64,000 bases of DNA from a virus, in the IMG/VR virus record IMGVR_UViG_3300033144_005525, positions 63,402 to 127,401 of that record; one strand, written 5' to 3'. The notes under the pieces are model-generated. The model ran no database searches. It was given only the letters and a program-made list of their open reading frames with translations, and was not told where the DNA came from. Positions 1 through 64,000 of this stretch are shown here, one piece after another; within the stretch, counting starts at the first letter, position 1, and the number at the start of each line of letters is the position of its first letter. A program made the position numbers and the translations under genes.

Positions 1-13
1 ACTACAGCTCGTC

Positions 14-412
14 ATGCGCTGCAACTTCTACAACTGGAAGCTGTCCGTTCTGAGCGAGCAACGCATCGAAGCCCCCTTCGAAGCTCTGTTCCACACGATA
101 CCGCCACCTGACCCAGGGTACACAGGCAACGACCTAGCCCCTGTCTACTTCGAAGGGTTCCAGAAGGATTGGTGCTTCAACTACTACAGCTTGAATCACC
201 GTAAATGGTCTTGCCAGCTCAACGACAAAAGCTCGCTGTGGACCGTCGTGTTCCTCATCATGAGTTCTCTGGGAGCGCTCCCCACCCTGACGTATTCAAC
301 CCGGAAGGAGCACAGAGCTAAGCTGGATGGATACAGAGAAGAAGGCAGAAAGCATCAAGAGAGAATCGAAGCAGCGGATAACAAAAGCAACACTGAACAG
401 GAACCAGAGTAA
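14..412 (+). CDS. Small membrane protein, possibly 5' truncated
   Basis: 132-residue protein of unknown function. A hydrophobic stretch at about residues 75-94 (LWTVVFLIMSSLGALP) is flanked by charged sequence, and the C-terminal 35 residues are highly charged, so one membrane span with a soluble tail is likely. The frame stays open to the window edge upstream of this ATG, so the real start may lie outside. The stop overlaps the start of the next gene (TAATG), which suggests translational coupling. Confidence 0.6.
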   Translation: MRCNFYNWKLSVLSEQRIEAPFEALFHTIPPPDPGYTGNDLAPVYFEGFQKDWCFNYYSLNHRKWSCQLNDKSSLWTVVFLIMSSLGALPTLTYSTRKEHRAKLDGYREEGRKHQERIEAADNKSNTEQEPE

Positions 413-807
413 TGAGCAAGCAAACCCGACGTAGCATCAGCATCTCCGGAGCGACCTACAATCTCGTCAAGAAGAACTGCGAGAAACGAGGGATCTCCAT
501 GAGCACCCTCACCGAGGCCCTCATCCTCGAGCACATCAACCCGGACGAGCGTTCTCTGAGTTCGAAGTCCGCCATCCCGGTGGTGGTCATCTCGATGAAC
601 GAGATCGAGCGCTCCCTTCTCACAGTCTTGAAGGGGAACCGCAAAGCCGTCACCCTCAAGGACATCGAGGCCGCCGATGGCATCAGCTACCTGCAGGCCA
701 AGAACGCTGTTCGTCGTCCCCGCACTCTGGGCCTGGTCAACAGTCCGAAGCCCGGTACCTTCGAGCTCACCGCCAAGGGCAAGAAAGTCACTGCCCAGAT
801 GAAGTAG
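412..807 (+). CDS. DNA-binding protein: ribbon-helix-helix plus winged helix
   Basis: 131 residues. The N-terminus (about 6-42) has the pattern of a ribbon-helix-helix domain: a short basic strand (RRSISIS) followed by two helices. The C-terminal half (about 65-130) looks like a winged-helix domain (helix, turn, LQAKNAVRRPRTLGLV, then a basic wing ending FELTAKGKKV). A small transcriptional regulator is the likeliest role; its target is unknown. It overlaps the upstream membrane protein gene by one base. Domain calls are by eye. Confidence 0.65.
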   Translation: MSKQTRRSISISGATYNLVKKNCEKRGISMSTLTEALILEHINPDERSLSSKSAIPVVVISMNEIERSLLTVLKGNRKAVTLKDIEAADGISYLQAKNAVRRPRTLGLVNSPKPGTFELTAKGKKVTAQMK

Positions 808-810
808 CTC

Positions 811-1398
811 TCAGCAATCGACGAGCTCTCCGTTCGTCAACCAGGCGTGGTAGTACTCCGGCGTCCCGGCCTCGCCCATTCCGATCGATGGGCGGGCCGT
901 GATGTTCGGGGGCTCCCCGCTCCTAGTCCACCCAGGTACCTTCTTACTGTTGGTAGCCGGCCCATCGATAGGCCAGTCTCCTCCCGGAGTGCGGACGATG
1001 AGGGTGCGTCCATCTGGACCCCTCCACACCTTAGGCATCCAATCCGCATACCACATGGACCCTAACGGAGAATCCCCAATCGTAGTGAACTCTCCGTTGT
1101 CTGATCTCCCATACAGTCGATTGCGATTTTGTTGCCAGTTGTCTTCCTCATCGAATTCGTAGCCACATTCGCAGTGAGTAGGCCATTGAGGATCATCATG
1201 AGGGAAGTCGTCGGCGCCCATCCCTTCATCCTCGCTCCATTGGATGACTCCAATAGGAATAGAGGCGTTGTGGTAGCTCATCTTTCCAGGACACTTGCGA
1301 ACTTCATCCGACTTATTGAATCCACAGTACCGACGCAAAGAAACCTGTGCTTTTCCTATGGGTTCCAGAAATAGACACTGGATACGGCGTTTCGACAT
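811..1398 (-). CDS. Conserved phage protein of unknown function with CxCG pair
   Basis: About 195 residues from the ATG at MSKRRIQCLFLEP; a GTG start 69 bases further upstream (1467) is also open. The protein has a Cys pair (HCECGYEF) near the middle and further Cys near the N-terminus (RRYCGFN, RKCPG), compatible with metal binding. The C-terminal half is rich in Gly, Pro and Trp. No catalytic motif is recognised. It is convergent with the RHH gene and divergent from the HARE-HTH gene. Confidence 0.6.
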   Translation of the reverse strand: MSKRRIQCLFLEPIGKAQVSLRRYCGFNKSDEVRKCPGKMSYHNASIPIGVIQWSEDEGMGADDFPHDDPQWPTHCECGYEFDEEDNWQQNRNRLYGRSDNGEFTTIGDSPLGSMWYADWMPKVWRGPDGRTLIVRTPGGDWPIDGPATNSKKVPGWTRSGEPPNITARPSIGMGEAGTPEYYHAWLTNGELVDC

Positions 1399-1487
1399 AC
1401 CCAATCGTAGCTCTCTGTTTGATCCGAACAAAGAAAACGGATGTAAGGTGATTTCGAGGCCTCGCACCCCGCTTCACTAAGGAGACG

Positions 1488-1709
1488 ATGTCCAATCTAA
1501 ACGTAATTGAATCTGTCCTACGCAACGCTGGTGAACCCCTCCGTGTTCCTCAGATCATCGAACGTGCGGGAGACAGACTACCCACTCAATCCAGAACACC
1601 GAGGGATGTAGTCGCTCGAGACCTGTCCATCGACATACGAGACAACGACCAGTCGAAGTTCAAGAGGGTAGAGACTGGTCTGTATTGCTTGGTGGACGGC
1701 AATGAGTGA
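1488..1709 (+). CDS. HARE-HTH domain protein
   Basis: 73 residues that make up a single HARE-HTH (HB1/ASXL/restriction-endonuclease HTH) domain: helix (VIESVLRNAGEPLRVPQII), a second helix, then the wing with the typical closing FKRVETGLYCL. In bacteria and phages this fold is found beside nucleases, helicases and RNA polymerase delta and binds DNA. The start has an AAGGAG sequence upstream. The end overlaps the next gene by 8 bases, so the two are probably coupled. Confidence 0.75.
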   Translation: MSNLNVIESVLRNAGEPLRVPQIIERAGDRLPTQSRTPRDVVARDLSIDIRDNDQSKFKRVETGLYCLVDGNE

Positions 1710-2208
1710 GTTCGTCGATATCGTATTCGACGGCCCACCCGGAGTTCCGAGCTTCAATGCTGGTCAGTTCGTAGAGATCGAGAACGATCGAGGTGAGAGC
1801 ATCAGGTTCGGTAGCATGATGGTCCGCAAAGACGGACAACATGTGATTCGGATAACTCGGGATGATGTTCAACAAACGCTCTCGGTATCTCGCGGAACCC
1901 TACGAACTGTGTTGGCAGAGAAAGCCCTGAAGGCCCTCTGCAGCGATAGTGTGTGGGAGGGACTACAAGTCTACCGTCGCCAGTGCTGGAGAGTGATGGA
2001 CAAGGTAGACGAGCTCGCCAGCGACTTCGACAGTATTGCCAACTTCACTAGGGAGCAGATGCCGAAGGTGGCAAACTACGCTATGGAGGCTGCTTCTCGT
2101 GCCCGCGGAAACCAGCCCCCTCCCAACTGCATCTGCCACGAAACCACAGTTGGAAAAGGCGACTGTCCTGCCTGTGGTCCTCGACCCCAACTGTCAACGA
2201 CTGCGTAA
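1702..2208 (+). CDS. Conserved phage protein with 'FVDIVFDGPPG' N-terminus and Cys-rich tail
   Basis: 168 residues. The first 55 (FVDIVFDGPPG, FVEIENDRGESI) match a small phage/actinobacterial family of unknown function that I recognise by pattern. The middle is helical. The last 30 residues carry a likely zinc knuckle (CICHETTVGKGDCPACG). The arrangement suggests that the small domain was fused to a second helical and zinc-binding module. Start ATG overlaps the HARE-HTH gene. Confidence 0.65.
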   Translation: MSEFVDIVFDGPPGVPSFNAGQFVEIENDRGESIRFGSMMVRKDGQHVIRITRDDVQQTLSVSRGTLRTVLAEKALKALCSDSVWEGLQVYRRQCWRVMDKVDELASDFDSIANFTREQMPKVANYAMEAASRARGNQPPPNCICHETTVGKGDCPACGPRPQLSTTA

Positions 2209-2213
2209 GTAAA

Positions 2214-2321
2214 GTGCTCTGGATCTTCTTAGCGGTTCTGATAGGCTTCTGGGTGCTCCTCATGTTGGGGCTCTCTGCAGCATTCGATGCCGCTAAGAAG
2301 TTCAGAGATCTTGATAAATGA
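2214..2321 (+). CDS. Tiny single-span membrane protein
   Basis: 35 residues from a GTG start 5 bases after the previous stop: a long hydrophobic helix (LWIFLAVLIGFWVLLMLGL) and a charged tail (KKFRDLDK). It ends 3 bases before the tmRNA 5' end. There is no strong ribosome binding site, so the call rests on the membrane-segment composition and the tight packing. Confidence 0.4.
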   Translation: MLWIFLAVLIGFWVLLMLGLSAAFDAAKKFRDLDK

Positions 2322-2324
2322 ATA

Positions 2325-2684
2325 GGGCGTGAATTGGTTTCGACGGGGGTAGAAGAGTTCGAGTTGCGTGTCGAGGTTGGTCGGCTGGCCTCGTTAAAAG
2401 CCGTCCAAACAACAGTTGCCAACGACAACGTTGACTCTGTTGAGCTCGTCGCTCAGGCGGCGTAGTTCATGGGCTTCTGGAGAGCCTCGAAACAGAATGG
2501 GAGCTTGCTCCTGCTCCAGTGGTGGAGGCGCCTTCGGGCGTCCTTGCCCCTCCCGAGGGTTTAAACCGGGCGTAACAAAACACGATACGTATGAGCCATG
2601 TTGTCGGTGAACGGAAACCGAATACACACGTAGACACTTGAACAACGCTACTTTCGGACTGGAGTTCGATTCTCCACACGTCCA
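2325..2684 (+). ncRNA. ssrA: Transfer-messenger RNA (tmRNA)
   Basis: 360-nt tmRNA for trans-translation: it enters stalled ribosomes as alanyl-tmRNA, supplies a tag reading frame and releases them. The 5' end GGGCGTG pairs with the 3' CACGTCC in a seven-pair acceptor stem with a G3-U70 wobble, the alanine identity element, followed by discriminator A. The canonical GGTTTCGACGG follows the 5' end. A T arm with loop TTCGATT sits at 2660-2676. The PK1-type segment (TCGGCTGGCCTCG..AAAAGCCG) lies just before the tag. CCA is not encoded (CTA follows), so it would be added by the host enzyme. Confidence 0.96.
2418..2465 (+). other. tmRNA tag reading frame (15 codons plus TAG)
   Basis: The resume codon GCC follows the conserved 'ACAGTT' lead-in. 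The frame reads ANDNVDSVELVAQAA and then TAG. It keeps the AND start of bacterial tags, but it is longer than the common 10-11 residues and ends in AQAA rather than ALAA. Confidence 0.9.
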
Positions 2685-2701
2685 CTACTTTAGGAAACCT
2701 C

Positions 2702-2881
2702 GTGTACACGATCTGGAAGAAATGCCCGAATCCAGATTGCGGGGCCAAGTCTCTTCTGTACTTCCCTACATGGCAGCGCACAACGCTCGTGCTCTGCACC
2801 GTCTGCGATCGGCTGTACCAAGTAGACGAGTTTCTGAAGAAAGCGATAAGGATCGGAACAGGTACTCCCGGTCCTTACTAG
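2702..2881 (+). CDS. Small zinc-ribbon protein
   Basis: 59 residues from a GTG start that sits after AGGAAACCTC, a good match to the ribosome-binding pattern of this phage. Two Cys pairs (CPNPDC and CTVC), about 24 residues apart, make a zinc ribbon; the rest is basic and aromatic. It begins 17 bases after the tmRNA, so both may be cut from one transcript. Function unknown. Confidence 0.65.
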   Translation: MYTIWKKCPNPDCGAKSLLYFPTWQRTTLVLCTVCDRLYQVDEFLKKAIRIGTGTPGPY

Positions 2882-3070
2882 ATCATCTCCAGCTGTGGAA
2901 ACAGATGGCGCAGATCTTCATAGCTTTCCTGCGAAATATTCGATCCCAAAGAGTCCTCTTCGCTTTGAAGACTCGGTGGCGATCACAACGAGGACAATGC
3001 TTTAACCGTCTGATCGGTCTGCGTTGGTTCGTCGGTGTGTCATCGCCGAAGGACATGAGATCAGACTACC
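2882..3070 (+). other. Short stretch without a convincing gene
   Basis: A frame from ATG 2905 (73 codons, ending at 3126 inside the next gene in another frame) and a 36-codon frame from GTG 2896 are both open. Neither has a recognisable product or clear codon signature. I see no hairpin terminator here. Confidence 0.3.
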
Positions 3071-3490
3071 ATGATAGGTTTACAAACGATGATCCGACTC
3101 GAGTCGAGCCCAATCCTTGCTATTGATTTCGATGGGACTTGCGTAAGCAACATCAATGACTACCCAAAGGTCGGTTCAGATATCGGTGCTGCTCCATGGT
3201 TAAAGGCCTTCGTGTCCGCAGGGGCTCGCCTCATACTCTGGACAGTCCGCAGCGGGGATGGACTGAAGCCGGCCGTCAAGTGGTTCAAAGACAACAAGAT
3301 CCCTCTGTGGGGGATCAACGAGAACATAGACTACTCTCAGCCCAAATCCCCCAAAGCTCATGCTCATCTCTTCATCGACGATCGAGCCTTCGGAGCTCCT
3401 GTCATCAAACAGGAGAACGGACAAGCGCACATCGACTGGAACAAAGTCGGTCCCGCTGTTCTAGCTGAGCTGCTGAAGAAGAAGGACTAG
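3071..3490 (+). CDS. HAD-superfamily hydrolase
   Basis: 139 residues (133 if ATG 3089, preceded by AGGTTTACAAACG, is the start). HAD motif I is AIDFDGTCV with the nucleophile and acid Asp; motif II is LILWTVRSG; a Lys (SPKAHA) and motif IV LFIDDRAFG follow in order. Small stand-alone HAD phosphatases of this type occur in phages and are predicted to remove phosphate from small metabolites or nucleotides; the substrate cannot be told from sequence. It lacks a cap domain. Confidence 0.85.
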   Translation: MIGLQTMIRLESSPILAIDFDGTCVSNINDYPKVGSDIGAAPWLKAFVSAGARLILWTVRSGDGLKPAVKWFKDNKIPLWGINENIDYSQPKSPKAHAHLFIDDRAFGAPVIKQENGQAHIDWNKVGPAVLAELLKKKD

Positions 3491-3675
3491 CTCACTAGCT
3501 CGAGCTTAGGAGGACACTTGTGGTTGTTCCTCATGTCCTCGACGGTGGAAGCGATACCGCAGATCAAGTCTCCTGCAGGAGCTGGTGGGTCTTTGAGAAC
3601 CATCACCTTGCCATTTCCGCAATCGGGACAGATCAAGATGACCTTGGTCCCTTCTCCGATGACTGGTTCAGGCAC
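3487..3675 (-). CDS. Small zinc-ribbon protein
   Basis: 62 residues from GTG 3675. It has CPDCGNGKVM and, later, one Cys (DLICG) and HKCP, consistent with zinc binding. GTGCCTGA places its start on the stop of the upstream minus-strand gene, so the two are coupled. Function unknown. Confidence 0.6.
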   Translation of the reverse strand: MPEPVIGEGTKVILICPDCGNGKVMVLKDPPAPAGDLICGIASTVEDMRNNHKCPPKLELVS

Positions 3676-3841
3676 CAGACACTTGAGTCAGTTCTACTGC
3701 GTCTGGGACATCGATGACCCTGATTTGAGACAGGTTCTCTACTTTGGTGACCTTGTTCCAGATCACCTTGTCACCTCTCCAGGTGTAAGCGTTGGCTGCA
3801 CCTTCCGCCATCAGTACGCCTCTCAGGAACACCATCTTCAT
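3668..3841 (-). CDS. Small protein of unknown function
   Basis: 57 residues (starts MKMVFLRGVLMAEG, ends VELTQVSGA). It is supported by the start/stop overlap with the next minus-strand gene and by mixed, protein-like composition. The ribosome binding site is weak, and the third Met, ten codons in, is an alternative start. It is divergent from the gene at 3876 with 34 bases between. Confidence 0.5.
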   Translation of the reverse strand: MKMVFLRGVLMAEGAANAYTWRGDKVIWNKVTKVENLSQIRVIDVPDAVELTQVSGA

Positions 3842-3875
3842 AGAGAGAATCTAACCCAAACGGAGGGAGAGCTAC

Positions 3876-4130
3876 TTGCCGAAGGACAATATTCCTCAGT
3901 TCCACATACTCACCCCAGTCAAGAAAGGCAGCGGAACATTCTGGTACCGAATCGGAGCTGGGTGGGAGAAGACCACCCAATACGGGAAATCGATGGTGTC
4001 ATGCGCCATCGATCTACCTGTGCAAGGTGGCCGTATCATCATGGTACCCAACCCTCAGTTCAAAGACAGCAAGGCCGAAGTACAGGACGAGCCTGTCTCC
4101 AGCAAGGAGTACGATGACCTCCCCTTCTAG
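3876..4130 (+). CDS. Small protein with SSB-like acidic C-terminal tail
   Basis: 84 residues from TTG 3876, preceded by GGAGGGAGAG. The body is a compact, Gly- and aromatic-containing beta-type sequence (FWYRIGAGWEKT, GRIIMVPNP). The protein ends in a linker and then KEYDDLPF, which matches the DDxPF peptide by which single-stranded DNA-binding proteins recruit partner proteins. It is shorter than normal SSB proteins and I do not see a full OB fold, so a minimal SSB or an SSB-tail mimic is possible. Its stop overlaps the next gene. Confidence 0.6.
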   Translation: MPKDNIPQFHILTPVKKGSGTFWYRIGAGWEKTTQYGKSMVSCAIDLPVQGGRIIMVPNPQFKDSKAEVQDEPVSSKEYDDLPF

Positions 4131-4362
4131 GAAGTTCGAAGTCGGGGACAGGGTCATGCGCTCCGATGTGACGGAGGACTCTATCCCTTCGTACCGGAAC
4201 ATGCGTGGGGCTGTCGAAGGATTCGACTGGACCTACGTACTAGTCCAGTGGGACGACGACAAACCCAAATGTTGTGAGGACATCTCTCACTGTGGTCCCA
4301 CCAGGCACCAACCCGAAGCGATCAAACTCGCAGACGAAAATACTCAGTCTGTCGAGGGATAA
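4114..4362 (+). CDS. Small SH3/KOW-like protein
   Basis: 82 residues from ATG 4114, overlapping the previous gene by 17 bases. The N-terminal half reads FEVGDRVMRSD, GAVEGFD, YVLVQWDDDKP, the pattern of a small SH3-like barrel such as those in KOW proteins; two Cys and a His (CCEDISHCG) follow. Function unknown. Its stop codon lies inside a GGGATAAG motif. Confidence 0.6.
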   Translation: MTSPSRKFEVGDRVMRSDVTEDSIPSYRNMRGAVEGFDWTYVLVQWDDDKPKCCEDISHCGPTRHQPEAIKLADENTQSVEG

Positions 4363-4363
4363 G
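4356..4363 (+). promoter_or_regulatory. GGGATAAG motif
   Basis: Exact copy of the octamer that recurs before plus-strand gene runs. Here it spans the stop of the SH3-like gene and precedes a candidate small RNA. Confidence 0.4.
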
Positions 4364-4379
4364 TAAGTGGTGAAAGAGT

Positions 4380-4511
4380 GACGTTCATTCGATACTCGCC
4401 CACCAAACACCGCTAGATCTCCCCTGGTCCTGGGTACTCGGTCAAAAGCTCTAGTGGTGGGACGGCATCTCAGGCATAGCCGAGGCTGAAGGACACCGAT
4501 GCCGTCCTTTT
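4380..4511 (+). ncRNA. Candidate small structured RNA with intrinsic terminator
   Basis: No reading frame fits. A ten-pair stem with one G-U (CACCGCTAGA 4408-4417 with TCTAGTGGTG 4450-4459) is followed by a perfect ten-pair stem (GGACGGCATC 4460-4469 with GATGCCGTCC 4498-4507) and TTTT. A GGGATAAG motif lies just upstream. It could instead be only a long-loop terminator closing the upstream operon. Confidence 0.45.
4460..4511 (+). terminator. Intrinsic terminator
   Basis: Ten-pair GC-rich stem closing a 28-nt loop and followed by CTTTT. It lies between the plus-strand block and the convergent minus-strand gene ending at 4523. Confidence 0.65.
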
Positions 4512-4522
4512 AGCTATCCGTG

Positions 4523-5230
4523 TCACGCACTGCCAGTGTGTACTACGGTGAAGTGCATGCCATCACAAATCGTGATGGACATTCCCTTGTACATGGTTCC
4601 CGATTCCCCACTGACACCATTGTGGTAGGCGATGGTCGGGTACCCACTCTCTCCAGCAAGCTCGACCAGTTTCTGGTATGGGAGCTCATCCAAGGTCAGA
4701 AGGTGATCGGTCCCATTGATGGATACCTTCTTGGTCTTGGGGACCTCTTTGACCACGTCTCCATCGTAGGATCTGGCCGGTATACGTCTGTCGAGTTCAG
4801 CGAGCTTCGACTCGACTATCTCATGCGTACGTGCCTGCACTGAACCATCAGGGGATTGCCACCCAAAGACGTATCGCAGCAAAGACGATGTTGATTCTCT
4901 GGAGTGGTCCTCCGTGATCTTCTCAGAAAACACGGTTCCTACTCTGAGTTGATCGATCATGGCACGTCCCCGTCGAGTCACCTCGTCGAGCATATTGACT
5001 CCGTACTCAACGAAACCTCGTTTGTTGTCTGGGACTTCCTCAGGTGTGGGCACGTAGCACATCAACCTGGTTATCAACCAAAGCAGATCGAGTCGATGTT
5101 CTCGAGTCATCGATCCTGTAATTGAATCCATATTCAACGTCCCACACTCAGAGCATGACTGCGTAGGTCCGCCTTGCAAGTGCTTCGGAATGTCTGGGAT
5201 ATCTATCCAGACATGTTTGTGACATCTCAT
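4523..5230 (-). CDS. Protein with C-terminal ubiquitin-like domain
   Basis: 235 residues. The N-terminus has a possible zinc site (CHKH and CSEC within 30 residues) and then a helical region to about 160. The last 70 residues (KVSINGTDHLLTLDEL, YQKLVELAG, TMYKGMSITICDGMHF, TVVHTGSA) follow the pattern of bacterial multi-ubiquitin/ubiquitin-like domains: a strand-led start, an LSYxxLVxLAG helix, a TVTY-like strand and a terminal GMxFxVxxT segment. That fold is used in bacterial ubiquitin-like conjugation systems. No E1, E2 or JAB protease is visible nearby. Start has GGGAGG upstream. Confidence 0.6.
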   Translation of the reverse strand: MRCHKHVWIDIPDIPKHLQGGPTQSCSECGTLNMDSITGSMTREHRLDLLWLITRLMCYVPTPEEVPDNKRGFVEYGVNMLDEVTRRGRAMIDQLRVGTVFSEKITEDHSRESTSSLLRYVFGWQSPDGSVQARTHEIVESKLAELDRRIPARSYDGDVVKEVPKTKKVSINGTDHLLTLDELPYQKLVELAGESGYPTIAYHNGVSGESGTMYKGMSITICDGMHFTVVHTGSA

Positions 5231-5355
5231 CTAACGCCTCCCTGATTTGTGGTGCCAGCCCGACACCCGCCCATACTACCTGGGTCGTCCTCTCTGTGCG
5301 ACAGCGGAGTACTGGTTTAGGTCCCTAGTCGGTTCCTGCCAGACGTCTCCTGGAT

Positions 5356-5670
5356 TTAGGCTCGGTCCATGTTCAGCTGAGCCTTCTGGCTATCATCGAG
5401 CTCGTCTTCCCAACACCAGTAGAACCCATGCGCTGGTTGAAGGGTCTTGTGGACCACCGAGGTCTCTCGTTCAGTCTGCCGACCACACGAGTCGTCTCGA
5501 CTTGGATCCCCAGAGATGAAGGCCAGATTGCACCCAGGCTCTCCTGTGTCGTTCAGGTACTCGCTGATCTCCCTGCCGCCTGTCCACCAGATGGTGATCA
5601 AAGCGTCCCTCGGAATTCCGAACTTGTCCACGTAGATGACGTTCTCTCCGATTCTGTACTGCCTCTCCAT
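5356..5670 (-). CDS. Conserved phage protein of unknown function
   Basis: 104 residues from ATG 5670; the frame is open further upstream, but the internal Met with AAAGG seven bases or more before it fits best. The order YRIGENVIYVDKFG, DALITIWW, EPGCNLAFISGDPSRDD, GRQTERETSVVH and AHGFYWCWED is one I know from a small-protein family in actinobacteriophages, with no assigned function. The AAAGG ribosome binding site is inside a strong hairpin (5681-5712). Confidence 0.65.
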   Translation of the reverse strand: MERQYRIGENVIYVDKFGIPRDALITIWWTGGREISEYLNDTGEPGCNLAFISGDPSRDDSCGRQTERETSVVHKTLQPAHGFYWCWEDELDDSQKAQLNMDRA

Positions 5671-5680
5671 TTGCTGTCTG

Positions 5681-5712
5681 CCTTTCTGCGGCTCCGTTGC
5701 CGCACAGAAAGG
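5681..5712 (-). promoter_or_regulatory. Hairpin that sequesters a ribosome binding site
   Basis: CCTTTCTG + CGGC pairs with GCCG + CAGAAAGG (12 pairs, two-base bulge, six-base loop). On the minus strand, the 3' arm contains the AAAGG in front of the gene starting at 5670, so translation may depend on opening this stem. Confidence 0.45.
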
Positions 5713-5766
5713 ACAACCCTCCACTAGTTTAACTGGTAAGCCCACCGGCCCCACAAGATTTTTCCT

Positions 5767-5774
5767 GGGATAAG
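5767..5774 (+). promoter_or_regulatory. GGGATAAG motif
   Basis: Exact octamer 18 bases before the ATG of the first plus-strand gene after a minus-strand block, so it marks a place where a new plus-strand transcript must begin. Confidence 0.45.
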
Positions 5775-5791
5775 AAAAGTGAAGGAGAACC

Positions 5792-6007
5792 ATGAGCCTT
5801 ATCGATCTCTTAGTCTCACTATCTATCGCTTTGTTCTGCATCTGGAGTGCAATCGCTATGTCTTTTGAATGGAACATCCACAATCCGAAACCCCCTCAGT
5901 GTCATTTTTGCTCGAACCCAGATGGCCTTGGTGGTGCGTGTCCAAACAATTGCAAACCTGAACTACCGAGAGCTGTAGTCCAACCAAGGAAGAGAAATGC
6001 CGATTAG
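5792..6007 (+). CDS. Small membrane protein with Cys-rich tail
   Basis: 71 residues with AAGGAGAACC before the ATG. An N-terminal membrane span (LIDLLVSLSIALFCIWSAIAM) is followed by a Cys-rich segment (CHFCSNPDG, CPNNC) that could bind metal. It overlaps the next gene by 11 bases. Function unknown. Confidence 0.65.
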   Translation: MSLIDLLVSLSIALFCIWSAIAMSFEWNIHNPKPPQCHFCSNPDGLGGACPNNCKPELPRAVVQPRKRNAD

Positions 6008-6443
6008 CGACGTAGAGAAATACATGCGAGAGCATCTACATGATGAGGAGCGGATCCTACTGGACGTAATCCTGTCTGCACGGAAAGTACAGACGGCTCT
6101 CTGGGGAGGTGCAAATGGTGAGTGGGGGATGGAGGAATGGAGGCGGATGTTCCGCAAACGTGTAGCCAAGATAGACGAGGTCGACACCAACAACCCGTAC
6201 GCCCATGTCGAAGTGAAGAAACGACTACTGCAGACGGCTGCTCTGTCCGTAGCTCTCATCCGAATCATCGACGAACTGGATGGTCTACCCACCACATCAA
6301 ACAAAGACAGACCGTCCAACCTACCTACCTTCGCTGAGGAATTGAGCGGTTTTGAGAAAGAGAACAAGGACACCTGTATCAACTACGGTTGTACCTCCCT
6401 CTCGCACTCCGCTAGTTGTCCCCGTCGAGTAAGGACCATCTGA
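5997..6443 (+). CDS. Helical protein, possibly MazG-like
   Basis: 148 residues, mostly helical. The segment HVEVKKRLLQTAALSVALI resembles the last helix of MazG-type nucleotide pyrophosphohydrolases, and WGMEEW lies about where the first conserved helix would be. The usual ExxE metal-binding pairs are not obvious, so it may be a degenerate relative or unrelated. The C-terminus has a short Cys/His cluster (CINYGC, HSASC). The stop overlaps the next start (ATGA). Confidence 0.45.
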   Translation: MPISDVEKYMREHLHDEERILLDVILSARKVQTALWGGANGEWGMEEWRRMFRKRVAKIDEVDTNNPYAHVEVKKRLLQTAALSVALIRIIDELDGLPTTSNKDRPSNLPTFAEELSGFEKENKDTCINYGCTSLSHSASCPRRVRTI

Positions 6444-6658
6444 TGATGAGCCTCGAACAGATGCCTAGTCTGGGTGTCTTCGGAGATCTTGTTCCTGAAC
6501 TCAGCAACATGGATACCTACCGACTCTGGCTACTGCTCCACACTGATCGCTACCGTCTCTTGATTACCGAGAGGCTACTGAAGAAACTGCAGGCGGGGTG
6601 TCTCCCAGAAGGAGACGATCTGGAGTTCACCTGCGAAGCCGAGGAACCATGGCCCTGA
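6443..6658 (+). CDS. Small acidic protein of unknown function
   Basis: 71 residues from the ATGATG at 6443, overlapping the previous stop. It is helical and leucine-rich (YRLWLLLHTDRYRLLI) with an acidic C-terminus. No family recognised. Confidence 0.55.
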   Translation: MMSLEQMPSLGVFGDLVPELSNMDTYRLWLLLHTDRYRLLITERLLKKLQAGCLPEGDDLEFTCEAEEPWP

Positions 6659-6862
6659 TTTAGCGGCTCGTTCCCGCTTGAGTTTTCTCTGAATCTCCGC
6701 TACTGCTTTTTGTCATAGCGACGTTGTAGCTTAGCTTTACTGGCCAAGGTCACAGGTTGGCTGAGGCGTTTTTGCCGGGTCTGTTCTAGTGGAACTGATC
6801 CTCATATCACTCACTTCGTTCACCTCACTTCGTTCACCTCTAATAAGAAAGGCATCAATACG
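6659..6862. other. Intergenic region with a 14-bp tandem repeat
   Basis: No convincing gene. TCACTTCGTTCACC occurs twice in perfect tandem (6811-6824, 6825-6838), 25 bases before the next ATG. A tRNA-like look around 6715-6800 does not hold up, because there is no T-loop. Confidence 0.5.
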
Positions 6863-7939
6863 ATGCGCAATACAGTTACGTTCGGTGGAGGAATTCAACC
6901 TCCCGAGAAGAGTCCCAGACCTCAGGGTCCTGACTCAGACCCCTACCAAAAGTTCATCAGCAGTGTGCGGAAGAACTTCATCATTGGGTACGCGAACCTC
7001 GAGATCTTGGATGAGGCACTCGAAGGTACCTACCTCAAGGGTGCGAAAAGAAAGAGTGCCAAGAACTCTGCCACCATGATAATGGATGCCCTCAGGGAAG
7101 TTGGAGGGCTCCCAATACCGAAGAACTGGAAAGAGATCGGTGACCACGCCCAGACCATGGTCGAAACGGCCATAGAGGCAGAGAAACGGCTCTCGGCTCC
7201 CGTCCCTCTGGTCCTCCCTCCGACTCTGCCGGCATCGGTCCCAGCAGCAATCGCTCCGGTGATGACTGCTCCATTCATCCCTGGTACTCCTGTGGCAGCT
7301 GCTCCGTTGCAGCCTCCTCCTCAGCAGCCACAGCCTCCTCAAGTCTCTCCCGCTCCCACACAACCCTCCAGCGTCGTCTCTGCATTCCAGCAGCAGGAGG
7401 AGGTGAGGAGCTTCGAACGGAGTGCTCATGACAGGGCCGTCGCTATGGTCAAGCACGTGAGCACTCTCGACCTGAACGACCCCGGGAACTTCCCGTTCCA
7501 TGAGGTGTTTCGGTACGTCACCGACGACGGAGTTCCGAACTACTCCTACATCTACACGACAGCTCGAACTCCAGCCAACCAGTGGTACGACAAAGAAAGG
7601 CAGGCAAACAAGTCGGTCACTTTCGAGTACAACAACAAGGTCAACGGCGAGCTCGTTCACCACACCAGTCCGAAGTTGGTGAAGCTGAATGGAGTCCCCA
7701 TCCTCCGATCTGAGAAAGGTCGCAGAGCTGACGGACACCAATGCGAACACTGGACTCGGGCCTACCTTCTTCTGCCCGAGGACACTCTCTACGTCCGTGC
7801 CTACATCTACAACAAGGACGACGGAGTAGAGGCCGTGAACATGGTCAGGTACTTCATGATCACGGTCCATGGCATCCAGGACATCTGCAAAGATGACTAC
7901 GATGCAGGGATAGCTGCCCTGCAGCTCCCCTGGCAGTAG
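6863..7939 (+). CDS. Large protein with Pro/Gln-rich linker
   Basis: 358 residues. The N-terminal region (about 20-110) is helical. Residues about 112-170 are a Pro/Ala/Gln-rich linker (QPPPQQPQPPQVSP). The C-terminal domain (about 175-355) is mixed alpha/beta with several conserved-looking aromatic motifs (GVPNYSYIYTT, WTRAYLLLPEDTLYVRAYI). No enzyme motif found. It stands alone between an intergenic region and a terminator, so it is probably a monocistronic gene. Upstream AAGAAAGG is the ribosome binding site. Confidence 0.7.
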   Translation: MRNTVTFGGGIQPPEKSPRPQGPDSDPYQKFISSVRKNFIIGYANLEILDEALEGTYLKGAKRKSAKNSATMIMDALREVGGLPIPKNWKEIGDHAQTMVETAIEAEKRLSAPVPLVLPPTLPASVPAAIAPVMTAPFIPGTPVAAAPLQPPPQQPQPPQVSPAPTQPSSVVSAFQQQEEVRSFERSAHDRAVAMVKHVSTLDLNDPGNFPFHEVFRYVTDDGVPNYSYIYTTARTPANQWYDKERQANKSVTFEYNNKVNGELVHHTSPKLVKLNGVPILRSEKGRRADGHQCEHWTRAYLLLPEDTLYVRAYIYNKDDGVEAVNMVRYFMITVHGIQDICKDDYDAGIAALQLPWQ

Positions 7940-7960
7940 CAAGCAACAATAGTAAAAGAG

Positions 7961-7993
7961 GCCCTCTCCCTTCACCGGGAGGGGGCTTCTTCT
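7961..7993 (+). terminator. Intrinsic terminator
   Basis: Stem GCCCTCTCCC / GGGAGGGGGC (ten pairs, one G-U) with a short loop, then TTCTTCT. It ends the transcript of the Pro/Gln-rich gene and faces the convergent gene at 8002. Confidence 0.75.
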
Positions 7994-8001
7994 CGTTCTA
8001 C

Positions 8002-8334
8002 CTAGTTGCGGGTGCTGGTCGATATCCAGTTGCTGGCCATACACATGTAGTCGGCACCAGAACTGGCTTGGATGCGGCCGCGGCGATGTAGGAAGGAAAC
8101 CACTACAAAGCGTTCTTCCTCCAGCTCCCTCTTCGCCATCAAAGCGGCCTGAATGATTCCTGGAAACTGGATGTCCAGATCCTCGACGCGCAGCTTGTCG
8201 CTCTCATTGAGGACGGTAGCCAGCTTCTTGTTGTCGGTGTAGAGCTTCGCCCCCATCAATCGGGCCGAGTACATCCCTGGCTCGAGGTCTACTTTCTCTG
8301 CCTCCAAGACTCCACCAATCAGTCGGTTTTCCAT
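8002..8334 (-). CDS. Small protein, paralogue of the gene at 10938
   Basis: 110 residues. The motif DLDIQFPGIIQAALMAKREL matches LDSKFPGIHGAMMAATREI in the protein at 10938-11297, and both sequences continue with a similar 40-residue beta-rich tail, so they are paralogues. Function unknown. Only 3 bases separate it from the membrane-protein gene at 8338. Confidence 0.65.
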   Translation of the reverse strand: MENRLIGGVLEAEKVDLEPGMYSARLMGAKLYTDNKKLATVLNESDKLRVEDLDIQFPGIIQAALMAKRELEEERFVVVSFLHRRGRIQASSGADYMCMASNWISTSTRN

Positions 8335-8337
8335 CCC

Positions 8338-8505
8338 TCACCATACTCGAACGTACGAGCTCCACCAACCGGTCAAGGGGACGATAGGGCCGATGACGTC
8401 CCAGGACAGGTGCTTCCCATCATCGACGTCTACTGTCTCCTGCAGGCGGAATAGCAGCCACTGCAGGACGAAGAAGTTCAGTAGACCCAGCCAGCTCTTG
8501 AACAT
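8338..8505 (-). CDS. Small membrane protein, 'PLTGWW' family
   Basis: 55 residues from ATG 8505 (GTGAGGTC upstream); the open frame extends further upstream but the internal start fits the family. An N-terminal hydrophobic segment (WLGLLNFFVLQWLLFRL) is followed by a short polar part and IVPLTGWWSSY. I recognise this pattern from a small conserved membrane protein of actinobacteriophages; its function is unknown. Confidence 0.65.
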   Translation of the reverse strand: MFKSWLGLLNFFVLQWLLFRLQETVDVDDGKHLSWDVIGPIVPLTGWWSSYVRVW

Positions 8506-8538
8506 GTACACGACCTCACCGTACCAATGGAAACTCCA

Positions 8539-9384
8539 ATGAGCAAAATGAAGACAACGAAACACGATCGAGACATCTGGCGTGATCTCTTGTCCTCGGA
8601 CGACTTTGCCCCTGAAGGTCACTGGAGGAAGAACACACTGAAGCTCCTCGACGACATCGACACACTACAGACGTTAACCGCGAGGGCCGCACATGTGCTC
8701 GACGGAATATGTGCAGTCGGTTACGACGAGGATGAGCACGGGGAGTACGCCAATATCCGGGATGACTTGTTCACTGCCACCGGCAGAACACCGCCAAAGC
8801 CGACGTGCGATGAAGGCGCTGCAGAGACAGGATTCACGCCCGTCGGCTTGGACAAGCACGGCGAACTCGAGATCAAGATCGACATCGATGGCAAGTCCGC
8901 CAGCATCTTCCTGTCCAGGGGCTTCTGGAAGGCTGTCACTGAAAAGTACTTCCCTCGTACCGATGGACATAGCAAACACCGAGCGCTCTACTTCGGGTGC
9001 ACGACCGGTGGACACTTCCTGCAGAGCGACGGCAGAGAGAGGGACACCCTGGATCCCAAAGAGACCTACCCGGGCTTTCCCTGGGAGATGCGTCATCTGG
9101 ATTCGACCTTGCTCAAGAACGGCGAGATCAAGGACAATCCCGATGGTCGTGTCTACTGGACCTGCGGCGGGAGGCCTGATCTGTGGTTCGCCTTCTTCTG
9201 GTGGGACCGCTCCGGAGACAAACGCCCCGCTTCGAACTCCGGGCTCTACGTCCGAGGCTTCGAGTTTGGGGAGGAGGAAGATGCCTTCATCTACGCCTGC
9301 GCCAAGTGGCCAAAGGTCGTCAAGCGCCAGGCCTTCCCACTACGGCTCGTCAAGAGGGGCCCAGCCCACGGAGTACTGTCGTGA
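8539..9384 (+). CDS. Conserved phage protein of unknown function
   Basis: 281 residues from ATG 8539 (GGAAACTCC upstream; ATG 8527 is the alternative). The first 95 residues are helical and acidic. The C-terminal 70 residues (LWFAFFWWDRSGDKR, SNSGLYVRGFEFGE, YACAKWPKVV) match a domain that I know from actinobacteriophage proteins without assigned function. It is divergent from the membrane gene at 8338 and overlaps the next gene by 4 bases. Confidence 0.65.
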   Translation: MSKMKTTKHDRDIWRDLLSSDDFAPEGHWRKNTLKLLDDIDTLQTLTARAAHVLDGICAVGYDEDEHGEYANIRDDLFTATGRTPPKPTCDEGAAETGFTPVGLDKHGELEIKIDIDGKSASIFLSRGFWKAVTEKYFPRTDGHSKHRALYFGCTTGGHFLQSDGRERDTLDPKETYPGFPWEMRHLDSTLLKNGEIKDNPDGRVYWTCGGRPDLWFAFFWWDRSGDKRPASNSGLYVRGFEFGEEEDAFIYACAKWPKVVKRQAFPLRLVKRGPAHGVLS

Positions 9385-9596
9385 TCAAAGCAAGAGCTGG
9401 AGAACTACGCATCCTCGGACTGACCGATGAGAACCTACAACGCCTAAGAGAAGGTCAGCCCATCTTGTTCGATAACGACTGGGAAGGTGAGACTGGAAAA
9501 ACAGCCATCATCTATGGAAAGGACGAACAAGCTCTCACCGATACTCTGGGCACCATGGCAAAGTTCCCTACGGTGAAAGACGAGGAGAAACACTGA
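9381..9596 (+). CDS. Small protein of unknown function
   Basis: 71 residues from GTG 9381 in a GTGA overlap with the previous stop. It starts VIKARAGELRILGLTDENL and is mixed alpha/beta; 'RLREGQPILFD' resembles small phage proteins that carry a single compact domain. No function assigned. Confidence 0.6.
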   Translation: MIKARAGELRILGLTDENLQRLREGQPILFDNDWEGETGKTAIIYGKDEQALTDTLGTMAKFPTVKDEEKH

Positions 9597-9652
9597 TGAG
9601 CAGGACACAACACCGAACCAGAGAGGGCTTCCCTCTCCTAAGGAGATACTCA

Positions 9653-9907
9653 ATGAACAAGATTACCGTAACGACACTCGACGACACAGATGCCACGTAC
9701 TGTGTGATGGGAGGGCGCAGGTTTGTTTGCGTGGACATTCACCCAGCAAAGATAGGTCGCGCTGCCGTGATGACGGAAACCGGACATGATTGGTTCCCTA
9801 TCGGGACCGTCACTAACATCGATCCGACGAAGAACACGTTTCGAGTGGCAGTTCCCAAGAGCGATCTGTCTTGGTGGCTCGAGAGCTTCGAAGATTCCGA
9901 TGAGTAG
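9653..9907 (+). CDS. Small beta-rich protein
   Basis: 84 residues from ATG 9653, which has a strong TAAGGAG upstream. An in-frame ATG at 9596, in ATGA overlap with the previous stop, would add a 19-residue basic peptide (MSRTQHRTRE...) that closely resembles the start of the next gene's product. Beta-strand-rich; function unknown. Confidence 0.6.
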   Translation: MNKITVTTLDDTDATYCVMGGRRFVCVDIHPAKIGRAAVMTETGHDWFPIGTVTNIDPTKNTFRVAVPKSDLSWWLESFEDSDE

Positions 9908-10184
9908 GACACGACATCGAACGAGAGACGACAGCAAACGTACCTCCCCTCGCAGCAGGCTCACGATAGGCAAAGGCTCCGGTGAGTACTCCAAGAGCGA
10001 GTTCGACTACCACGACGGCGGAGGCAACCACAACTGGTACCTCTGGCTCCACAGCTACGTCGGCTATGGCAAGCAGAAGAAGCGCCGGCGAGTTAGGAAG
10101 CTGATGAAGAGGTTTGGGCGTCGGCTGTTCCGTCGACGTGGAGATCAGGAGCTTCGGACCCTGGTCGAGGATGCCAATGAGTAG
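9900..10184 (+). CDS. Very basic small protein
   Basis: 94 residues, overlapping the previous gene by 8 bases. It starts MSRTRHRTRDD and ends in an Arg/Lys-rich helix (KKRRRVRKLMKRFGRRLFRRR), so nucleic-acid binding is plausible. A Gly/His/Trp-rich middle (DGGGNHNWYLWLHSY) separates the two basic ends. No family recognised. Confidence 0.55.
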   Translation: MSRTRHRTRDDSKRTSPRSRLTIGKGSGEYSKSEFDYHDGGGNHNWYLWLHSYVGYGKQKKRRRVRKLMKRFGRRLFRRRGDQELRTLVEDANE

Positions 10185-10374
10185 CGATCTGCACGGGTTC
10201 TGGTACCGGCGAATCGAGGTCCGTGGGCACCCCTCTCAGATCGAGCTAGACAAGAAAGAGGATCTGGAGAAGAGGTTCAGCAGATACCTACCCGACAGAC
10301 CTAGTAGATTTGGCCGATCCGTCATCAACCCAGATTCGGTAGCAAAGCTCATACTCTCCGAGAGAGAGGAATAG
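10177..10374 (+). CDS. Small charged protein
   Basis: 65 residues from ATG 10177, overlapping the previous stop. Charged throughout (KKEDLEKRFSRYLPDRPSR). Function unknown. Confidence 0.55.
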   Translation: MSSDLHGFWYRRIEVRGHPSQIELDKKEDLEKRFSRYLPDRPSRFGRSVINPDSVAKLILSEREE

Positions 10375-10437
10375 CTAAGAGATTTTTATTGAGGCTCTGA
10401 GAGCGGCTGTGGGAGACGGGCCTGGGATCGCCTGGGG

Positions 10438-10734
10438 TCAAGTCTGGTGTGCTAAGGCCGCATCATCGACTAAGCGGGCTCGTCTCCCTTTTCTTCCGTA
10501 GTCCTTCATCGCTTTGATCTGCTCTGGAGTACCTGGGTAGACGATTGTGAAGGGGAGCCTGAAGAGGTTGTGTAGTCGTCCGTGGACACCATCACAGAGA
10601 GTATCGATGCGCCGCTCGTGTCCTCCGTCCCCCAGGACCCACTCCCTGCAGCGCTCGCACCAGACCTTGCACCAGGGGATGACTCGCTGCAATTCTGGGG
10701 ATCTTATCGGCATAAGCCTCTCGATGGAGAACAA
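10438..10734 (-). CDS. Small Cys-rich protein
   Basis: 98 residues from TTG 10734, or 91 from ATG 10713. WCKVWCERCREWV with a later Cys and His (DTLCDGVHGRLH) suggests a zinc site. The C-terminus is basic. It lies between plus-strand genes on both sides. Function unknown. Confidence 0.55.
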   Translation of the reverse strand: MFSIERLMPIRSPELQRVIPWCKVWCERCREWVLGDGGHERRIDTLCDGVHGRLHNLFRLPFTIVYPGTPEQIKAMKDYGRKGRRARLVDDAALAHQT

Positions 10735-10763
10735 CGCTTCATCTTCTCTAACCAGGAGGGATC

Positions 10764-10898
10764 ATGGGCATCCTCGCACTTAGAATCGTCGTCGGCTTGG
10801 GAGTAACCATCGGACTGTTCGGAGCTGGATACGGTCTGTACGCACGCGGACACCGAACAGGAATCCGGGAAGCTATGGAGATGCTGGAAGACATCTAG
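10764..10898 (+). CDS. Tiny membrane protein
   Basis: 44 residues with AGGAGGG ideally spaced before the ATG. Hydrophobic helix ILALRIVVGLGVTIGLFGAG followed by a basic patch (ARGHRTG) and an amphipathic end. It is followed directly by a terminator. Confidence 0.65.
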   Translation: MGILALRIVVGLGVTIGLFGAGYGLYARGHRTGIREAMEMLEDI

Positions 10899-10904
10899 CA
10901 CTCC

Positions 10905-10935
10905 AAGAGAAGTAGGGCCCTATGCCCGTTCTCTT
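10905..10935. terminator. Bidirectional terminator
   Basis: AAGAGAA / TTCTCTT outer stem with an inner GGGC / GCCC stem, followed by TAGCTATTT on the plus strand. It lies between convergent genes ending at 10898 and 10938. Confidence 0.6.
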
Positions 10936-10937
10936 AG

Positions 10938-11297
10938 CTATTTCCCGAGGGCTTCGTTCAGCAGCTCTTTGTCCACGTGGACACTCTTCTCTTCGTACAA
11001 GCTCGTGGCGTACCAGGCGCTGGTCTTGCCATCGTAGGTAGCTCGGACCATCCCATCCGTGAAGTCCAGGTGGGCGTCTCCAGGACTCCAAGTACGGCGG
11101 TCCGTGATCTCTCGTGTAGCAGCCATCATGGCTCCATGAATCCCCGGGAACTTGCTGTCTAGGTCGAGGGCCATATCGGGGATCTTCGGAGCATCGGGCT
11201 CACACAGCCCCTTCATATAGCTGTAGAACTCGTAGCTATCCGTCGTCGTAGGGATACCGAAGAACATAAAGATCTCGTACGTGTCTTTGTCTGCCAT
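10938..11297 (-). CDS. Small protein, paralogue of the gene at 8002
   Basis: 119 residues from ATG 11297 (MADKDTYEIF). It shares the FPGIHGAMMAATRE motif and the following beta-rich tail with the 110-residue protein at 8002, but has its own N-terminal 55 residues. Function unknown. The frame extends upstream to a GTG at 11495, but that part overlaps repeated non-coding sequence. Confidence 0.6.
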   Translation of the reverse strand: MADKDTYEIFMFFGIPTTTDSYEFYSYMKGLCEPDAPKIPDMALDLDSKFPGIHGAMMAATREITDRRTWSPGDAHLDFTDGMVRATYDGKTSAWYATSLYEEKSVHVDKELLNEALGK

Positions 11298-11345
11298 GAG
11301 CCAAACCCTACCACAGCCTCTCTCGTGCCTAGTTACGGTATACCC

Positions 11346-11482
11346 CAAGAAAAAATAAGAAACGTCGCCCACAGTCTCTCTCACGGACGGGTTCCCTAGG
11401 CCTAACCAAAAATCCAGAAACGTCGCACTACGCACTGTCCCCCTCTTAATCCCAACGGGTCCCCTATTCGATAGCCCTAGGC
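11346..11482. repeat. Two degenerate tandem units in an intergenic region
   Basis: AGAAACGTCGC occurs at 11358-11368 and 11416-11426, each preceded by an A-run. Each is followed by ACGGGTTCCCT or ACGGGTCCCCT (11387, 11455) and then CCTAGGC (about 11395, 11476). A related A-run plus CGTCGCCC is at about 12515-12530. The spacing differs, so they look like regulatory sites rather than a simple duplication. Confidence 0.5.
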
Positions 11483-11512
11483 GTATACGATGCAAGACGA
11501 GCTTCGCTTCAG

Positions 11513-11520
11513 GAGATAAG
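11513..11520 (+). promoter_or_regulatory. GAGATAAG motif (variant)
   Basis: One-base variant of the recurring GGGATAAG, directly before the first plus-strand start after a minus-strand gene. Confidence 0.3.
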
Positions 11521-11524
11521 TCTT

Positions 11525-11821
11525 ATGAGCAGAGAATCTCTCTTTGTTCAACCTGTAGCGCCCCACCTGTGCACAAGCGTGCATTGGATCCACCTTCCTG
11601 GGACTGGAGTTGGGTGGGGTAAATGCACAGGCCCATCCGACTGCCAGATACTGCCGGTCGGTCTACACAGCCAAGGCTCATGGTGCCGCTCAGCTGTTAG
11701 ACCGCACCATGAGAAGCAGGCAATCGTTGGGGACGAAGGGACAGGGCTGTGTGGTCTACTGTCTCTTGCCCTTCGTTTTGCTATCTGGAAGCTCGATGAG
11801 TTGCCCTGCTTTGAGCTCTAG
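11525..11821 (+). CDS. Uncertain small protein
   Basis: 98 codons from ATG 11525 with AGGAGATAAG upstream. It is Cys-, His- and Trp-containing with low similarity to anything I know. Its last 66 bases overlap a better-supported minus-strand gene in the opposite direction, so either the overlap is real or the plus-strand frame is a shadow. Confidence 0.35.
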   Translation: MSRESLFVQPVAPHLCTSVHWIHLPGTGVGWGKCTGPSDCQILPVGLHSQGSWCRSAVRPHHEKQAIVGDEGTGLCGLLSLALRFAIWKLDELPCFEL

Positions 11822-11989
11822 CTGTGCCAGGCGTATTCCGCAGAATGGGCAGTACCTGATCTCTGAGATCTCCAGTGTTGGGCTAACCGCCACATAGCTC
11901 CCATCATCAGGCTTGCCATAGATCCACTTGCCCAGCGCTTCGATAAGTCTGGTGCATGGTGAGCGATCACAGAAGTCCCAGCTCTTCAT
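11756..11989 (-). CDS. Zinc-ribbon protein
   Basis: 77 residues. It has YCPFCGIRL near the end, the typical knuckle of small phage zinc-ribbon proteins, and a second possible Cys pair near the N-terminus (FCDRSPC). Its ATG overlaps the stop of the upstream gene (11986-12279), so the two form an operon. Function unknown. Confidence 0.65.
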   Translation of the reverse strand: MKSWDFCDRSPCTRLIEALGKWIYGKPDDGSYVAVSPTLEISEIRYCPFCGIRLAQLELKAGQLIELPDSKTKGKRQ

Positions 11990-12279
11990 CCTCTGCCCAT
12001 CCTAGCATCGCGACCCTTGAGGTATTCCTCCAGCCGGGCATCATCGTAGCCTCGGTCAACCAGCTCCTTGATAGCCATCTGTTCGGGCAAAGCATCGAGC
12101 GTAATCTCCCCTGGGTCGGCAAGCAGAACGTAGCCTTGCTTGTCTAGGAAGAGAGTGACGACTCCGAACTCCAACAACCTGGATATAGCGTTTAGCCCCA
12201 CAGCGGCTGTGGCTTCAGTGGAGACTAGCTGGCTCTTATGTAGCGAAGCTCCATCTTCCTTATTTTTACTATCTGCCAT
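11986..12279 (-). CDS. Small protein of unknown function
   Basis: 97 residues. Helical, with an acidic/basic N-terminal tail (MADSKNKEDG) and a central hydrophobic segment (LLEFGVVTLFLDKQGYVLL). First gene of a two-gene minus-strand operon whose promoter must lie in the long region to its right. Confidence 0.6.
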   Translation of the reverse strand: MADSKNKEDGASLHKSQLVSTEATAAVGLNAISRLLEFGVVTLFLDKQGYVLLADPGEITLDALPEQMAIKELVDRGYDDARLEEYLKGRDARMGRG

Positions 12280-12603
12280 AGCTATAATCCTTAATCGGCT
12301 CTGAGGGAGCCTGTGGGAGGTAGTTAGCTATTTTAGCTATCTCTTATATGTAGCGGACCCTGTGGCCTCGTTGGGTAGCCCCTTCTTGGGGGGTTGAGAC
12401 CACTACCTGTCGCAGTTGACACGACTTACCCTACTCTCTCCCTGCCTATGGTGTCCAGTGAGGGGTCTTTGTATGTAGGTCTACCTATGTCCAGGTATGT
12501 CTTTAACCCTCTAGAAAATACGCGTCGCCCTTCGAGAGAGACCTCTCTTGGGGGTGTGTATTGGGGTCTCTAGCTACTGGTTGAATAGGGGTAAGAGTAG
12601 CCC

Positions 12604-12625
12604 ATTGCTCAACCGCTTTGCGCCG
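12604..12625 (+). repeat. 22-base repeat, copy 1
   Basis: ATTGCTCAAC followed by CGCTTTGCGCCG; 21 of 22 bases match 14345-14366. Both copies lie upstream of genes in the AcrVA2-like region. Confidence 0.6.
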
Positions 12626-12658
12626 GATCTATCCACGAGAAAGACGAGAGCTGGGGGT

Positions 12659-12666
12659 GGGATAAG
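12659..12666 (+). promoter_or_regulatory. GGGATAAG motif
   Basis: Exact octamer 50 bases before the first gene of a plus-strand run. Confidence 0.4.
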
Positions 12667-12716
12667 AGGGATGACACGGCAGACACACTTACCTTAGGAG
12701 AACCTTAGGAGATGAG

Positions 12717-14279
12717 ATGGACCAAGAAGAAGAGCTGGTGCTGGGTAGCTTTGCGATCAAGGTCAATAGCGGCGATACCTTGGTGATTCAGCACCATGGC
12801 TCGAAGGGAGACGCAGGGCAGGAGGTGAGTGCCTTACTGTCCAATGTGTCCATGGATTGGCTCAGTAAAGAGCGCCATCCAGAAGACAAGGATCCGTTGG
12901 TTGCCTTCCTCAACACGTCTCGGATAATCGCCATCTTTTGGGAAGAGCCGACTCAGATCAACAGACTATTGGCCACGCGGCCTGTCTTCCTGAGCTCAGA
13001 CCACAATGACTACGCTGGCCTGACATCCAAAGGAAGGACCTATCTCCAGAACGGCCTGGAGCTGTCGAAGAACATACACATAATCGAGGATGGTCCTGGT
13101 GAAGGGCCTCTAAAGATCCACATCCAGGCCTCCGATACTCGCTCTGCTCATAGGAAGCTTGCCAAGACTCGCGATATCGTCGCAAGAGAGGTGGACAAAA
13201 GGGAGGATGAACCACTGGACGGGGTGATGGACGACTTGCTGGATAGCATCCCCTACATCATCCGAATAGAGACCCTGAGGCCATTCCCCGAGGCAGAGGG
13301 TGGTGATGTAAAGCTGTGGGTTCCGGTGTACCAGAGACTCGCCCCCTGGCCAGAGAAGCCCTCAGAAGGCCTCACAGATGAGCAGCTGATCCTCTATCGA
13401 GGGCGCCTAGCTCTAGAGCTATTGGGACCGCCACTTGGAATCAACGAGCTCGAGGACTGGATAGCTCCCAACGTAGGGTTGCATGACCAGCTCCTAGAGA
13501 ACTACGAGGACTTCAACAAGGCTGCGTTAGACAGGTGGATGGCAGCCCGATGGGTGCAGGGAGGGCCGAACGTGATGAAGATCTCCAAGGCTCTGGGAGC
13601 TTCTCTCATCCTCACGGACTTCCCTGAGAGATCTGATCTACCTCAGCAGGATCTCCCTTATCCGTCCGTTCTTCTACGTATTCCCCCAGGGCTTCTTCCG
13701 TACCCACTTAAAGATGGAGGACATGAGTGGGTGACTACTTTGTCTTTAAGCTCGTTCACAGACGAGGGAGAAAGGCTTGTGTCCGTAGCCCTACGTATTC
13801 GAGGAGAGGTGGACGGCAACATGGCGTTGTCTCTGGACAAGCCTGGATCAATGGTAGATCCCAGAACACCGTCCTACTCCAAAAGCGAGTACGCGCTGGG
13901 GCACCAGACCGCCAACCTCATCCACAACTTCCTTGCTTGGCTGGACATGGCGGGAGAAGCGCCTCAAAGAGAGTATCCACCGAAGAAGAGTAGAAGCTCA
14001 GCCAAGAAGCATGGCTGGCCTACGATGTGGCTGATTGGCGGTACCGTAAAGCTCTCTCAATCGATGATGGACGTAGCCAAGGACTACGCTCTCGGAGTCT
14101 CTGGGAAACAGGGAGCAGAGGGGTGGAAGCTCCGCATGCAGCACATTGTTCGAGGGCACTGGAAGCTGCAGTCCCATGGACCTAATCGATCACTCCGCAA
14201 GAGAGTGTGGATTGAGCCCTACATGCGTGGACCAGAAGGCAAGGTCGCTTGGTCTCACATGTACGAAGCCGAAGAATAG
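12717..14279 (+). CDS. Large protein with C-terminal AcrVA2-like region
   Basis: 520 residues. The N-terminal 265 are acidic, mixed alpha/beta and unrecognised. From about 270 to the end the sequence parallels the gene at 15756 and, in my recollection, the AcrVA2 family: a helix ending ALGASLILTDFPE, a strand PSVLLRIPPGLLPY, and the closing HIVRGHWKLQSHG plus RKRVWIEPYMRGPEG. AcrVA2 of Moraxella blocks Cas12a biogenesis, but most family members have no known target. Two AGGAG sequences precede the ATG. First gene after a long regulatory region. Confidence 0.6.
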   Translation: MDQEEELVLGSFAIKVNSGDTLVIQHHGSKGDAGQEVSALLSNVSMDWLSKERHPEDKDPLVAFLNTSRIIAIFWEEPTQINRLLATRPVFLSSDHNDYAGLTSKGRTYLQNGLELSKNIHIIEDGPGEGPLKIHIQASDTRSAHRKLAKTRDIVAREVDKREDEPLDGVMDDLLDSIPYIIRIETLRPFPEAEGGDVKLWVPVYQRLAPWPEKPSEGLTDEQLILYRGRLALELLGPPLGINELEDWIAPNVGLHDQLLENYEDFNKAALDRWMAARWVQGGPNVMKISKALGASLILTDFPERSDLPQQDLPYPSVLLRIPPGLLPYPLKDGGHEWVTTLSLSSFTDEGERLVSVALRIRGEVDGNMALSLDKPGSMVDPRTPSYSKSEYALGHQTANLIHNFLAWLDMAGEAPQREYPPKKSRSSAKKHGWPTMWLIGGTVKLSQSMMDVAKDYALGVSGKQGAEGWKLRMQHIVRGHWKLQSHGPNRSLRKRVWIEPYMRGPEGKVAWSHMYEAEE

Positions 14280-14304
14280 AGCTGAAACGTAGGGTCTGAA
14301 AGCT

Positions 14305-14312
14305 GGGATAAG
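14305..14312 (+). promoter_or_regulatory. GGGATAAG motif
   Basis: Exact octamer 74 bases before the ATG at 14386, in the 106-bp gap after the AcrVA2-like gene. Confidence 0.4.
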
Positions 14313-14344
14313 GGGTTTGGTAGTCGTGGATGACCAGACTATCT

Positions 14345-14366
14345 ATTGCTCAATCGCTTTGCGCCG
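14345..14366 (+). repeat. 22-base repeat, copy 2
   Basis: ATTGCTCAAT followed by CGCTTTGCGCCG; one mismatch to 12604-12625. It lies 20 bases before the ATG at 14386. Confidence 0.6.
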
Positions 14367-14385
14367 CAACAACGAGGAGGAAACC

Positions 14386-14752
14386 ATGGACAAAGACCTG
14401 CAAGACACCTGGAACTACATGATGGAGCGCTACGAGCACGTCATAGGACTGCTCAACCACTTCGAGAATCGAGAAGGCTCTGCTGAAGAGCAACATCGCT
14501 GAGGCGGCCCTACGCATCCACACGATCAACGACGAGGTTAGGGACATGTCGGCCGAATTGCAGCCCCTGGTGGAGGCCCACGCTGCCAGTCTGTCCAACC
14601 AGGAGTTGGGCACTGGACACGTAGAGCGCACCCTCAGGATCAGCACCATGACAGGCATGCTCAACTCGATCGTGGCCTTGTCGGAGGTGTACCTCACGGG
14701 ATTAGAGAGAGTAGTGGATACCGCCCAGAACATAGCGACAGCAAAGGCCTAA
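14386..14752 (+). CDS. Coiled-coil protein with a +1 frame break
   Basis: The first frame (14386-14502) has GAGGAGGAAACC before its ATG and encodes a helix ending GLLNHFEN before a short unrelated tail. In the +1 frame, helical sequence continues at once (IEKALLKSNIAEAAL, RIHTINDEVRDM) to 14752. Joined at about 14465-14470 the two give one continuous helix of about 120 residues. No ATG, GTG or TTG starts the second part before 14546. It is either a programmed +1 shift, a mutation or a sequence error; alternatively the second part is a separate 68-residue protein from 14546. Confidence 0.5.
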
Positions 14753-14763
14753 AGGAGAAGACC

Positions 14764-15054
14764 ATGGAGACCATGAGACTGCTGAAGTTCTGGGGATATC
14801 GAGGAGCCATGACCGTAGGCAACCGAACCATCCTACCTAGGGGCAGTGTCGTTGATATGGAGAATGCGTTGTTCGAGGCCGCTGATCAGAAGACCGACAA
14901 CAAGTGCACCTTCAAGATCAAAGACGCCGACCACAACGTTCGCTACATCACCTTTACTGACTTCGTCTGCATCATCGGAGATGCAGTCGAGGAACGGGAC
15001 TCTGGGTGCCTGACGAACACGTACGACAACGTGCTCGTGCTGCAGCTGATCTGA
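14764..15054 (+). CDS. Small protein of unknown function
   Basis: 96 residues with AAAGGAGAAGACC before the ATG. The sequence is beta-rich with a basic start (LLKFWGYRGAMTVGNRTI). Its stop overlaps the next start (ATGA). No family recognised. Confidence 0.6.
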   Translation: METMRLLKFWGYRGAMTVGNRTILPRGSVVDMENALFEAADQKTDNKCTFKIKDADHNVRYITFTDFVCIIGDAVEERDSGCLTNTYDNVLVLQLI

Positions 15055-15353
15055 TGCCTGACTACAAGACGCACGATCCCAAGGGTTGGTGCGGAGACCC
15101 CAAGCGTGGAGCTGCTCTTGGTAGACCTACCATCAAGGGAGATTCTAGTTACTCCGGTCCGCTGGCTTTGCGCCGTATACGCCTGGACGACGGTGGGTAT
15201 GACCCCAATGGCACCTACTTCGGACGAGGATCTCCCTTGTATTGGTACGCCTCCGATGGAGGGGATATCGATGGGATGCTGAGAGCTCGATCACGGGGAT
15301 TGGCCAGAGCTCAGGTGCTCGAGCTCTACCCCGGTGCCAAGGTGAGACGATGA
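15054..15353 (+). CDS. Conserved phage protein, GYDPNGTYFG family
   Basis: 99 residues from ATG 15054. The C-terminal 60 residues carry the family signature: RRIRLDDGGYDPNGTYFG, PLYWYASDGGDIDGMLRA, and a final YPGAKV. This small family is widespread in phages and plasmids and has no assigned function. ATGA overlaps on both sides tie it to a five-gene run. Confidence 0.7.
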   Translation: MPDYKTHDPKGWCGDPKRGAALGRPTIKGDSSYSGPLALRRIRLDDGGYDPNGTYFGRGSPLYWYASDGGDIDGMLRARSRGLARAQVLELYPGAKVRR

Positions 15354-15562
15354 CAGGCAGGTTGGATACAGGCTGGAGGGTTTGCGACTCCTGTGAGGGA
15401 TCAGGTAAAGACCCCTGCAAGAGGAGCCGGAAGTGTCCTGGGTGCAATGGCTCTGGGCGGGTCGAGTACTGCTTGTGCTGTCTCGACACCATGCCTTGTC
15501 GAGGAGACAAACCCGACGTACTCGACCAAAGCTACTGCGCTGATATCGTATTCGGACCCTGA
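15350..15562 (+). CDS. DnaJ-type zinc-finger protein
   Basis: 70 residues. Two CxxCxGxG-type knuckles (CDSCEGSGKD and CPGCNGSGRV) as in the DnaJ central domain, plus an extra CLCCLD and later Cys. There is no J domain or substrate-binding region, so it is a stand-alone zinc module, possibly for protein or RNA binding. It overlaps its neighbours at both ends. Confidence 0.7.
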   Translation: MTGRLDTGWRVCDSCEGSGKDPCKRSRKCPGCNGSGRVEYCLCCLDTMPCRGDKPDVLDQSYCADIVFGP

Positions 15563-15720
15563 TGAGCAGATACCGCCGGCGAGCTCGAGAGCGTAGAAGG
15601 CTCAGGGTCAAGGGGAGGAGGAAGCAGATGAAGAGAGAAGAGCTGGCCTATCGACCTGGCCTGTTCCTGAGGATGCGTTCGTTCTTCAGGTTGATACGGC
15701 TACGTCTACGGGGTTGGTAG
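15562..15720 (+). CDS. Arginine-rich small protein
   Basis: 52 residues, of which more than a third are Arg (MSRYRRRARERRRLRVKG at the start, LIRLRLRGW at the end). ATGA overlap with the previous gene supports translation. Its charge suggests RNA or DNA binding. The MSR...R start resembles the products at 9596 and 9900. Confidence 0.5.
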   Translation: MSRYRRRARERRRLRVKGRRKQMKREELAYRPGLFLRMRSFFRLIRLRLRGW

Positions 15721-15755
15721 GAGATCACATAAGACAAACAAAGAGGGAACCATTG

Positions 15756-16763
15756 ATGGACTTCGACACCAGTCCCAAAGCCAGGCTCAAGCTGATGGCA
15801 GAGCCAGGCCACATATTGAGAAACATCGACCCAGCCGATCCATCTCACCTCAGCTCGTTCTACAAGACTGGTATAGCTGAGCATCCACAGCTCTTCTCCC
15901 AAGATCCAGGGTCAACCAAAGAGGAGTACTCCCACATACTCCACCTTCTGCATCTGGCCTATCGCTGGACTGTAGCCAAACGACCGATCTACGAGCTCAC
16001 CCACAGCTTGGCCGCGGCGCTCATGCTCACCGAGCCGCCCAAGATGGCTGAAGGTGAAGAGATAGAGCTCCCCACACCGGCATTCGTCATCAGAGTGCCT
16101 GAAGGGTTGATTCCGGTGTTTGGTCCCGAAGGGCAAGGATGGGCTGAACTGATCTGGGTCCACTCCTTCAAGGCCCACCACATGAAGCTCAAGACCACCG
16201 AGAGGTTCCTTCGCTGGACCACGGAATGGAACATGGTCTCTGTGTGGAGAGATAGGCGCCCCAACGACCTCTACGTTGGAGACGAGCGTGTGTATGTCCT
16301 GAGACCAGATACTGATGTGCTTCCACAGGAAGATGACGAGATCACCATGTCAGGCTCCCTGCGGCTCTTACGCAACCTCTGCTCCTGGTTGGCTGCCACG
16401 GAGAGGGAGAGCACTGAAAAGCCTGTAGAGAGGCGGAGGAAGCTCAGGAAGAGTGGCAAGAAGGACAAGCTGCGGTTCTCCACCATCAAGCTTGGGCATG
16501 GAGTCCATCTAGGCCCCGAGCTCCGGAGAATGGCCGCCGAGGTGGCCTTGGGTTCCAGCAAGAACGCTCGAGAGGGCTGGCAGCTACGAACCAAGCATGT
16601 CGTACAAGGTCACTGGAAGATGCAGGCCTACGGAGAGGGTCTCAAGCTGCGTAAACGCATCTGGATCACTCCCTACTGGCGTGGTCCTGAAGGAGAGGCA
16701 GCCTGGGCAGAAGTCCTGGATGCCGTTGAAGGGAAAGATCATGAAAGTCAAAGTACTGTTTGA
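15756..16763 (+). CDS. AcrVA2-like protein
   Basis: 335 residues from ATG 15756, preceded by GAGGGAACC. Helical N-terminus; then YELTHSLAAALMLTEPP, a strand PTPAFVIRVPEGLIPV, and near the C-terminus HVVQGHWKMQAYG, RKRIWITPYWRGPEG. The order and the GHW motif match the C-terminal part of the 520-residue protein at 12717 and what I recall of AcrVA2-family proteins. Whether it inhibits a CRISPR effector or serves another role is not shown by sequence. Its end overlaps the next gene by 23 bases. Confidence 0.6.
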   Translation: MDFDTSPKARLKLMAEPGHILRNIDPADPSHLSSFYKTGIAEHPQLFSQDPGSTKEEYSHILHLLHLAYRWTVAKRPIYELTHSLAAALMLTEPPKMAEGEEIELPTPAFVIRVPEGLIPVFGPEGQGWAELIWVHSFKAHHMKLKTTERFLRWTTEWNMVSVWRDRRPNDLYVGDERVYVLRPDTDVLPQEDDEITMSGSLRLLRNLCSWLAATERESTEKPVERRRKLRKSGKKDKLRFSTIKLGHGVHLGPELRRMAAEVALGSSKNAREGWQLRTKHVVQGHWKMQAYGEGLKLRKRIWITPYWRGPEGEAAWAEVLDAVEGKDHESQSTV

Positions 16764-16965
16764 ACCAACTACAGATGTGATGGATCAGATCCGTAAAGGC
16801 TCTGCTAATTGCAGCGAGAAGAGCCCGGAGTTTCAGAAGGCTTTGACCATCCTCACTCGCCACGTCGCCTTCTGGAAGAACCTGACTATGGAGATCGACA
16901 CCGATAAGGAAACCATGACGGCTTGTCGAGTGGAGCCGAGCGACATCTTCAAGAAAGGAAGCTGA
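16741..16965 (+). CDS. Small protein of unknown function
   Basis: 74 residues from ATG 16741, lying inside the end of the AcrVA2-like gene in another frame. Mixed helix and strand with a Lys-rich end. ATGA overlap with the next gene. Confidence 0.55.
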   Translation: MKVKVLFEPTTDVMDQIRKGSANCSEKSPEFQKALTILTRHVAFWKNLTMEIDTDKETMTACRVEPSDIFKKGS

Positions 16966-17375
16966 TGCGAAAGGATGAGGAGGGCAACGAGTGTCCACAC
17001 ACGCTAGGCGAGTATCGCAAGCTGTGTGTTTCCATCGGAGGTGTGGATTGTCCAGCAGTGGCATGGCTGGACCAACAGATCTCTGAGAACAAGGAGAAAG
17101 GAGAAGACGAGCTGGTCATCGTGTCCGACAGTCAGATGCGCTTCGTGTTGATGCCTCTGCTGTTGCCTCCGCCAAGTACAGGACAGGACAGCGCAGGACG
17201 GCCTCTATCTATAGGCTCCAAGGTGAGATTCAGGGGCCACAACTACACCATCAAGTCCTTCCTCCCCGGACAAGGTACTGGTGGGTGTGCTGGGCTGCTA
17301 TTCGAAGAGAGCGAGATCCACACCAACGAGAAGCCTACCGAGATCTCTGTGGACTTGGTGTCGGAGGAGAGCTGA
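16965..17375 (+). CDS. Small protein of unknown function
   Basis: 136 residues. The N-terminal half is helical with three Cys (NECPHTLGEYRKLC, VDCPAVAW). The C-terminal half resembles a small beta-barrel (LSIGSKVRFRGHNYTIKSF). No family recognised. Coupled to both neighbours by ATGA overlaps. Confidence 0.6.
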   Translation: MRKDEEGNECPHTLGEYRKLCVSIGGVDCPAVAWLDQQISENKEKGEDELVIVSDSQMRFVLMPLLLPPPSTGQDSAGRPLSIGSKVRFRGHNYTIKSFLPGQGTGGCAGLLFEESEIHTNEKPTEISVDLVSEES

Positions 17376-17566
17376 TGGCACTGAAGCAATACATGGTGAC
17401 CCTCGATGGTAAACGCAGCATCGTCTATGCCAGGAATATGGACGACGCCTGTTTCCAGGTCACGGGCAAGTCCATAAACGTGATTGGGGCCGAGGTGAAA
17501 GACTCCGATCTCAGTAGCAAGGATATCGCCCGGATGCTCATGAAGGGAGGGAAGTACTACTCATGA
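17375..17566 (+). CDS. Small protein of unknown function
   Basis: 63 residues. KQYMVTLDGKRSIVYARNMDD and SINVIGAEVKD suggest a compact alpha/beta domain. Overlaps the next gene by 4 bases. Confidence 0.6.
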   Translation: MALKQYMVTLDGKRSIVYARNMDDACFQVTGKSINVIGAEVKDSDLSSKDIARMLMKGGKYYS

Positions 17567-17949
17567 TGAGCTTCATAAAGAAACCCCACAGCACTAGACC
17601 AGGTGTGTACGTGATGGAGGTCTTCGACAGCGGAAACAACCTAATCGCCACAATAGTGCCTGGTGGCACAGTTCATGAGATCGAGGATGTCGTTGAATCT
17701 CTGTTCAACTCTGGTCCCGTACCTGAAACAGTCGTGGCGTACGACGAACACATGAGACAGGGAACGACCAAAGCCCTCAATGCTTTGTCCGACCGACATC
17801 TCAACGGGAGCAGGTCCTGTGTGATTTGCAACTTCAACATCACAAAAGAAATGATGGAGTGTCAGGGAGGCTGTCCGGCCAACACCCTGCGCAAGTTCTT
17901 CGAGACCACACTCATCGGGGATTTGGTAGAGATCCCCAACAAAGTCTGA
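17563..17949 (+). CDS. Small protein with C-terminal Cys cluster
   Basis: 128 residues. The N-terminal part has RPGVYVMEVFDSGNNLIATI; the C-terminus has CVICNFNITKEMMECQGGC, probably a zinc site. Function unknown. Confidence 0.6.
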   Translation: MMSFIKKPHSTRPGVYVMEVFDSGNNLIATIVPGGTVHEIEDVVESLFNSGPVPETVVAYDEHMRQGTTKALNALSDRHLNGSRSCVICNFNITKEMMECQGGCPANTLRKFFETTLIGDLVEIPNKV

Positions 17950-17951
17950 AC

Positions 17952-18353
17952 ATGACCAAGAAGAAGGTCAGTTTCGTACAACTCACTAAAGCGAACCACC
18001 TACTAGGCGAGGGCTACTACCAGGTATCTAGGCGACACCGCATCTTGGCGAAGTTCCCAGAAGGTCTCACCGGTACTGAGGCTCTCCTCCAAGATGGACA
18101 ACATCCCTACAATCCCAAGTGGGCTGAAGACATGGGGGAGGGTGCTGCAGGTGATCACTGGCTACGTTGTTACGCTGAGGCTGCTGGCTACTGGCTTCGA
18201 GTAAACAAGGCCATCTTCACCGCCTTTCGCATCCTCGGAGGTGACACCTATGCTTGGACATACGAGTTGAAGCAGAAAGGCACTACCCCTCTAGAGCATA
18301 GGAACGCTGATGTAGCGTCTCTACCAAACCTCCCACAACACGGAGAGAAGTGA
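17952..18353 (+). CDS. Protein of unknown function
   Basis: 133 residues, helix-rich, aromatic (HWLRCYAEAAGYWLRV). Two bases after the previous stop; its last base is the first base of the next ATG. No family recognised. Confidence 0.55.
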   Translation: MTKKKVSFVQLTKANHLLGEGYYQVSRRHRILAKFPEGLTGTEALLQDGQHPYNPKWAEDMGEGAAGDHWLRCYAEAAGYWLRVNKAIFTAFRILGGDTYAWTYELKQKGTTPLEHRNADVASLPNLPQHGEK

Positions 18354-18595
18354 TGCCTGGACCTGTATCCGATTCCTACGACGTCGAGTTCGGCACCGGA
18401 AACAACGTACACGACGTTCGAGAAGCTATCGATGAGGTGCGAGAGCTGATAACCAACACCCTCGGTGAAGAGCTCAAGTACATCGTGGACGTAGCTCAAA
18501 GCAAAGACGGTGGAAAACCGTATGACCTACAACTGTCGGAGAAGAAACTCCGCATCATCCGGTTCTGTCTAGACAGAGCCCAGGAGTCGATATGA
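18353..18595 (+). CDS. Small helical protein
   Basis: 80 residues with an amphipathic helix VHDVREAIDEVRELITNTLG and a second helix at the end. Function unknown. ATGA overlap with the next gene. Confidence 0.55.
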   Translation: MPGPVSDSYDVEFGTGNNVHDVREAIDEVRELITNTLGEELKYIVDVAQSKDGGKPYDLQLSEKKLRIIRFCLDRAQESI

Positions 18596-18840
18596 GTGAC
18601 GTCCACAAAGCCGTTAGTCCCTTCTACATCGTGAAGAAGCATCCAGCCGATCGACGAAACAACAAGATGGCTGAGGGAGAAACCGACACCTACAACGAGG
18701 TGGAACGGGCTATCGAACGGGCAAAGAGGAACGCCAGTCAAGATCGAGTCCGCTACGTGGTTATGAAGGCCATCAGGTGTTACGGGCCTGTCGCTGATGT
18801 CGTCGAGATCCCCGTCAGAGAGGATGGGTACCAGGGCTGA
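18592..18840 (+). CDS. Small protein of unknown function
   Basis: 82 residues, alpha/beta (FYIVKKHPADRRNN, YNEVERAIERAKRNA, VRYVVMKAIRCYGPV). The order of a strand, a helix with regularly spaced charges, then a strand recalls small phage double-split folds, but no family is assigned. Overlaps both neighbours. Confidence 0.6.
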   Translation: MSDVHKAVSPFYIVKKHPADRRNNKMAEGETDTYNEVERAIERAKRNASQDRVRYVVMKAIRCYGPVADVVEIPVREDGYQG

Positions 18841-19211
18841 TGTCGATCGACAATAGAGGTGAAATCGAAGCATCTGGATTCGACAGCTCCAACGTGCCTG
18901 TCAATCTATTCATCGAGAAACTCACCAAGCCGAAACCTCTGCCTGAAAACGCAGAGGAGATGGACATCGAAGAACACAAAGAGAACATGGATATCTGGGA
19001 CGCAGGCTACAGGTGGAAGCTCGCCGCCGACGCCTTCATGCCTCGCAAGGGGCTGTGGGAAGACAACGTTCTACTGGTGTACACCAGCACCAGGAGAGAG
19101 GTTTCTGAGCTACTCGAAGAGCACATCCTCCCCTTCTACCAACTGGCTCACCGCAAGATCATTGAGATGGTTGAAGGCACGACAGACAGTCTCTACTACT
19201 GGGAGGAGTGA
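18840..19211 (+). CDS. Acidic helical protein
   Basis: 123 residues, strongly acidic middle (ENAEEMDIEEHKENMDI), helical. Function unknown; follows the previous gene in an ATGA overlap. Confidence 0.55.
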   Translation: MSIDNRGEIEASGFDSSNVPVNLFIEKLTKPKPLPENAEEMDIEEHKENMDIWDAGYRWKLAADAFMPRKGLWEDNVLLVYTSTRREVSELLEEHILPFYQLAHRKIIEMVEGTTDSLYYWEE

Positions 19212-19217
19212 TGACCG

Positions 19218-19655
19218 GTGTCCGTCTCTAAGAAGCGTGATTGGGAGAAAGGTAAGTGGGCCTTCGGCATCAAGGTCTTCATGCCTAACGGAACCATGAT
19301 CGAGTCCGACCTGGTGAAAGTCCCTATTGAGAGAGGGGAGAAGGTTTGGAAGGCAATCAAGCAGGTCATAGGACTGACCAAACTAGATGAGGAAGACGAG
19401 GATAGCGGAGTAGACGAAGGACTCTGCTACGCCTGCGACAAGATGCAGAGACACATCAACGATGGAGGCTCTGCATGGGTGGCGTACAGAGACGTGATTG
19501 ATGCCAGAACTGAGGAGTCGGTAAGCATCACCACCTTCTACTGCAACACACCAGAGTGCAGTGAGGACATCTTGCACTGCTGTGACTTAGACATAGTGAT
19601 GGGATCCACATGTCCAAGCTGTGGAAGAAAGATGCGTCAACAACCACCGCCATAG
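19218..19655 (+). CDS. Zinc-ribbon protein
   Basis: 145 residues from GTG 19218. N-terminal alpha/beta part ([15 protein letters not shown]), a first Cys pair ([10 protein letters not shown]), then CNTPEC, a CC pair and CPSCGRKM at the end, so one or two zinc ribbons are likely. Function unknown. Confidence 0.6.
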
Positions 19656-19674
19656 GCGGAGAAAAGAGCGAGCA

Positions 19675-20427
19675 ATGAAGACACTGTTGACAACAACTAT
19701 CCTGATCATCCTAGCTGCTTGCGCCGCAGAACAAGGAGAGTCTGGAGACCTCGGGCAAGAAGGTCGAGTCGGTCCGGCCGGACCTGCAGGTCCCCAAGGA
19801 GTACAGGGAGTAGCTGGCTCTCAGGGAGTGCAAGGGTCCCAAGGAGTCACGGGTCCCAAAGGAGACACAGGAGCTGGCACTCCCGGTGTTGACGGAGAGA
19901 ACGGACCTCAAGGAGTACAAGGAGTACAAGGCATCCGTGGACTCACTGGGTACACGGGTCCACAAGGACTGCAGGGGCCTGCTGGATCAGACCGCATGAT
20001 GTTCGTCAGCAATACTGGAGACACTCTTGGAACGATGGTCTCTCCAACGATGGTGTACTCCGAAGGGTCAGTGTTCCCTGCCGGTTACATCGTAGATGCC
20101 ATGCCCAGCATGATCTTCTGGACGGATGTCGCCTGCAGTGTTGGAACTCCTTACATCGCAGCGGCGTACGAAATGAGGGTTAGCAACAGGCTGTACTGGA
20201 ACCCAGGCACGGGATCATCTGCCAAAATGTTCGAGTGGGCTGGAACTGACATGGAAGATGGGGTGCTAATCAGATCGGTTCAAAAGGCGAAAGGGATTTG
20301 CACTTCCTACGCATCGCCTGGAGAAGTCATGGACTTCAAGATCAGACTAGACGTCACTCCGGTTGCAACATTCCCGATAGAGGACACATTCCCCTGGACT
20401 GTGGTGCCGGAGAGCGCACTGCCGTGA
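19675..20427 (+). CDS. Lipoprotein with collagen-like repeats
   Basis: 250 residues from ATG 19675. It starts with a lipoprotein signal peptide ([16 protein letters not shown], lipobox LAAC). Gly-X-Y collagen triplets follow from about 31 to 104 ([29 protein letters not shown]). A C-terminal globular beta-rich domain covers about 107-250. Collagen-like repeats are common in phage fibres, but a lipoprotein signal would send this product to the host envelope. It could be a superinfection-excluding or surface-modifying protein. Confidence 0.75.
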
Positions 20428-20594
20428 GGTGGTCTGAGTTCAAAGAGGAAGTAGACAAGAGGCTGAAGATGCTCGGTGATAAAGATCCTCCAATCTTCGT
20501 CATCGACATCTCTGGCTTTGGGGCTGATGGTAATGCAGAGGACATCAACGTGAGTCTCAGCAATAGCTGTAAGACCCTCTACATTGACTGCTAA
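20424..20594 (+). CDS. Small conserved phage protein
   Basis: 56 residues from GTG 20424 in GTGA overlap with the lipoprotein stop. Pattern [13 protein letters not shown] then [10 protein letters not shown] and an acidic strand, which I know from a small phage family without assigned function. Confidence 0.6.
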
Positions 20595-20609
20595 ATATGG
20601 GTCTATTCG

Positions 20610-20617
20610 GGGATAAG
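20610..20617 (+). promoter_or_regulatory. GGGATAAG motif
   Basis: Exact octamer 30 bases before the ATG at 20647, in a 52-bp gap. Confidence 0.45.
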
Positions 20618-20646
20618 CCTTTCGAGTAAACAACGAAAGGAAAACC

Positions 20647-20919
20647 ATGACCATTCGTGACCTGAATAAAATCTTCTTCGTAGCTGTGTTCGCCAACCTA
20701 TTGGTGTTCTACCGATGCAACCCCGCTCGTTTCATCCTGTGGGCAGCTGTGATGCCATTGAGTTTTCTGGTCCACCTCTACGCAATGGCCAGCAGCGTAG
20801 AGAACAGGGAGGCTTTGGGATTGGCGATGGCGAAGAGTTCTCTGGCTAACAAAGAGATACCGAACTGGAGTAAGAGGCTCATCCACGGATGGGCCGCTCC
20901 GTACGTACCACCGCAGTAA
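20647..20919 (+). CDS. Small membrane protein
   Basis: 90 residues with AAAGGAAAACC before the ATG. Two hydrophobic segments (FFVAVFANLLVFY and FILWAAVMPLSFLVHLYAM) then a soluble tail. Function unknown. Confidence 0.65.
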   Translation: MTIRDLNKIFFVAVFANLLVFYRCNPARFILWAAVMPLSFLVHLYAMASSVENREALGLAMAKSSLANKEIPNWSKRLIHGWAAPYVPPQ

Positions 20920-20934
20920 ACTATCGAGGAAACC

Positions 20935-21453
20935 ATGAAAACCGACGGACAGTTCCTTCTGGAACTAGCAGATGTACTTAGAAAGAAAGGCATCGAAGGC
21001 AGCGCCAGGGTCTGGGACATAGCCTACAGGCTTCCTTCGCAGAAGCCTCCGATCCTTATCGGCACTCGTGTCTGGAGAGCGGTGATCACTGATGGAGATC
21101 AGTTGATCATTCGCGAGTACTCCACCAACACCAAGACCACCAACACTAAGCACGACGACTTCAACTTCGAGTTGGATGGAAAAGGGGGAGTGGTGTTCCG
21201 GGCATCGCAGGGGGCCTTCAGCTATTACAAGGACAACCTGTGGTGTGTCTTAGGCTCCAGTGCTCGAGGGCTGGTCTGCATCAGCAAAGAGATTCCCGAT
21301 ACCAACTGGACTCACTTCGAAGTCACCGGACTCTCGAAGAAGCAGAACGTAGCCTTTGGGAAGTTCGTGGTGGGTCCGGTGGAGGAGTTGGCTGCTCAGT
21401 ATTCTCCACCCGACTCCAAATTCAGAAACTCCAAACCCCAGGAGGCGGCATGA
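20935..21453 (+). CDS. Protein of unknown function
   Basis: 172 residues with GAGGAAACC before the ATG. Alpha/beta with long beta stretches (VWRAVITDGDQLIIREY). Its 3' end overlaps the next gene. No family recognised. Confidence 0.6.
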   Translation: MKTDGQFLLELADVLRKKGIEGSARVWDIAYRLPSQKPPILIGTRVWRAVITDGDQLIIREYSTNTKTTNTKHDDFNFELDGKGGVVFRASQGAFSYYKDNLWCVLGSSARGLVCISKEIPDTNWTHFEVTGLSKKQNVAFGKFVVGPVEELAAQYSPPDSKFRNSKPQEAA

Positions 21454-21692
21454 GTCCTAGGACTGCGATCACAGTGGCATTGATAGCCGCAACTATCCTG
21501 GAAGGCGTTTACAATTACTGTAAACGGCGCAAGATCAGGATGAAGCTTGATGAGATATCTGGAGAGGTCCTACGTCGGGACTACTTCATTGCCCAATCCG
21601 TCATCAATGACGACGACCTCAACGACAACCAACTGAAACTCAGAGAGATGCTGATCGGCGCCGGCAAGTACTCGTACAATACAGCAGGGTAG
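21450..21692 (+). CDS. Small membrane-anchored protein
   Basis: 80 residues. N-terminal span AITVALIAATILEGVYNY, then a basic patch (CKRRKIRMK) and a charged helix. ATGA overlap with the previous gene. Confidence 0.6.
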   Translation: MSPRTAITVALIAATILEGVYNYCKRRKIRMKLDEISGEVLRRDYFIAQSVINDDDLNDNQLKLREMLIGAGKYSYNTAG

Positions 21693-21707
21693 CTGATCCG
21701 TGCTCCT

Positions 21708-21741
21708 CCGAATGCCTGGTGGTACTCCATCAGGTGTTCGG
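21708..21741 (+). promoter_or_regulatory. Hairpin before GGGATAAG
   Basis: CCGAA/TTCGG, CCTG/CAGG and TGG/CCA stems stacked around small internal loops, loop TACT. There is no U-run, and the GGGATAAG motif follows immediately, so a processing or pausing site is more likely than a terminator. Confidence 0.4.
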
Positions 21742-21749
21742 GGGATAAG
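21742..21749 (+). promoter_or_regulatory. GGGATAAG motif
   Basis: Exact octamer 36 bases before the ATG at 21786. Confidence 0.45.
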
Positions 21750-21785
21750 CATGTTGAGCAGAACTCTAGCTATTAGGAGAAAACC

Positions 21786-22601
21786 ATGGGCAAGCACGCC
21801 CGACTAAAGAGAGAGCGGAAAGCTGCTCTCCAGTCGGCTGGTCTCAAGAAGCTACCGAGAGGTGAGCTCATAGGGACCCTAGATGAGCTGACCGACCACA
21901 TCGAGAAGTTCATACGTCGCCTAGAGCAACAAGTGCGACATAGGATCAATCTGGACATCGCTAACCCACCCAGCTTGAAACGCACCTCTGAAGACAGCAA
22001 TCCGACAGGGATCACGGACAGGGAGATCAAACTCATATCCACTGGGGTCTCTTGTGGCAGCTGCACCAAAACCAAAGGGTGTTGTCACTTGGCTATCTCT
22101 GCAAACCTGTTCGAAGTGCTCCCCATCGTACGTCGTTTGAGAGGTGATGGTAGGAACACACCAGAGCTCATAGAGCAGCTGTGGGATGTGGGTACTGAGA
22201 TGGAGGACACTGCTCAGGAAGAGTGGTTCGACAAGAGAAGGCCATGTGTCTTCTTGAGTGAGAATGAGAAATGCACCATCTACGGAGTGCGTCCTACAGC
22301 TTGCAGACACCACGTGGTGTTCACTCCTCCAGAACAGTGCAGCAACTTTGGAGCAGAGAACGATCCTCGAACACGTACTCTGCAATACAGCTCCGAACCA
22401 GAGCTAATGCAGTGCTTGCTGTGGAACAGAAGCCTTTGTAAGACCTACTTCAGACTGCCTGATGTAGACGAGACAATGTACGCTGGCTCTTTCCCTAAAC
22501 TACTCGCAAGGGTATTGAAGGCGTTCAACACCGATGACTGGAGGGCTGATCTAGCAGAGCAAGATTGGCCTACCCTGTCGAACCCCCCAAACATGAGATA
22601 G
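21786..22601 (+). CDS. YkgJ-type zinc/iron-binding cluster protein
   Basis: 271 residues with AGGAGAAAACC before the ATG. The core (about 88-185) has the YkgJ/UPF0153 pattern: SCGSCTKTKGCC, then RRPCVFLSENEKCTIYGVRP and CRHH, eight Cys/His in conserved spacing that bind an iron-sulfur or zinc cluster. Flanking parts are a basic helical N-terminus and a 90-residue C-terminal extension with more Cys. The family has no firmly known reaction. Confidence 0.75.
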   Translation: MGKHARLKRERKAALQSAGLKKLPRGELIGTLDELTDHIEKFIRRLEQQVRHRINLDIANPPSLKRTSEDSNPTGITDREIKLISTGVSCGSCTKTKGCCHLAISANLFEVLPIVRRLRGDGRNTPELIEQLWDVGTEMEDTAQEEWFDKRRPCVFLSENEKCTIYGVRPTACRHHVVFTPPEQCSNFGAENDPRTRTLQYSSEPELMQCLLWNRSLCKTYFRLPDVDETMYAGSFPKLLARVLKAFNTDDWRADLAEQDWPTLSNPPNMR

Positions 22602-22610
22602 GAAGAGAAG

Positions 22611-22883
22611 ATGGACGCTAAGATTATCGAAGTTGGAGACATCGTAGAGTGGTCTTCGCAAGCGTCGGGAACCGTACGCACCAAGCGAGGAGAAGTCATC
22701 GAAGTGGTACGTGCTGGACAACGACCGACCAAGAAGCTCAAGGATATGGGTTGGTCACGCCGCCACGATAGTTACGTGGTTAGAGCCAGCGTCATCGACG
22801 GAAGCGAGAGCCAGAAGAACAGGTTTCGAATGTACTGGCCCATGGCCTCCAAACTCGAAAAGGTGGTAGATGCCACCAAGTGA
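22611..22883 (+). CDS. Small conserved SH3-like protein
   Basis: 90 residues. IEVGDIVEWSSQASG, a strand with VIEVV, then SYVVRASV and YWPMASKLEKV match a small phage/bacterial family with an SH3-like barrel and no assigned function. Directly follows the YkgJ-type gene, 9 bases apart. Confidence 0.65.
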   Translation: MDAKIIEVGDIVEWSSQASGTVRTKRGEVIEVVRAGQRPTKKLKDMGWSRRHDSYVVRASVIDGSESQKNRFRMYWPMASKLEKVVDATK

Positions 22884-23085
22884 CGAGAAGATGTCCGGCC
22901 CTCTGTTCCGTATAGGACCTGACGGAGCTTCCAAGAAGGTAGGAACTCTAACTCTGGAGAGGGATGATCCAGGGGAAACCGTCTACGAAGCCCCTGACAC
23001 CTGCAGCAGTATTGGGTACTCAGCCTCATACGCTGCCTCATTCGACAGAGTCTTCAGGAAACCGAGTCCTGAAGAGCTCAACTAG
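22870..23085 (+). CDS. Small protein of unknown function
   Basis: 71 residues (64 from a second ATG at 22891). Rich in Ser, Pro and Glu; probably loosely folded. Overlaps the previous gene by 14 bases. Confidence 0.5.
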   Translation: MPPSDEKMSGPLFRIGPDGASKKVGTLTLERDDPGETVYEAPDTCSSIGYSASYAASFDRVFRKPSPEELN

Positions 23086-23091
23086 GAACCC

Positions 23092-23730
23092 ATGCACAAC
23101 GAACACCCCATAGTTCACTTCACGTACCACAACGTAGACGAGTTCATCGAAGAACTCGGGAGGAGAGGAGTGGATACGCTGTTTCGTAGCAGGAACAACA
23201 AGCGTATTCACTTCCGAGGGATCACCGAAGACTGCAGACGCATGTTCAGCTTCGTAGAGGACATGCCTGGGTTCGAAGGAAACCACAGCTACGGAAGCTC
23301 TCGGTGGAAAGTGGACGACAATGGCTATGCAGTCTACGAAACCTCAGATCGCAGAACCCTCAGCGACGAGCTCGTACGTCTCAAAGTGAACGGCGACCAG
23401 CTGGCCACATTCCGCAGGAGTGGCAAGAGCTCTCTGGAGAAGAAGGTAGCTGTTGCCTGCACCCACACATCCAATTCAGATGAGGATGTCGAAGAGAAGT
23501 CGATCAAGAAGACCAACCAGAAGATCTGCTTCACGTTCGACAGAGAGGGTGAAGAGAAGCCTGTACTCCTTCACATCAGCATGAGCGACAAGTCATACGG
23601 GGAACCGAGTCTGAGCTACAAGATCAAGATAGCTCCTCTGGACTCCAGTCAGATCGCCAAACTCGACGAACTACTCAGAGAGGCCGGCATCAAACTCATC
23701 AAGGGCTCAGTGGACATCAAACGCTTCTAG
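23092..23730 (+). CDS. Protein of unknown function
   Basis: 212 residues with TAGGAACCC before the ATG. Alpha/beta N-terminus (VDEFIEELGRRGVDTLF), a charged middle (DEDVEEKSIKKTNQK), and a beta-rich end (LSYKIKIAPLDSSQIAKL). Last gene before a terminator. No family recognised. Confidence 0.6.
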   Translation: MHNEHPIVHFTYHNVDEFIEELGRRGVDTLFRSRNNKRIHFRGITEDCRRMFSFVEDMPGFEGNHSYGSSRWKVDDNGYAVYETSDRRTLSDELVRLKVNGDQLATFRRSGKSSLEKKVAVACTHTSNSDEDVEEKSIKKTNQKICFTFDREGEEKPVLLHISMSDKSYGEPSLSYKIKIAPLDSSQIAKLDELLREAGIKLIKGSVDIKRF

Positions 23731-23749
23731 AGCAACCACTACAGATCTG

Positions 23750-23818
23750 AGGGACCGGCTGTCGGGGAGTGGCAATCACGCCGCTCTCTCTGACTCCCAC
23801 GCCGGTCCCTCTCTTTTT
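23750..23818 (+). terminator. Intrinsic terminator with branched stem
   Basis: AGGGACCGGC / GCCGGTCCCT outer stem, inner GGGAGT / ACTCCC stem, then CTCTTTTT. Ends the 21.8-23.7 kb operon. Confidence 0.75.
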
Positions 23819-23829
23819 GGAGACTACGA

Positions 23830-24057
23830 GTGATTCCAGGAGAAACGAAAGACGGGGCAGCTGCAATTGCCTGCAGTGACTGTGATGCCTTACTCAAACT
23901 GAAGGTGTGCTTCAGCACCATGTACTACTTAGGGTATCAGTGCGATGAGTGTGGACCTTACGCACGAGAAACCGACTACTTCAAGAACCGTGAAGAGGCT
24001 CAAGCAGCTCTAGACAAGTTCAATGAGGCGGGAGTGCTCGAAGGCAAGAGATACTGA
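23830..24057 (+). CDS. Small zinc-finger protein
   Basis: 75 residues from GTG 23830. Two Cys pairs (CSDCDALLK and CDECGPYARE), about 23 residues apart, and then a helix (NREEAQAALDKFNEAG). The pattern fits small phage zinc ribbons. GTG is close behind the terminator, with TTTGGAG upstream. Its stop overlaps the next start. Confidence 0.65.
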   Translation: MIPGETKDGAAAIACSDCDALLKLKVCFSTMYYLGYQCDECGPYARETDYFKNREEAQAALDKFNEAGVLEGKRY

Positions 24058-24593
24058 TGAAAGAAAGTCTCTTGATTGACGCAAGGACGCCCTCTGGGGG
24101 TGATTTATCGTCTGTACTCCTGTCCTGGATGCAGCAGTGCACAGACATCATCAAAAATAGCCCGAAGGAGTACTACAGATGCTTCGAGGACTACGTTCTG
24201 ACTCATGGGAAGACCTACGAGAGCTGTGAACTGACCAAAGAAGAGTCGGATCATGTCAAGCAGGTACTGAAGACCCCTGCTATGTCTGAACCACGACCAA
24301 AGATGTGCTTCTTCAACTCCCAGATGGTTGTGCTGGCTGACAGAAAGAGGAAGTTGAGATACGTGGAAGGGTTTTCACTGGAGATCATCCCAATCCACCA
24401 TGGCTGGGTCACTCTCAACGGCAAAGTAGTAGATGTCACCTTCAGACCGCAGAGAATGGGGGTATTCGAAGGCGCCTACTACGGAGTGGAGTTCAGTCGG
24501 AACCAAATTCTGAACTACATGAACGAAACAGATTGTCTCGGATCCCTCATCGACGATCCAGTTCGTAGATTTCCTCTTATGAGAAAGACATGA
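24057..24593 (+). CDS. Conserved phage protein of unknown function
   Basis: 178 residues. KLRYVEGFSLEIIPIHHGWV and NGKVVDVTF in its second half match a family of phage and bacterial proteins in which a His and an Asp in a beta-rich core recall a papain-like arrangement; the Cys partner could be C83 (KMCFFNSQ). The function is unproven. Last gene before the structured RNA. Confidence 0.55.
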   Translation: MKESLLIDARTPSGGDLSSVLLSWMQQCTDIIKNSPKEYYRCFEDYVLTHGKTYESCELTKEESDHVKQVLKTPAMSEPRPKMCFFNSQMVVLADRKRKLRYVEGFSLEIIPIHHGWVTLNGKVVDVTFRPQRMGVFEGAYYGVEFSRNQILNYMNETDCLGSLIDDPVRRFPLMRKT

Positions 24594-24601
24594 CCATTTC
24601 T

Positions 24602-24842
24602 GGAGATTGGAAGTCTACCTAACTACAATCTCCGTGAGGTGGCCGGCGCCCTACTGGGTCCCTGTCCCCCGACACCCCCCTGGGGTGCTGGCCTGCCTCG
24701 CTAAAAGTATCGCACACAGCGGTATAAGAGTTCTAGCGGACTCGGGAGCCGTCATACCGACAAGGATGACGAACCTGAGGACCCGGAGGACTGAAAAGCC
24801 ACCTGCAACAGCAGTGATGGAGAGCCTCCATCTTTTAACCAA
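24602..24842 (+). ncRNA. Structured RNA ending in an intrinsic terminator
   Basis: A 265-bp gap with no credible frame. In order: perfect eight-pair hairpin GGAGATTG / CAATCTCC (24602-24633); a long GC-rich hairpin of about 16 pairs with one bulge, 24636-24699; a seven-pair hairpin TATCGC / GCGGTA at about 24708-24724; CTCGGG with CCCGGAG around a small GTCAT / ATGAC hairpin (about 24742-24793); and a perfect terminator at 24816-24836. It could be a stand-alone small RNA or a riboswitch-like leader of the gene at 24859. I recognise no known class. Confidence 0.6.
24816..24836 (+). terminator. Intrinsic terminator
   Basis: GATGGAG / CTCCATC with a three-base loop and TTTT. It lies 23 bases before the start of the next gene. 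Confidence 0.75.
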
Positions 24843-24858
24843 GTACAGAAGGACATCA

Positions 24859-25896
24859 ATGATCGATTGGCTACCTGCTAACAGTCACGTACATCGAAAA
24901 CGGAAAGAGTTGCATCGAGCTCTACCGAACGAGACGACAGAAGACAAGCCATTCGTCTACATCGGCTGCTGCGTCGACTTCGAAGGCAAAGACATCAATG
25001 AAATGACCGAGTCTGGGAAAAAACTAGACTGGCCTCCTCAAGGAGAACACGCACTCGACGAGATCCGACGGTTCTGTATCGGTATCAAAGAGTGGTCAGA
25101 GGTCATGGGCTATGTCGAGAATGCCTCAGAAGGACTCACACTTGAGAACGACTGGCATCTGGTCTACGGCAAAGGGGAGTTCTATGGGATCTCCTGCTAC
25201 TGGATCAGCCATTCAGGTATCGAGTACATCTGGATTGACACCTCTCGATACTACCGGTTCAACACGGCGGGGTTGAAGACAGGCAGGATATTCTGTGACA
25301 AGCCCAACATGGCCAACATCCCCCGCACAGACCTGACTCCAGAGGAGAAGAAGGCGAACTTCGCGAAGGCGAAGAAGCTGCTGGAGCTCCTCAAGATAGG
25401 TCACAACTTCAACTACAAGATGCCTAAGACGGACTATGCCTCGCTGGAAAAGCTCACAATGGAGCAGCTCACTCCGGCAGAGAGAGTAAGACTTCGTGTA
25501 CTAAGTCGATTGCGTAAGACCGTTCCTGTTCTTGTATCTGACCACTCACTCAAAGAGATGGCCAAGACCACTCTAGGATTCGACGACGATCCAGATTCCA
25601 TGAAAGTGGTTCCGCTAGCCATCGACATGCTCGACATAGCGAAGTGGGGATGTCCGTACTGCGGGTTTCACAAAGGTCAGATACCCACTTCGGCCCAAGG
25701 AACCTTCTTGTGGCAATGCTTGGATTGCCGGAAGATCTGCCACACCCTCATTACTGGCTTGAAGGTATCAGCCATCGGCCACGGAGGAGGGGAGATCGAC
25801 GGGTTGGAGATGACTGCGGTCTATCCAAAGTTGTCTGAGCACCCCCTCAAAGGACAACCTCCGAGAACTGAGACAAAACACGTCGTAGGGAAATGA
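24859..25896 (+). CDS. Zinc-ribbon protein of unknown function
   Basis: 345 residues from ATG 24859 (GAAGGACATCA upstream). The open frame reaches back into the structured RNA, but that part is not protein-like. The middle (about 155-245) is helical and basic. A C-terminal zinc ribbon, CPYCGFHKGQ then CLDCRKICHT, lies at about 265-300. Its stop overlaps the next gene. Function unknown. Confidence 0.65.
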   Translation: MIDWLPANSHVHRKRKELHRALPNETTEDKPFVYIGCCVDFEGKDINEMTESGKKLDWPPQGEHALDEIRRFCIGIKEWSEVMGYVENASEGLTLENDWHLVYGKGEFYGISCYWISHSGIEYIWIDTSRYYRFNTAGLKTGRIFCDKPNMANIPRTDLTPEEKKANFAKAKKLLELLKIGHNFNYKMPKTDYASLEKLTMEQLTPAERVRLRVLSRLRKTVPVLVSDHSLKEMAKTTLGFDDDPDSMKVVPLAIDMLDIAKWGCPYCGFHKGQIPTSAQGTFLWQCLDCRKICHTLITGLKVSAIGHGGGEIDGLEMTAVYPKLSEHPLKGQPPRTETKHVVGK

Positions 25897-26099
25897 TACA
25901 AAGAACCATGCGAACTACTGCAGCAGTGAAGGCGGCCGCGGCCAAAGTGTCCCAGACCGCCCAGAAGGTGAATGACCCAGAATCGTGTGCTGCCCTTACA
26001 CACCTCACTGCTCATCCACACATCTGCGCAGCTTCTATCACCGCAATGGTCTGCGCAGCATTCTTCTTCATACTCAAACTCTTCAGGAAATCGGCATGA
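25893..26099 (+). CDS. Small membrane protein
   Basis: 68 residues. Ala-rich basic N-terminal helix and one membrane span (ASITAMVCAAFFFILKLF) near the end. ATGA overlaps with the genes on both sides. Confidence 0.55.
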   Translation: MIQRTMRTTAAVKAAAAKVSQTAQKVNDPESCAALTHLTAHPHICAASITAMVCAAFFFILKLFRKSA

Positions 26100-26587
26100 G
26101 AACGATCGCCACCAAGGATCGACCCAATTGGGACGACTACTTCATGACCCTGGCCTACGTTGCAGCCACTAGAGCAACATGTGACAGGAAGCATGTCGGA
26201 TGTGTACTAGTGACTCAAGAGAACCATGTCCTGGCTACAGGGTACAACGGGAGTCCTCCAAACAAGCCTCACTGTGATGACGTAGGGCACGAGATCGTGG
26301 ATGAGCACTGTGTTCGAACGGTGCATGCAGAAGCCAACGCAGTGGCACAAGCTGCCCGAATCGGTAGGTCCATAGACAATGCCATCTGCTACTCAACGAC
26401 CATCCCCTGCTACGACTGCGCGAAGATGCTGTTGACCGCAGGTGTTACTGGGGTGGTGTTCCATGGGTTCTATCAATCCCGATACAACAAGTCGGACAAG
26501 GTAACTCAGTTCCTAGAGGGACCTATGTCTGTTCGACAGATGCACAACTACCGACCGAACAACGTCATCTCCTCCATCGAGATCTAA
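26096..26587 (+). CDS. dCMP/cytidine deaminase family protein
   Basis: 163 residues. Converts dCMP to dUMP for thymidylate supply if it follows the family. The zinc-binding HAEAN (H78, catalytic E80) and PCYDC (C105, C108) are intact, and there is an extra Cys/His set (C60, H65, C72) of the kind found in phage dCMP deaminases. The N-terminal helix WDDYFMTLAYVAATRATC is typical. Length is normal. Starts in an ATGA overlap. Confidence 0.9.
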   Translation: MRTIATKDRPNWDDYFMTLAYVAATRATCDRKHVGCVLVTQENHVLATGYNGSPPNKPHCDDVGHEIVDEHCVRTVHAEANAVAQAARIGRSIDNAICYSTTIPCYDCAKMLLTAGVTGVVFHGFYQSRYNKSDKVTQFLEGPMSVRQMHNYRPNNVISSIEI

Positions 26588-26604
26588 AAATGGACTTCTC
26601 CTAG

Positions 26605-26612
26605 GTGATAAG
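26605..26612 (+). promoter_or_regulatory. GTGATAAG motif (variant)
   Basis: One-base variant of the recurring octamer, 39 bases before the TTG start at 26651. Confidence 0.3.
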
Positions 26613-26650
26613 TGGGTAGACCGAAACCCAACACCTTTTGGAGGAAACCA

Positions 26651-26905
26651 TTGCTGACACGGTTGTTCGATAATGAGGACAGAGAGTCCTGGAGCAAAGC
26701 TAGTAGAGCCATCAACAAGGACATCGGGAATCTGCCCGAATGTGATAGGAACGCCCTAATGAGGGATCCCGACTTGATGGAGAAGTTCGAGACCTATCGA
26801 GACAATCATGAGGACGACAGAGCCTACGCGGATTACGTGCTGAGTCTCGACTTCGCTCTGCACAAACACACGGACGCTGAGCCTCGTACCTTCCGACTAC
26901 GGTAG
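26651..26905 (+). CDS. Small charged protein
   Basis: 84 residues from TTG 26651, which stands after GGAGGAAACCA, the usual start context of this phage; a GTG at 26612 has no such signal. Helical and acidic. Function unknown; followed by a terminator. Confidence 0.6.
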   Translation: MLTRLFDNEDRESWSKASRAINKDIGNLPECDRNALMRDPDLMEKFETYRDNHEDDRAYADYVLSLDFALHKHTDAEPRTFRLR

Positions 26906-26910
26906 GAAAT

Positions 26911-26957
26911 ACGGCCCTGGGGGTTGCTGCACCTCGCAGCCTCCAGGTCCGTTTCTT
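26911..26957 (+). terminator. Intrinsic terminator
   Basis: ACGG-CCTGG-GGTTGC pairs with GCAGCC-CCAGG-CCGT in one long interrupted stem, followed by TTTCTTT. Confidence 0.7.
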
Positions 26958-27011
26958 TGCTCACTAAATCAAGTCTCCCCACTATCTATCTTCGAGGAGT
27001 ATCCTTGTTGA

Positions 27012-27530
27012 ATGACGGGGGATACAAAGAAGAAGATTCTACTGGCCGTAATCGCAATAGTTCCTGCGATGATCAGTGGAGTTCTATCCAACTGCCAAGC
27101 TCGCTACGAAGCCAAGCTCAAGGATCAGAGGGTGGCGATAAAGGCAGAGGAGAATTCGAACGCGGTGCTCGAGGGATACAAGCCTGCCATCGCAGAGCTG
27201 CAGAAGATCCTCAAGCAGAGCCGGATATGGTCCTCCAAAGCAGACGAAGAGTTGAAGAAACTGCAAGAGGATGTGAAATCACTACGAGAAGGTGTGGCCT
27301 ACTGCAGAGCCTACGTTCAGTTCGACAGCAGAGGCAGGTACCACTATGAGACGGAGCCAGAGGAGCCCGACAACCCTATAAGCGTCCTGTGGAACAACCC
27401 TCCAGTGGCAAACAGACCCAAAGCCAAGCTTCCAGACAACGTGAAGAAGGCCAAGATCTACGTCGACGCTCGACAACAGATGAAGTGTGATCCAGCGGAC
27501 CCGCTCTGTGGAATATCCGCTCTAGAGTAG
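27012..27530 (+). CDS. Membrane-anchored coiled-coil protein
   Basis: 172 residues. Short basic start, hydrophobic segment ILLAVIAIVPAMISGVLSN, then a helical coiled-coil region (about 35-95) and a Pro-rich tail. The topology is like an inner-membrane spanin, but it is not beside the holin-like genes and no partner is seen. GAGGAG lies 14 bases upstream. Confidence 0.6.
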   Translation: MTGDTKKKILLAVIAIVPAMISGVLSNCQARYEAKLKDQRVAIKAEENSNAVLEGYKPAIAELQKILKQSRIWSSKADEELKKLQEDVKSLREGVAYCRAYVQFDSRGRYHYETEPEEPDNPISVLWNNPPVANRPKAKLPDNVKKAKIYVDARQQMKCDPADPLCGISALE

Positions 27531-27554
27531 TCCATCAAAGCCCCGCCTTCCTGA

Positions 27555-27562
27555 GAGATAAG
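27555..27562 (+). promoter_or_regulatory. GAGATAAG motif (variant)
   Basis: One-base variant of the recurring octamer, 56 bases before the TTG at 27618. Confidence 0.3.
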
Positions 27563-27617
27563 CAGAGTGTAAGCCTAGACCGGGTTTGCACATGAACTCT
27601 TTCCAGGAAGGTGAACG

Positions 27618-28421
27618 TTGAACGAGAAAGACAGAGCTAGGAAACTCGATTTCCAACAACGCAAAAGGGGAGGGCGACGGAAGGACGGCCCTGTCCAAAC
27701 CGAAGGTCGCATCGAATCGGACATCCAGGAGATTGTCGATTCGCACACCTTCTACGACAAGAGCGCTCGGCCGAACGATACCCGGGCCATCTGCCAGGTG
27801 GAGTATGTCCCAGACATCGGTAAGGGGGATGTACCTGCTCTCCATGCTAGATGGCAGGAAGAAGGGTGGATCAGACATTCTTTGAGCAGAATGGAGGCTG
27901 AGCAACTCCACCGGCTCGGTTTTCGTACGATCCACAACAAGGACCTTAACTGCGAAGACATGTACTGGCGCAAACGAGGCATCACCCACCTGTGGATAGG
28001 GATGCTGGCCCGTACGGGCGACGACAGAGAAGACTACAGTGCGTGCTGGGCAGCAAGCCAGGTGAGCAAGTCCTCGCAGCTGGTACAACGGCAACAGAAG
28101 TGGGAGATATTGGCCAAGATCGATGAGCCTATCTTGCCTTTCTTCGAGGAATACGACGTATCTCACAAGACCATGGTGAAAGAGTCTCTGGTTGAGGCCT
28201 GGGTGAAGATCCAATACACCATGCAGATACCGGATTTCGTGGTGACCAACGACTTCTGGCAAGTGCTGAAAATGGTCTGCGATGACGGAGTAGAGAGGTT
28301 CGACATGCAGTACGACCCAAGTAACAACGGGTTCGTACTTCAATCTGTCGAAGTGCAGAACACATCCGAGCACATTCGTAGCGGTACTCATCGAGAGCTA
28401 CTGAACAAGACACAGTCGTAA
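27618..28421 (+). CDS. Protein of unknown function
   Basis: 267 residues from TTG 27618 with AGGAAGG upstream. Very basic N-terminus (KLDFQQRKRGGRRKDG), then an alpha/beta region with many Trp and His (MYWRKRGITHLWIGML). A nine-codon frame (ATG 27591) runs into the start and could act as a leader. No family recognised; followed by a strong terminator. Confidence 0.6.
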   Translation: MNEKDRARKLDFQQRKRGGRRKDGPVQTEGRIESDIQEIVDSHTFYDKSARPNDTRAICQVEYVPDIGKGDVPALHARWQEEGWIRHSLSRMEAEQLHRLGFRTIHNKDLNCEDMYWRKRGITHLWIGMLARTGDDREDYSACWAASQVSKSSQLVQRQQKWEILAKIDEPILPFFEEYDVSHKTMVKESLVEAWVKIQYTMQIPDFVVTNDFWQVLKMVCDDGVERFDMQYDPSNNGFVLQSVEVQNTSEHIRSGTHRELLNKTQS

Positions 28422-28433
28422 GTGTTCCCTACG

Positions 28434-28463
28434 CACCGCCTCCACTTGGGGGCGGTGTTTTTT
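28434..28463 (+). terminator. Intrinsic terminator
   Basis: CACCGCC / GGCGGTG stem followed by a run of seven or eight T. Confidence 0.85.
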
Positions 28464-28482
28464 TCGTACTTAGGAGAAAACC

Positions 28483-29532
28483 ATGACCGCAATGAATCCG
28501 TGGGGAGACTGGATCGATAGCCTTGAGGACGTGCAAGTCAAACTGCTTGCAAACATGATGGTCCAAAAGAAGCTAGCCTCTCCTTACCAGAACGGACACA
28601 ACTCCGTACAGAACTCTGGAGAGCTCAAGATCGTACGCCAGTCGATAGAAGACTGCATGGTCACCGATTGCCCGTCCTTCGAGGACGTGTGCAACTTGAT
28701 CCCCCTGTACAACAGCCTGGCTTTCAGAGAGAACCTCCTGATCAAAGGACCGAAGGGAACTGGAAAAACCCTGTCGGTGTTCTACTACGCCAAAGAGAGC
28801 CAAACTCCTCTGGTCATCCTCGAGTGCAGTGAAGACACGAAGAAGAGGGACCTGTTCGGGTCATTTTATATGGCTGGAGACGAGACCCCTTTCGTGTTGG
28901 GGGCGATACCTACCGCCATCGACATTGCCAACGAATTCGGGAGAGTGATCCTGGCGTTCGAGGAGATCAACGCTCTCACTCCCCAGGTCCAGAAGGAGCT
29001 CAACGCCATACTGGACTTCAGATCGATGGTGTCAATGCCACAAATAGGCAAGACCTACCGACTGAACGAAGGAGCGAAGATCTGGCCTGTGGCCTCGATG
29101 AACCCTTCGGTCTACGGAGGTACCTACGACCTGAATGAGGACCTACGTTCTCGTTGGGACGAGGTAGACATCGGATACCCAAACGCAGCCGGAGAGAAAA
29201 GGATCATCAAGTCCAACGTGGACATCGACGGATGGATCTCAGCTCAGAACCTCAATCCAGCGGATGAGCTGAGCGCCAGGCAAGCTATCGAAACAGCCAT
29301 CGACGGCTGCATTCGCCTCGGAGTCGAGTCCAGACAACAGGGTACTCAATACGCTCTGTCCTCCAGAGATCTGGTGCGTTTGGTACGGGACATCCAAATC
29401 CTCGGACCCGAGGGTGCTCTGCAGCTGTGTGCTTGCAAGTTCGAAGGAGATGACCGGGTCACCATGATCGAGCGAATCAAGTCCATCTTCAAAGGAGTCT
29501 CACCGAAGAAGACCTGGGGAGCTCTTAAGTGA
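28483..29532 (+). CDS. MoxR/CbbQ-type AAA+ ATPase
   Basis: 349 residues with AGGAGAAAACC before the ATG. Walker A GPKGTGKT (89-96), Walker B VILAFEEIN (155-163), sensor region ASMNP (about 205-208) and LNEDLRSRW (218-225) with the arginine finger candidates are all present. MoxR-type ATPases work as hexamers with VWA-domain partners to insert metals or remodel proteins (CobS-CobT, NorQ-NorD, RavA-ViaA). The next gene encodes such a partner and overlaps by 4 bases, so the pair likely acts together. Confidence 0.85.
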   Translation: MTAMNPWGDWIDSLEDVQVKLLANMMVQKKLASPYQNGHNSVQNSGELKIVRQSIEDCMVTDCPSFEDVCNLIPLYNSLAFRENLLIKGPKGTGKTLSVFYYAKESQTPLVILECSEDTKKRDLFGSFYMAGDETPFVLGAIPTAIDIANEFGRVILAFEEINALTPQVQKELNAILDFRSMVSMPQIGKTYRLNEGAKIWPVASMNPSVYGGTYDLNEDLRSRWDEVDIGYPNAAGEKRIIKSNVDIDGWISAQNLNPADELSARQAIETAIDGCIRLGVESRQQGTQYALSSRDLVRLVRDIQILGPEGALQLCACKFEGDDRVTMIERIKSIFKGVSPKKTWGALK

Positions 29533-31748
29533 GGAACTCGGTCAGTGCAGGGGAACCAGTCATCAACTCCGTGGACAAAGACCCCTTCTACAAGACCAAC
29601 GGCATCCTGAAGGGAGCCTTCCAGAAGAACATCCGCTTGATGGCTGGTCAGATCTCGATGACCAACTGTCGTGGAATCATCTGGGTCAACTTCAATCCAA
29701 AACGCTTCAGCAACATAAAGGAAGAAGACAGCTTCCGGGACGGGCACACAGTTTACCTACTGGAGTGCGGTCATTTGTTCAAAGCGGGGAAGAGTACGAC
29801 CCACGATGTCGGGAAGTGCATCCCCTGCAACCACTGTGGGGGAGAAGATGCCTACCGTAGCTTCGAGCACGAGTGGAGCCACATCATCTTCAAGTCCAAT
29901 CCACATCTATGGCAGATGTTCATCACCAACTACCTGAAGACCCTAGAACAAGAAGGGTACGAGGTAAGCAATATCCCAGGACTCAGGAACTTCCTGCACC
30001 TGGTGATCAACTCCTTCGACGACATCAGATCCAACAGCCTGTGGGAACGGGTCTATGCCGGGTCAGCCGACTTCATCTGGAAGAAGTGGAAGAGGTTGTG
30101 CGAAGAGGACAGTGATCTAAACGAGAACTTCATCTCCTGGATCTTCGGTGTTGCCTTGGACACCGACAACCTCAACACCCAGGACGGCCCTTTCTCAGAC
30201 CTCATACCCGTCATGATAGAGGCCACAGATCGAGTCCGCGGCAAGGGCACCACCAACATGCTCACGATAGTTAGGTGGGCTCTGGACAGGTGTGTTAAAA
30301 GACTGCTTCGAAATCCACCCCCGCAAGGGAAACAAGGTGGAGACGACGAGCAGGGGGGACAGGATGCTGCGGATGCTGCTACGGATGATGAGTCCGAAGG
30401 CTCGAGCTCGGGAAAAAGCGGAGAGAGCGAGTCAAGCGATTCAGAATCTGAAGATCAAGGTCAAGATCCAGGAAGTGCGGGATCTGATTCGGGAGAGGGA
30501 CAACAGGATGATGGATGTTCGGGCACAGATGCGTCCGAAGACAGCCCGCCCTTCGACCAGACCCGTGCTCTGAAGGGATTGACCTTCGGTTCAGGTCCAT
30601 TGCAAGAGGACCAAGACCACCATGTCCCTGACTCCACAGATAGAGACCCAAGCTCACAGGCAAACAGAGCTGCCGTCGGTAAGGCCTTGTCCGCCAACCT
30701 AGAAGAGGAAGACCAACAAACAGTGGTCTTGGGTGATGTGGACGACGACATGCAGCAGCAGGTCACCAGGCTGCTGAATTCTGTGAGGCCACAGAACGCC
30801 CAGTACTTCCTTCTTGCAGATGCCAAAGCGAAGATCCTCTTGGTTGATGTGGATCCAGAGAACATCAGCAAGGAGGAGGAGATAGAGATCTCCCCAGAGA
30901 ACAAGATAGCCATCAACAGGATGAGGGCTGCGTTCTCTAGAGTGATGGGTAGACAGAGCAACAAGATGTCTGACTCTGGGCTCATCGTGGACCCACAGAC
31001 TGCCATCCAGCACCGTATCAACCCGAACGAGATAGATCTCTTCGAGGAGGAAGTACTCAACAAGGGTTTTGCCTACCTCACTCTCTGCGACATGTCTGGG
31101 TCCATGCAGGGAAATAGGTTCCATCAGGTGTGCGTCGGCTCTCAGATGCTCAAGTCCGCTCTGGACTATCCGTTCGTGGAAGACCACCTGTGGGGATTCC
31201 GAGGAGCTATCGACGAAGGCAGACACCACCACAGCTACGGATCGCAGCAGAGTATCAAGCTCCTTCTGAGAGGAGGAGAGATCTGGATCTACAAGTACGA
31301 CAGGAACTGCAAGGGCTATATCGGTAGAGCTCGAGGACGCTACCAAGACGGACGTAGTCACGATGTCAAGGTTGAGTGTGGTGGACTAACCCCCATGAAC
31401 TCAGCCATCCATGTGGCTGCCAAGTTCATGCTAACGAAAGTCCCTGCAGGAATGGCCAAGAGGATCTTCCTCCTGACTGATGGCTACCCGACACACGTAA
31501 AGACCAGTGGGCGTGACATGGGCAAGAAGATGCTCATCGACTTCACTGCCAAAGAAGTTAGAAACGCACGACAGAAGGGGGTGCAGATCTACACGTTCGT
31601 CATGGGTAATGACATCGATGATACCGCCGCTCTGCAGATGTTTGGGCCCAAGAGGTACTGGGAGAGGATCGACGATAAGCAATCCATCGACAAAGCGTTG
31701 ATGTCCATTGTCCTTCGAGAGTTCACCAAATACTTGAGGAGCAAGTAA
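29529..31748 (+). CDS. VWA-domain partner with N-terminal HExxH motif
   Basis: 739 residues. N-terminal part: a zinc-ribbon-like set (C80-x-H82, C97, C100, C103) followed by HEWSH (114-118), a metallopeptidase-type HExxH as in the DUF2201-like relatives. Residues about 255-380 are a long, low-complexity acidic Ser/Gln/Asp linker. The C-terminal VWA domain has the MIDAS DMSGSM (D521, S523, S525), and later LTDGYPTH and FVMGNDIDD. Built like CobT/NorD-type partners of MoxR ATPases. Overlaps both neighbours, so all three genes are coupled. Confidence 0.8.
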   Translation: MRNSVSAGEPVINSVDKDPFYKTNGILKGAFQKNIRLMAGQISMTNCRGIIWVNFNPKRFSNIKEEDSFRDGHTVYLLECGHLFKAGKSTTHDVGKCIPCNHCGGEDAYRSFEHEWSHIIFKSNPHLWQMFITNYLKTLEQEGYEVSNIPGLRNFLHLVINSFDDIRSNSLWERVYAGSADFIWKKWKRLCEEDSDLNENFISWIFGVALDTDNLNTQDGPFSDLIPVMIEATDRVRGKGTTNMLTIVRWALDRCVKRLLRNPPPQGKQGGDDEQGGQDAADAATDDESEGSSSGKSGESESSDSESEDQGQDPGSAGSDSGEGQQDDGCSGTDASEDSPPFDQTRALKGLTFGSGPLQEDQDHHVPDSTDRDPSSQANRAAVGKALSANLEEEDQQTVVLGDVDDDMQQQVTRLLNSVRPQNAQYFLLADAKAKILLVDVDPENISKEEEIEISPENKIAINRMRAAFSRVMGRQSNKMSDSGLIVDPQTAIQHRINPNEIDLFEEEVLNKGFAYLTLCDMSGSMQGNRFHQVCVGSQMLKSALDYPFVEDHLWGFRGAIDEGRHHHSYGSQQSIKLLLRGGEIWIYKYDRNCKGYIGRARGRYQDGRSHDVKVECGGLTPMNSAIHVAAKFMLTKVPAGMAKRIFLLTDGYPTHVKTSGRDMGKKMLIDFTAKEVRNARQKGVQIYTFVMGNDIDDTAALQMFGPKRYWERIDDKQSIDKALMSIVLREFTKYLRSK

Positions 31749-32839
31749 TGGATATCGAGATGGGCAAACTACGGTGTGACAGGAACCAGCTAATCAAACT
31801 GGTCAAAGCCGTAGTGGAGATCGAACCAGAGAGAGTTCACGTCATGGCTCGAGCACACACTCTCACTCTGCATGCGTCCAACGATGCAGTTGGCTATGGC
31901 GAGAGCAATGCAATAGACCACATCCTAGTTCGGATCCCGTACCTCGGTCCTGATTACCAAGCCTTCGTGGATTCCGACAAGATAGTGGAAGCCTTCAAGA
32001 AGGTCGGCAAGATCACCACACTGCCGACAGGCGGGAAGCCCTTGTCCTTCGTGGATGCTCCATCCCCCATAAAGAAGGAGGTGAAGGTTCAGTATGATCC
32101 AGAGGAGCTGGTCGATGTTCTGAAGTTCCTCCTGGCTGTGGACATCTCAAGTTGCGGGCTACTCAAGTACAAAGGGGTTGTCTTCAACTGCGGTGAGATG
32201 CTGACCACATGTGGCCACGTCATACACGTCCAGGAGAACATGCCCCACCTGACAGAGGAACCAATGCTGCTGGGCATGTATGGGGCAAAGAGCTTCTACA
32301 AGGCCATGAAGGCTTTGGAGTCTTTCTGTGTTCGTGGGGTCTTCAAACAGAGAAAGAGTTCCCTGGGGACTCTGTACTTCGAGGCAGAGGACGAGAGTGG
32401 AATAGACGTGCGTCTGTACAGCGCTCCACGCACCCAAACGGACAGGATGGGGGAGGTACGGGACACATTACCCATCACGGGGGACTCCATAACCTTCGTT
32501 GTTCACGAGCCCTTCATCAAAGAAGTGGCCAAGCACATCTGCAAGAAGGACGAAGAAGATGCGTACCTACACCTAAAGACAGGAACGTCTCTGCACTACT
32601 ACTCGGAGGGGCGGTCGTACAAAGGTGAGTTGCCGATGATCCGCTCTATGTCTAACCCGACTGACGTGGATCTTTGCATCTCTGCAAAGTACCTACTGGA
32701 GGCATTAAATAGGTCCGACGCCACCGTGCAGTTCATCGTGCCACGTCCCAATAGCCTGTCCCCTATCTACGTGAACTGCAGAGAAGGGCGGTTTGCCATC
32801 ATAGCTATTGTGGCTCCGAAGGAAGTGGATCCAGAATGA
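31748..32839 (+). CDS. DnaN-like DNA polymerase sliding clamp
   Basis: 363 residues, the normal length of a bacterial beta clamp. The three-fold pattern is seen in the order of strands and helices: RNQLIKLVKAVVEIE at the start of domain I, FVDSDKIVEAFKKVGK, domain II around PEELVDVLKFLLAVDIS, and the family-like end YLLEALNRSDATVQFIV, SPIYVNC, FAIIAIVAP. That end parallels the beta-clamp C-terminus (YLxDALxxL, SPxxI, YxxMPMR), with the last motif changed. The call is from pattern, not alignment. It follows the VWA gene with a one-base overlap. Confidence 0.6.
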   Translation: MDIEMGKLRCDRNQLIKLVKAVVEIEPERVHVMARAHTLTLHASNDAVGYGESNAIDHILVRIPYLGPDYQAFVDSDKIVEAFKKVGKITTLPTGGKPLSFVDAPSPIKKEVKVQYDPEELVDVLKFLLAVDISSCGLLKYKGVVFNCGEMLTTCGHVIHVQENMPHLTEEPMLLGMYGAKSFYKAMKALESFCVRGVFKQRKSSLGTLYFEAEDESGIDVRLYSAPRTQTDRMGEVRDTLPITGDSITFVVHEPFIKEVAKHICKKDEEDAYLHLKTGTSLHYYSEGRSYKGELPMIRSMSNPTDVDLCISAKYLLEALNRSDATVQFIVPRPNSLSPIYVNCREGRFAIIAIVAPKEVDPE

Positions 32840-32843
32840 TGGC

Positions 32844-32921
32844 ATGGACATCCTAGACAAGCTGGCGGACTGGTTCCTGGCTTTCCTCAGGCTCCTGGCC
32901 CACCTAGTGGGTGGGGAGTAA
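32844..32921 (+). CDS. Tiny amphipathic peptide
   Basis: 25 residues (MDILDKLADWFLAFLRLLAH...), one amphipathic helix. Starts 4 bases after the clamp stop and ends 6 bases before the terminator. Toxin-like or membrane-active peptides have this form, but size alone makes the call weak. Confidence 0.35.
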   Translation: MDILDKLADWFLAFLRLLAHLVGGE

Positions 32922-32927
32922 CTCTTC

Positions 32928-32948
32928 AAGCGGCTTCGGCCGCTTCTT
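32928..32948. terminator. Bidirectional terminator between the two genome halves
   Basis: AAGCGGC / GCCGCTT around a TTCG tetraloop, with CTT after it on one strand and GAAGAG before it on the other. Lies exactly where plus-strand and late minus-strand transcription converge. Confidence 0.8.
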
Positions 32949-32950
32949 AG

Positions 32951-33310
32951 CTAGCTGGGGAGATTGAAATCTCCCGTGTCCTCTTCTTCGAAGTCCTTGC
33001 GTCTCCCGTTGTTGTTGGTGGGAGCTCGACGAGCATTTGGGAAGGCTTTGCTCTGCCACTTGAAGCAAAGATAGAAATTCCCAAGGATTAGAGCATTTGC
33101 TCCTGCAAGGATCCCGGCGATCCACTGCGGATCGTTACGTAGGAAAAGAAAAGTGCTCGCATTGGTGTAAATCGGAAACCCAACCAACCCACAGATAGCG
33201 AGACTCAAAGGAGCTCCTCGCCTACGCCAAGAGAGCCAGAAGTAAATTCCTACTGGCACCCATCCGACTACCAACACGGCGGTGATGGCTACAGCTATCC
33301 AGTTGAACAC
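32951..33310 (-). CDS. Membrane protein, probable lysis cassette
   Basis: 119 residues with three hydrophobic segments (IAVAITAVLVVGWVPVGIYF, LSLAICGLVGFPIY, WIAGILAGANALILGNFYL) and a charged C-terminus. Together with the next two membrane genes it lies at the end of the late operon, the usual place for holins. No endolysin is visible in the window. Confidence 0.6.
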   Translation of the reverse strand: MFNWIAVAITAVLVVGWVPVGIYFWLSWRRRGAPLSLAICGLVGFPIYTNASTFLFLRNDPQWIAGILAGANALILGNFYLCFKWQSKAFPNARRAPTNNNGRRKDFEEEDTGDFNLPS

Positions 33311-33319
33311 TAGAACAGT

Positions 33320-33547
33320 TTACTTGATGGCCTTCAGAGCGGGAAATTCTCTCTCCAACTCTGTGGATGGCCTACCGTATTTGACCTTGTGCATTTCGTT
33401 TGCACACTCTGCCCCAACGGCTACATGACGTTCTGATTCGTCATGCCACTCTTTGCTGCGATGGCGGCTGCGGTACTCGTGGTAGATCAGGAGAGACAGG
33501 AGCACTACAACGGGAATCAGGGAGCCAAGAAGTTGCCACGGCATCAA
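33320..33547 (-). CDS. Small membrane protein, probable lysis cassette
   Basis: 75 residues: one N-terminal span (LLGSLIPVVVLLSLLIY) and a charged soluble tail. The topology is that of a class III holin or an inner-membrane spanin component. ATGA overlap with the upstream gene (33544-33774). Confidence 0.55.
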   Translation of the reverse strand: MMPWQLLGSLIPVVVLLSLLIYHEYRSRHRSKEWHDESERHVAVGAECANEMHKVKYGRPSTELEREFPALKAIK

Positions 33548-33774
33548 TCATCCTCCTGTGGATCTACTACACCGGATACTTCATCTACTATATGTGATGG
33601 AACGGCCACCCCGTTGTCGGAAGTTAGCACCTTTACCAGAACAGCAAGCACCACGTTAGTTCGCTTGTGTGCTTCGTAGATGAGGTCACTCTTCTTATCT
33701 TGCCTGTACATCAGCCACAGACAAACAAAGATCGGAAACCCTAGAGCCTGGATTATCTGAACAGCCGATTCCAT
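33544..33774 (-). CDS. Holin-like protein, YvrJ/BhlA type
   Basis: 76 residues. IIQALGFPIFVCLWLMYR at the N-terminus is the pattern of YvrJ/BhlA-like small holin-associated proteins, followed by a charged helix. Coupled to the downstream gene by ATGA. Confidence 0.6.
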   Translation of the reverse strand: MESAVQIIQALGFPIFVCLWLMYRQDKKSDLIYEAHKRTNVVLAVLVKVLTSDNGVAVPSHIVDEVSGVVDPQEDD

Positions 33775-33786
33775 AACTCGTCCCCC

Positions 33787-33827
33787 AAAAAGAGTGGCCC
33801 GACCCGGGGGCTGGTCCGAGCCGGGCC
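33787..33827 (-). terminator. Intrinsic terminator on the late strand
   Basis: On the minus strand GGCCCGG...CGGGTCGGGCC is followed by ACTCTTTTT. It separates the virion genes from the membrane-protein cluster. Confidence 0.75.
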
Positions 33828-33880
33828 GGTTACCTTCGTGCCATCCGGGAGGTCCGAAGCGGCGGGAAGGTGACTGCCTA

Positions 33881-35215
33881 TCAAGGCATGAAGGCGCGAG
33901 CTAGAGCGACCTTCTCCTGAGCTGGAGCTGGCTGCCCCTGCTGCTGTTGTCCTTGCTGATCCTTCTGTTGATCTGCAGGACTCTTGGCGTTGGGTGAGTT
34001 CGGATTCGTGGGCTTGTTGAACGGCTGCGGGGTGTTCATGGCCTTGATGGCCTCGTCCAGAGTGGCCGAATCCGCCTTCTGCATCTCTGCGACGAACTTC
34101 TGCACCTGAGCAGGGTCGTTCATCTGAATACCTGTCTGCTGCTCGATCTCCTCGAGCTTCGGGGCCCAGCGAGCCATGGTCTCCGGATCCACGCTCGGGT
34201 CGACTTGCTGGATCTTCTGGTCGGGAGGCACTGGGGGCTGAGCTTCGCCCATTGGGCCAGACTCGGGGCCCATTCCACCAGCTTCGGGGCCCATGCCGCC
34301 CATGCCCATCTCTGAGCCTGCGTCCGGATGCCTGGCAGCCTCCACGAGCTCCATCATGTTGCCCTGGGCCGACGGAGGTGTCTGGGAAGGCGCCATGGGA
34401 GACGGCTTGTAGCGGTTGGCAGGAGACTGCTGGACGGCGGCTCCGGGCATGGGAGCCATCCCACCCTGAGCTGGGTCCGGGGGAGGCATGGCAGGCATAG
34501 CGGCGTCCTGAGCCCCTCCCATACCACCAGCCGCTGGGTTGCCTCCACCAGCACCCATCAAAGCAACCTTGACCAGCTCCAGGTCGGGCACCCAGTTGCG
34601 CTCAGCCAGCTTGCGGAGCACCAGATCCTGGATGTCAATGTGAAAAGAGCTAGCCGTCTTGACAAGCTCAGCTGGCCCATGACCCGCGGCACAAGAATAG
34701 AGAGACAGGGTGTCCTCGTCCAACCGGTGACCTGCAGCTACCTTCTGCAGGTCGTGGTCCAGGAGAGTGTAGAACCGGGCCTCTAGCAGAGCGTCATCTG
34801 CATTGAGGCCTAGTACTCCCGCCGCCTTGTGAAACACGGTCTCATCGACAGGAAGGCTGCCGCCCCAGCGAGAGAATACGGCAGTTGCTAGTTCTTGATC
34901 CATGATTCCAGCCCTCTTTTCCTTCTGGCTGATTCGTCCGGCTGCGAGTCCTGCTCCACCAGCTCCTACAGAACCTACAGCGATACCTTTACGGTAACCC
35001 TTGCCTATTCTGTACTTCTCATTACTCCAAGCATCCATCTGCTCCATCTTCTTCTTGATGGATGCTATCGCGGACGGATCGTTAGTAGCTGCCTCAACAC
35101 TCTCCCTCACACCGATGGGATGAGGCTTCTTGGCAGCTGGAGGAGGTGGACCAACTACTCGCTTTGCCTTGCCAACAACTGTTCGGAGACCTTGCGCGAA
35201 AGGTTTAATGTCCAT
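33881..35215 (-). CDS. Virion-associated protein with Gly/Met/Pro-rich linker
   Basis: 444 residues. N-terminal basic region with a glycine-zipper segment (AVGSVGAGGAGLAAGR), a helical middle (about 105-215), a low-complexity Gly/Met/Pro-rich linker (about 220-330) and a helical C-terminus ending in a Gln-rich tail. It carries several K-x-A motifs (LQKVAAG, LVKTASS, LVKVALM, EKVALA) shared with other late proteins. The late position suggests a tail or internal virion protein; no exact role. Confidence 0.55.
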   Translation of the reverse strand: MDIKPFAQGLRTVVGKAKRVVGPPPPAAKKPHPIGVRESVEAATNDPSAIASIKKKMEQMDAWSNEKYRIGKGYRKGIAVGSVGAGGAGLAAGRISQKEKRAGIMDQELATAVFSRWGGSLPVDETVFHKAAGVLGLNADDALLEARFYTLLDHDLQKVAAGHRLDEDTLSLYSCAAGHGPAELVKTASSFHIDIQDLVLRKLAERNWVPDLELVKVALMGAGGGNPAAGGMGGAQDAAMPAMPPPDPAQGGMAPMPGAAVQQSPANRYKPSPMAPSQTPPSAQGNMMELVEAARHPDAGSEMGMGGMGPEAGGMGPESGPMGEAQPPVPPDQKIQQVDPSVDPETMARWAPKLEEIEQQTGIQMNDPAQVQKFVAEMQKADSATLDEAIKAMNTPQPFNKPTNPNSPNAKSPADQQKDQQGQQQQGQPAPAQEKVALARAFMP

Positions 35216-35284
35216 CGATTCCAGCCCCTTGCAGGTAGTGAGTTACTAAATTAGTACCAACTAGTAACTAATTAGTAATCGGAC
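35216..35284 (-). promoter_or_regulatory. AT-rich inverted repeats before a late gene
   Basis: TTACTAAATTAGTA at 35243-35256 and TAGTAACTAATTAGTAA at 35262-35278 form overlapping inverted and direct repeats. This is the most AT-rich spot of the late block, in the gap after the tail tube gene, and could be a promoter or a processing site. Confidence 0.45.
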
Positions 35285-36004
35285 CTAGAAGCCCGAGACG
35301 GGGTTGAAGTCACCGCTGACGAGAGCCAGCGAGCTCACTGCGACCGGAACACCACGCTCGAACTGCATGGCAGCGTTCTCCTGGATCACAGTCCCGCCGG
35401 CGTCGGTGGCGATGGTGTGGGAGGGGATGTAGGCCTCTTCCAGGTAGATGGCCCCAACCGTGTCCTCGTTGGTGTCCCGGAAGTACATCAGGAGGCCGAT
35501 CGGCTGAGAGAACAGGTCCGAAGCGAGGTTCAGGAAGATGTTCTCGTAGCCTGCCGGGATCTTGACGTTGTGTGGGTTGGCGACAGTCGCCGGCGCCACG
35601 TTCTGGAAGACGAACGGGACGATGGTGGGCGGAAGGAGGTCCTGGTAGTAGGCGTAGAGCATCCGGAGGAGACTCGGCCCGTGATACATGACCCTGGACA
35701 GGGACACCTGGCCGACTGTACGACCAGAGATGAAGTAGGACCGCTCCGACCCAACTTCCCAGAACCGAGCAAACGACCGGTTGTGGGAGAGGTTGATGTT
35801 CTGGACCACGCCGATGGGCATGGCGAAGTCTTTGCCTGAGCCCTCCACCGACAGTGCTGCCGCAACCCCTGTAGCACCGCCTACATTGGCCAACCGAGGA
35901 GGCCCGGCTGCCAACATGGTGAATGCGGCGGACATGAACTGACCGTCCACCAGACCGCCTTGAACGTAGCGGTTGTATGGCTGCCATTCGCTGAGCTTTG
36001 CCAT
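35285..36004 (-). CDS. Tail tube protein
   Basis: 239 residues. It follows the sheath gene by 19 bases, the usual order, and has tube-like features: a beta-rich core (FAMPIGVVQNINLSHN, SYFISGRTVGQVSLSR), a conserved-looking Tyr/Leu-rich helix (GPSLLRMLYAYYQDLLPP) and a DLFSQPIGLLMYFRDTN strand. It would polymerise to form the inner tail tube inside the sheath. AAGGAG is upstream. The identity rests on size, fold pattern and position. Confidence 0.65.
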   Translation of the reverse strand: MAKLSEWQPYNRYVQGGLVDGQFMSAAFTMLAAGPPRLANVGGATGVAAALSVEGSGKDFAMPIGVVQNINLSHNRSFARFWEVGSERSYFISGRTVGQVSLSRVMYHGPSLLRMLYAYYQDLLPPTIVPFVFQNVAPATVANPHNVKIPAGYENIFLNLASDLFSQPIGLLMYFRDTNEDTVGAIYLEEAYIPSHTIATDAGGTVIQENAAMQFERGVPVAVSSLALVSGDFNPVSGF

Positions 36005-36023
36005 TGCTTGTCTCCTTCGGGCC

Positions 36024-39000
36024 TCAGATGACCAGAGTCAGTCGGATGTAGTTTGCCGGGAATGGGACATCCAAGGTCACGTCGACCAGCACGGTGTCCG
36101 GATTGTCTCGGTCCTGGATGAGGTTGTTCAGATCACCTCCCAGGATAACACCACCCTCAGTGAGGAACTGCAGCATTCCCTGAATGACCGTCGAGAGGGT
36201 GTCCAGGAAGGGCTGGGTGATGTTGAACGTACCGATGAAGTTCCGCAGACCTGTCCGCATGAACTTCGCCACGAAATCGACCACCTTGGTGATCGACAGC
36301 TCTCGGGACTCGATGGACGTGATGTCCGTGGAGAGCTGGTGCCGGCTGATGAGAGGGGTGCCGTCGGCATCCTGCATCAGGACGTAGGTGCCACCGGCCG
36401 CCATGATGTTGAGCTGGCGGACGGAGAACGTGTCGTTGGAGCCCTGGACCCCGGTGAACCCGGTCATGGGCAGGTTGGTGAAGCCCTGCTGTGGGGGATT
36501 GAATGCGATCATCCCCGACATGGCTGCACAGGCGTAGTAGGCGTCGATGACCTCATCGAGCCCACTGAGGGAGGCGATGACAGTATCCGGGAAGACCGAG
36601 AAGACCCTCCGGTTCTGGATTCCACCATTCCTGGCAGCAACGCTCGAGGCGACAGCATCCTTGTCCTGGAGCGTAGAGCCGGCGATGAGCAGCTGAGCAC
36701 CACGGACCTTCAGGGACCAGTCCGCATTCAGCACCGTCTCCGTGAGCGGAGTGAGGGTGTAGAAGGCGTCATCGTTGAAGCCCGAGGAGAACGAGACCCT
36801 GAGTGTGGCCAGAGACCCACTGAACGCGGCGACGCTGTACCGACGCAAGGAGCCCGACACAGTGACTTCGATGAACAGGTTTTCGTCTTCGTCGATGGCT
36901 TCGGCCGGGTTGATGCCATTCTCGACCAGAGACGATGACGGATTGACATCCAGCAGAAGCTGGTTGTCCGTGGCTGTGGAGTCCGAGGACAGGCCTGAGG
37001 AGACCACAGTATCGACGGCACGATCTGGGACCGTCGGGTTCTGGAGGAGGATCCTCTCACCCTTCTGATCTGCCCCCGACATGAAGTCGATGTGAGTGCG
37101 GAAGATCTGGAAGACCGTCTCATCGTGCGTGAGAGGCGCAATGGCGTAGACCTCTTGGCTCTCGATGAAGTTGGTGACCTCTGCGTACCCGATTGCTGTT
37201 CCTTCCGGAGCAGCCGCAGTGGCCTCACCCACACCCAGGCCCTTGCAGGCAATTCCTGGAGCGTTGATGAGCTGGAAGAACATCGCCAGACCCAGCGGGT
37301 TGCCCGAATTGATCGGATTGAGAACCGACTGGAGGGTAGTGACGTCACTCAGGGTGATGACTCCCGGAGCGGCTGCACGAGGGGACACATCCAGACGAAG
37401 GGCCGTGTACTGGATGTAGACGTCTGCATCACCGGGACCAAATGGGTCACCTGTGACTGCACTGCGCAGGATCTCCGCACCCACCAGGGCATTGCCCGAC
37501 TGGTCGATCTGGAAGTCTGCGTTGGGACGACCGGAACCGCTGTCGTCCATGTTGCCTGTCGAGAGACCCAAGGCAGAGTATGCCTGGATGTTCACAGTGT
37601 CGTCGATGACCTCGACCCTCGAAGCAGCCCCCTCGAGCGGACTGGTGAGGACCATCCTGTCAAGTAGACCGCCGCCAATGGCGGCCACAGTGAAGCCAAC
37701 AGTGGCGTTGATCTCATCAACAGCGTCATCGAGAGAGTCACTGGTGAACACGACCGTGTAGATCTGGGGACGGTCGTTGAAGCGGAGCTTGAGGATCTGA
37801 GCGGCCAGATTCTCCTCACCGAGGTCCTCGTCCAAAGAGACGAACAGAATATCGGCGTCGTCTACAACCCCAATCGCCGTGGAGGCAGCTCCGATTCGGA
37901 TACCGACCAATGAACCAGAGGCAACAGTGGTGAAGACGAGCTTGTCTACGTTGTTGCTGACGAGGAACGTGGTGGGTAGCGTAGCTCCGTCCCAGTCGGC
38001 GGCGGTGTTGATAGCTGCCAACAGAGTTGCGATGTCTGCGTAGGCTGAGCCGGTGGTGGAGAACGTGAAGGTACGTGTACCAGCCGTCCATGTGACTCCA
38101 CCATCATTGGTCTGCTCAATGACGATGGTTTCGCCAGTGGTCTCGTTGAACGGGAACATCTGCGTGCCACCAGTAATGGCAGCGACGATATCGACGAACT
38201 CGACATCTGAGCCTGTGTCGGAGGCAGCAGCGATCCCCAGAGCAGTGAGTGCAGTGGACGAGGCCTTCAGCTGCAGAACGTGGGAGGCACCAGTGGTATC
38301 CACCGTGAGGCGAAGCTCTCCACCGTCATCCGTGGGAACCACACCAGCGATGTTGGTTCCGATGGCCGATACCACATCGGACATGGCGGCAAAGGGACCA
38401 CCGGTGAAGGTGAATGTGTCCTCACCCTGAGACACACCGTCGATCGTGACCTCGGTGATGAGAGTGAGTCCGGCCAGGGCGAACGGACCACCAGGAGACG
38501 TGGTGCCAACAAGAGTAGCTGCAGTCGCTACTTCTCCACCGATGGAACCTGTGAGTGTGGCTGCAGTCGCTGCGACGTTGTCTTCAGCGATGTTCCGGGC
38601 CTTGAACCAGCCGTAGCGGGGGGCGAACGGAACTCCTGCGAAGAGGGTGTTGAGGTCGCTGTCGTCGTAGACCGCCGTGAGGACGTTGCCATCATCATCG
38701 AAGGTGGACAGGGACGTGTTGATGATGCCGAGCTTGAAGCGACTGGCCTCGACACGCTGAACCTCTGCTGTCGAGTTGGGTCGGGTACCGTCTGCAACGT
38801 AGTAGTCCCCTACCTGAAGATCGATGGACCCAGCACCCGTGAAGATGATGTCCGCAGCGACTGCCTCTGCGTAGAGGTCTGCACTGTTGGAGTCCAGGCC
38901 AATCTGACCGAAGGACATCTCGGTGGTTCCGGACGTCAGGAACGACGCAGATACCGAGTCCTCGAGGTAGACGCCCTGGCTGAAGACGATGAAGGGGGAC

Positions 39001-39737
39001 AGCGTGGTGTTGTTGGACTGGTCTTCCGGGTGGAAGCCTGCGGCCGTGACCCGGTACTCGACGCTATCGCTGATTGCACCGAGGTCCGTGTTGGCAGAAC
39101 CACCAGGACGGACAGTCACCGAAGATGAAGCCCCCCAGATCAGGGAAGCGATCTGTACTCGATCGACGGCTCCGTTGTTGATGAGAGTCGCAACGGTTGA
39201 ACCAACTGCGGCGTTGATTTGGTCGGCGATCTGCTGTGCAGTGAGGAAACCACCACCCACTGTAGCGAACGTGACGATGACATCGTCCGACGTGTTCAGT
39301 GGTGCACGCTCATCGATAGCGAAGACGAGGATCTTGCCATCCAGGTCCAGACCAGCACCGCTGATCTCCAACGTGCGGAAAGCAGCCCGACGTGCTTCGT
39401 TGTGGGCTGTGAGGAAAGCAGAACCAGGATCTCTGTCGAGCTCCGACAGCGAACCGCCAAACAGAAGGGCCAGACGAATCGTGGCCTCTTCGACATCGAC
39501 TTCCTGGATGTTCCCTCGAGGGGACGGGAAGGCACTCTGCCCGATGGTCTGTGGGAGCTGGTTGTAAGCCCCCTGTCGAGCATCTGTGTTGATGAGACCA
39601 TCGGAGTCTACGAACTCCACGATCTCTTTTGCCGGGCCAGTGACGAAAGGAACCAGGGTGGGCTGAACGATTGTCGGGGCGGCTGCCTCGAATTCCTGGA
39701 TGACTTGTACGCCTGGACGTGGAAGCTCGGCTGCCAT
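36024..39737 (-). CDS. Very large tail sheath protein
   Basis: 1237 residues, two to three times the usual length. Starts with the sheath-type RPGVQVIQEFEAAAPTIV..PFVTGPA. The C-terminal 300 residues read like the conserved sheath core (LRNFIGTFNITQPFLDTLST, LVDVTLDVPFPANYIRLTL). Between lie at least three beta-rich modules with related patterns (about 130-215, 410-490, 655-720), plus one (about 519-640) that clearly resembles the separate 176-residue protein at 45508. The insertions would decorate the outside of the sheath. CCTAGGAGAAGAACC precedes the ATG. Confidence 0.8.
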   Translation of the reverse strand: MAAELPRPGVQVIQEFEAAAPTIVQPTLVPFVTGPAKEIVEFVDSDGLINTDARQGAYNQLPQTIGQSAFPSPRGNIQEVDVEEATIRLALLFGGSLSELDRDPGSAFLTAHNEARRAAFRTLEISGAGLDLDGKILVFAIDERAPLNTSDDVIVTFATVGGGFLTAQQIADQINAAVGSTVATLINNGAVDRVQIASLIWGASSSVTVRPGGSANTDLGAISDSVEYRVTAAGFHPEDQSNNTTLSPFIVFSQGVYLEDSVSASFLTSGTTEMSFGQIGLDSNSADLYAEAVAADIIFTGAGSIDLQVGDYYVADGTRPNSTAEVQRVEASRFKLGIINTSLSTFDDDGNVLTAVYDDSDLNTLFAGVPFAPRYGWFKARNIAEDNVAATAATLTGSIGGEVATAATLVGTTSPGGPFALAGLTLITEVTIDGVSQGEDTFTFTGGPFAAMSDVVSAIGTNIAGVVPTDDGGELRLTVDTTGASHVLQLKASSTALTALGIAAASDTGSDVEFVDIVAAITGGTQMFPFNETTGETIVIEQTNDGGVTWTAGTRTFTFSTTGSAYADIATLLAAINTAADWDGATLPTTFLVSNNVDKLVFTTVASGSLVGIRIGAASTAIGVVDDADILFVSLDEDLGEENLAAQILKLRFNDRPQIYTVVFTSDSLDDAVDEINATVGFTVAAIGGGLLDRMVLTSPLEGAASRVEVIDDTVNIQAYSALGLSTGNMDDSGSGRPNADFQIDQSGNALVGAEILRSAVTGDPFGPGDADVYIQYTALRLDVSPRAAAPGVITLSDVTTLQSVLNPINSGNPLGLAMFFQLINAPGIACKGLGVGEATAAAPEGTAIGYAEVTNFIESQEVYAIAPLTHDETVFQIFRTHIDFMSGADQKGERILLQNPTVPDRAVDTVVSSGLSSDSTATDNQLLLDVNPSSSLVENGINPAEAIDEDENLFIEVTVSGSLRRYSVAAFSGSLATLRVSFSSGFNDDAFYTLTPLTETVLNADWSLKVRGAQLLIAGSTLQDKDAVASSVAARNGGIQNRRVFSVFPDTVIASLSGLDEVIDAYYACAAMSGMIAFNPPQQGFTNLPMTGFTGVQGSNDTFSVRQLNIMAAGGTYVLMQDADGTPLISRHQLSTDITSIESRELSITKVVDFVAKFMRTGLRNFIGTFNITQPFLDTLSTVIQGMLQFLTEGGVILGGDLNNLIQDRDNPDTVLVDVTLDVPFPANYIRLTLVI

Positions 39738-39747
39738 GGTTCTTCTC

Positions 39748-40533
39748 CTAGGTCTTCACCGTGATATCGATTGTACCGACGGGCTCCGGTGTAGTTCCAT
39801 CTATAGGCACAGAGGTACCAGCTATGGGAACACCTCTGATGGTGGGTATTTTCGAATAGACCTCTCTCACTCGAGCTGAGGTGATGTGTGCCTCTTGAGC
39901 AGAGATCTCCAAAGACATATGTGCTTCGATTCCCTGCACTAACGGGGCATTCGTAGCAACAATTCTCTCAGTCCATTGAAAGAAAAATGGGCTGGCCACT
40001 ACCACATTAACCAGCTCAGAGTCGGCTTCTGGATTCACCAAAGCTCCGGGAGGGGACTCTGAACTGATGGAGATTTCGTCTCCGATCTTGTGAATACGGT
40101 TTCTCTGCAACAGACGTTTGAACGTCCGGATGTGCCGCATCACGATCCAGGCGACTTTCTGAGCCTCCAGACCTTCCCTAGCCATGCAGTTGATGGTCAT
40201 CGTGCATGGGATGAGATCGGTATGTTCTCTCTGCCCAGTGCTCCCATTGACCGAACGTACGTTGTCCAGAGATAGATTGGCGAATTGTGCAGGACCTCTA
40301 GTGACTACGATGGCAGGACGCTGATCGATAGTGTCTCGAGGGATCGGCGCCTGCGCCGTAATCATAATCTCAGAGTCCACCTCGTTGGTGTCCCATCGAT
40401 AACACCCAGAGGGGAACTGCTGGAAGAGTCCCTGTAGGAACAGTAAGTACACCTTCGTGAAGTGCAGGAAGGGGTCTTCTCCTATTCCTTGTGGGAGAGG
40501 AACTCCTGGTGGTGCACTTCGTTCAGCGGTCAT
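39748..40533 (-). CDS. Tail completion/terminator-like protein
   Basis: 261 residues. It sits directly before the sheath gene in the operon, where contractile phages encode a tail terminator or completion protein. Alpha/beta sequence with a long helix (LEAQKVAWIVMRHIRTFKRLL) and beta strands afterwards, compatible with that fold. No specific motif. Overlaps the upstream gene (40530-40874) by 4 bases. Confidence 0.5.
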   Translation of the reverse strand: MTAERSAPPGVPLPQGIGEDPFLHFTKVYLLFLQGLFQQFPSGCYRWDTNEVDSEIMITAQAPIPRDTIDQRPAIVVTRGPAQFANLSLDNVRSVNGSTGQREHTDLIPCTMTINCMAREGLEAQKVAWIVMRHIRTFKRLLQRNRIHKIGDEISISSESPPGALVNPEADSELVNVVVASPFFFQWTERIVATNAPLVQGIEAHMSLEISAQEAHITSARVREVYSKIPTIRGVPIAGTSVPIDGTTPEPVGTIDITVKT

Positions 40534-40874
40534 TGGGGAGATTTGGCAGAAAGGCCTTCATCGACCTTCTTCCTGTACTTGCTCCCAAGTATCGCAGCAA
40601 GACCCCCAGCTATGGGAAGACCCCATCGAACAAGCCGTAACTTTGAGGTTGTGATAGGTGGTTTGGCTCGCATAAAGCGGTTCAAACCTTTGTGCCGCAT
40701 CAGCAGTTCAGAAGCCCCGACGCCGACGCCTGTACCTAAAGCAGCAGGCCCTACGGTCTTCAAAGCACGGAGCACTCGCTGTTTGTTGGACTCCCCCTCG
40801 GCCGCGGCGCCGATCTTGGAGAGCTCATCCAACAGTGCCGCGGGGGCGGTATCCGTAGACAGCCAAGAGGGCAT
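40530..40874 (-). CDS. Small virion-associated protein
   Basis: 114 residues from ATG 40874 (GGAGAAGACGAAA upstream). Starts with a helix ending ELSKIGAAAEG, the leader-like motif seen in other late products, then a glycine-rich helix (PAALGTGVGVGASELL) and a hydrophobic helix (LPIAGGLAAILGS). Likely a membrane-interacting or internal virion protein. Overlaps the upstream gene by 50 bases. Confidence 0.5.
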   Translation of the reverse strand: MPSWLSTDTAPAALLDELSKIGAAAEGESNKQRVLRALKTVGPAALGTGVGVGASELLMRHKGLNRFMRAKPPITTSKLRLVRWGLPIAGGLAAILGSKYRKKVDEGLSAKSPQ

Positions 40875-41727
40875 TTTCGTCTTCTCCATGATCATCGGTG
40901 TGTTGAGGATTGGTGAAGTTGCGCTCTTCTGCAAACTGTTGATTCGCCAGATCCGTCAAGTTGATGGGGAGCTTGTACTCTACATCGCCTTTCGGGATGT
41001 GGTGAATAGAGAGCTCTTGTCGTACCACCGAACGTAGTCTCTCCGTACCCGACCTTGTCACCACCCTCCATCTCTTGTTCTCCGGCTCTACGATGATGTC
41101 TTTGGGCTTGATCGGAGGATAGGAGATGAGACGAGCAGAGGTGTTCTTCGGCTGCTGCTCTCCCTTGATGGCAGTATTCGATGGAGAATCCGGCTCTGGA
41201 TCGATCTGGATGTAAGTCTCAATGGGAGAGAGGAACCCACCGAGATAGCCAGTGTCGAAGCATGTGATGCACATCGACCTAGTTCTTCGATTCATCGTGA
41301 CGTCGAAGCAACCACACTTAGGACCAAAGGTACGAACAGGAAACAGCCAACACCTACGTCCGATGAGTTGCCGGAAGAGGACATCCTCTTGTCGTTGAAT
41401 CTCCAGAGAGATTAGGTCAGGCTCCGCCATCAGAGAGGCGGCTCCGATGACCTCCTCACTACTGGTTGGGATGTGGACGATCTTCAGCTTGTAGAAGATC
41501 TTGCGCCACTTGTGGAGCAAGTTGACACTGAAGTCACGGAACGAGTACTGGTCCTGAAAAGGCCCGGCGATCTGATCAAAGGGACCTTCAGGAGACTCGG
41601 ATCGTAGAACGAAGAAGTTGTAGGCCGTGATGACGTCCTGAGCATCACCGAAGTCGGAGATTTCCCAGAACAGATCGATGTGGTCCAGGTCGAAGCTTCG
41701 AGCTACGAACTTTGTGACCGTGAGCAT
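40825..41727 (-). CDS. Neck/head-tail structural protein
   Basis: 300 residues. Beta-rich start (FDLDHIDLFWEISDFGD), a central zinc-type cluster (PKCGCFDVTMNRRTRSMCITC), and a beta-rich end. Its position between head and tail genes suggests a neck or baseplate role; I know no named family. Confidence 0.5.
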   Translation of the reverse strand: MLTVTKFVARSFDLDHIDLFWEISDFGDAQDVITAYNFFVLRSESPEGPFDQIAGPFQDQYSFRDFSVNLLHKWRKIFYKLKIVHIPTSSEEVIGAASLMAEPDLISLEIQRQEDVLFRQLIGRRCWLFPVRTFGPKCGCFDVTMNRRTRSMCITCFDTGYLGGFLSPIETYIQIDPEPDSPSNTAIKGEQQPKNTSARLISYPPIKPKDIIVEPENKRWRVVTRSGTERLRSVVRQELSIHHIPKGDVEYKLPINLTDLANQQFAEERNFTNPQHTDDHGEDENALLAVYGYRPRGTVG

Positions 41728-41730
41728 GTT

Positions 41731-42573
41731 CTAAGCATACCCTCGGTCGCCCACAGATCTGGAATAACCCTCGACACCAGCCTTCTTGGTTTTCCTGGAC
41801 CGTTTATCGGTCTTCTTCTTGCGGCGAGCTCTCCACAATATAGATCCTCCCATAACACCCAGATAAGCGCCGGGAAAGATTAACTTCCTACTAGGGAAAT
41901 GCTTGGCGAAATGCTTGGCTTTGGATACTGCTCCCACAGCAGCTTGTTCAACTTGAAGAGCTGCTTGATGCTTGTTTTTGAGGGCAGATCCTATTGATCT
42001 ATCGAAGGAAGAGGGAAGAGCTGGTCCTGATGAATGTCCCAAACTATTGGACCACGCCTTGAATCGTGCATCTTTCGCATCTCGTAGAGCCTTCTTGGCT
42101 CTTCGTTGCATGACTGCTCCAGCCAGTTCACCAGAGCTCCCACCTACCAGAGCTCCCGCTGCGGCTCCTCCAAGTATATGTCTGCCGGCAGAGTTTTTCT
42201 TCGGCTTCTTCCTGGCCGCTACTTTGGTTTGAATCGGTTGGGTCATCTGCGCCGTGCTGGCGATGATGGGACTGGGAGTTTGCGTGACGTGAGGCTTTGG
42301 TGGACGCCCACGAAAGGACTGCTGGATCTCAGGAGGCTTCGGTTGCTTTGGAATAGGGATAGGCACCATGGCTGCCTTGCCCATCATCCCAGCTACACCA
42401 CGACGAGCCTTCTGCGCTCCCCAACCCGCTGCTCCACCGACTAGAGCTCCCTTGGCTGCTCCACCCATGGCACCTTGAAGTCTCTCACCAGGACGAGCCT
42501 TTGCTGCTCCGAGACCTGCTCCAGCCACAGCTCCGTACCCTGCCATGCGCATGGGCTTGAGCTTGTTCATCAA
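41731..42573 (-). CDS. Glycine-zipper protein, probably made by -1 frameshift
   Basis: 280 residues from TTG/ATG 42573, but no ribosome binding site precedes it. The same frame stays open for 42 more codons to position 42699, reading protein-like sequence (HADKTAGVIGNIGSAIKAGL), and meets the end of the upstream gene at a CCCTTTC slippery heptamer. The body has repeated glycine zippers (AMGGAAKGALVGGAAGWGA, ILGGAAAGALVGGSSGELAG) and a basic C-terminus (WRARRKKKTDKRSRKTKK). Probably an internal virion protein. Confidence 0.55.
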   Translation of the reverse strand: MMNKLKPMRMAGYGAVAGAGLGAAKARPGERLQGAMGGAAKGALVGGAAGWGAQKARRGVAGMMGKAAMVPIPIPKQPKPPEIQQSFRGRPPKPHVTQTPSPIIASTAQMTQPIQTKVAARKKPKKNSAGRHILGGAAAGALVGGSSGELAGAVMQRRAKKALRDAKDARFKAWSNSLGHSSGPALPSSFDRSIGSALKNKHQAALQVEQAAVGAVSKAKHFAKHFPSRKLIFPGAYLGVMGGSILWRARRKKKTDKRSRKTKKAGVEGYSRSVGDRGYA

Positions 42574-42689
42574 CGAAGGAGCTGACTTCGCTTTTGGAGT
42601 GAACTTGAGTCCAGCCTTGATAGCAGAACCAATATTCCCGATAACTCCGGCCGTCTTATCCGCGTGAGGTTCGGCGTTGTCCCCAGCGG

Positions 42690-43907
42690 TTAGAAAGGGA
42701 GTACTACCGACGATGCCTTCTTACTCATCACGGTGGGCTTCTTGACTACAGTCTTCTTCCCAGCTTGCGAGGCTCTAGTAGCTGCCCTGCGTACTTGTGC
42801 AGAGATGAAGGCGCGAGAGTAAGCTTCCTTGATCTCCTCAGCAGTCTTACCAAGCACAAACTTGGATCCAGGAGCTCTTCCCTGAATCGAGGCGGAAGAC
42901 AGCCTCCTGGCAGCCGCATCAGCTGGGATGGGTGGAGGTGTTTTGAGTAGACCGGCCGACCTCATCGCTTTGGAGGTACCTGAGCGAGTGACCTTGGTCC
43001 CTCCCTTACCGACTGAGCTCCCTATGGTTCGTAGGATGCTCTGCGTCGCGGGGGACATGGCATTTTTGGACATGGCCTGCCTTGCCGAAAGGATCCCAGG
43101 ATGCTTGGACCTGTTCATGGCCTTGGCTATTCCGGCTCCTCCAGCGGCTCCAACCGCTCCACCTATGAGAGCCCCTTTTGCAGCTCCTCCTGCAGCTCCT
43201 CGAAGTCTGTTGCCTTCTCCCCCACGTATGGCTCCTCCGACGGCACCTATTCCTCCACCCACTAGCGCTGTGTTTCCTGCACCTCTCAAGGCCATCTTCC
43301 CGACATTGATTAGAGGAACTCCAGCGAACTTGGTCATGGTCTTCTTCAGACCACTCTGCAACATCTTGCCCCCACCAAATCGTCCAGCACCGTAACCAGC
43401 CATGGCGCCTGTAGCGAAGTCTCCACCCGTGGCCTTATTGGCAACACCACCACCAATTGCCAAAGCAGCATTGGGGTTCTTCATCGCCTTGGACATGACT
43501 TTGGATCCTGCGCCGCTCGTCATGACCTTTTTGGCTACACCGCTAAGCAGCTTGCCCACGAAGGCTTCCTTCTCCAGGTAGTCACCCAAGGACCCACCGT
43601 TCTCCAGAATGAAGGCCATCTTGATGGCATCATCATCTGACATGTCGGCTACGGCCTGGGTGAGTTCGTTCTGCTCCAACACAGCTTGCTCAGCTGCTTC
43701 AGCTGGAACAGATCCTTGCTCCTGAGCAAGCTCGCGACCCATCTGAGTGGCATCGGCGATCTTTTCTTGTAGAGCGTCGAGTGCCGCTGTGGGATGGGGC
43801 TGCTCTGCTTCACGGATCTCATTGATCGTGAGCTGCTCGAGCTGCTGAGCAACGTTTTCTTCTTGCCTCGGCTGATCGGCGCAGAGTTTCACTAGCCAGT
43901 TGTGCAT
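42690..43907 (-). CDS. Glycine-zipper virion protein, 0-frame product
   Basis: 405 residues. A helical N-terminal third with acidic stretches is followed by glycine-zipper repeats (LSGVAKKVMTSGAGSKV, GNTALVGGGIGAVGGAIRGG, AAGGAAKGALIGGAVGAAGG) and a basic end. K-x-A motifs (YLEKEAF, LGKTAEE, MSKKASS) are frequent. The last codons are CTC CCT TTC TAA, in which C-CCT-TTC forms a -1 slippery site immediately before the stop; slippage would fuse it to the next product (total about 725 residues). Confidence 0.65.
   Translation of the reverse strand: MHNWLVKLCADQPRQEENVAQQLEQLTINEIREAEQPHPTAALDALQEKIADATQMGRELAQEQGSVPAEAAEQAVLEQNELTQAVADMSDDDAIKMAFILENGGSLGDYLEKEAFVGKLLSGVAKKVMTSGAGSKVMSKAMKNPNAALAIGGGVANKATGGDFATGAMAGYGAGRFGGGKMLQSGLKKTMTKFAGVPLINVGKMALRGAGNTALVGGGIGAVGGAIRGGEGNRLRGAAGGAAKGALIGGAVGAAGGAGIAKAMNRSKHPGILSARQAMSKNAMSPATQSILRTIGSSVGKGGTKVTRSGTSKAMRSAGLLKTPPPIPADAAARRLSSASIQGRAPGSKFVLGKTAEEIKEAYSRAFISAQVRRAATRASQAGKKTVVKKPTVMSKKASSVVLPF
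42693..42699 (-). promoter_or_regulatory. Candidate -1 ribosomal frameshift site
   Basis: On the minus strand C-CCT-TTC, then TAA: the X-XXY-YYZ form with both codons able to re-pair (CCC, TTT) after slipping back. The -1 frame is open through the next gene. Confidence 0.6.
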
Positions 43908-43916
43908 GATTTCCTC

Positions 43917-45503
43917 TTAGTTCTTCAGTGCGCCTAGAACTTTGGCGAACATAAGCCCCATACCACCACCAACTGCCGCTCCTGTTGCTGCAGCCGCTCC
44001 TGGGTGCTTACGTTTTTCCACAGCAAGACCGTGCTGGAATTGGGTCATCAGCTTACCGATACCAGAAGAGTATCCTGTGTCTCCCCTGGTCTTGTTGGCT
44101 TTGACGTCGGCCTCGAAAGCCACTTCGGATTTGCTCTTCCCACCCAAGCTCTTCTGAGGACGACTACCCAGATACGTCGACAGTCCGAGCATGGCAGCTC
44201 CGGCACCTGCAAGAGCTAGAGTTCCTGGATCTGTGATTCCCTTGGGAATAGCCTGCCTGATCGACGATGCAATCGAAGCCTGTTTAGTGAGGGGTCCAGG
44301 CAAGGTCACAGCCTTCTTAGGACCTTCTGTACGATCTATTAGATCGAGTCGAGCTTTCTTGTAGTTGGTGTACTTCTTCTTGAGGGAGCCCCACACGTCT
44401 TCAGCATTTTCGATGATGGCTGAATCCTCTTGCTGTGGGTATCTCTCTGCTGCTCTCTGTTTGACCTCAGCCAAAGAGAGAGCGGGCATGGGAGCCGCCA
44501 CTGCGGACTTCATGAACTTGCTGACACCAACTTGAGAACGTCCTGCTAGAGCTCCACCAATAGCTCCGGCACCAAGTCCTTTGAGTCCTGCAGCGACACG
44601 ACTCTCTCCAGGCTTGGCGAGGATGGCATTGATGGCACCCGTGCCTGCTCCCCAACCAGCAGCATTACCAATCGTGGATTTCCAAGCAGGGCTCAGCTTC
44701 TGAGCTGCTTGTCCAACGGCACCGAGAACACTAGCGTTCTTGCCCATGGGCTTTTTGACGATGGAGGGCATAACCCCAGCCTGTGGGATCTTCTTTGCCA
44801 CTTCACGAGTTGCTTGTCCCTTAGCTAATGCCTTAGCCAGGTCGTCGGTGGCATTAGATTTCGCTATGACTCCACCAGGACCGTGAATACTTTTGAAAGT
44901 ATCCATGCTTCGGGCGAGTTGTCGCTGGCCAATAACCCTGCTGGTGCTGTGCATACCTCCAAAACCACCACCGAAAGCACCGCCTATCAAGGCACCCTTC
45001 AAGGCACCTTTGGCACGCTTGCCCTTCTTGCTGCCTGCTGCACCTACTAGGGCTCCAGGAACTGCACCAAGTACGGACCCTCTGCCTGCAAAGCTCAGTG
45101 CGCGTAGAGCAGCGTTGGCCTTCTTCTCTTTTGGCTTTCTCTTCTTCCTTCTCTTGAAAAGAGATACGGCAGCCATAGACCCTAAGACTCCGCCTGCAGT
45201 AAGAACAGCCAAATTGGGCTTATAGGTATAGGGAGCGGGGAATGGGCTGTAGGCTTGTTTTTTCAGATCTGAATTGTCGGCAGTTACGACGGCATTCTTG
45301 GACTTCTTCGGGATGTCCGTGAGCTTGCTGAACCCTCGGTCAGACAGAAGAGGTCCACCTGTTCCATGCTCGTCTTCAAAGTCCGCCTTCTTGATCAGAG
45401 CCGGTTGGCCCTTCAACAAGAGATAGTGAGCTGCGCAATCATTGAACTCATCAGAACGCTGGGAAGCGCTCTTCATCAGTTCATAGAAATCAGCCCGCTT
45501 CAT
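43917..45503 (-). CDS. Glycine-zipper virion protein
   Basis: 528 residues from ATG 45503 (MKRADFYELMKSASQ); the frame extends 14 codons further upstream. Repeated glycine zippers (SVLGAVPGALVGAAG, ALKGALIGGAFGGGFGG, GLGAGAIGGALAG, AAAATGAAVGGGMG), basic patches and several K-x-A motifs (LIKKADF, LKKQAYS, LTKQASI). Same design as the two downstream proteins; such sequences are typical of internal or membrane-penetrating virion proteins. The role is inferred. Confidence 0.6.
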   Translation of the reverse strand: MKRADFYELMKSASQRSDEFNDCAAHYLLLKGQPALIKKADFEDEHGTGGPLLSDRGFSKLTDIPKKSKNAVVTADNSDLKKQAYSPFPAPYTYKPNLAVLTAGGVLGSMAAVSLFKRRKKRKPKEKKANAALRALSFAGRGSVLGAVPGALVGAAGSKKGKRAKGALKGALIGGAFGGGFGGMHSTSRVIGQRQLARSMDTFKSIHGPGGVIAKSNATDDLAKALAKGQATREVAKKIPQAGVMPSIVKKPMGKNASVLGAVGQAAQKLSPAWKSTIGNAAGWGAGTGAINAILAKPGESRVAAGLKGLGAGAIGGALAGRSQVGVSKFMKSAVAAPMPALSLAEVKQRAAERYPQQEDSAIIENAEDVWGSLKKKYTNYKKARLDLIDRTEGPKKAVTLPGPLTKQASIASSIRQAIPKGITDPGTLALAGAGAAMLGLSTYLGSRPQKSLGGKSKSEVAFEADVKANKTRGDTGYSSGIGKLMTQFQHGLAVEKRKHPGAAAATGAAVGGGMGLMFAKVLGALKN

Positions 45504-45507
45504 GGCT

Positions 45508-46038
45508 CTACACCGTGTAGACGAGAATGAAGGCACCGTTGTCATCCAACAGCAAATGCTCCACCGTCAGCAAACCAACAGATCCTTTATTGCCGACAGC
45601 AGATGCACCTTCTGAGAATAGAAGGTCTTCATCTGTTGTGGCGCCAATGGCAGATGACCCTGGAGCAATACGCAAGGCATACCCTGGGTCGATCAGAGCG
45701 TGAGTGATGGTGAGCCTGTCTCCTGTGTTGGAGATGACGAACTCGGTAGGCAAGACGGCCCCATCCCAGCGAGCTCCTGTGTTGAGCTCGGCCAGGAGTG
45801 CAGCGATATTGGCATGAGGTCCCGCAGCACCCACCGTGAACGTTCTGCGAAACGCAGTCCAGGTATTCCCTCCGTCGGCGCTGCCCTCGACAACCAATAT
45901 CTCATTGACACTACCGAAAGTGAATCCGAAGGTCTGAACGCCACCTAGCAGTACGGCAGCGGCTGCAGCCGTCGTGATGAACTGCTCTAGATCAGCAGCA
46001 TTCTGGAAGACTCGGATTCTATGATCTGCGAGAGCCAT
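45508..46038 (-). CDS. Beta-domain protein related to a sheath insert
   Basis: 176 residues with CCTAGGAGAC before the ATG. The first 22 residues (HRIRVF, LEQFITT) and the last 12 (DNGAFILVYTV) match both ends of the 48-residue protein at 46048. The 125 residues in between (about 30-155) match residues about 519-640 of the tail sheath, about 40% by eye, including DGG-TWTA, RTFT, NT..WDGA.LPT.F and SAIG..D.D.LF. It looks like the small protein with a sheath-type domain inserted. Confidence 0.65.
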   Translation of the reverse strand: MALADHRIRVFQNAADLEQFITTAAAAAVLLGGVQTFGFTFGSVNEILVVEGSADGGNTWTAFRRTFTVGAAGPHANIAALLAELNTGARWDGAVLPTEFVISNTGDRLTITHALIDPGYALRIAPGSSAIGATTDEDLLFSEGASAVGNKGSVGLLTVEHLLLDDNGAFILVYTV

Positions 46039-46047
46039 CGTTGTCTC

Positions 46048-46194
46048 CTAGGTGACATCGTAGAGCAGGATGAAGTATCCATTGTCGTCAGTGATGATCG
46101 TGATGATGGACGTAATCGCACCGTCCGTCCTGATGAACTGCTCCAACGAATTGACGTCCGGAAAGATCCTAATCCTGTGGTTCGGTTTCGCCAT
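46048..46194 (-). CDS. Small protein, minimal form of the 45508 product
   Basis: 48 residues from ATG 46194 (GGGGGTTGGTA upstream). MAKPNHRIRIF, SLEQFIRT and DNGYFILLYDV correspond to the two ends of the 176-residue neighbour without the inserted domain. The two genes are 9 bases apart and probably arose by tandem duplication. Confidence 0.6.
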   Translation of the reverse strand: MAKPNHRIRIFPDVNSLEQFIRTDGAITSIITIITDDNGYFILLYDVT

Positions 46195-46247
46195 TACCAA
46201 CCCCCATAGAAGCCATTTTACCACCCCCCATAAAACCCGTTGGTCCA
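46195..46247 (-). repeat. Two adjacent copies of the 'NGFYGGW-stop' coding segment
   Basis: On the minus strand the HNH gene ends in codons for WTNGFYGGW and TAA (46218-46247). Immediately after it AATGGCTTCTATGGGGGTTG followed by GTAA again spells NGFYGGW-stop (46195-46217). A third copy ends the gene at 47040. Confidence 0.75.
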
Positions 46248-47030
46248 GCCATAGAGTGCCTCGGCAGCACGCACTTTGGGAAGGACATGTGAGAATTCCT
46301 CTTCGGTCATCTGTCCCGAATCGTAGACCCTGTGGTGGGTGGGACAAAGAACGAGGCAGTTCTCTTTTTCGATCGAACCGCCTTCTTTGACTGATTTGAT
46401 GTGAGCAAAGTCGAGAGTACGGTCTTCTCCACAGATCTCACAGCCATCAATGTTGAGTTCTTGGAAGACCTTGCGCTTCTTAGTGGAATGAGTCGAGAAA
46501 CGAAGATCTTTGGTGCGCCTCCAAGGAGCCTCGTGACCAACATCCTTCATGCGTCGGCAGATGACTCCATAGGAGACGTCATAGAGACGAGACAACTCTT
46601 CATAGGTCTTGCCTGCGTTGGAGAGTTGGACGGCCTCTTCAATGGGAATCTCTTGACGACGCCCATGATTGCGAGGACCGTTCGTCCACCTGTCTCTAGG
46701 GATGCTGAACCTCTCCATCCAGTCAATCCAGGTAGCGTAAGGGACCTTGTAGTGGCGGGCAGCAGAAGCAGCAGAGTCGAAGGCTGGGAGTGCTTCGAGC
46801 ATCCATTCACGAGTGGGCATGAACCCGGCGACTTTCTTCGTCCGCACCCCACCACTTCCTCGGCGCGGTACCTCATGTCGCTTGAGTAGTTGACGAACAC
46901 CTGGAATGGAGCAGCTCTCTTCCTTGGCAATCTCCAACGTCGACATCTCCCGATTCACATAGAAATCGATGATGCGTTCCGCATTGAGGCGTTGTTTTGG
47001 CATGACCCCTATGTTAGCACCAATTGCCAT
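46218..47030 (-). CDS. HNH homing endonuclease
   Basis: 270 residues. Two helix-turn-helix segments (about 15-50 and 130-165: TYEELSRLYDVSYGVICRR) are followed by an HNH nuclease (CEICGEDRTLDFAHI, NCLVLCPTHHRVYD; residues about 197-240) with both zinc Cys pairs. Free-standing HNH endonucleases spread by cutting their target site in related genomes. Its last nine residues, WTNGFYGGW, are a copy of the end of the upstream gene, which suggests how it inserted without damaging it. Confidence 0.85.
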   Translation of the reverse strand: MAIGANIGVMPKQRLNAERIIDFYVNREMSTLEIAKEESCSIPGVRQLLKRHEVPRRGSGGVRTKKVAGFMPTREWMLEALPAFDSAASAARHYKVPYATWIDWMERFSIPRDRWTNGPRNHGRRQEIPIEEAVQLSNAGKTYEELSRLYDVSYGVICRRMKDVGHEAPWRRTKDLRFSTHSTKKRKVFQELNIDGCEICGEDRTLDFAHIKSVKEGGSIEKENCLVLCPTHHRVYDSGQMTEEEFSHVLPKVRAAEALYGWTNGFYGGW

Positions 47031-47039
47031 AGTAACAGG

Positions 47040-47555
47040 TCACCAACCTCCATAAAATCCATTGGTCCACAAATATTCTGAGTGTACTCCACCTCCCCAG
47101 GCCTGCTCGATGTTGATGGCTACCTTGAGACGTAGCTTCTTCGATTCGTAGTCATTCCGGAACAGCTGGATCCAGGCATGGTACAGCGGTGTCTTGTCGC
47201 TGATCCCTACCTGAATACCACCATCGGAGAAGGTGAGATGGTTACGAGTCATCAGCAAGCCCGCGGACTCGAGCAAGTTGATGACCGTGCCTCGAAGCAA
47301 GAGACGCCTCGAGGGGAAGTTGGTGATGCCTACCGGACCGATGAGGGGAGGAGTCGTGTTCCAGTCATCGATACAATCAGCAATCGCCCAGAGTACGAGT
47401 CTGGGCGAATGCTCGACGCCTTGGATCAGACGGTTTAGCTCGGCGTGGTCCCTCATGAACTCACGGACGAGACCTGCCATCTGCTCGAACGCTAACTGCT
47501 CAGCCGGTCGGAACCCTCCAAAGATATCGGAGCTGGTGCCTACAGTTGTTGACAC
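47040..47555 (-). CDS. Head-tail joining/structural protein
   Basis: 171 residues. Helical N-terminal half (AFEQMAGLVREFMRDHAEL), then beta-containing part, ending in EYLWTNGFYGGW. Its size and its place between the capsid and neck genes suggest a head completion or connector protein. The C-terminal end is the presumed target copy of the HNH insertion. Confidence 0.5.
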   Translation of the reverse strand: MSTTVGTSSDIFGGFRPAEQLAFEQMAGLVREFMRDHAELNRLIQGVEHSPRLVLWAIADCIDDWNTTPPLIGPVGITNFPSRRLLLRGTVINLLESAGLLMTRNHLTFSDGGIQVGISDKTPLYHAWIQLFRNDYESKKLRLKVAINIEQAWGGGVHSEYLWTNGFYGGW

Positions 47556-47558
47556 TGG

Positions 47559-48020
47559 CTACCTCCGCTTCTTTTTTCGTCCTTTGGAATCTTCCTTGGT
47601 GTCGATCTCGACCACGTCCTTCGGCACAGACACCGTATCGGAGAAGCCCAAAGACACGACCTGCTTCGGCTGCTTGGAGACGACAGGGGCAGGAGTGGTT
47701 CCGATACCCAGTTCCCTCATGGCAGCCTCTTTGGCAGCGGTCTTCGCTCGAGCTGTCTTGAGGTTGGCCTGGATGTCTTCTGCAGAGAGAGTGACTCTGC
47801 CGCGCCGACGCTCCTTGTAGTCCTGGTACCAGGTGGGAACTTTGCCGATGGAGATGTATCCAGCCTCCTCGAGCTTGCGCATCTTGGCGTCGACGTACCT
47901 GGCGTCCACACGAAGACTCAGCCCTGGCCGGAGCTCCTTGTTGAAGATACGGACTCCAGAAGGTCGGAACTTCTCCTCATCCTTCGGGACATCCGTAATG
48001 TTGGTGATCAGAACGATCAT
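47559..48020 (-). CDS. Late protein with basic C-terminus
   Basis: 153 residues from ATG 48020. N-terminal beta/alpha part (IVLITNITDVPKDEEKFRPS), a helical middle and a basic tail (KEDSKGRKKKRR). Probably structural; role unknown. Its basic tail is shared in style with the next protein. Confidence 0.5.
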   Translation of the reverse strand: MIVLITNITDVPKDEEKFRPSGVRIFNKELRPGLSLRVDARYVDAKMRKLEEAGYISIGKVPTWYQDYKERRRGRVTLSAEDIQANLKTARAKTAAKEAAMRELGIGTTPAPVVSKQPKQVVSLGFSDTVSVPKDVVEIDTKEDSKGRKKKRR

Positions 48021-48030
48021 GAGGGGCCCC

Positions 48031-48435
48031 CTATCTTTTCCCTCTTTTGGACTTCTTCCCCTTCGGTCGCTCGACCTGGGTAACATCCTCAGAGGGCTGG
48101 AACTCCGGAACTGGTTCCGGTAGCGGAGGTGGCTCTGGTGTGGTCTCTGGCTCCTCGGGAGCCTCCACAGGTGCCTCCGGCGTCGGGGCGACCGGAGCCG
48201 TAGATTCTTGTTTGGGTGCTTGAGAGCCGGACCGCTTAGCTGTCAGGACTCCCTGCTTCACACAGAGATCGATGCGGACCTTGTTGGTCGCATAGGATTC
48301 ATCACTGATGGTGAGCTTCTGTCGCAGCCGGATCCGGACACCCGCAATTGTGGGCTCCATCTCCATACGAGGCGCCACACGACGCTTCATGGCGTGCGTT
48401 GGGTTTAACGCTACGTTTTCCAGTTCCCAAGGCAT
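48031..48435 (-). CDS. Late protein with Pro/Glu-rich linker and basic tail
   Basis: 134 residues. A folded N-terminal 70 residues, then a Pro/Glu linker (APEEPETTPEPPPLPEP) and a basic end (KGKKSKRGKR). First gene after the capsid-protein terminator. Function unknown. Confidence 0.5.
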   Translation of the reverse strand: MPWELENVALNPTHAMKRRVAPRMEMEPTIAGVRIRLRQKLTISDESYATNKVRIDLCVKQGVLTAKRSGSQAPKQESTAPVAPTPEAPVEAPEEPETTPEPPPLPEPVPEFQPSEDVTQVERPKGKKSKRGKR

Positions 48436-48466
48436 CCGAACCTCCAGTACGACGAAGAAAGCATGG

Positions 48467-48494
48467 AAGAAAACCCGGGGCCCGTGAGGGCCCC
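48467..48494 (-). terminator. Terminator after the capsid gene
   Basis: On the minus strand GGGGCCC-TCAC-GGGCCCC is followed by GGGTTTTC. It would partly end transcripts after the highly expressed capsid gene. Confidence 0.7.
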
Positions 48495-48513
48495 AGGCAT
48501 TCAGTTTCGACGA

Positions 48514-49635
48514 CTAGAACTGCGAGACGTCCGGGAACTTCAGCCCGTCGTCCACACGGTTGTTCACCGCTCCGAGCTCATCCTCTGCCACCGGCAGCTT
48601 GGCTGCGAAGCCCGTGTCCGTTGCGGTCGGGGTGACCGAACCGGCGTAGAGCTCCAGCTTCCGCACCGAGGCCACGTTGATGATCGAAATGGCGATGTCC
48701 ATCCAGGACTGCCACGTGATCATGTTGGCGACTTTGTCGATGTAGAACTTGGTGTTGTTGAGGATGTAGTTCTTGCCCAGGAACTCCGGGGCCGTGAAGA
48801 CGTAGACATTTCCCGTGCGGAGGATGTCGGTCTTGATGGTCCGGATGAGCTTGCGGCCGAGGAGGACGTTGTACTTGTAGCCGTCGACCATCGTCTCCGA
48901 CTGCATCTTGTCACCCATGTCCTGGAGGGTCCAAGACAGGATGTCGTCGTAGTCTGGCTCGGTCATGAGGAACCGCTCCGAGCGCAGACGGTTGCCGTCT
49001 AGCAGCTTGAAGAGGTTGACCAGGTCCGGCCGCAGGATCGGCTGCACCGTGAAGGTGATGCCACCCAGAGTGAGGGCACCGGTGCCCTTGATGACTGCCG
49101 ACTGCACGACTCCGCCACTGTTGACGTCGTCGGCCCGGAGAGCCGTCGCTGAGCCACCGTTGGCTTCGGTCTGGAGACCCTGACACGCCGACTCGATGTG
49201 GCGTGTGAACTCACGGTCCTTGATCTCCTGCAGATCCTTCACCGAGTTGTCCTCGATGATCTTGGTGATCGGCATCTCGTAGGCGAGGAGCTCCTGCTCC
49301 GTCTTCTCGAACTTCTCCGAGCTGACGGTGTAGAAAGGCACCTCTGCCCTCGGGGCACGGATGAACCGAGCCGTCGGCTGACCACGGAAGGTCAGGGTCA
49401 TCGCACGAGACTGGGGCTCGATGTCGACGATCTTGACCAGGGTGTCGTGGTTCACCGACCGCTGGCAGTCGGCCCGGGTGACCGGGTCGGGCGGGATGAT
49501 CTTGTCCACGTAGCAGACCTCACGGAGGCGGTCACGGATGTAGACGCTGCCCAGGGCAGCGACCTTCTCCTTGCCTTCGGAGGTGTCGAGGTTTTGCGCG
49601 AACATGTCGTTGAGAACTCGTGCCGGAACGCTCAT
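48514..49635 (-). CDS. Major capsid protein
   Basis: 373 residues, HK97-like by size, position after protease and decoration genes, and composition. It has an N-terminal helix with RDRLREVCYVDKIIPPDPV, typical of capsid proteins of several large myoviruses; E-loop and spine-helix-like segments (LLAYEMPITKIIEDNSVKDL); and a beta-rich P-domain end. EKVAALG at about residue 22 could be the protease cleavage point. GGAAGCAACC precedes the ATG, and a strong terminator follows. Confidence 0.75.
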   Translation of the reverse strand: MSVPARVLNDMFAQNLDTSEGKEKVAALGSVYIRDRLREVCYVDKIIPPDPVTRADCQRSVNHDTLVKIVDIEPQSRAMTLTFRGQPTARFIRAPRAEVPFYTVSSEKFEKTEQELLAYEMPITKIIEDNSVKDLQEIKDREFTRHIESACQGLQTEANGGSATALRADDVNSGGVVQSAVIKGTGALTLGGITFTVQPILRPDLVNLFKLLDGNRLRSERFLMTEPDYDDILSWTLQDMGDKMQSETMVDGYKYNVLLGRKLIRTIKTDILRTGNVYVFTAPEFLGKNYILNNTKFYIDKVANMITWQSWMDIAISIINVASVRKLELYAGSVTPTATDTGFAAKLPVAEDELGAVNNRVDDGLKFPDVSQF

Positions 49636-49687
49636 GGTTGCTTCCTTTCTCTATCTCTTCTGTCAGGTTGCTAAATCAGCGCCCGAA

Positions 49688-50158
49688 CTAGATGGTGATC
49701 TGGAATCCACCGGTGTGGATGAAACGGACCTTGCCACCGCCCGGAAGGCGTGTGACCTGCCCAACCACGAAGTGCTGACCGGCGCCAGCAGCCTCGAGGA
49801 GACCCTGCTTGGTCAACGTGTCGATGGTGACATCGTCGACGACCAGGAAGTCACCGACGACGAGGCCAGTGAGATCTGCGATCGTGGTCTCTGCCTCATA
49901 GGTCCCACCGAACAGGACGATCGACTTCTCGATGGCCTGGGTGTCGTAGCGGCCTCGCTCGGCGAAGACCGGCCACGTGAGGGAAGCGGCTGCTCCGGAG
50001 CCACGGGCCAGCTGGTAGCTGGCGTTGAGACCCAACCACTCACCGTCGAGCAGCGGGTTGGCGTTGTTTGGGTTGAGCAGAGCAGGTACTGCGAGGGAGA
50101 AGTCCCGCCGGGCGACCGGCAGAAGCTCTGAAACCAAGTTGAAGTTCGGTGCGGACAT
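49688..50158 (-). CDS. Capsid decoration/cement protein
   Basis: 156 residues directly before the capsid gene. It is beta-rich (AETTIADLTGLVVGDFLVVD, TRLPGGGKVRFIHTGGFQI) and Ala/Gly-rich, as expected for head decoration proteins that stabilise HK97-fold capsids. The call rests on position and composition. Confidence 0.6.
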   Translation of the reverse strand: MSAPNFNLVSELLPVARRDFSLAVPALLNPNNANPLLDGEWLGLNASYQLARGSGAAASLTWPVFAERGRYDTQAIEKSIVLFGGTYEAETTIADLTGLVVGDFLVVDDVTIDTLTKQGLLEAAGAGQHFVVGQVTRLPGGGKVRFIHTGGFQITI

Positions 50159-50198
50159 TGCGTTATTCTCCTATCGAAGTCGTGTGGTCCGGGGTGAA

Positions 50199-50549
50199 TT
50201 ACCCGTCGAGGAGGCCCGAGGCGAATGCAGAAGCTGCATCCGATGGGTTCCCCACGTGGTCCGAGACCGCCGCCAGTTTGATCTGAGGCGCGGACATGTC
50301 TATGGCCTTCTCGACCACATCGAGATCGTCGTGTTCCAGGAGGGAAGCGACTTTCTCTGCATGAGTGGTGGTGGTGTCGAGTTGCTTCGCCTCCATGTTG
50401 GATGCGATCTTCTCGACTCGGGCTGTCCGCTCGTAAGCGGCAACCTTCTCCTTCAGGCCCTGATTCTCTTCGGACAGAGCTCGAAGAGCCGGCCCCACCT
50501 GAGCGATGGTGGCCGCCACTTGGTCACTGGCCAGTTTGGTCTTCGACAT
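50199..50549 (-). CDS. Coiled-coil, scaffold-like late protein
   Basis: 116 residues, mainly one long helix (ALRALSEENQGLKEKVAAYE). Several K-x-A motifs (KTKLASD, VEKIASN, AEKVASL). The helical form and position near the capsid gene suggest a scaffold or core component removed by the maturation protease. Confidence 0.55.
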   Translation of the reverse strand: MSKTKLASDQVAATIAQVGPALRALSEENQGLKEKVAAYERTARVEKIASNMEAKQLDTTTTHAEKVASLLEHDDLDVVEKAIDMSAPQIKLAAVSDHVGNPSDAASAFASGLLDG

Positions 50550-50596
50550 TTGTGCTCCTTCTTCCCGTCTGTCCTTGTGAGGTCCTGAAGAGGGCC

Positions 50597-52054
50597 TTAG
50601 TAGGCCCCACCGCCGCCCATGCCGCCCGGCATATCACCCATGGAGTTCTTCTCGGCCGCAGCCTTCAGCTTGCACACCTTGCAGGTGCCCTCGCCTCCGC
50701 ACTCACAGCCTTCCATGGCTACTTTGCCCGTCTGAGCGAACTGGTTGACAGTCTCTTGGGTGATGCGACCTTCAGCAGCTGCCTGCTTGATAATCGCGCT
50801 TGCACTTGCCTCTGCGATCTTCACCCCGGCCTGGCCGGCATTACGCAGTTGCTCTCGCAGTTTGGAATCCGTCGAAGGATTGAATGCCGGCTCGGTCAGG
50901 ACTTCCTTCATCTGCTTGCCCTGAGGCTTCTTGGCATCTGCCTTCGTGTAGTCGATGGCTGCCTGGTTGCCCTGCACGTGAGTGCGTTGTGGGTTCCCGT
51001 AGCCGGAGCCATCGGTAGCATTGCTGGGCACCTGCTCGGCCTGGTGGGCGTCCATCACACCATCACCGACCAGAGGGCCGCCGCCCTTGTCACCGCTGAT
51101 CTTCGCCTTCATGACGTCTTCACCGGCGAGCTTGCGTAGGATCTTGTCCCTGGCGATTTCGGCGGCTGTCTTTTCTTTGGAGCCTTCGCCTCCGGCAGTC
51201 TTGTTCTTCTTACCGCCACCCATGATGGCACTTGCACCTGCTGCACCACCTGCGACGCCGGCAGCGGGAACTCCGTAGCCGATGGCACGTGCAGTGTTGG
51301 GATTCATCCTGGTTGCAGCACCCTTTCCAGCTCGGGTGACTCCCTCGGTGACCTTGCGGCCCAATCCCTGGGCAGCGTCATCGACGAACCGAGCGGCGTT
51401 ACCGAGCATTCCTGCAGTCTTGGCACAGGCACACTTCTCGCCGGCCATCTTGCAGTTCCCGCACATGGCTTCCTTCTGAAGAACCTGGCTACCAGCCCTC
51501 TTCAGGAGATCGACCATGGCGGTCTTGCCGCCGGCATGGAACGGCCCGGCCGGTGGGTAGGTGGCTGTGGGAACTGATCCGGAGCCCTGCCCAGGAGCCG
51601 AATCCATGTCGTTCTTCATCTGGGTAGCTCCACCGGGGAGACCGGCGGTGCCTTCGGGAGTGGACGCCTGCGAAGCGGAGGCATCCTCACCCTTCGGGGA
51701 GTCCTTCTTGTACTTCTGGGTGCCCGGCATCGACGCCTGGACAGAGAGCTGCTCCGGAGTCGTGACTGCCGGGGGCATGTCCACACCAGCCATCTTGGCC
51801 ATGGCGTCACCGAGTACTCCACGGTTCGGGGTCTCGATACCGTCGATGTTGCCGGCGATGAAATCGCAAGCAGAAGCCAGCTTCTCGACGAAGGCAGGAT
51901 CGGTCCAGGACTGCTCCTCTTCCTGATCACCTTCATCGGTCTCTGGAGTCTCCGGCTTCTCGGGGAGATCTTGTTGACTGGCCAGCTTCTCGGTTGCCCG
52001 ATTCACTACGCCGGCGATCATCTCCTGAAGGGGAAGGTTGCTGATGGACGACAT
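50597..52054 (-). CDS. Large late protein with Cys clusters and many K-x-A motifs
   Basis: 485 residues. An acidic N-terminal region (TDEGDQEEEQSW), low-complexity linkers, a Cys cluster (CGNCKMAGEKCACAK, about 200-215), a glycine zipper (GVPAAGVAGGAAGASAIMGG), and a second Cys cluster near the C-terminus (CECGGEGTCKVC). About a dozen K-x-A motifs (VEKLASA, KEKTAAE, LRKLAGE). Probably a prohead core or internal virion protein; function unknown. Confidence 0.5.
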   Translation of the reverse strand: MSSISNLPLQEMIAGVVNRATEKLASQQDLPEKPETPETDEGDQEEEQSWTDPAFVEKLASACDFIAGNIDGIETPNRGVLGDAMAKMAGVDMPPAVTTPEQLSVQASMPGTQKYKKDSPKGEDASASQASTPEGTAGLPGGATQMKNDMDSAPGQGSGSVPTATYPPAGPFHAGGKTAMVDLLKRAGSQVLQKEAMCGNCKMAGEKCACAKTAGMLGNAARFVDDAAQGLGRKVTEGVTRAGKGAATRMNPNTARAIGYGVPAAGVAGGAAGASAIMGGGKKNKTAGGEGSKEKTAAEIARDKILRKLAGEDVMKAKISGDKGGGPLVGDGVMDAHQAEQVPSNATDGSGYGNPQRTHVQGNQAAIDYTKADAKKPQGKQMKEVLTEPAFNPSTDSKLREQLRNAGQAGVKIAEASASAIIKQAAAEGRITQETVNQFAQTGKVAMEGCECGGEGTCKVCKLKAAAEKNSMGDMPGGMGGGGAY

Positions 52055-52063
52055 TGATTCTCC

Positions 52064-52330
52064 TTAGCTCTTCACAACGGGTGGAGCCGACACTGGCTGC
52101 TGGCCGGCCATCGGGCTCGGCGTCGGGACAGAGTGGACCTTTGCGTAGGCAGACGGAGTCTTCGAGAGGACTCCACCCTTCTTCGGCTGTTTCGGACGAA
52201 TCATTCCCAGGCCTGTCGGAGGTGGAGGCGCCATGGTCTGCACCTGCCCGGCCATCGGAGTAGGCATGTTGGCTGTCTTGATCATAGACAGCTCATTTGA
52301 GAATGCTCGTATCTGGTTCACGTTGAACAT
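52064..52330 (-). CDS. Small late protein, Pro/Met-rich
   Basis: 88 residues, low complexity, with an N-terminal helix containing MIKTANMP and a Pro-rich remainder. Function unknown; part of the core-protein series. Confidence 0.5.
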   Translation of the reverse strand: MFNVNQIRAFSNELSMIKTANMPTPMAGQVQTMAPPPPTGLGMIRPKQPKKGGVLSKTPSAYAKVHSVPTPSPMAGQQPVSAPPVVKS

Positions 52331-52339
52331 TTCCGCTAG

Positions 52340-53101
52340 TTAACGTCGTCTACTACTGACCCTCGAGTACATGTCTCGAGCACCGTGGACATAGGCCCGT
52401 CCAAGCTGCTTACGCTCTTTTTTGCGGTGGCCTTTTACAGCACCCTTACCGGCTGTGAGGGCACCAGCACCGGCTGCTGCACGAACTCCAAGGGACCTCA
52501 GAGCTTCAGATCTGGTGGCCTTGTCCTTGATACCGGCAACTCCAAGGTTACCTGGTCGAGGTCCCGCACCTTCGAAGGTCACAGTCTTCTTACCGGGAAC
52601 GTGCTCAGTCACCTTGGATGTTGTGGGCTTCTTGCCAAAGAACTTAGCCAAGGTGCCTGGTTGTTTGGTGACAGTCGTTGTCTTGGGGACCAGCGTCGAG
52701 GTGGTCTGTTTGAGGTTTCCCTTGGCCCCACCCATGAATAGCTGGCCGACACGACGAGCTGCATCACCAGCAGTGCTGGCAATCTTCTGGAATTCATCGC
52801 TGAAGCCGCCTAGCTTGGCCATTTCATAGGAAGTGGGCATGTCAGATAGCTCCATTGCTTTTTTCTCTTTGGCGATCATCTTCGCCCCGATTTTCTTCGG
52901 GTCGGCACCACGTACCCAGGACTTCGTTCCGGTACTGTGCTTGGCTTTGGCGACTCTTTTTCCAAGAGTGGTCCCATACTTCTTGGGACTCTTGCCCATC
53001 GCATGTGACTGCTGAGTGGCGATCGCCCACGACGTGCTCTCTCCCATGTCCGGATTCTTTGCCCGGATGTGAGCTGCTCGGTCGTGTATCCACTTGGGCA
53101 T
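52340..53101 (-). CDS. Late protein with 'WIHDRAxHI' N-terminal domain
   Basis: 253 residues. PKWIHDRAAHIRAKNP then STSWAIATQQSHAMGKSPKKYG is a small helical module that I know from head-region proteins of other large phages. The rest is basic, with FSDEFQKIASTAG (compare FSDELTKIAEKK in the protein at 62524) and a basic Ala/Gly C-terminus. Probably a virion protein; role unknown. Confidence 0.55.
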   Translation of the reverse strand: MPKWIHDRAAHIRAKNPDMGESTSWAIATQQSHAMGKSPKKYGTTLGKRVAKAKHSTGTKSWVRGADPKKIGAKMIAKEKKAMELSDMPTSYEMAKLGGFSDEFQKIASTAGDAARRVGQLFMGGAKGNLKQTTSTLVPKTTTVTKQPGTLAKFFGKKPTTSKVTEHVPGKKTVTFEGAGPRPGNLGVAGIKDKATRSEALRSLGVRAAAGAGALTAGKGAVKGHRKKERKQLGRAYVHGARDMYSRVSSRRR

Positions 53102-53137
53102 TCATCTTGCTTGTTTACAGTCGTTTACAACTCGGTA

Positions 53138-53163
53138 GGTGGGGGCCCCGAAGAGCCCCCACC
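53138..53163 (-). terminator. Hairpin between late genes
   Basis: GGTGGGGGC / GCCCCCACC, nine perfect pairs, eight-base loop. No T-run on the minus strand, so attenuation or mRNA stabilisation is as likely as termination. Confidence 0.5.
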
Positions 53164-53176
53164 ATTCCGGGGCGCT

Positions 53177-53794
53177 CTACTTGATGTAGCCGTTCTCGTG
53201 TAGGAACTGGATCGCCATTTCCTGTGCACGGGATTCCGCCAACTTCTCGACGTACTGGGCTGCGTTCTGGGGGATCTCACCACCGGCAGCGGGATCGGCC
53301 TGAGCAGCCTGCTGCTCTTCCGGCGGAACGACGGTACCGCCGAGGGCGGCGATCGCCTGGGTGAGGGGACCCTGTGCCGTCTTCTCGGCTGGCGGGCACT
53401 CACATTTCGCCTTGTCGCACTTGTCGCACTTCTTCTCTTCGGCTGCTGCCGGAGGGAACGGTGGCGGTCCACCCTCAGAAGCGATCTTCGACAGCTCCTG
53501 GGTGTAGGAGTGAGCCATGACCCTACCGAGGAAGTCGGCCTCGGCGAATTTCGCCTGAGCTTCTTCTTCGCCTGCGGGAACCTGTGCTTCAGGAGCGGCC
53601 GTGCCAGGCTGAGCTTCGTTGTCAGAGACAACCTGCTGAGCGAGTGAGTCGAGCTGCTCTTCGTTGAGACCAGAGAGGTCGATCCCCTCCGACTCGGCGA
53701 GCTTCTCGAGCATCATGGCCTGGGCGGTCTTCTCGAGGTCATTTTCGGAACCAGCAGCGTTGGTGCCATAGACGTTTGCGAGCCATTCATCCAT
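53177..53794 (-). CDS. Acidic late protein, scaffold/core-like
   Basis: 205 residues, acidic and Ala/Glu/Gln-rich, with a Cys cluster (CDKCDKAKCECPP) and many K-x-A motifs (LEKTAQA, LEKLAES, LSKIASE, AEKTAQG, VEKLAES). It follows the maturation protease gene. The composition fits a scaffold or core protein to be digested by that protease. Confidence 0.55.
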   Translation of the reverse strand: MDEWLANVYGTNAAGSENDLEKTAQAMMLEKLAESEGIDLSGLNEEQLDSLAQQVVSDNEAQPGTAAPEAQVPAGEEEAQAKFAEADFLGRVMAHSYTQELSKIASEGGPPPFPPAAAEEKKCDKCDKAKCECPPAEKTAQGPLTQAIAALGGTVVPPEEQQAAQADPAAGGEIPQNAAQYVEKLAESRAQEMAIQFLHENGYIK

Positions 53795-53852
53795 CGTTTT
53801 TCTCCTTGGAGTAGAGCGCTACCGGAACCATCTTCGAGATGGGATTCCACCT

Positions 53853-55976
53853 CTAAGCAGCCGCTAGTACGCCCGATTGGGCCAGAGCCTCCGAATGGAA
53901 GTCCCTGTCTTCGTAGTGAGCCCCAACCAGGTATGCCAACGACTCGGGGCCCAAGACGTTGACACTAGCAGACTTCGTGATCCCGCCGGCGAAGGCCTGC
54001 ACCATGCTCTCACCCGCCGTAGCGAGCATGAGCTGGGGATCAGAAGCCATGGAACGTTCTACAACGCTGGCCTTCTTTACGAGAGAGCGTCGATAGCCAT
54101 TGTACAGCTCCGCCACCTTCTCCAAGAACTTGTCCCCACGAATCGGAGTGGGGGAACTCATACGAACATTCAACTGAGACACCAACGAAGCCCTCTTCTC
54201 CAGAGCGGGGGCTGCGATGGAACGACCGGGAGCAAACTGCATCAACGACGATTTCAATTCTGGATCCACCGAGGCTTCGTTGATTTCGATGGAGTCGTCA
54301 ATCTCTGTGGAGGGAGCAAAGACCTGATTACGGCCCTCGAGATCCTCTGCTAGAGCTTCCTCGCCGATCTTGGTGAGCACCATGTGCTGGAACTCTTGGG
54401 GCTTGAGAACGATCCCCAACATAGCTGCTGTCGAAGTGGAGACGTCGAACGCATGTTTCGACATCTGCTTGAGGACATTCTTTGGAAGAGTCCCCTCTGC
54501 TCTTTCCAACTTGGGCAACATAGCTTTCCGGAACGGTCCGGCTGGTATACTTTTTATAATCTCGCCAGCCTTCGAGTGGGAAGCGCTTTTTTCTCCGGGG
54601 GTTACCAAGAACGCCTCGGCCAGTTCGTCAAAGCTGCCACAGGAGTTGTCTGAGGCCTTCTTCGAGTGACCCTGCAGATACGAGGAGAAGGCCTGTGGAG
54701 TCATCTCCGTGGCTCCGCCAAACAGCTTGGCAGGGATATGTTTCAGGTACATAAGGGTCGCCGCCTTCTTCGACGAGAAACCCAGCATGACCTTGTCTTC
54801 GTCGTGCGTTCCGTCCTTCTTCAGCTGTCGGACGACGTAAACATCGGATCCTGCCTGCGGCTCTACGGCCAGGTAGATATCTACGGTCTCCCCGTCTTTG
54901 CCCAGGGTCTTGGGGATGTAACCGTAAGCGGCCTTCATCTCCCTCGACCACTTCTTGCCTTTGTCGTCCGTACCGGAACGTGTGTCGCCGGCGTCGACCT
55001 CGATCTTCAGAGTATGCCCATCGAAGGTGGTTTGGCGTTTAACTGCCTTACCAGCGGTCTTTTCGTAGATGGGGAAGCTCTCTGTGGCCACCTTCTGCAT
55101 GGCCCACTGATCCGCTAGATCCTGAGCTCTGAGCTCGGTGGGAGCAGAGAAGGCCTCCCCCACTTCTGCACTGGAGCGGGAAATTGAACAGAACTCCCCA
55201 AGACACTGCTGATTCTCCACACTGGCCAGCTTGGCAAGCATTTTGGCCGACTTGTCGGCGCCGATGAAGACGAAGCTGATGTCGAAGAACCTGGGGGTAT
55301 CGTTGCGGACAGCTACCTTGCGACCGTCCGGCAAGATCTTGTTCATCAGGAGCTTGGCGTCGTCGCAGTAGTCCTTGCGGGTCTTCGACTTGTGCCCACA
55401 TATCGTACATATGTCGTGGGGGACTTTGCAGCCCATCGACACATCCGGGAACTCCCCGTTGTCGATCCGGTTGATGACGTCTTCTGCCAGCCACTTCTTG
55501 CACAGAGCTCGGTCCAGATAGACCACAAGCTCGACGCGGTGCATCATGGGGTTCCACACCGCAATCTTCACCTCGCCGAAGGCCCTGCTCGGGTCCTTGT
55601 TGACGTGGTGCTTGTACGGGTAGGCGTTCATGAAGGAGGGAAAACCGTACTTCCAGGTTTTTCCCACCTTCTTCATCTCCTCCGGGGACATCTCATTCCA
55701 GTTGGGAGGAGAGTGAATCAGAGCGGCCTCAGGGAACAGGTCTCCGTTGACGTTGGATCCCCAGTACTCCCCGGCCCCCAAAGCGCTCACCAGGATGTAG
55801 ACGCCCTTGTCGGTAGGCTTCAGATCCTTGATGTAGCGTCGTACAGCTGGGTGCAGCTTTGAAGGCTTGGATGCAGCTGTCTTCTCAAGACCGTCCAAGA
55901 AGTCATGGCCCCAAAGGGGTTGGCAGAAGACATTCCCTTCGTCGTCCTGCCCTCTGAATTGGATCTGCTTGATCAC
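53853..55976 (-). CDS. Capsid maturation protease with inserted InPase-like domain
   Basis: 707 residues. The N-terminal protease (about 55-245) has the pattern of head maturation proteases: VYILVSALGAGEYWGSNVNG, YPYKHHVNKDP (catalytic His candidates 123/124), FPDVSMGCKVP (Ser180) and a CTICGH...C zinc-like site (190-204). Residues about 320-437 resemble the inorganic-pyrophosphatase-like (InPase) domain of phage polyvalent proteins: YGYIPKTLGKDGETVDIYL, VYVVRQ, DEDKVMLGF. The C-terminal 260 residues are helical with many K-x-A motifs and may be core/scaffold material. Confidence 0.75.
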   Translation of the reverse strand: MIKQIQFRGQDDEGNVFCQPLWGHDFLDGLEKTAASKPSKLHPAVRRYIKDLKPTDKGVYILVSALGAGEYWGSNVNGDLFPEAALIHSPPNWNEMSPEEMKKVGKTWKYGFPSFMNAYPYKHHVNKDPSRAFGEVKIAVWNPMMHRVELVVYLDRALCKKWLAEDVINRIDNGEFPDVSMGCKVPHDICTICGHKSKTRKDYCDDAKLLMNKILPDGRKVAVRNDTPRFFDISFVFIGADKSAKMLAKLASVENQQCLGEFCSISRSSAEVGEAFSAPTELRAQDLADQWAMQKVATESFPIYEKTAGKAVKRQTTFDGHTLKIEVDAGDTRSGTDDKGKKWSREMKAAYGYIPKTLGKDGETVDIYLAVEPQAGSDVYVVRQLKKDGTHDEDKVMLGFSSKKAATLMYLKHIPAKLFGGATEMTPQAFSSYLQGHSKKASDNSCGSFDELAEAFLVTPGEKSASHSKAGEIIKSIPAGPFRKAMLPKLERAEGTLPKNVLKQMSKHAFDVSTSTAAMLGIVLKPQEFQHMVLTKIGEEALAEDLEGRNQVFAPSTEIDDSIEINEASVDPELKSSLMQFAPGRSIAAPALEKRASLVSQLNVRMSSPTPIRGDKFLEKVAELYNGYRRSLVKKASVVERSMASDPQLMLATAGESMVQAFAGGITKSASVNVLGPESLAYLVGAHYEDRDFHSEALAQSGVLAAA

Positions 55977-55984
55977 AGAGAGTG

Positions 55985-56683
55985 CTACTTCTTCACGCCT
56001 TCATTTTGCCAGTTACGCTCCGCTATGTTGGCCTCGGCCCTGAGCTTCCTATTCTGATGACCTCCGATTTCGAACTGCTGTGTCTGCTGAGCTTGGTCTG
56101 CAGCAGAAGGAGTCTGCTGCCAGGGCATACCACCTAGGGGTCTCGCGCCTCTGGCATCTTTGATGGCCTTCCTAGAAGACACCAAACCCTGCACCGATCC
56201 CAAATCTCCCTCTGGGAACTGGGACTGAGATCGAACGTAGGAACCTGCGACATTTGGATCAGAGGAGAACTCTGGATTGAAGCGATGCAGAGTGTTGAAG
56301 TGGGACTGTATGGCGACTGGATCCTCTTTCTTGAGGTCCGGATTTGCTTCCATCATCGCCTTGTAGTTGCGACTCTTGGTGATTCCTCGATGGGCCGCAT
56401 CGGCCAAATCACCAGCAAGACTGGCAGCTACACCAAGACCTGTGATGGTCGCTCCATACAGAGCTGCATCTCCAGCCTTGCTGCCCATGAATTTACCGAA
56501 ACCACTCTTGATGGCTCCCCCCACGGACGACATAGAGATGGCAGTCTTGATGATGTGGTCGAGCTCTCCAACGATCTGATCCCGGAACGGGCTCGATCTG
56601 ATCTCGGCCGCCGTCTTGAGTAGGAAGTCGTACTTGACCGGTTCGACCTCAGCAACCTTCTGCATCAATTCATGAGTATTCAT
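55985..56683 (-). CDS. Late protein, helical, with glycine zipper
   Basis: 232 residues. MQKVAEVEP, LLKTAAEIR and IIKTAISMS are three K-x-A motifs in the first 55 residues. A Gly/Ala-rich hydrophobic helix (LYGATITGLGVAASLAGDL) follows and then a polar, probably flexible C-terminus. Likely a prohead core or internal virion protein. Confidence 0.5.
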   Translation of the reverse strand: MNTHELMQKVAEVEPVKYDFLLKTAAEIRSSPFRDQIVGELDHIIKTAISMSSVGGAIKSGFGKFMGSKAGDAALYGATITGLGVAASLAGDLADAAHRGITKSRNYKAMMEANPDLKKEDPVAIQSHFNTLHRFNPEFSSDPNVAGSYVRSQSQFPEGDLGSVQGLVSSRKAIKDARGARPLGGMPWQQTPSAADQAQQTQQFEIGGHQNRKLRAEANIAERNWQNEGVKK

Positions 56684-56943
56684 CAGAACTTATGCCCTCG
56701 TAGCTTCAGTTCCTGGATCCGTGGATCGAACCCTCGGCTGTATTCTCTGGACTTACCCAGAGCACTACCAGCCACACCCACAGTGCCCAAAGCTCCGGCT
56801 CCAAACATCATGGGGCCCAATACCGGACCACCCAATCTCTTGGACCCGCGGAACATGGCCCCAACAACACTCGAGCTCTTCTCGAGCTCAGCTACTTGAG
56901 CTCTTAGCGTCGACTGATGCTCTGTAAGCTGCCGGAAGTTCAT
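56683..56943 (-). CDS. Small late protein with Gly-rich hydrophobic segment
   Basis: 86 residues. Helical start (TLRAQVAELEKSSS), then GGPVLGPMMFGAGALGTVGVAG and a basic end. Its start overlaps the stop of the upstream gene. Confidence 0.5.
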   Translation of the reverse strand: MNFRQLTEHQSTLRAQVAELEKSSSVVGAMFRGSKRLGGPVLGPMMFGAGALGTVGVAGSALGKSREYSRGFDPRIQELKLRGHKF

Positions 56944-57962
56944 CGGAGAGACTGCAAGAATCCTTGTGTCTGCTCTCGACTCTTCTGGACCTCATCGAGA
57001 GCCAGAGCTGATTTATCCCGCTCATTTGCAGCCTTGACGATGCCAGAGAACGTTCGGAAGAGGGGATGGTCGGTGTTGACGACTCTGTTCATGGAGGCCG
57101 TCTTGCTCATCTCGCTCGAGCGTACGGCCCCCTCTTTCACCAGACGCTCAGCGACAGGCTTGAGGATCTGGAAGGCGAATCTGTGACTTGGGGCTGCCAG
57201 CTTCACGACCTGAGTGACTCCTGAAAGCCCAGAGCCTTCGGGGTTCAGACACTCGCTCTTGGCCGCCTGATAGAACTCTTCCTCGGCCTGCTTGAGAATC
57301 AGATCGAAGCACTCATGGGCTTCTTTCAGCTTCTCCTCGGTGGCTCGGAGACGCACATCTGCGTCATGTACATCGTGGATCGGGTCGGCGTGTAGCTCAT
57401 GATCCACCACTACCGGCGCCGCGGCCGCAGTCTTGGAAATTGGCTCACCTGTTCCCTCGACGCCAGATGTGTTGTCCTGGCGGCTGAATTCGGTGAAAGC
57501 AGACGAAAGGTCCTGGAAACCTTGGTCTGAGGACGGACTGGACTCGTACCCAGGGGGCTTCCTGTAGTTGCTGCCATCCCCAACCGCTGGGTGCCCAGAG
57601 GTCTTGCCCTGGGATGGTCCGTTGTTGAGGGTCTTCCCATCGTGATTCGGGGATCCTCCATCCTTGAGGTCTCGGATGATGACCCCAGGATCTGCCACAT
57701 CGAAGTGGACGTTCTTGTCCGCGCTGTCGGAATGCATCTTCTGGAATACGGCATTGTTGGCGAACTCGGAAATCCGCTTCACATGCTCGTTCTGTATTCC
57801 TGGGTACTCCGAAGCCAACTTCACGATCGATTCATTGAGAGACGTTTCGTCCTTCAAGAACCGCTGGGCCGCTTGTTTACCCAGTGTCTCCAGCAGCTCG
57901 GGACTCACTCCCTGGTTGCTAGATCCCCCCGTGAGCAATTGCTGCAGGATGTCTGTCGCCAT
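56940..57962 (-). CDS. First gene of the late operon, helical virion/core protein
   Basis: 340 residues. Helical ends and a flexible Gly/Ser/Pro-rich middle (about 95-170), with K-x-A motifs (IVKLASE, ISKTAAA, VVKLAAP, MSKTASM). It starts 48 bases from a divergent regulatory gene, so the late promoter must be in or near 57963-58010. No portal protein is recognised in the window; this is too short to be one. Confidence 0.5.
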   Translation of the reverse strand: MATDILQQLLTGGSSNQGVSPELLETLGKQAAQRFLKDETSLNESIVKLASEYPGIQNEHVKRISEFANNAVFQKMHSDSADKNVHFDVADPGVIIRDLKDGGSPNHDGKTLNNGPSQGKTSGHPAVGDGSNYRKPPGYESSPSSDQGFQDLSSAFTEFSRQDNTSGVEGTGEPISKTAAAAPVVVDHELHADPIHDVHDADVRLRATEEKLKEAHECFDLILKQAEEEFYQAAKSECLNPEGSGLSGVTQVVKLAAPSHRFAFQILKPVAERLVKEGAVRSSEMSKTASMNRVVNTDHPLFRTFSGIVKAANERDKSALALDEVQKSREQTQGFLQSLR

Positions 57963-58010
57963 TCGCTAAGGCCTCCGTGTATCTTGGATAGTAGGTAAGT
58001 GGGACAGGTC

Positions 58011-58691
58011 ATGGGAAGTACTTTCCAATACGTAACCCTGGAAAAGGCAATGGAGGCCCTCCATGTCTCCAAGAGAACTGTCTACAGACACGTCAAGCGT
58101 GGACTTCTACGTACAGCAAAACAAGGACAGGCGCTACTTGTCAGCCGTGAGGACGTCCAAACCCTCGTAGAGCTGAACAAGCAAAATCCGAACGCACGAC
58201 CTATCCACAAGAAGACGGTGTACCAGCTCGAGGCCCGTATTCATCAACTCGAGACAGAGATGAGAGTGGTGAAGAGGATGCTAGATCTCCACCACGAACC
58301 TCTGGATCTGAGCATAGACGAGCTCTTGTCTCTGTACAGGATGGCTCTCCACCACCTGAAAGAAGATTGGGCTCCCCAAAGCGAAGTTATGTGGGCGGAC
58401 ACCTTTATCCGCCTCAGGCTCGAGGACATCGAGAAGCTAGCATCTGCAGTAGAAGACGATGATCCATGGAGACCATTCCACCAGCTAGCTCGCTGCATGG
58501 TTTCTGAGCCCCACGATATCGACAAGAAGCTGCAGTTCGCTGCAGGTAAAAACAACGTAGAGAAGATCGCCTACATCTGGGTAAAGCGATTCAGCAAGAA
58601 CGCTAAAGAGCTACAACGAACCATCAAAGGAGATGAGAAAGAAGTCCGGAAGATGGTCCGTAAAGTTAGATTTCGCCGTTCGAAAAAATAG
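58011..58691 (+). CDS. MerR/excisionase-type HTH regulator
   Basis: 226 residues from ATG 58011 (a GTG at 57999 is alternative). The first 60 residues are a winged HTH of MerR/excisionase type: VTLEKAMEALHVSKRTVYRH, VKRGLLRTAKQG and the wing VSREDVQTLVEL. A coiled coil (QLEARIHQLETEMRVVKRML) and a helical C-terminus with a basic end follow. It is transcribed divergently from the late operon with about 50 bases between, so it is a candidate late-gene regulator. Confidence 0.7.
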   Translation: MGSTFQYVTLEKAMEALHVSKRTVYRHVKRGLLRTAKQGQALLVSREDVQTLVELNKQNPNARPIHKKTVYQLEARIHQLETEMRVVKRMLDLHHEPLDLSIDELLSLYRMALHHLKEDWAPQSEVMWADTFIRLRLEDIEKLASAVEDDDPWRPFHQLARCMVSEPHDIDKKLQFAAGKNNVEKIAYIWVKRFSKNAKELQRTIKGDEKEVRKMVRKVRFRRSKK

Positions 58692-58702
58692 TCCGTTCTA
58701 CA

Positions 58703-58710
58703 GGGATAAG
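58703..58710 (+). promoter_or_regulatory. GGGATAAG motif
   Basis: Exact octamer 75 bases before the ATG at 58785, just after the HTH regulator. Confidence 0.4.
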
Positions 58711-58784
58711 GACTGTGATGGAGTAGGTGCTCTTGCCTGTTCCCTAGACCCAGTCCCCTTGAAAGAAGGAACTACTTTAAGACC

Positions 58785-59162
58785 ATGATGCGAAAAATGA
58801 TGAGTCCAGACCAGCAGCAAGGACAAGGAAACGGGACCAACGCCCCTGTCATCCCCGTCCAGGTGGAGCAGGCCTTCAACAAACGATCCATCACGGACGG
58901 GCCCCTCTCCCAGGATCAGATGTCTCGGATCCATGATACGTACGCTGGAGCTGCAGCGGCCGTTGAGGATAACAACGGCAGGCAGGCAACCCTGACTGCC
59001 GAGTACATCCTGGCCGCCTACAAGGAGAACAGCCGCGTTCCTTGGTGGAAGCGTGCTCTGCAGGTCCTCGGTGTCGCCGGTATCTTCGGAGTCGGGTTCG
59101 TGACCCACAAGGCTCTCTCGTCCCCGAAGACGACGGAAACCAACTCGGTCCCCACGGAGTAA
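58785..59162 (+). CDS. Small membrane protein
   Basis: 125 residues. Long polar helical N-terminus (about 1-80, Gln-rich start), one membrane span near the C-terminus (RALQVLGVAGIFGVGFVTH) and a short polar tail, a tail-anchored layout. Function unknown. Followed by a bidirectional terminator. Confidence 0.6.
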   Translation: MMRKMMSPDQQQGQGNGTNAPVIPVQVEQAFNKRSITDGPLSQDQMSRIHDTYAGAAAAVEDNNGRQATLTAEYILAAYKENSRVPWWKRALQVLGVAGIFGVGFVTHKALSSPKTTETNSVPTE

Positions 59163-59183
59163 CACAGCAACAACGGCTACAAG

Positions 59184-59219
59184 AAGTGGGAGGGGCGTAA
59201 AGCACGCTCCCCCTACTTT
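59184..59219. terminator. Bidirectional terminator
   Basis: AAGTGGGAGGGGCGT pairs with ACGCTCCCCCTACTT, followed by TTAG. It lies between the convergent membrane gene and terminase gene. Confidence 0.75.
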
Positions 59220-61048
59220 TAGCTCTCTGGATGATGTTGCCTGGTATCTCTCATAGGAGCTATGACGTCTGGCCTCGGGTGTTTAATCATCGAAGCCAGG
59301 AAGCAAAGAAGAACGGAGTGGAAAGAGTCATCCGTCGTCATAGGACTCTTCTTGTAGACGTTCTCTCTGCGTTGCTCAGAATACTCAGAGAAGATGTTGA
59401 GGAAATCGGCTGCGAAGGGGGCCTGGAATTCTTCCCAGCATGGGAATCGGAACACGTTACGACGCTTGATAGCGTTGAAGATGTCCGACATGACCTCTGT
59501 GCGGTTAACCAGGAACCTCTTGAGCCCATCTTCCCATTTCACCTTAGCGTTCGGCGTCGAGTACTGATACTTGGCAATGCGTTGCCATCCGAACTTGCTG
59601 ATGAGCTTGTCGTTGGGCCAGAAGCCTCCGCCGTAATCGCACCCAGCTAGCTGCACCTTCCATCGCTCTATCTCTCTACTTACCAACTCGATCATTATCT
59701 TGGGTTCAGACTCTCGACCCTCGAAACGGTTGATGTAGACGATGGTGAACCGTCCCTGCAGGTAGCACCCAAGAGACAGAATTGTGTACGTGTTCTCTCC
59801 AGTTCCCCAATCGATTCCAGCGTAGATAGGAGTAGAGGCACCGAGATGCCTGATCATCTTCTCCTGGAAAGCTGCAGTGAGGTGAATGTTGGGATCACAG
59901 TTGTCCATGATATCTCGACGTGTAAGCGGTCGAGTACCTGTGTCGTAAGACAACCCCAAAACCTCGTTGTAGAACTTGGGACGTGAGTAAGTTTTCTGCT
60001 TCTGTAGGATCTCATCCCAACCAACCCAAGGGACCATGATCTGAGGGATACGGAAACCCTCATAGGGTTTGGGGATGTACTTGATGACGTCTGGATTCAA
60101 AGAGACCCACTGCGAATCGTCATCCATAGAAGCGATAGGCTTCTCGCAACGATCACATACCAAACCCTCTTTTCCGATGTGGTCCTCAGAGAGAATGTTC
60201 CAGTAAGCCTTGCTGAGGTGGGAACCTGTCTGGATAGCATGCCTATGGCAGGGAACTGCCCACTCGTTCTGGGTCGAATACTCAGTCCAGTAATACTCGA
60301 TTGGATTGTCCAGAGACTTCGGAGTCCCTGAGTACATGAAGATCTTAAAGTGCGAGTGCGATGCACACTCTTCGATAATCGGGATGTTGTCTGTGAGAAT
60401 GTCTTGGAGCTCATCAATACAGATGACGTCGGCAGGGATCCCACGAACACGATCAGCAGACATGTAGCAGTAGCGCAGAGTGATCTGACTACGGTTGATG
60501 AACTTCTTGAGGAAGACGTTGTCGGAGAGCTTGGTAGTGGTCCAGGACTTGAGGTACTCCGAGGTCTCGATGGGCTCCTTGAGCCTGTCCTGAGAGAAAA
60601 CCTTGGTCTGCTGATTGGTGGGAGAGACGTACAGAGCGTTGAGCGCCTGAATGATGCAGGCGTAGGACAACAACTTGTTTCCCAGGAGAGTGGACTTCTC
60701 TACCTGACGTCCGCATTTCAGCAAGGTTCTCTTACTGGACGTATCATATATCTGCCGAAGATACCGGCGACCCTCGAAGCTGAACTGCTCGTAGGTTTGC
60801 TTCAGCTTGTTCGGTAAACGAACAGCGAATTCCACGAAGCTAGAGGGGGATACATCTAGAAGCTCTCCCTGCCTCCGAACTACGTAGTCAACGTCGAACG
60901 ACTCTTCTGGCTCATGTTCGAAGTCCCACTCCTCTGGAAAGTCTGATCCAGAGAAGATGCCGTCGATACCATGTTGGACGATGGGTATCTGCTGCTCTCG
61001 CTCGAAGGCAGCTACGTCCTCAATGATTTCAAAGGCCATTGACCACAC
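59219..61048 (-). CDS. Terminase large subunit
   Basis: 609 residues (605 from ATG 61036). DNA-packaging motor ATPase and nuclease. The adenine-binding/Walker A-type segment is KCGRQVEKST (111-120), the GRQxEKS form common in phage terminases. Walker B with catalytic Glu is VICIDELQD (208-216); SGTPKSLDN is the coupling motif. The RNase H-like nuclease starts at YAGIDWGTGENT (about 410) and continues through CDYGGGFWPND and DDSFHS. A central zinc pair (CDRCEKP) is an addition. Complete and of normal length. Confidence 0.92.
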   Translation of the reverse strand: MWSMAFEIIEDVAAFEREQQIPIVQHGIDGIFSGSDFPEEWDFEHEPEESFDVDYVVRRQGELLDVSPSSFVEFAVRLPNKLKQTYEQFSFEGRRYLRQIYDTSSKRTLLKCGRQVEKSTLLGNKLLSYACIIQALNALYVSPTNQQTKVFSQDRLKEPIETSEYLKSWTTTKLSDNVFLKKFINRSQITLRYCYMSADRVRGIPADVICIDELQDILTDNIPIIEECASHSHFKIFMYSGTPKSLDNPIEYYWTEYSTQNEWAVPCHRHAIQTGSHLSKAYWNILSEDHIGKEGLVCDRCEKPIASMDDDSQWVSLNPDVIKYIPKPYEGFRIPQIMVPWVGWDEILQKQKTYSRPKFYNEVLGLSYDTGTRPLTRRDIMDNCDPNIHLTAAFQEKMIRHLGASTPIYAGIDWGTGENTYTILSLGCYLQGRFTIVYINRFEGRESEPKIMIELVSREIERWKVQLAGCDYGGGFWPNDKLISKFGWQRIAKYQYSTPNAKVKWEDGLKRFLVNRTEVMSDIFNAIKRRNVFRFPCWEEFQAPFAADFLNIFSEYSEQRRENVYKKSPMTTDDSFHSVLLCFLASMIKHPRPDVIAPMRDTRQHHPES

Positions 61049-61075
61049 CTTAACAGAGACCTAGCCTTACAGGGG

Positions 61076-61468
61076 ATGAGTGCTCGTATGTCGTGGGTCC
61101 CTCTACTTGGATCAAGTATCGGAGTAGCAGTTGATGGTGGGTTGGAAGGCTTCACTGTCTCCAACACTATCGATCCTCTACAGAAGACCCTCACCATGGT
61201 CTTTAGCTACCCACTACCAGGAGGTAGTTGGAACCCACTACAGGTCTTAGTACATGGGTTCGCTATGGCTAACGACTGCTCAGTTAACAAGATAAAAAGA
61301 GACGGGAAGAGAACCTACGTAGCTCACATCTCTACGAAGAGGAGACTCGGAGCAGAGATAAACAACAACCCCTTCACTATGGAGAAATGGAAGTCTACCT
61401 CTCAGAGAAAGAAGGAGAAATTCATTCAGATGATGAGAGATAAGGCCAAAGAACTCAGAAGAGGTTAG
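61076..61468 (+). CDS. Small basic protein
   Basis: 130 residues, starting 27 bases from the divergent terminase gene. Beta-rich N-terminal part (GVAVDGGLEGFTVSN) and a strongly basic C-terminal helix (RKKEKFIQMMRDKAKELRRG). Ends 4 bases before the RNase HII gene. Function unknown; nucleic-acid binding is plausible. Confidence 0.6.
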   Translation: MSARMSWVPLLGSSIGVAVDGGLEGFTVSNTIDPLQKTLTMVFSYPLPGGSWNPLQVLVHGFAMANDCSVNKIKRDGKRTYVAHISTKRRLGAEINNNPFTMEKWKSTSQRKKEKFIQMMRDKAKELRRG

Positions 61469-61472
61469 ATCA

Positions 61473-62099
61473 ATGAATCAATCAGAAAAATATCGAATGT
61501 ATTCTGACTGTCTAGTGTGTGGAATAGATGAAGTAGGGAGAGGTAGTTTAGCTGGACCTCTTCTTGCTGTAGCTGCTCTGTTCAAAACGAAGGAAGTAGG
61601 AGTACCTGGAGTAGATGATTCCAAGAAACTAAGTCCAGGAAGAAGATTGAAATTATTTCGATTGATTCTCTGGAGTCCTCAACTAGTTGACTTCGGAATA
61701 GGGGAGGTAAGTTCTGGAGAGATAGAGAAGGTAGGGATTAACCACGCAAATATCCTGGCCTTCCAACGAGCTGTAGAAGCTCTGCCTCAGAGACCAAACC
61801 TCCTGATCGTAGATGGAGACGTAGGAGTTCCTGGCTGGGGACCAGATAACCAAATAGTCGAACCCAAGGCTGATGGAAACTACCCTGTCGTAAGTGCTGC
61901 CAGTATCCTGGCGAAGGTGATCAGAGACTCCTACATGGAGGAACTAGATTCTCTGGTACCTGGATATCGCTGGAAGAAGAACAAGGGGTACGGAACGAAG
62001 GACCACGTACAGGCTCTACAATCTCTAGGGCCTTCCCGTTTCCACAGACCTCAGTTCATCGGTAAGATAGTTTCACCACAGACAGGATGGAGCCTCTGA
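61473..62099 (+). CDS. rnhB: Ribonuclease HII
   Basis: 208 residues, normal length. Removes RNA from RNA-DNA hybrids, for example primers. The family motif GIDEVGRGSLAGPL carries D19 and E20; LLIVDGD supplies D114; VSAASILAKVIRDSYM supplies D152; and KNKGYGTKDH is the typical C-terminal motif. All four catalytic acids are present. The first half of the gene is visibly more AT-rich (AGA, TTA and GTA codons) than its neighbours, which hints at a different origin. Confidence 0.92.
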   Translation: MNQSEKYRMYSDCLVCGIDEVGRGSLAGPLLAVAALFKTKEVGVPGVDDSKKLSPGRRLKLFRLILWSPQLVDFGIGEVSSGEIEKVGINHANILAFQRAVEALPQRPNLLIVDGDVGVPGWGPDNQIVEPKADGNYPVVSAASILAKVIRDSYMEELDSLVPGYRWKKNKGYGTKDHVQALQSLGPSRFHRPQFIGKIVSPQTGWSL

Positions 62100-62527
62100 T
62101 GACTATGCAATACGAGCTGGACGTAGCCCGAACCAAACGACTCGAAGCTGAAAGGGAAGTCCAGAAACTGAGAGAGCGAGTAGGGTTGGGTCGCTCCGAC
62201 GAAGACTTCAAGAAACTGGAGAAGAAGATACAGCGTCAGGAGGCAGAGCTCGATCGTCGAGATCCCAAGAAGATGTTGGCTCTGGTTAGAAGAGTTGGAG
62301 AACTTGAGACAGAGCTCAAGAATACCATCGGAGAGTTCGATACTCAGACCAAGAAGCTCTGGGAAACTGCGGTAGATCTGAAGGCGAAAGAGCTCGAGCT
62401 TCAGGAAGCTCTACTACAAGTGACTCTCTGGAAGGACAAAGCTGAGAACCCACCAGTCCCTCTAACGGCTAGGGAGAGTCACCAGCAGGACATCAGTAGG
62501 ACGAAGATCCGTAAATCTCAGCGTTAG
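62099..62527 (+). CDS. Coiled-coil protein
   Basis: 142 residues from ATG 62099 in ATGA overlap with rnhB (ATG 62087 is also open). Almost entirely heptad helix (LEKKIQRQEAELDRRD, LETELKNTIGEFDTQTKKLW) with a basic tail. Function unknown; co-transcribed with rnhB. Confidence 0.6.
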   Translation: MTMQYELDVARTKRLEAEREVQKLRERVGLGRSDEDFKKLEKKIQRQEAELDRRDPKKMLALVRRVGELETELKNTIGEFDTQTKKLWETAVDLKAKELELQEALLQVTLWKDKAENPPVPLTARESHQQDISRTKIRKSQR

Positions 62528-62718
62528 TTTCCAGGGCTCCACGAGTGCTCTAAGTTCAGAGCTGGGTGTGGACCACGCTTCGGAGTTTTGCTGGCGTTAT
62601 CCAGCTCCTCGACGAAGTGGGTACGGTCCAAGGTCACTTCTCCAGATAGCTTGGGTTTCTTCTCGGCGATTTTGGTGAGCTCGTCCGAGAAGGAGAGCAT
62701 GGCGATCAGATGGATCAC
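62524..62718 (-). CDS. Small late protein
   Basis: 64 residues. Contains FSDELTKIAEKK, similar to FSDEFQKIAST in the protein at 52340, so it probably belongs to the virion set. Start overlaps the stop of the upstream gene; its end overlaps the convergent coiled-coil gene by 4 bases. Confidence 0.55.
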   Translation of the reverse strand: MIHLIAMLSFSDELTKIAEKKPKLSGEVTLDRTHFVEELDNASKTPKRGPHPALNLEHSWSPGN

Positions 62719-63215
62719 TGCTCCAATCTTCCCTGAAGGTTAGCGAACACCCTGTCCGACATTTCTTCGGCAAGTGGGTTGTCTCCGAACCCTGTTGCTC
62801 TCACCACCCAGGAGTTCAGCTCCGGGACGAAGTCCCAACAGAGCTTGTCCTCCTGCTTGATTTCGTCGAGGAATGCTTGAGCAAGCGCACTGGAGAAGGC
62901 ATCCCCAAACACCCAGATGTATTCCCTCTTAGTGCCATTCTGAATGGCTTCCTCATCACCCATAGTCATGAGGACGTTGTACTTGTCGTCTGGTGTGGGC
63001 CAGAAGTGGAAGATGAGATCTCCTTCCACTCTTCCGACCTCTCCCGTGTAGGAGGCGTGCTCTATCTTGGAGAACGTGACTCCTACTAGGGGGTGGTCTC
63101 CGCCTTTGGATAGTTCGACATCTAGCTTCGATACTTCGGGTTGCCCTCTATCCACCAGGTCGTCCCACTCAGCTCTCTGCTTCTTTGCCCAGTCGTAGTT
63201 CTCTTCTATCGACAT
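62715..63215 (-). CDS. Protein of unknown function
   Basis: 166 residues, alpha/beta, with long beta segments (GEVGRVEGDLIFHFWP, YIWVFGDAF) and a helical C-terminus. No family recognised. Directly follows the partial gene at 63216. Confidence 0.55.
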   Translation of the reverse strand: MSIEENYDWAKKQRAEWDDLVDRGQPEVSKLDVELSKGGDHPLVGVTFSKIEHASYTGEVGRVEGDLIFHFWPTPDDKYNVLMTMGDEEAIQNGTKREYIWVFGDAFSSALAQAFLDEIKQEDKLCWDFVPELNSWVVRATGFGDNPLAEEMSDRVFANLQGRLEQ

Positions 63216-64000
63216 CTATCCAGCCTCTTTTTTTGGTGCAGGTAGCTCTTTGAGATCCATACCGGAATCAGTGAACTCCCCATGCGGGGCCACCTCTTCT
63301 ATGCTCTTAACCACGCCCTGGGAGTGCTTCATACGGAACTGCTCGAACGCTTTGAGGGACTCTCTCAGAGCACTGTCAGCTTCGGACAACCTAACATCCA
63401 CTGAGGTTGCAGCCTTAGCCAACTTAGTCAAAGCGGTGGTTTTGTCCCTTGATCTAGGCTGCTCTTTCCAATCTCTGAAGTCGAAGTAGAGAGCCTCCTG
63501 CATCTCGCGGAGGATTTCCTTAGTCTCCAGGTTCTGTCCGAACCCATTGACGTGTAGGGCCATAGCAGGTCCGTTCTGTAGGACAGCTATGGATTTGGAT
63601 TGGATGGATTTGTCGTACTCCTCGAAGAAATCTACCCAGTCTTGTGTCTTGAGTAGTGGGCAGTTCCAATAGTAGTGCGCGTACGTTTGGATCATGCCTT
63701 CCGTGAAGTAGGCATTCATCCTTCCGTTGACTTTTTTTGCCACATCCTTCGGATCCAAACGACCCAAAAGAAGTTGCTCCACCAATCTTCTCACCCTGAA
63801 ATTGGGGAGGATGGACGAGGCAGCCTTCACCTTGTCATCTGGATTGTGGAGAGACCACACACCTGCATTGCGTAGGAATCGAACGGAGGGACGGTTGTAC
63901 CGATCAATAGGGTCGTAGTTGACTGGAAGATCTACGTACAGGGCTTCTCGTAGGTTGGAGATGTACACCGCGTCTGGTGCAGGGAACCCCAGGGTCTGTA
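63216..64000 (-). CDS. Partial protein, possible packaging-related HTH protein
   Basis: The frame stays open to the window end, so the 5' part is missing; about 261 residues are visible. RRLVEQLLLGRLDPKDVAKK looks like a helix-turn-helix, followed by helical sequence (YFTEGMIQTYAHYYWN). Together with the nearby terminase large subunit this makes a small terminase-like or DNA-binding role possible, but nothing proves it. K-x-A motifs (KVKAASS, LTKLAKA) are present. Confidence 0.45.
   Translation of the reverse strand, partial: QTLGFPAPDAVYISNLREALYVDLPVNYDPIDRYNRPSVRFLRNAGVWSLHNPDDKVKAASSILPNFRVRRLVEQLLLGRLDPKDVAKKVNGRMNAYFTEGMIQTYAHYYWNCPLLKTQDWVDFFEEYDKSIQSKSIAVLQNGPAMALHVNGFGQNLETKEILREMQEALYFDFRDWKEQPRSRDKTTALTKLAKAATSVDVRLSEADSALRESLKAFEQFRMKHSQGVVKSIEEVAPHGEFTDSGMDLKELPAPKKEAG

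What the first reader, a model, noticed from the sequence alone, without database searches (positions are those of the whole stretch)
2325..2684. Phage-encoded tmRNA with alanine identity element
Seen: acceptor stem GGGCGTG/CACGTCC with G3-U70, canonical 5' GGTTTCGACGG, T arm, PK1-like segment, resume codon and tag frame. Known: a few large phages, including some mycobacteriophages, carry tmRNA. Inference: the phage replaces or re-directs host ribosome rescue during infection, perhaps because it degrades host tmRNA or because late mRNAs stall.
Basis: partly seen in the sequence, partly recalled or inferred. Interest (0 to 1): 0.85.

Follow-up and report, generated by a model that had tools for sequence, protein, structure and literature searches.

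The report
Complete tmRNA in a large phage
A large uncultivated phage carries a complete, well-formed gene for tmRNA, the RNA that rescues stalled bacterial ribosomes; this is real and clearly phage-borne, but it is another example of something already known in several large phages.

Summary
Window 2325-2684 (+) is a complete one-piece tmRNA gene: Infernal RF00023 146.2 bits, E 2e-57; ARAGORN gives the same gene with tag ANDNVDSVELVAQAA. It has a 7/7 acceptor stem with G3-U70, a T arm, the D-loop motif GGTTTCGACGG, PK1, an A at -4 of the resume codon, and a stop codon. CCA is not encoded.

It lies well inside a 191-kb virus record with about 36 tRNA genes (none for Ala or Trp), a family-A DNA polymerase, a terminase and a capsid gene. 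Five relatives by capsid protein also carry tmRNA and at least three do not. Across 27 large-phage tmRNAs every acceptor pair holds (189/189) and covaries. No SmpB, CCA-adding enzyme, RNA ligase or tyrosine integrase was found in the record.

Most likely it is an ordinary tmRNA that borrows host SmpB, AlaRS and ClpXP to top up ribosome rescue during infection.

Phage tmRNAs are well known (Bxz1, Wildcat, phage G, huge phages), so this is a new member of a known kind. A side lead: large-virus tags often depart from the usual LAA ending (exploratory, not host-matched).

The parts
2325..2684 (+). one-piece tmRNA (ssrA) gene, discriminator base A at 2684; CCA not encoded (2685-2687 = CTA)
   Evidence: ARAGORN; RF00023 146.2 bits, E 2.1e-57
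2325..2331 (+). acceptor stem 5' strand GGGCGTG, G3 of G3-U70
   Evidence: 7/7 pairs; pair G-U at position 3 in 27/27 large-phage tmRNAs
2677..2683 (+). acceptor stem 3' strand CACGTCC, U70 partner
   Evidence: sequence
2336..2346 (+). D-loop motif GGTTTCGACGG (SmpB-binding region of the tRNA-like domain; role from established knowledge)
   Evidence: conserved with small variation in 9/9 compared tmRNAs
2372..2407 (+). pseudoknot PK1: S1 CGAGG/CCTCG, S2 TGGTCGGC/GCCGTCCA (7 of 8 pairs)
   Evidence: compensatory changes in relatives
2414..2414 (+). A at -4 of the resume codon, equivalent of E. coli A86
   Evidence: 9/9 compared tmRNAs; function of A86 in PMC2481249
2418..2465 (+). tag reading frame ANDNVDSVELVAQAA plus stop TAG
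2660..2676 (+). T arm: stem TGGAG/CTCCA, loop TTCGATT
2214..2321 (+). 35-aa hydrophobic ORF ending 3 bases before the tmRNA; suggests co-transcription and 5' processing (inference)
   Evidence: no sigma-70 promoter-like site in 1300-3300
2702..2881 (+). 59-aa ORF with CxxxxC and CxxC motifs starting 17 bases after the tmRNA; no Pfam match
48514..49635 (-). major capsid protein gene, used to find relatives
   Evidence: PHROG 2522 'major head protein'; relatives
59219..61048 (-). terminase large subunit gene, used to find relatives
   Evidence: PHROG 675; relatives

Best explanation
The gene makes a functional one-piece tmRNA that is transcribed with neighbouring phage genes, trimmed by host RNases, given its CCA and charged with alanine by host enzymes. 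With host SmpB it enters ribosomes stalled on broken mRNA, adds Ala-ANDNVDSVELVAQAA and releases them. The phage gains extra ribosome-rescue capacity while mRNAs and tRNAs are being cut during infection, alongside its array of about 36 tRNA genes. Shown: gene, structure, identity element, intact tag frame, phage context, recurrence in relatives, no SmpB found in the record. Inferred: transcription, processing, charging, use of host SmpB, and the benefit.
For: Full-length RF00023 match at 146.2 bits. Acceptor 189/189 and T stem 135/135 pairs over 27 large-phage tmRNAs, against shuffle means 147.9 and 99.2, with several pair types at variable positions; G3-U70 27/27. A86 equivalent and open tag frame in 9/9, although the middle of the tag is free to change; ANDN occurs in 8/9 tags. 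tmRNA recurs in capsid relatives G004, G005, G026, G031, G040 from other metagenome records. About 36 tRNAs in the same record. No SmpB in the record, in G004, G005, G014, G018, or in phage Mx1.
Against: No expression or activity data. The host is unknown, so fit to host SmpB cannot be judged. At least three relatives of 177-199 kb lack a full tmRNA (G014, G018, G023), so it is dispensable or the records are incomplete. PK2-PK4 were not resolved individually; model confidence is low there. Most of the 27 tmRNAs were found by ARAGORN, which favours good acceptor stems, so the pairing count is partly circular. PK1 stem 2 has a U-U mismatch.
Confidence: 0.75

Rival explanations
1. The phage tmRNA rescues ribosomes but its tag is a weak or different degron, so tagged proteins escape the usual ClpXP removal: rescue is uncoupled from degradation.
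For: Tag ends AQAA rather than LAA. In an exploratory survey, tags of large-virus tmRNAs end in LAA in 8/42 against 29/42 in small or prophage-like contigs and a few genomes, and lack the final AA in 8/42 against 1/42 (tags).
Against: The window's tag keeps the terminal AA. The survey is not matched for host, was classed by hand and chosen by seed patterns. From memory, some Rhodopseudomonas and Bradyrhizobium tags also end in AQAA.
Confidence: 0.13
2. It is a decoy that ties up host SmpB or stalled ribosomes and so inhibits host trans-translation, as proposed for the tRNA-like-domain-only RNA of mycobacteriophage DS6A.
For: DS6A precedent (PMC4131195; PMC11915505). No phage SmpB.
Against: The decoy needs only the tRNA-like domain; here the tag frame, A86 equivalent, stop codon and PK1 are all kept in relatives.
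Confidence: 0.05
3. It is an attachment-site relic or recently captured host gene with no role in infection.
For: Temperate phages often integrate at tmRNA genes. The tmRNA tree does not follow the capsid tree, so the gene moves.
Against: The gene is full length, not a 3' fragment; no tyrosine integrase found; tmRNAs recur in several related phages under evident structural constraint.
Confidence: 0.05
4. Assembly chimera: a bacterial tmRNA joined to phage sequence.
For: The record is a metagenome contig classed as linear.
Against: The gene is about 66 kb inside the contig, packed tightly between small same-strand ORFs, and independent contigs of the same phage group carry tmRNAs, some inside tRNA arrays.
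Confidence: 0.02

Closest known systems
Bacterial standard (one-piece) tmRNA, Rfam RF00023
   Same: Full-length model match, G3-U70, D-loop motif, PK1, A86 equivalent, tag frame with stop
   Different: Encoded by a phage, CCA not encoded, tag ends AQAA, PK2-PK4 region diverged from the model
Phage-encoded tmRNAs: mycobacteriophages Bxz1, Wildcat and others, Bacillus phage G (PMC4131195), huge phages (PMC7162821), Streptomyces BE phages (PMC11237712), Sinorhizobium phage AP-J-162 (PMC11242549)
   Same: Phage genome with a tmRNA; in several of them beside a large tRNA set
   Different: No nucleotide match for the first 25 kb of the window in the phage collection, so a different phage group; some huge phages also carry SmpB (PMC7162821), not found here
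Myxococcus phage Mx1 tmRNA (OR576727.2, 46646-47022; not annotated)
   Same: Only BLAST hit in the phage collection; shares the 5' end and PK1; sits in a tRNA array
   Different: Tag VNTNVFGSQMMAAA; about 49% identity overall
DS6A tmRNA-like RNA
   Same: Phage-borne and tmRNA-derived
   Different: DS6A has little more than the tRNA-like domain (PMC4131195); this one is complete

Membership tests
tmRNA (RF00023) | Covariance-model score above the curated threshold over the full model | tested here: met
   146.2 vs 47 bits, positions 1-374
tmRNA (RF00023) | Alanine acceptor stem with G3-U70 | tested here: met
   7/7 pairs, G-U at position 3
tmRNA (RF00023) | D-loop GGNTTCGACNG-type motif and T arm | tested here: met
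tmRNA (RF00023) | Tag reading frame with resume codon, A at -4 and stop | tested here: met
   ANDNVDSVELVAQAA, A at -4
tmRNA (RF00023) | PK1 upstream of the tag | tested here: met
   S1 and S2 found and varying in relatives
tmRNA (RF00023) | PK2-PK4 | tested here: inconclusive
   Low model confidence in that region; no unambiguous pseudoknots from enumeration
tmRNA (RF00023) | Charging, SmpB binding and tagging | not testable with these tools
   needs bench work
Phage-encoded tmRNA | Gene lies within a phage genome, not in flanking host DNA | tested here: met
   191-kb record with terminase, capsid and DNA polymerase; gene at 65.7 kb; recurs in relatives
DS6A-type tRNA-like-domain-only decoy | No tag reading frame | tested here: not met
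   Tag frame intact
Permuted (two-piece) tmRNA, RF04321 | Permuted order, score above threshold | tested here: not met
   27.6 bits, below the cutoff of 47

The most novel reading that the evidence does not exclude
tmRNAs of large phages as a class keep ribosome rescue but have drifted or been selected away from the strong ClpXP degron (LAA), so infection uncouples rescue from protein destruction; the window's AQAA tag would be a mild case.
Probability: 0.13. Interest if true: 0.6.

Novelty: new member of a known kind. Interest (0 to 1): 0.27.

Why it matters
It adds a well-supported tmRNA from an uncultivated phage group in which the gene comes and goes between relatives, useful for asking why phages carry tmRNA. 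It also shows that tmRNAs go unannotated in isolated phage genomes (Mx1, DLP6, Rb1), and that phage tags offer a natural set for testing which part of trans-translation phages need: ribosome release or degradation.

Tried and rejected
Phage-collection megablast of the first 25 kb found nothing. Host: the PK1 pattern shared with Mx1 hits Planctomycetota genomes and MAGs, one Omnitrophota MAG and one viral contig, but the bacterial tags differ and the two Planctomycetota tmRNAs compared are only 51-52% identical to the window's, so no host is claimed. Integration-site relic: no tyrosine integrase and a full-length gene. Phage-encoded CCA-adding enzyme (PF01743) and RNA ligase (PF09414): none. 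Own promoter: no consensus site; weak evidence because phage or host sigma factors may differ. Bxz1 and Wildcat records were not in the collection under the accessions tried, so their tags were not compared. PK2-PK4 by stem enumeration: no clear set. Simple vertical inheritance: capsid and tmRNA trees disagree (few taxa, modest support).

Full report
Check. ARAGORN reports one RNA gene in the window, a tmRNA at 2325-2685 on the + strand with tag ANDNVDSVELVAQAA. Rfam cmscan gives RF00023 over its full length at 146.2 bits, E 2.1e-57. The permuted model scores below its cutoff. The acceptor stem GGGCGTG/CACGTCC pairs fully with G3-U70, the T stem TGGAG/CTCCA pairs fully, and PK1 is present with one U-U mismatch. 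The resume codon is GCC at 2418 with an A four bases before it, the position whose mutation to a pyrimidine abolishes measurable activity in an E. coli assay (PMC2481249). The bases after the discriminator A2684 read CTA, so CCA must be added after transcription. The minimum-free-energy fold is more stable than shuffles (z = -2.1).

Context. The window is 63402-127401 of a 191,126-base IMG/VR record. It encodes a terminase and a capsid protein, and outside the window a family-A DNA polymerase, DnaB-like helicase and RecA-like protein, so the record is a phage. The 51.8-60.7 kb stretch carries 35 tRNA genes by ARAGORN (overlapping duplicates removed) plus one more by Rfam, anticodon CAT; none is for alanine or tryptophan. 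The tmRNA lies about 5 kb beyond the array on the other strand, 3 bases after a 35-aa ORF and 17 bases before a 59-aa ORF. No sigma-70-like promoter was seen nearby, which suggests co-transcription and processing (inference).

Relatives. Terminase and capsid searches found many uncultivated relatives. Full tmRNAs occur in G004 (106 kb), G005 (210 kb), G026 (193 kb) and G031 (197 kb), and in G040, which has a 68% identical capsid protein and the tmRNA of locus L186. Records of similar size, G014, G018 and G023, show only weak partial or tRNA-sized matches, so the gene is patchy; none of these records is known to be complete. tmRNA and capsid trees disagree: G005 is 77% identical to the window phage in capsid protein but its tmRNA is only 52% identical, while G026 and the distant phage G037 (capsid 35% identical to the window's) have tmRNAs 72% identical. 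Repeated gain, loss or exchange is the likeliest reading, though the trees are small.

Constraint. Over 27 large-phage tmRNAs all 189 acceptor and 135 T-stem cells pair, against shuffle means of 147.9 and 99.2 (maxima 165 and 115), with several pair types at variable positions; the third pair is G-U in all. PK1 stem 1 changes in step (CGAGG/CCTCG, CGTGG/CCACG, CGAGC/GCTCG, AGGGG/CCCCT). Caveat: most of these genes were found by ARAGORN, which favours paired acceptors; G026 was found by Infernal only and also fits. The A at -4 is present in 9/9 of the window's group and its nearest comparators.

Mechanism. No SmpB model hit exists in the record or in G004, G005, G014, G018 or Mx1, and no CCA-adding enzyme or RNA ligase of the families tested in the record, so the RNA must rely on host partners (inference from absence; the record may be incomplete). 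With the key functional features kept, ordinary trans-translation is the best explanation. The benefit is inferred: mRNA and tRNA cleavage during infection strands ribosomes, and a phage with about 36 tRNA genes is plausibly insured against such damage.

Tag survey (exploratory). Tags were read by ARAGORN from viral contigs found by seed patterns and other searches (one tag from an annotation). I classed them by hand as large-virus (contig of about 90 kb or more, or several tRNAs nearby, or an isolated phage) or small/prophage-like plus a few bacterial genomes. LAA endings: 8/42 against 29/42; lacking a final AA: 8/42 against 1/42. Classes were set after the tags were visible, hosts are not matched, and related tags are not independent, so the Fisher values are descriptive only. 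It is a lead, not a finding.

Known or new. Phage tmRNAs were catalogued by 2014 (PMC4131195), appear in huge phages together with SmpB genes (PMC7162821), and in tRNA-rich isolated phages (PMC11237712; PMC11242549). This is a new member of a known kind.

Noticed in passing
L012:6001-6377 (OR576727.2, 46646-47022): Myxococcus phage Mx1 has an unannotated tmRNA, tag VNTNVFGSQMMAAA with a Val resume codon; a 'Hef-like endonuclease' CDS annotated at 46919-47044 overlaps it and is probably spurious.
   Followed up: partly
L366:1445-1788 (KU682439.2) and L367:1443-1871 (PQ569993.1): Stenotrophomonas phage DLP6 and Xanthomonas phage Rb1 carry unannotated permuted (two-piece) tmRNA genes, RF04321 136.8 and 103.4 bits; their gammaproteobacterial hosts are thought to have the one-piece form (from memory, not tested).
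   Followed up: partly
L047:5402-5702, L058:3106-3406, L090:1356-1650: Permuted tmRNAs inside phage tRNA arrays have tags ending TTALV and AQTV, without the terminal AA; L047 and L090 match the cyanobacterial tmRNA family.
   Followed up: partly
G000:C1:40046-41512 (L006:4046-5512): Phage gene with WGR, PARP regulatory and PARP catalytic domains, a PARP1-like architecture.
   Followed up: no
G000:C1:51878-60741: About 36 tRNA genes covering 18 amino acids, none for Ala or Trp, whereas relatives G004, G005 and G014 do carry tRNA-Ala.
   Followed up: partly
G026 (L358) and G037 (L181): tmRNAs 72% identical in phages whose capsid proteins are distant, suggesting exchange of tmRNA genes between phage lineages.
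   Followed up: partly
window 61473-62099: Phage-encoded ribonuclease HII (PF01351, E 4e-37).
   Followed up: no
L138:2818-2890 (G014): tRNA-like gene for which ARAGORN reports a four-base anticodon (attg); possibly an artefact.
   Followed up: no
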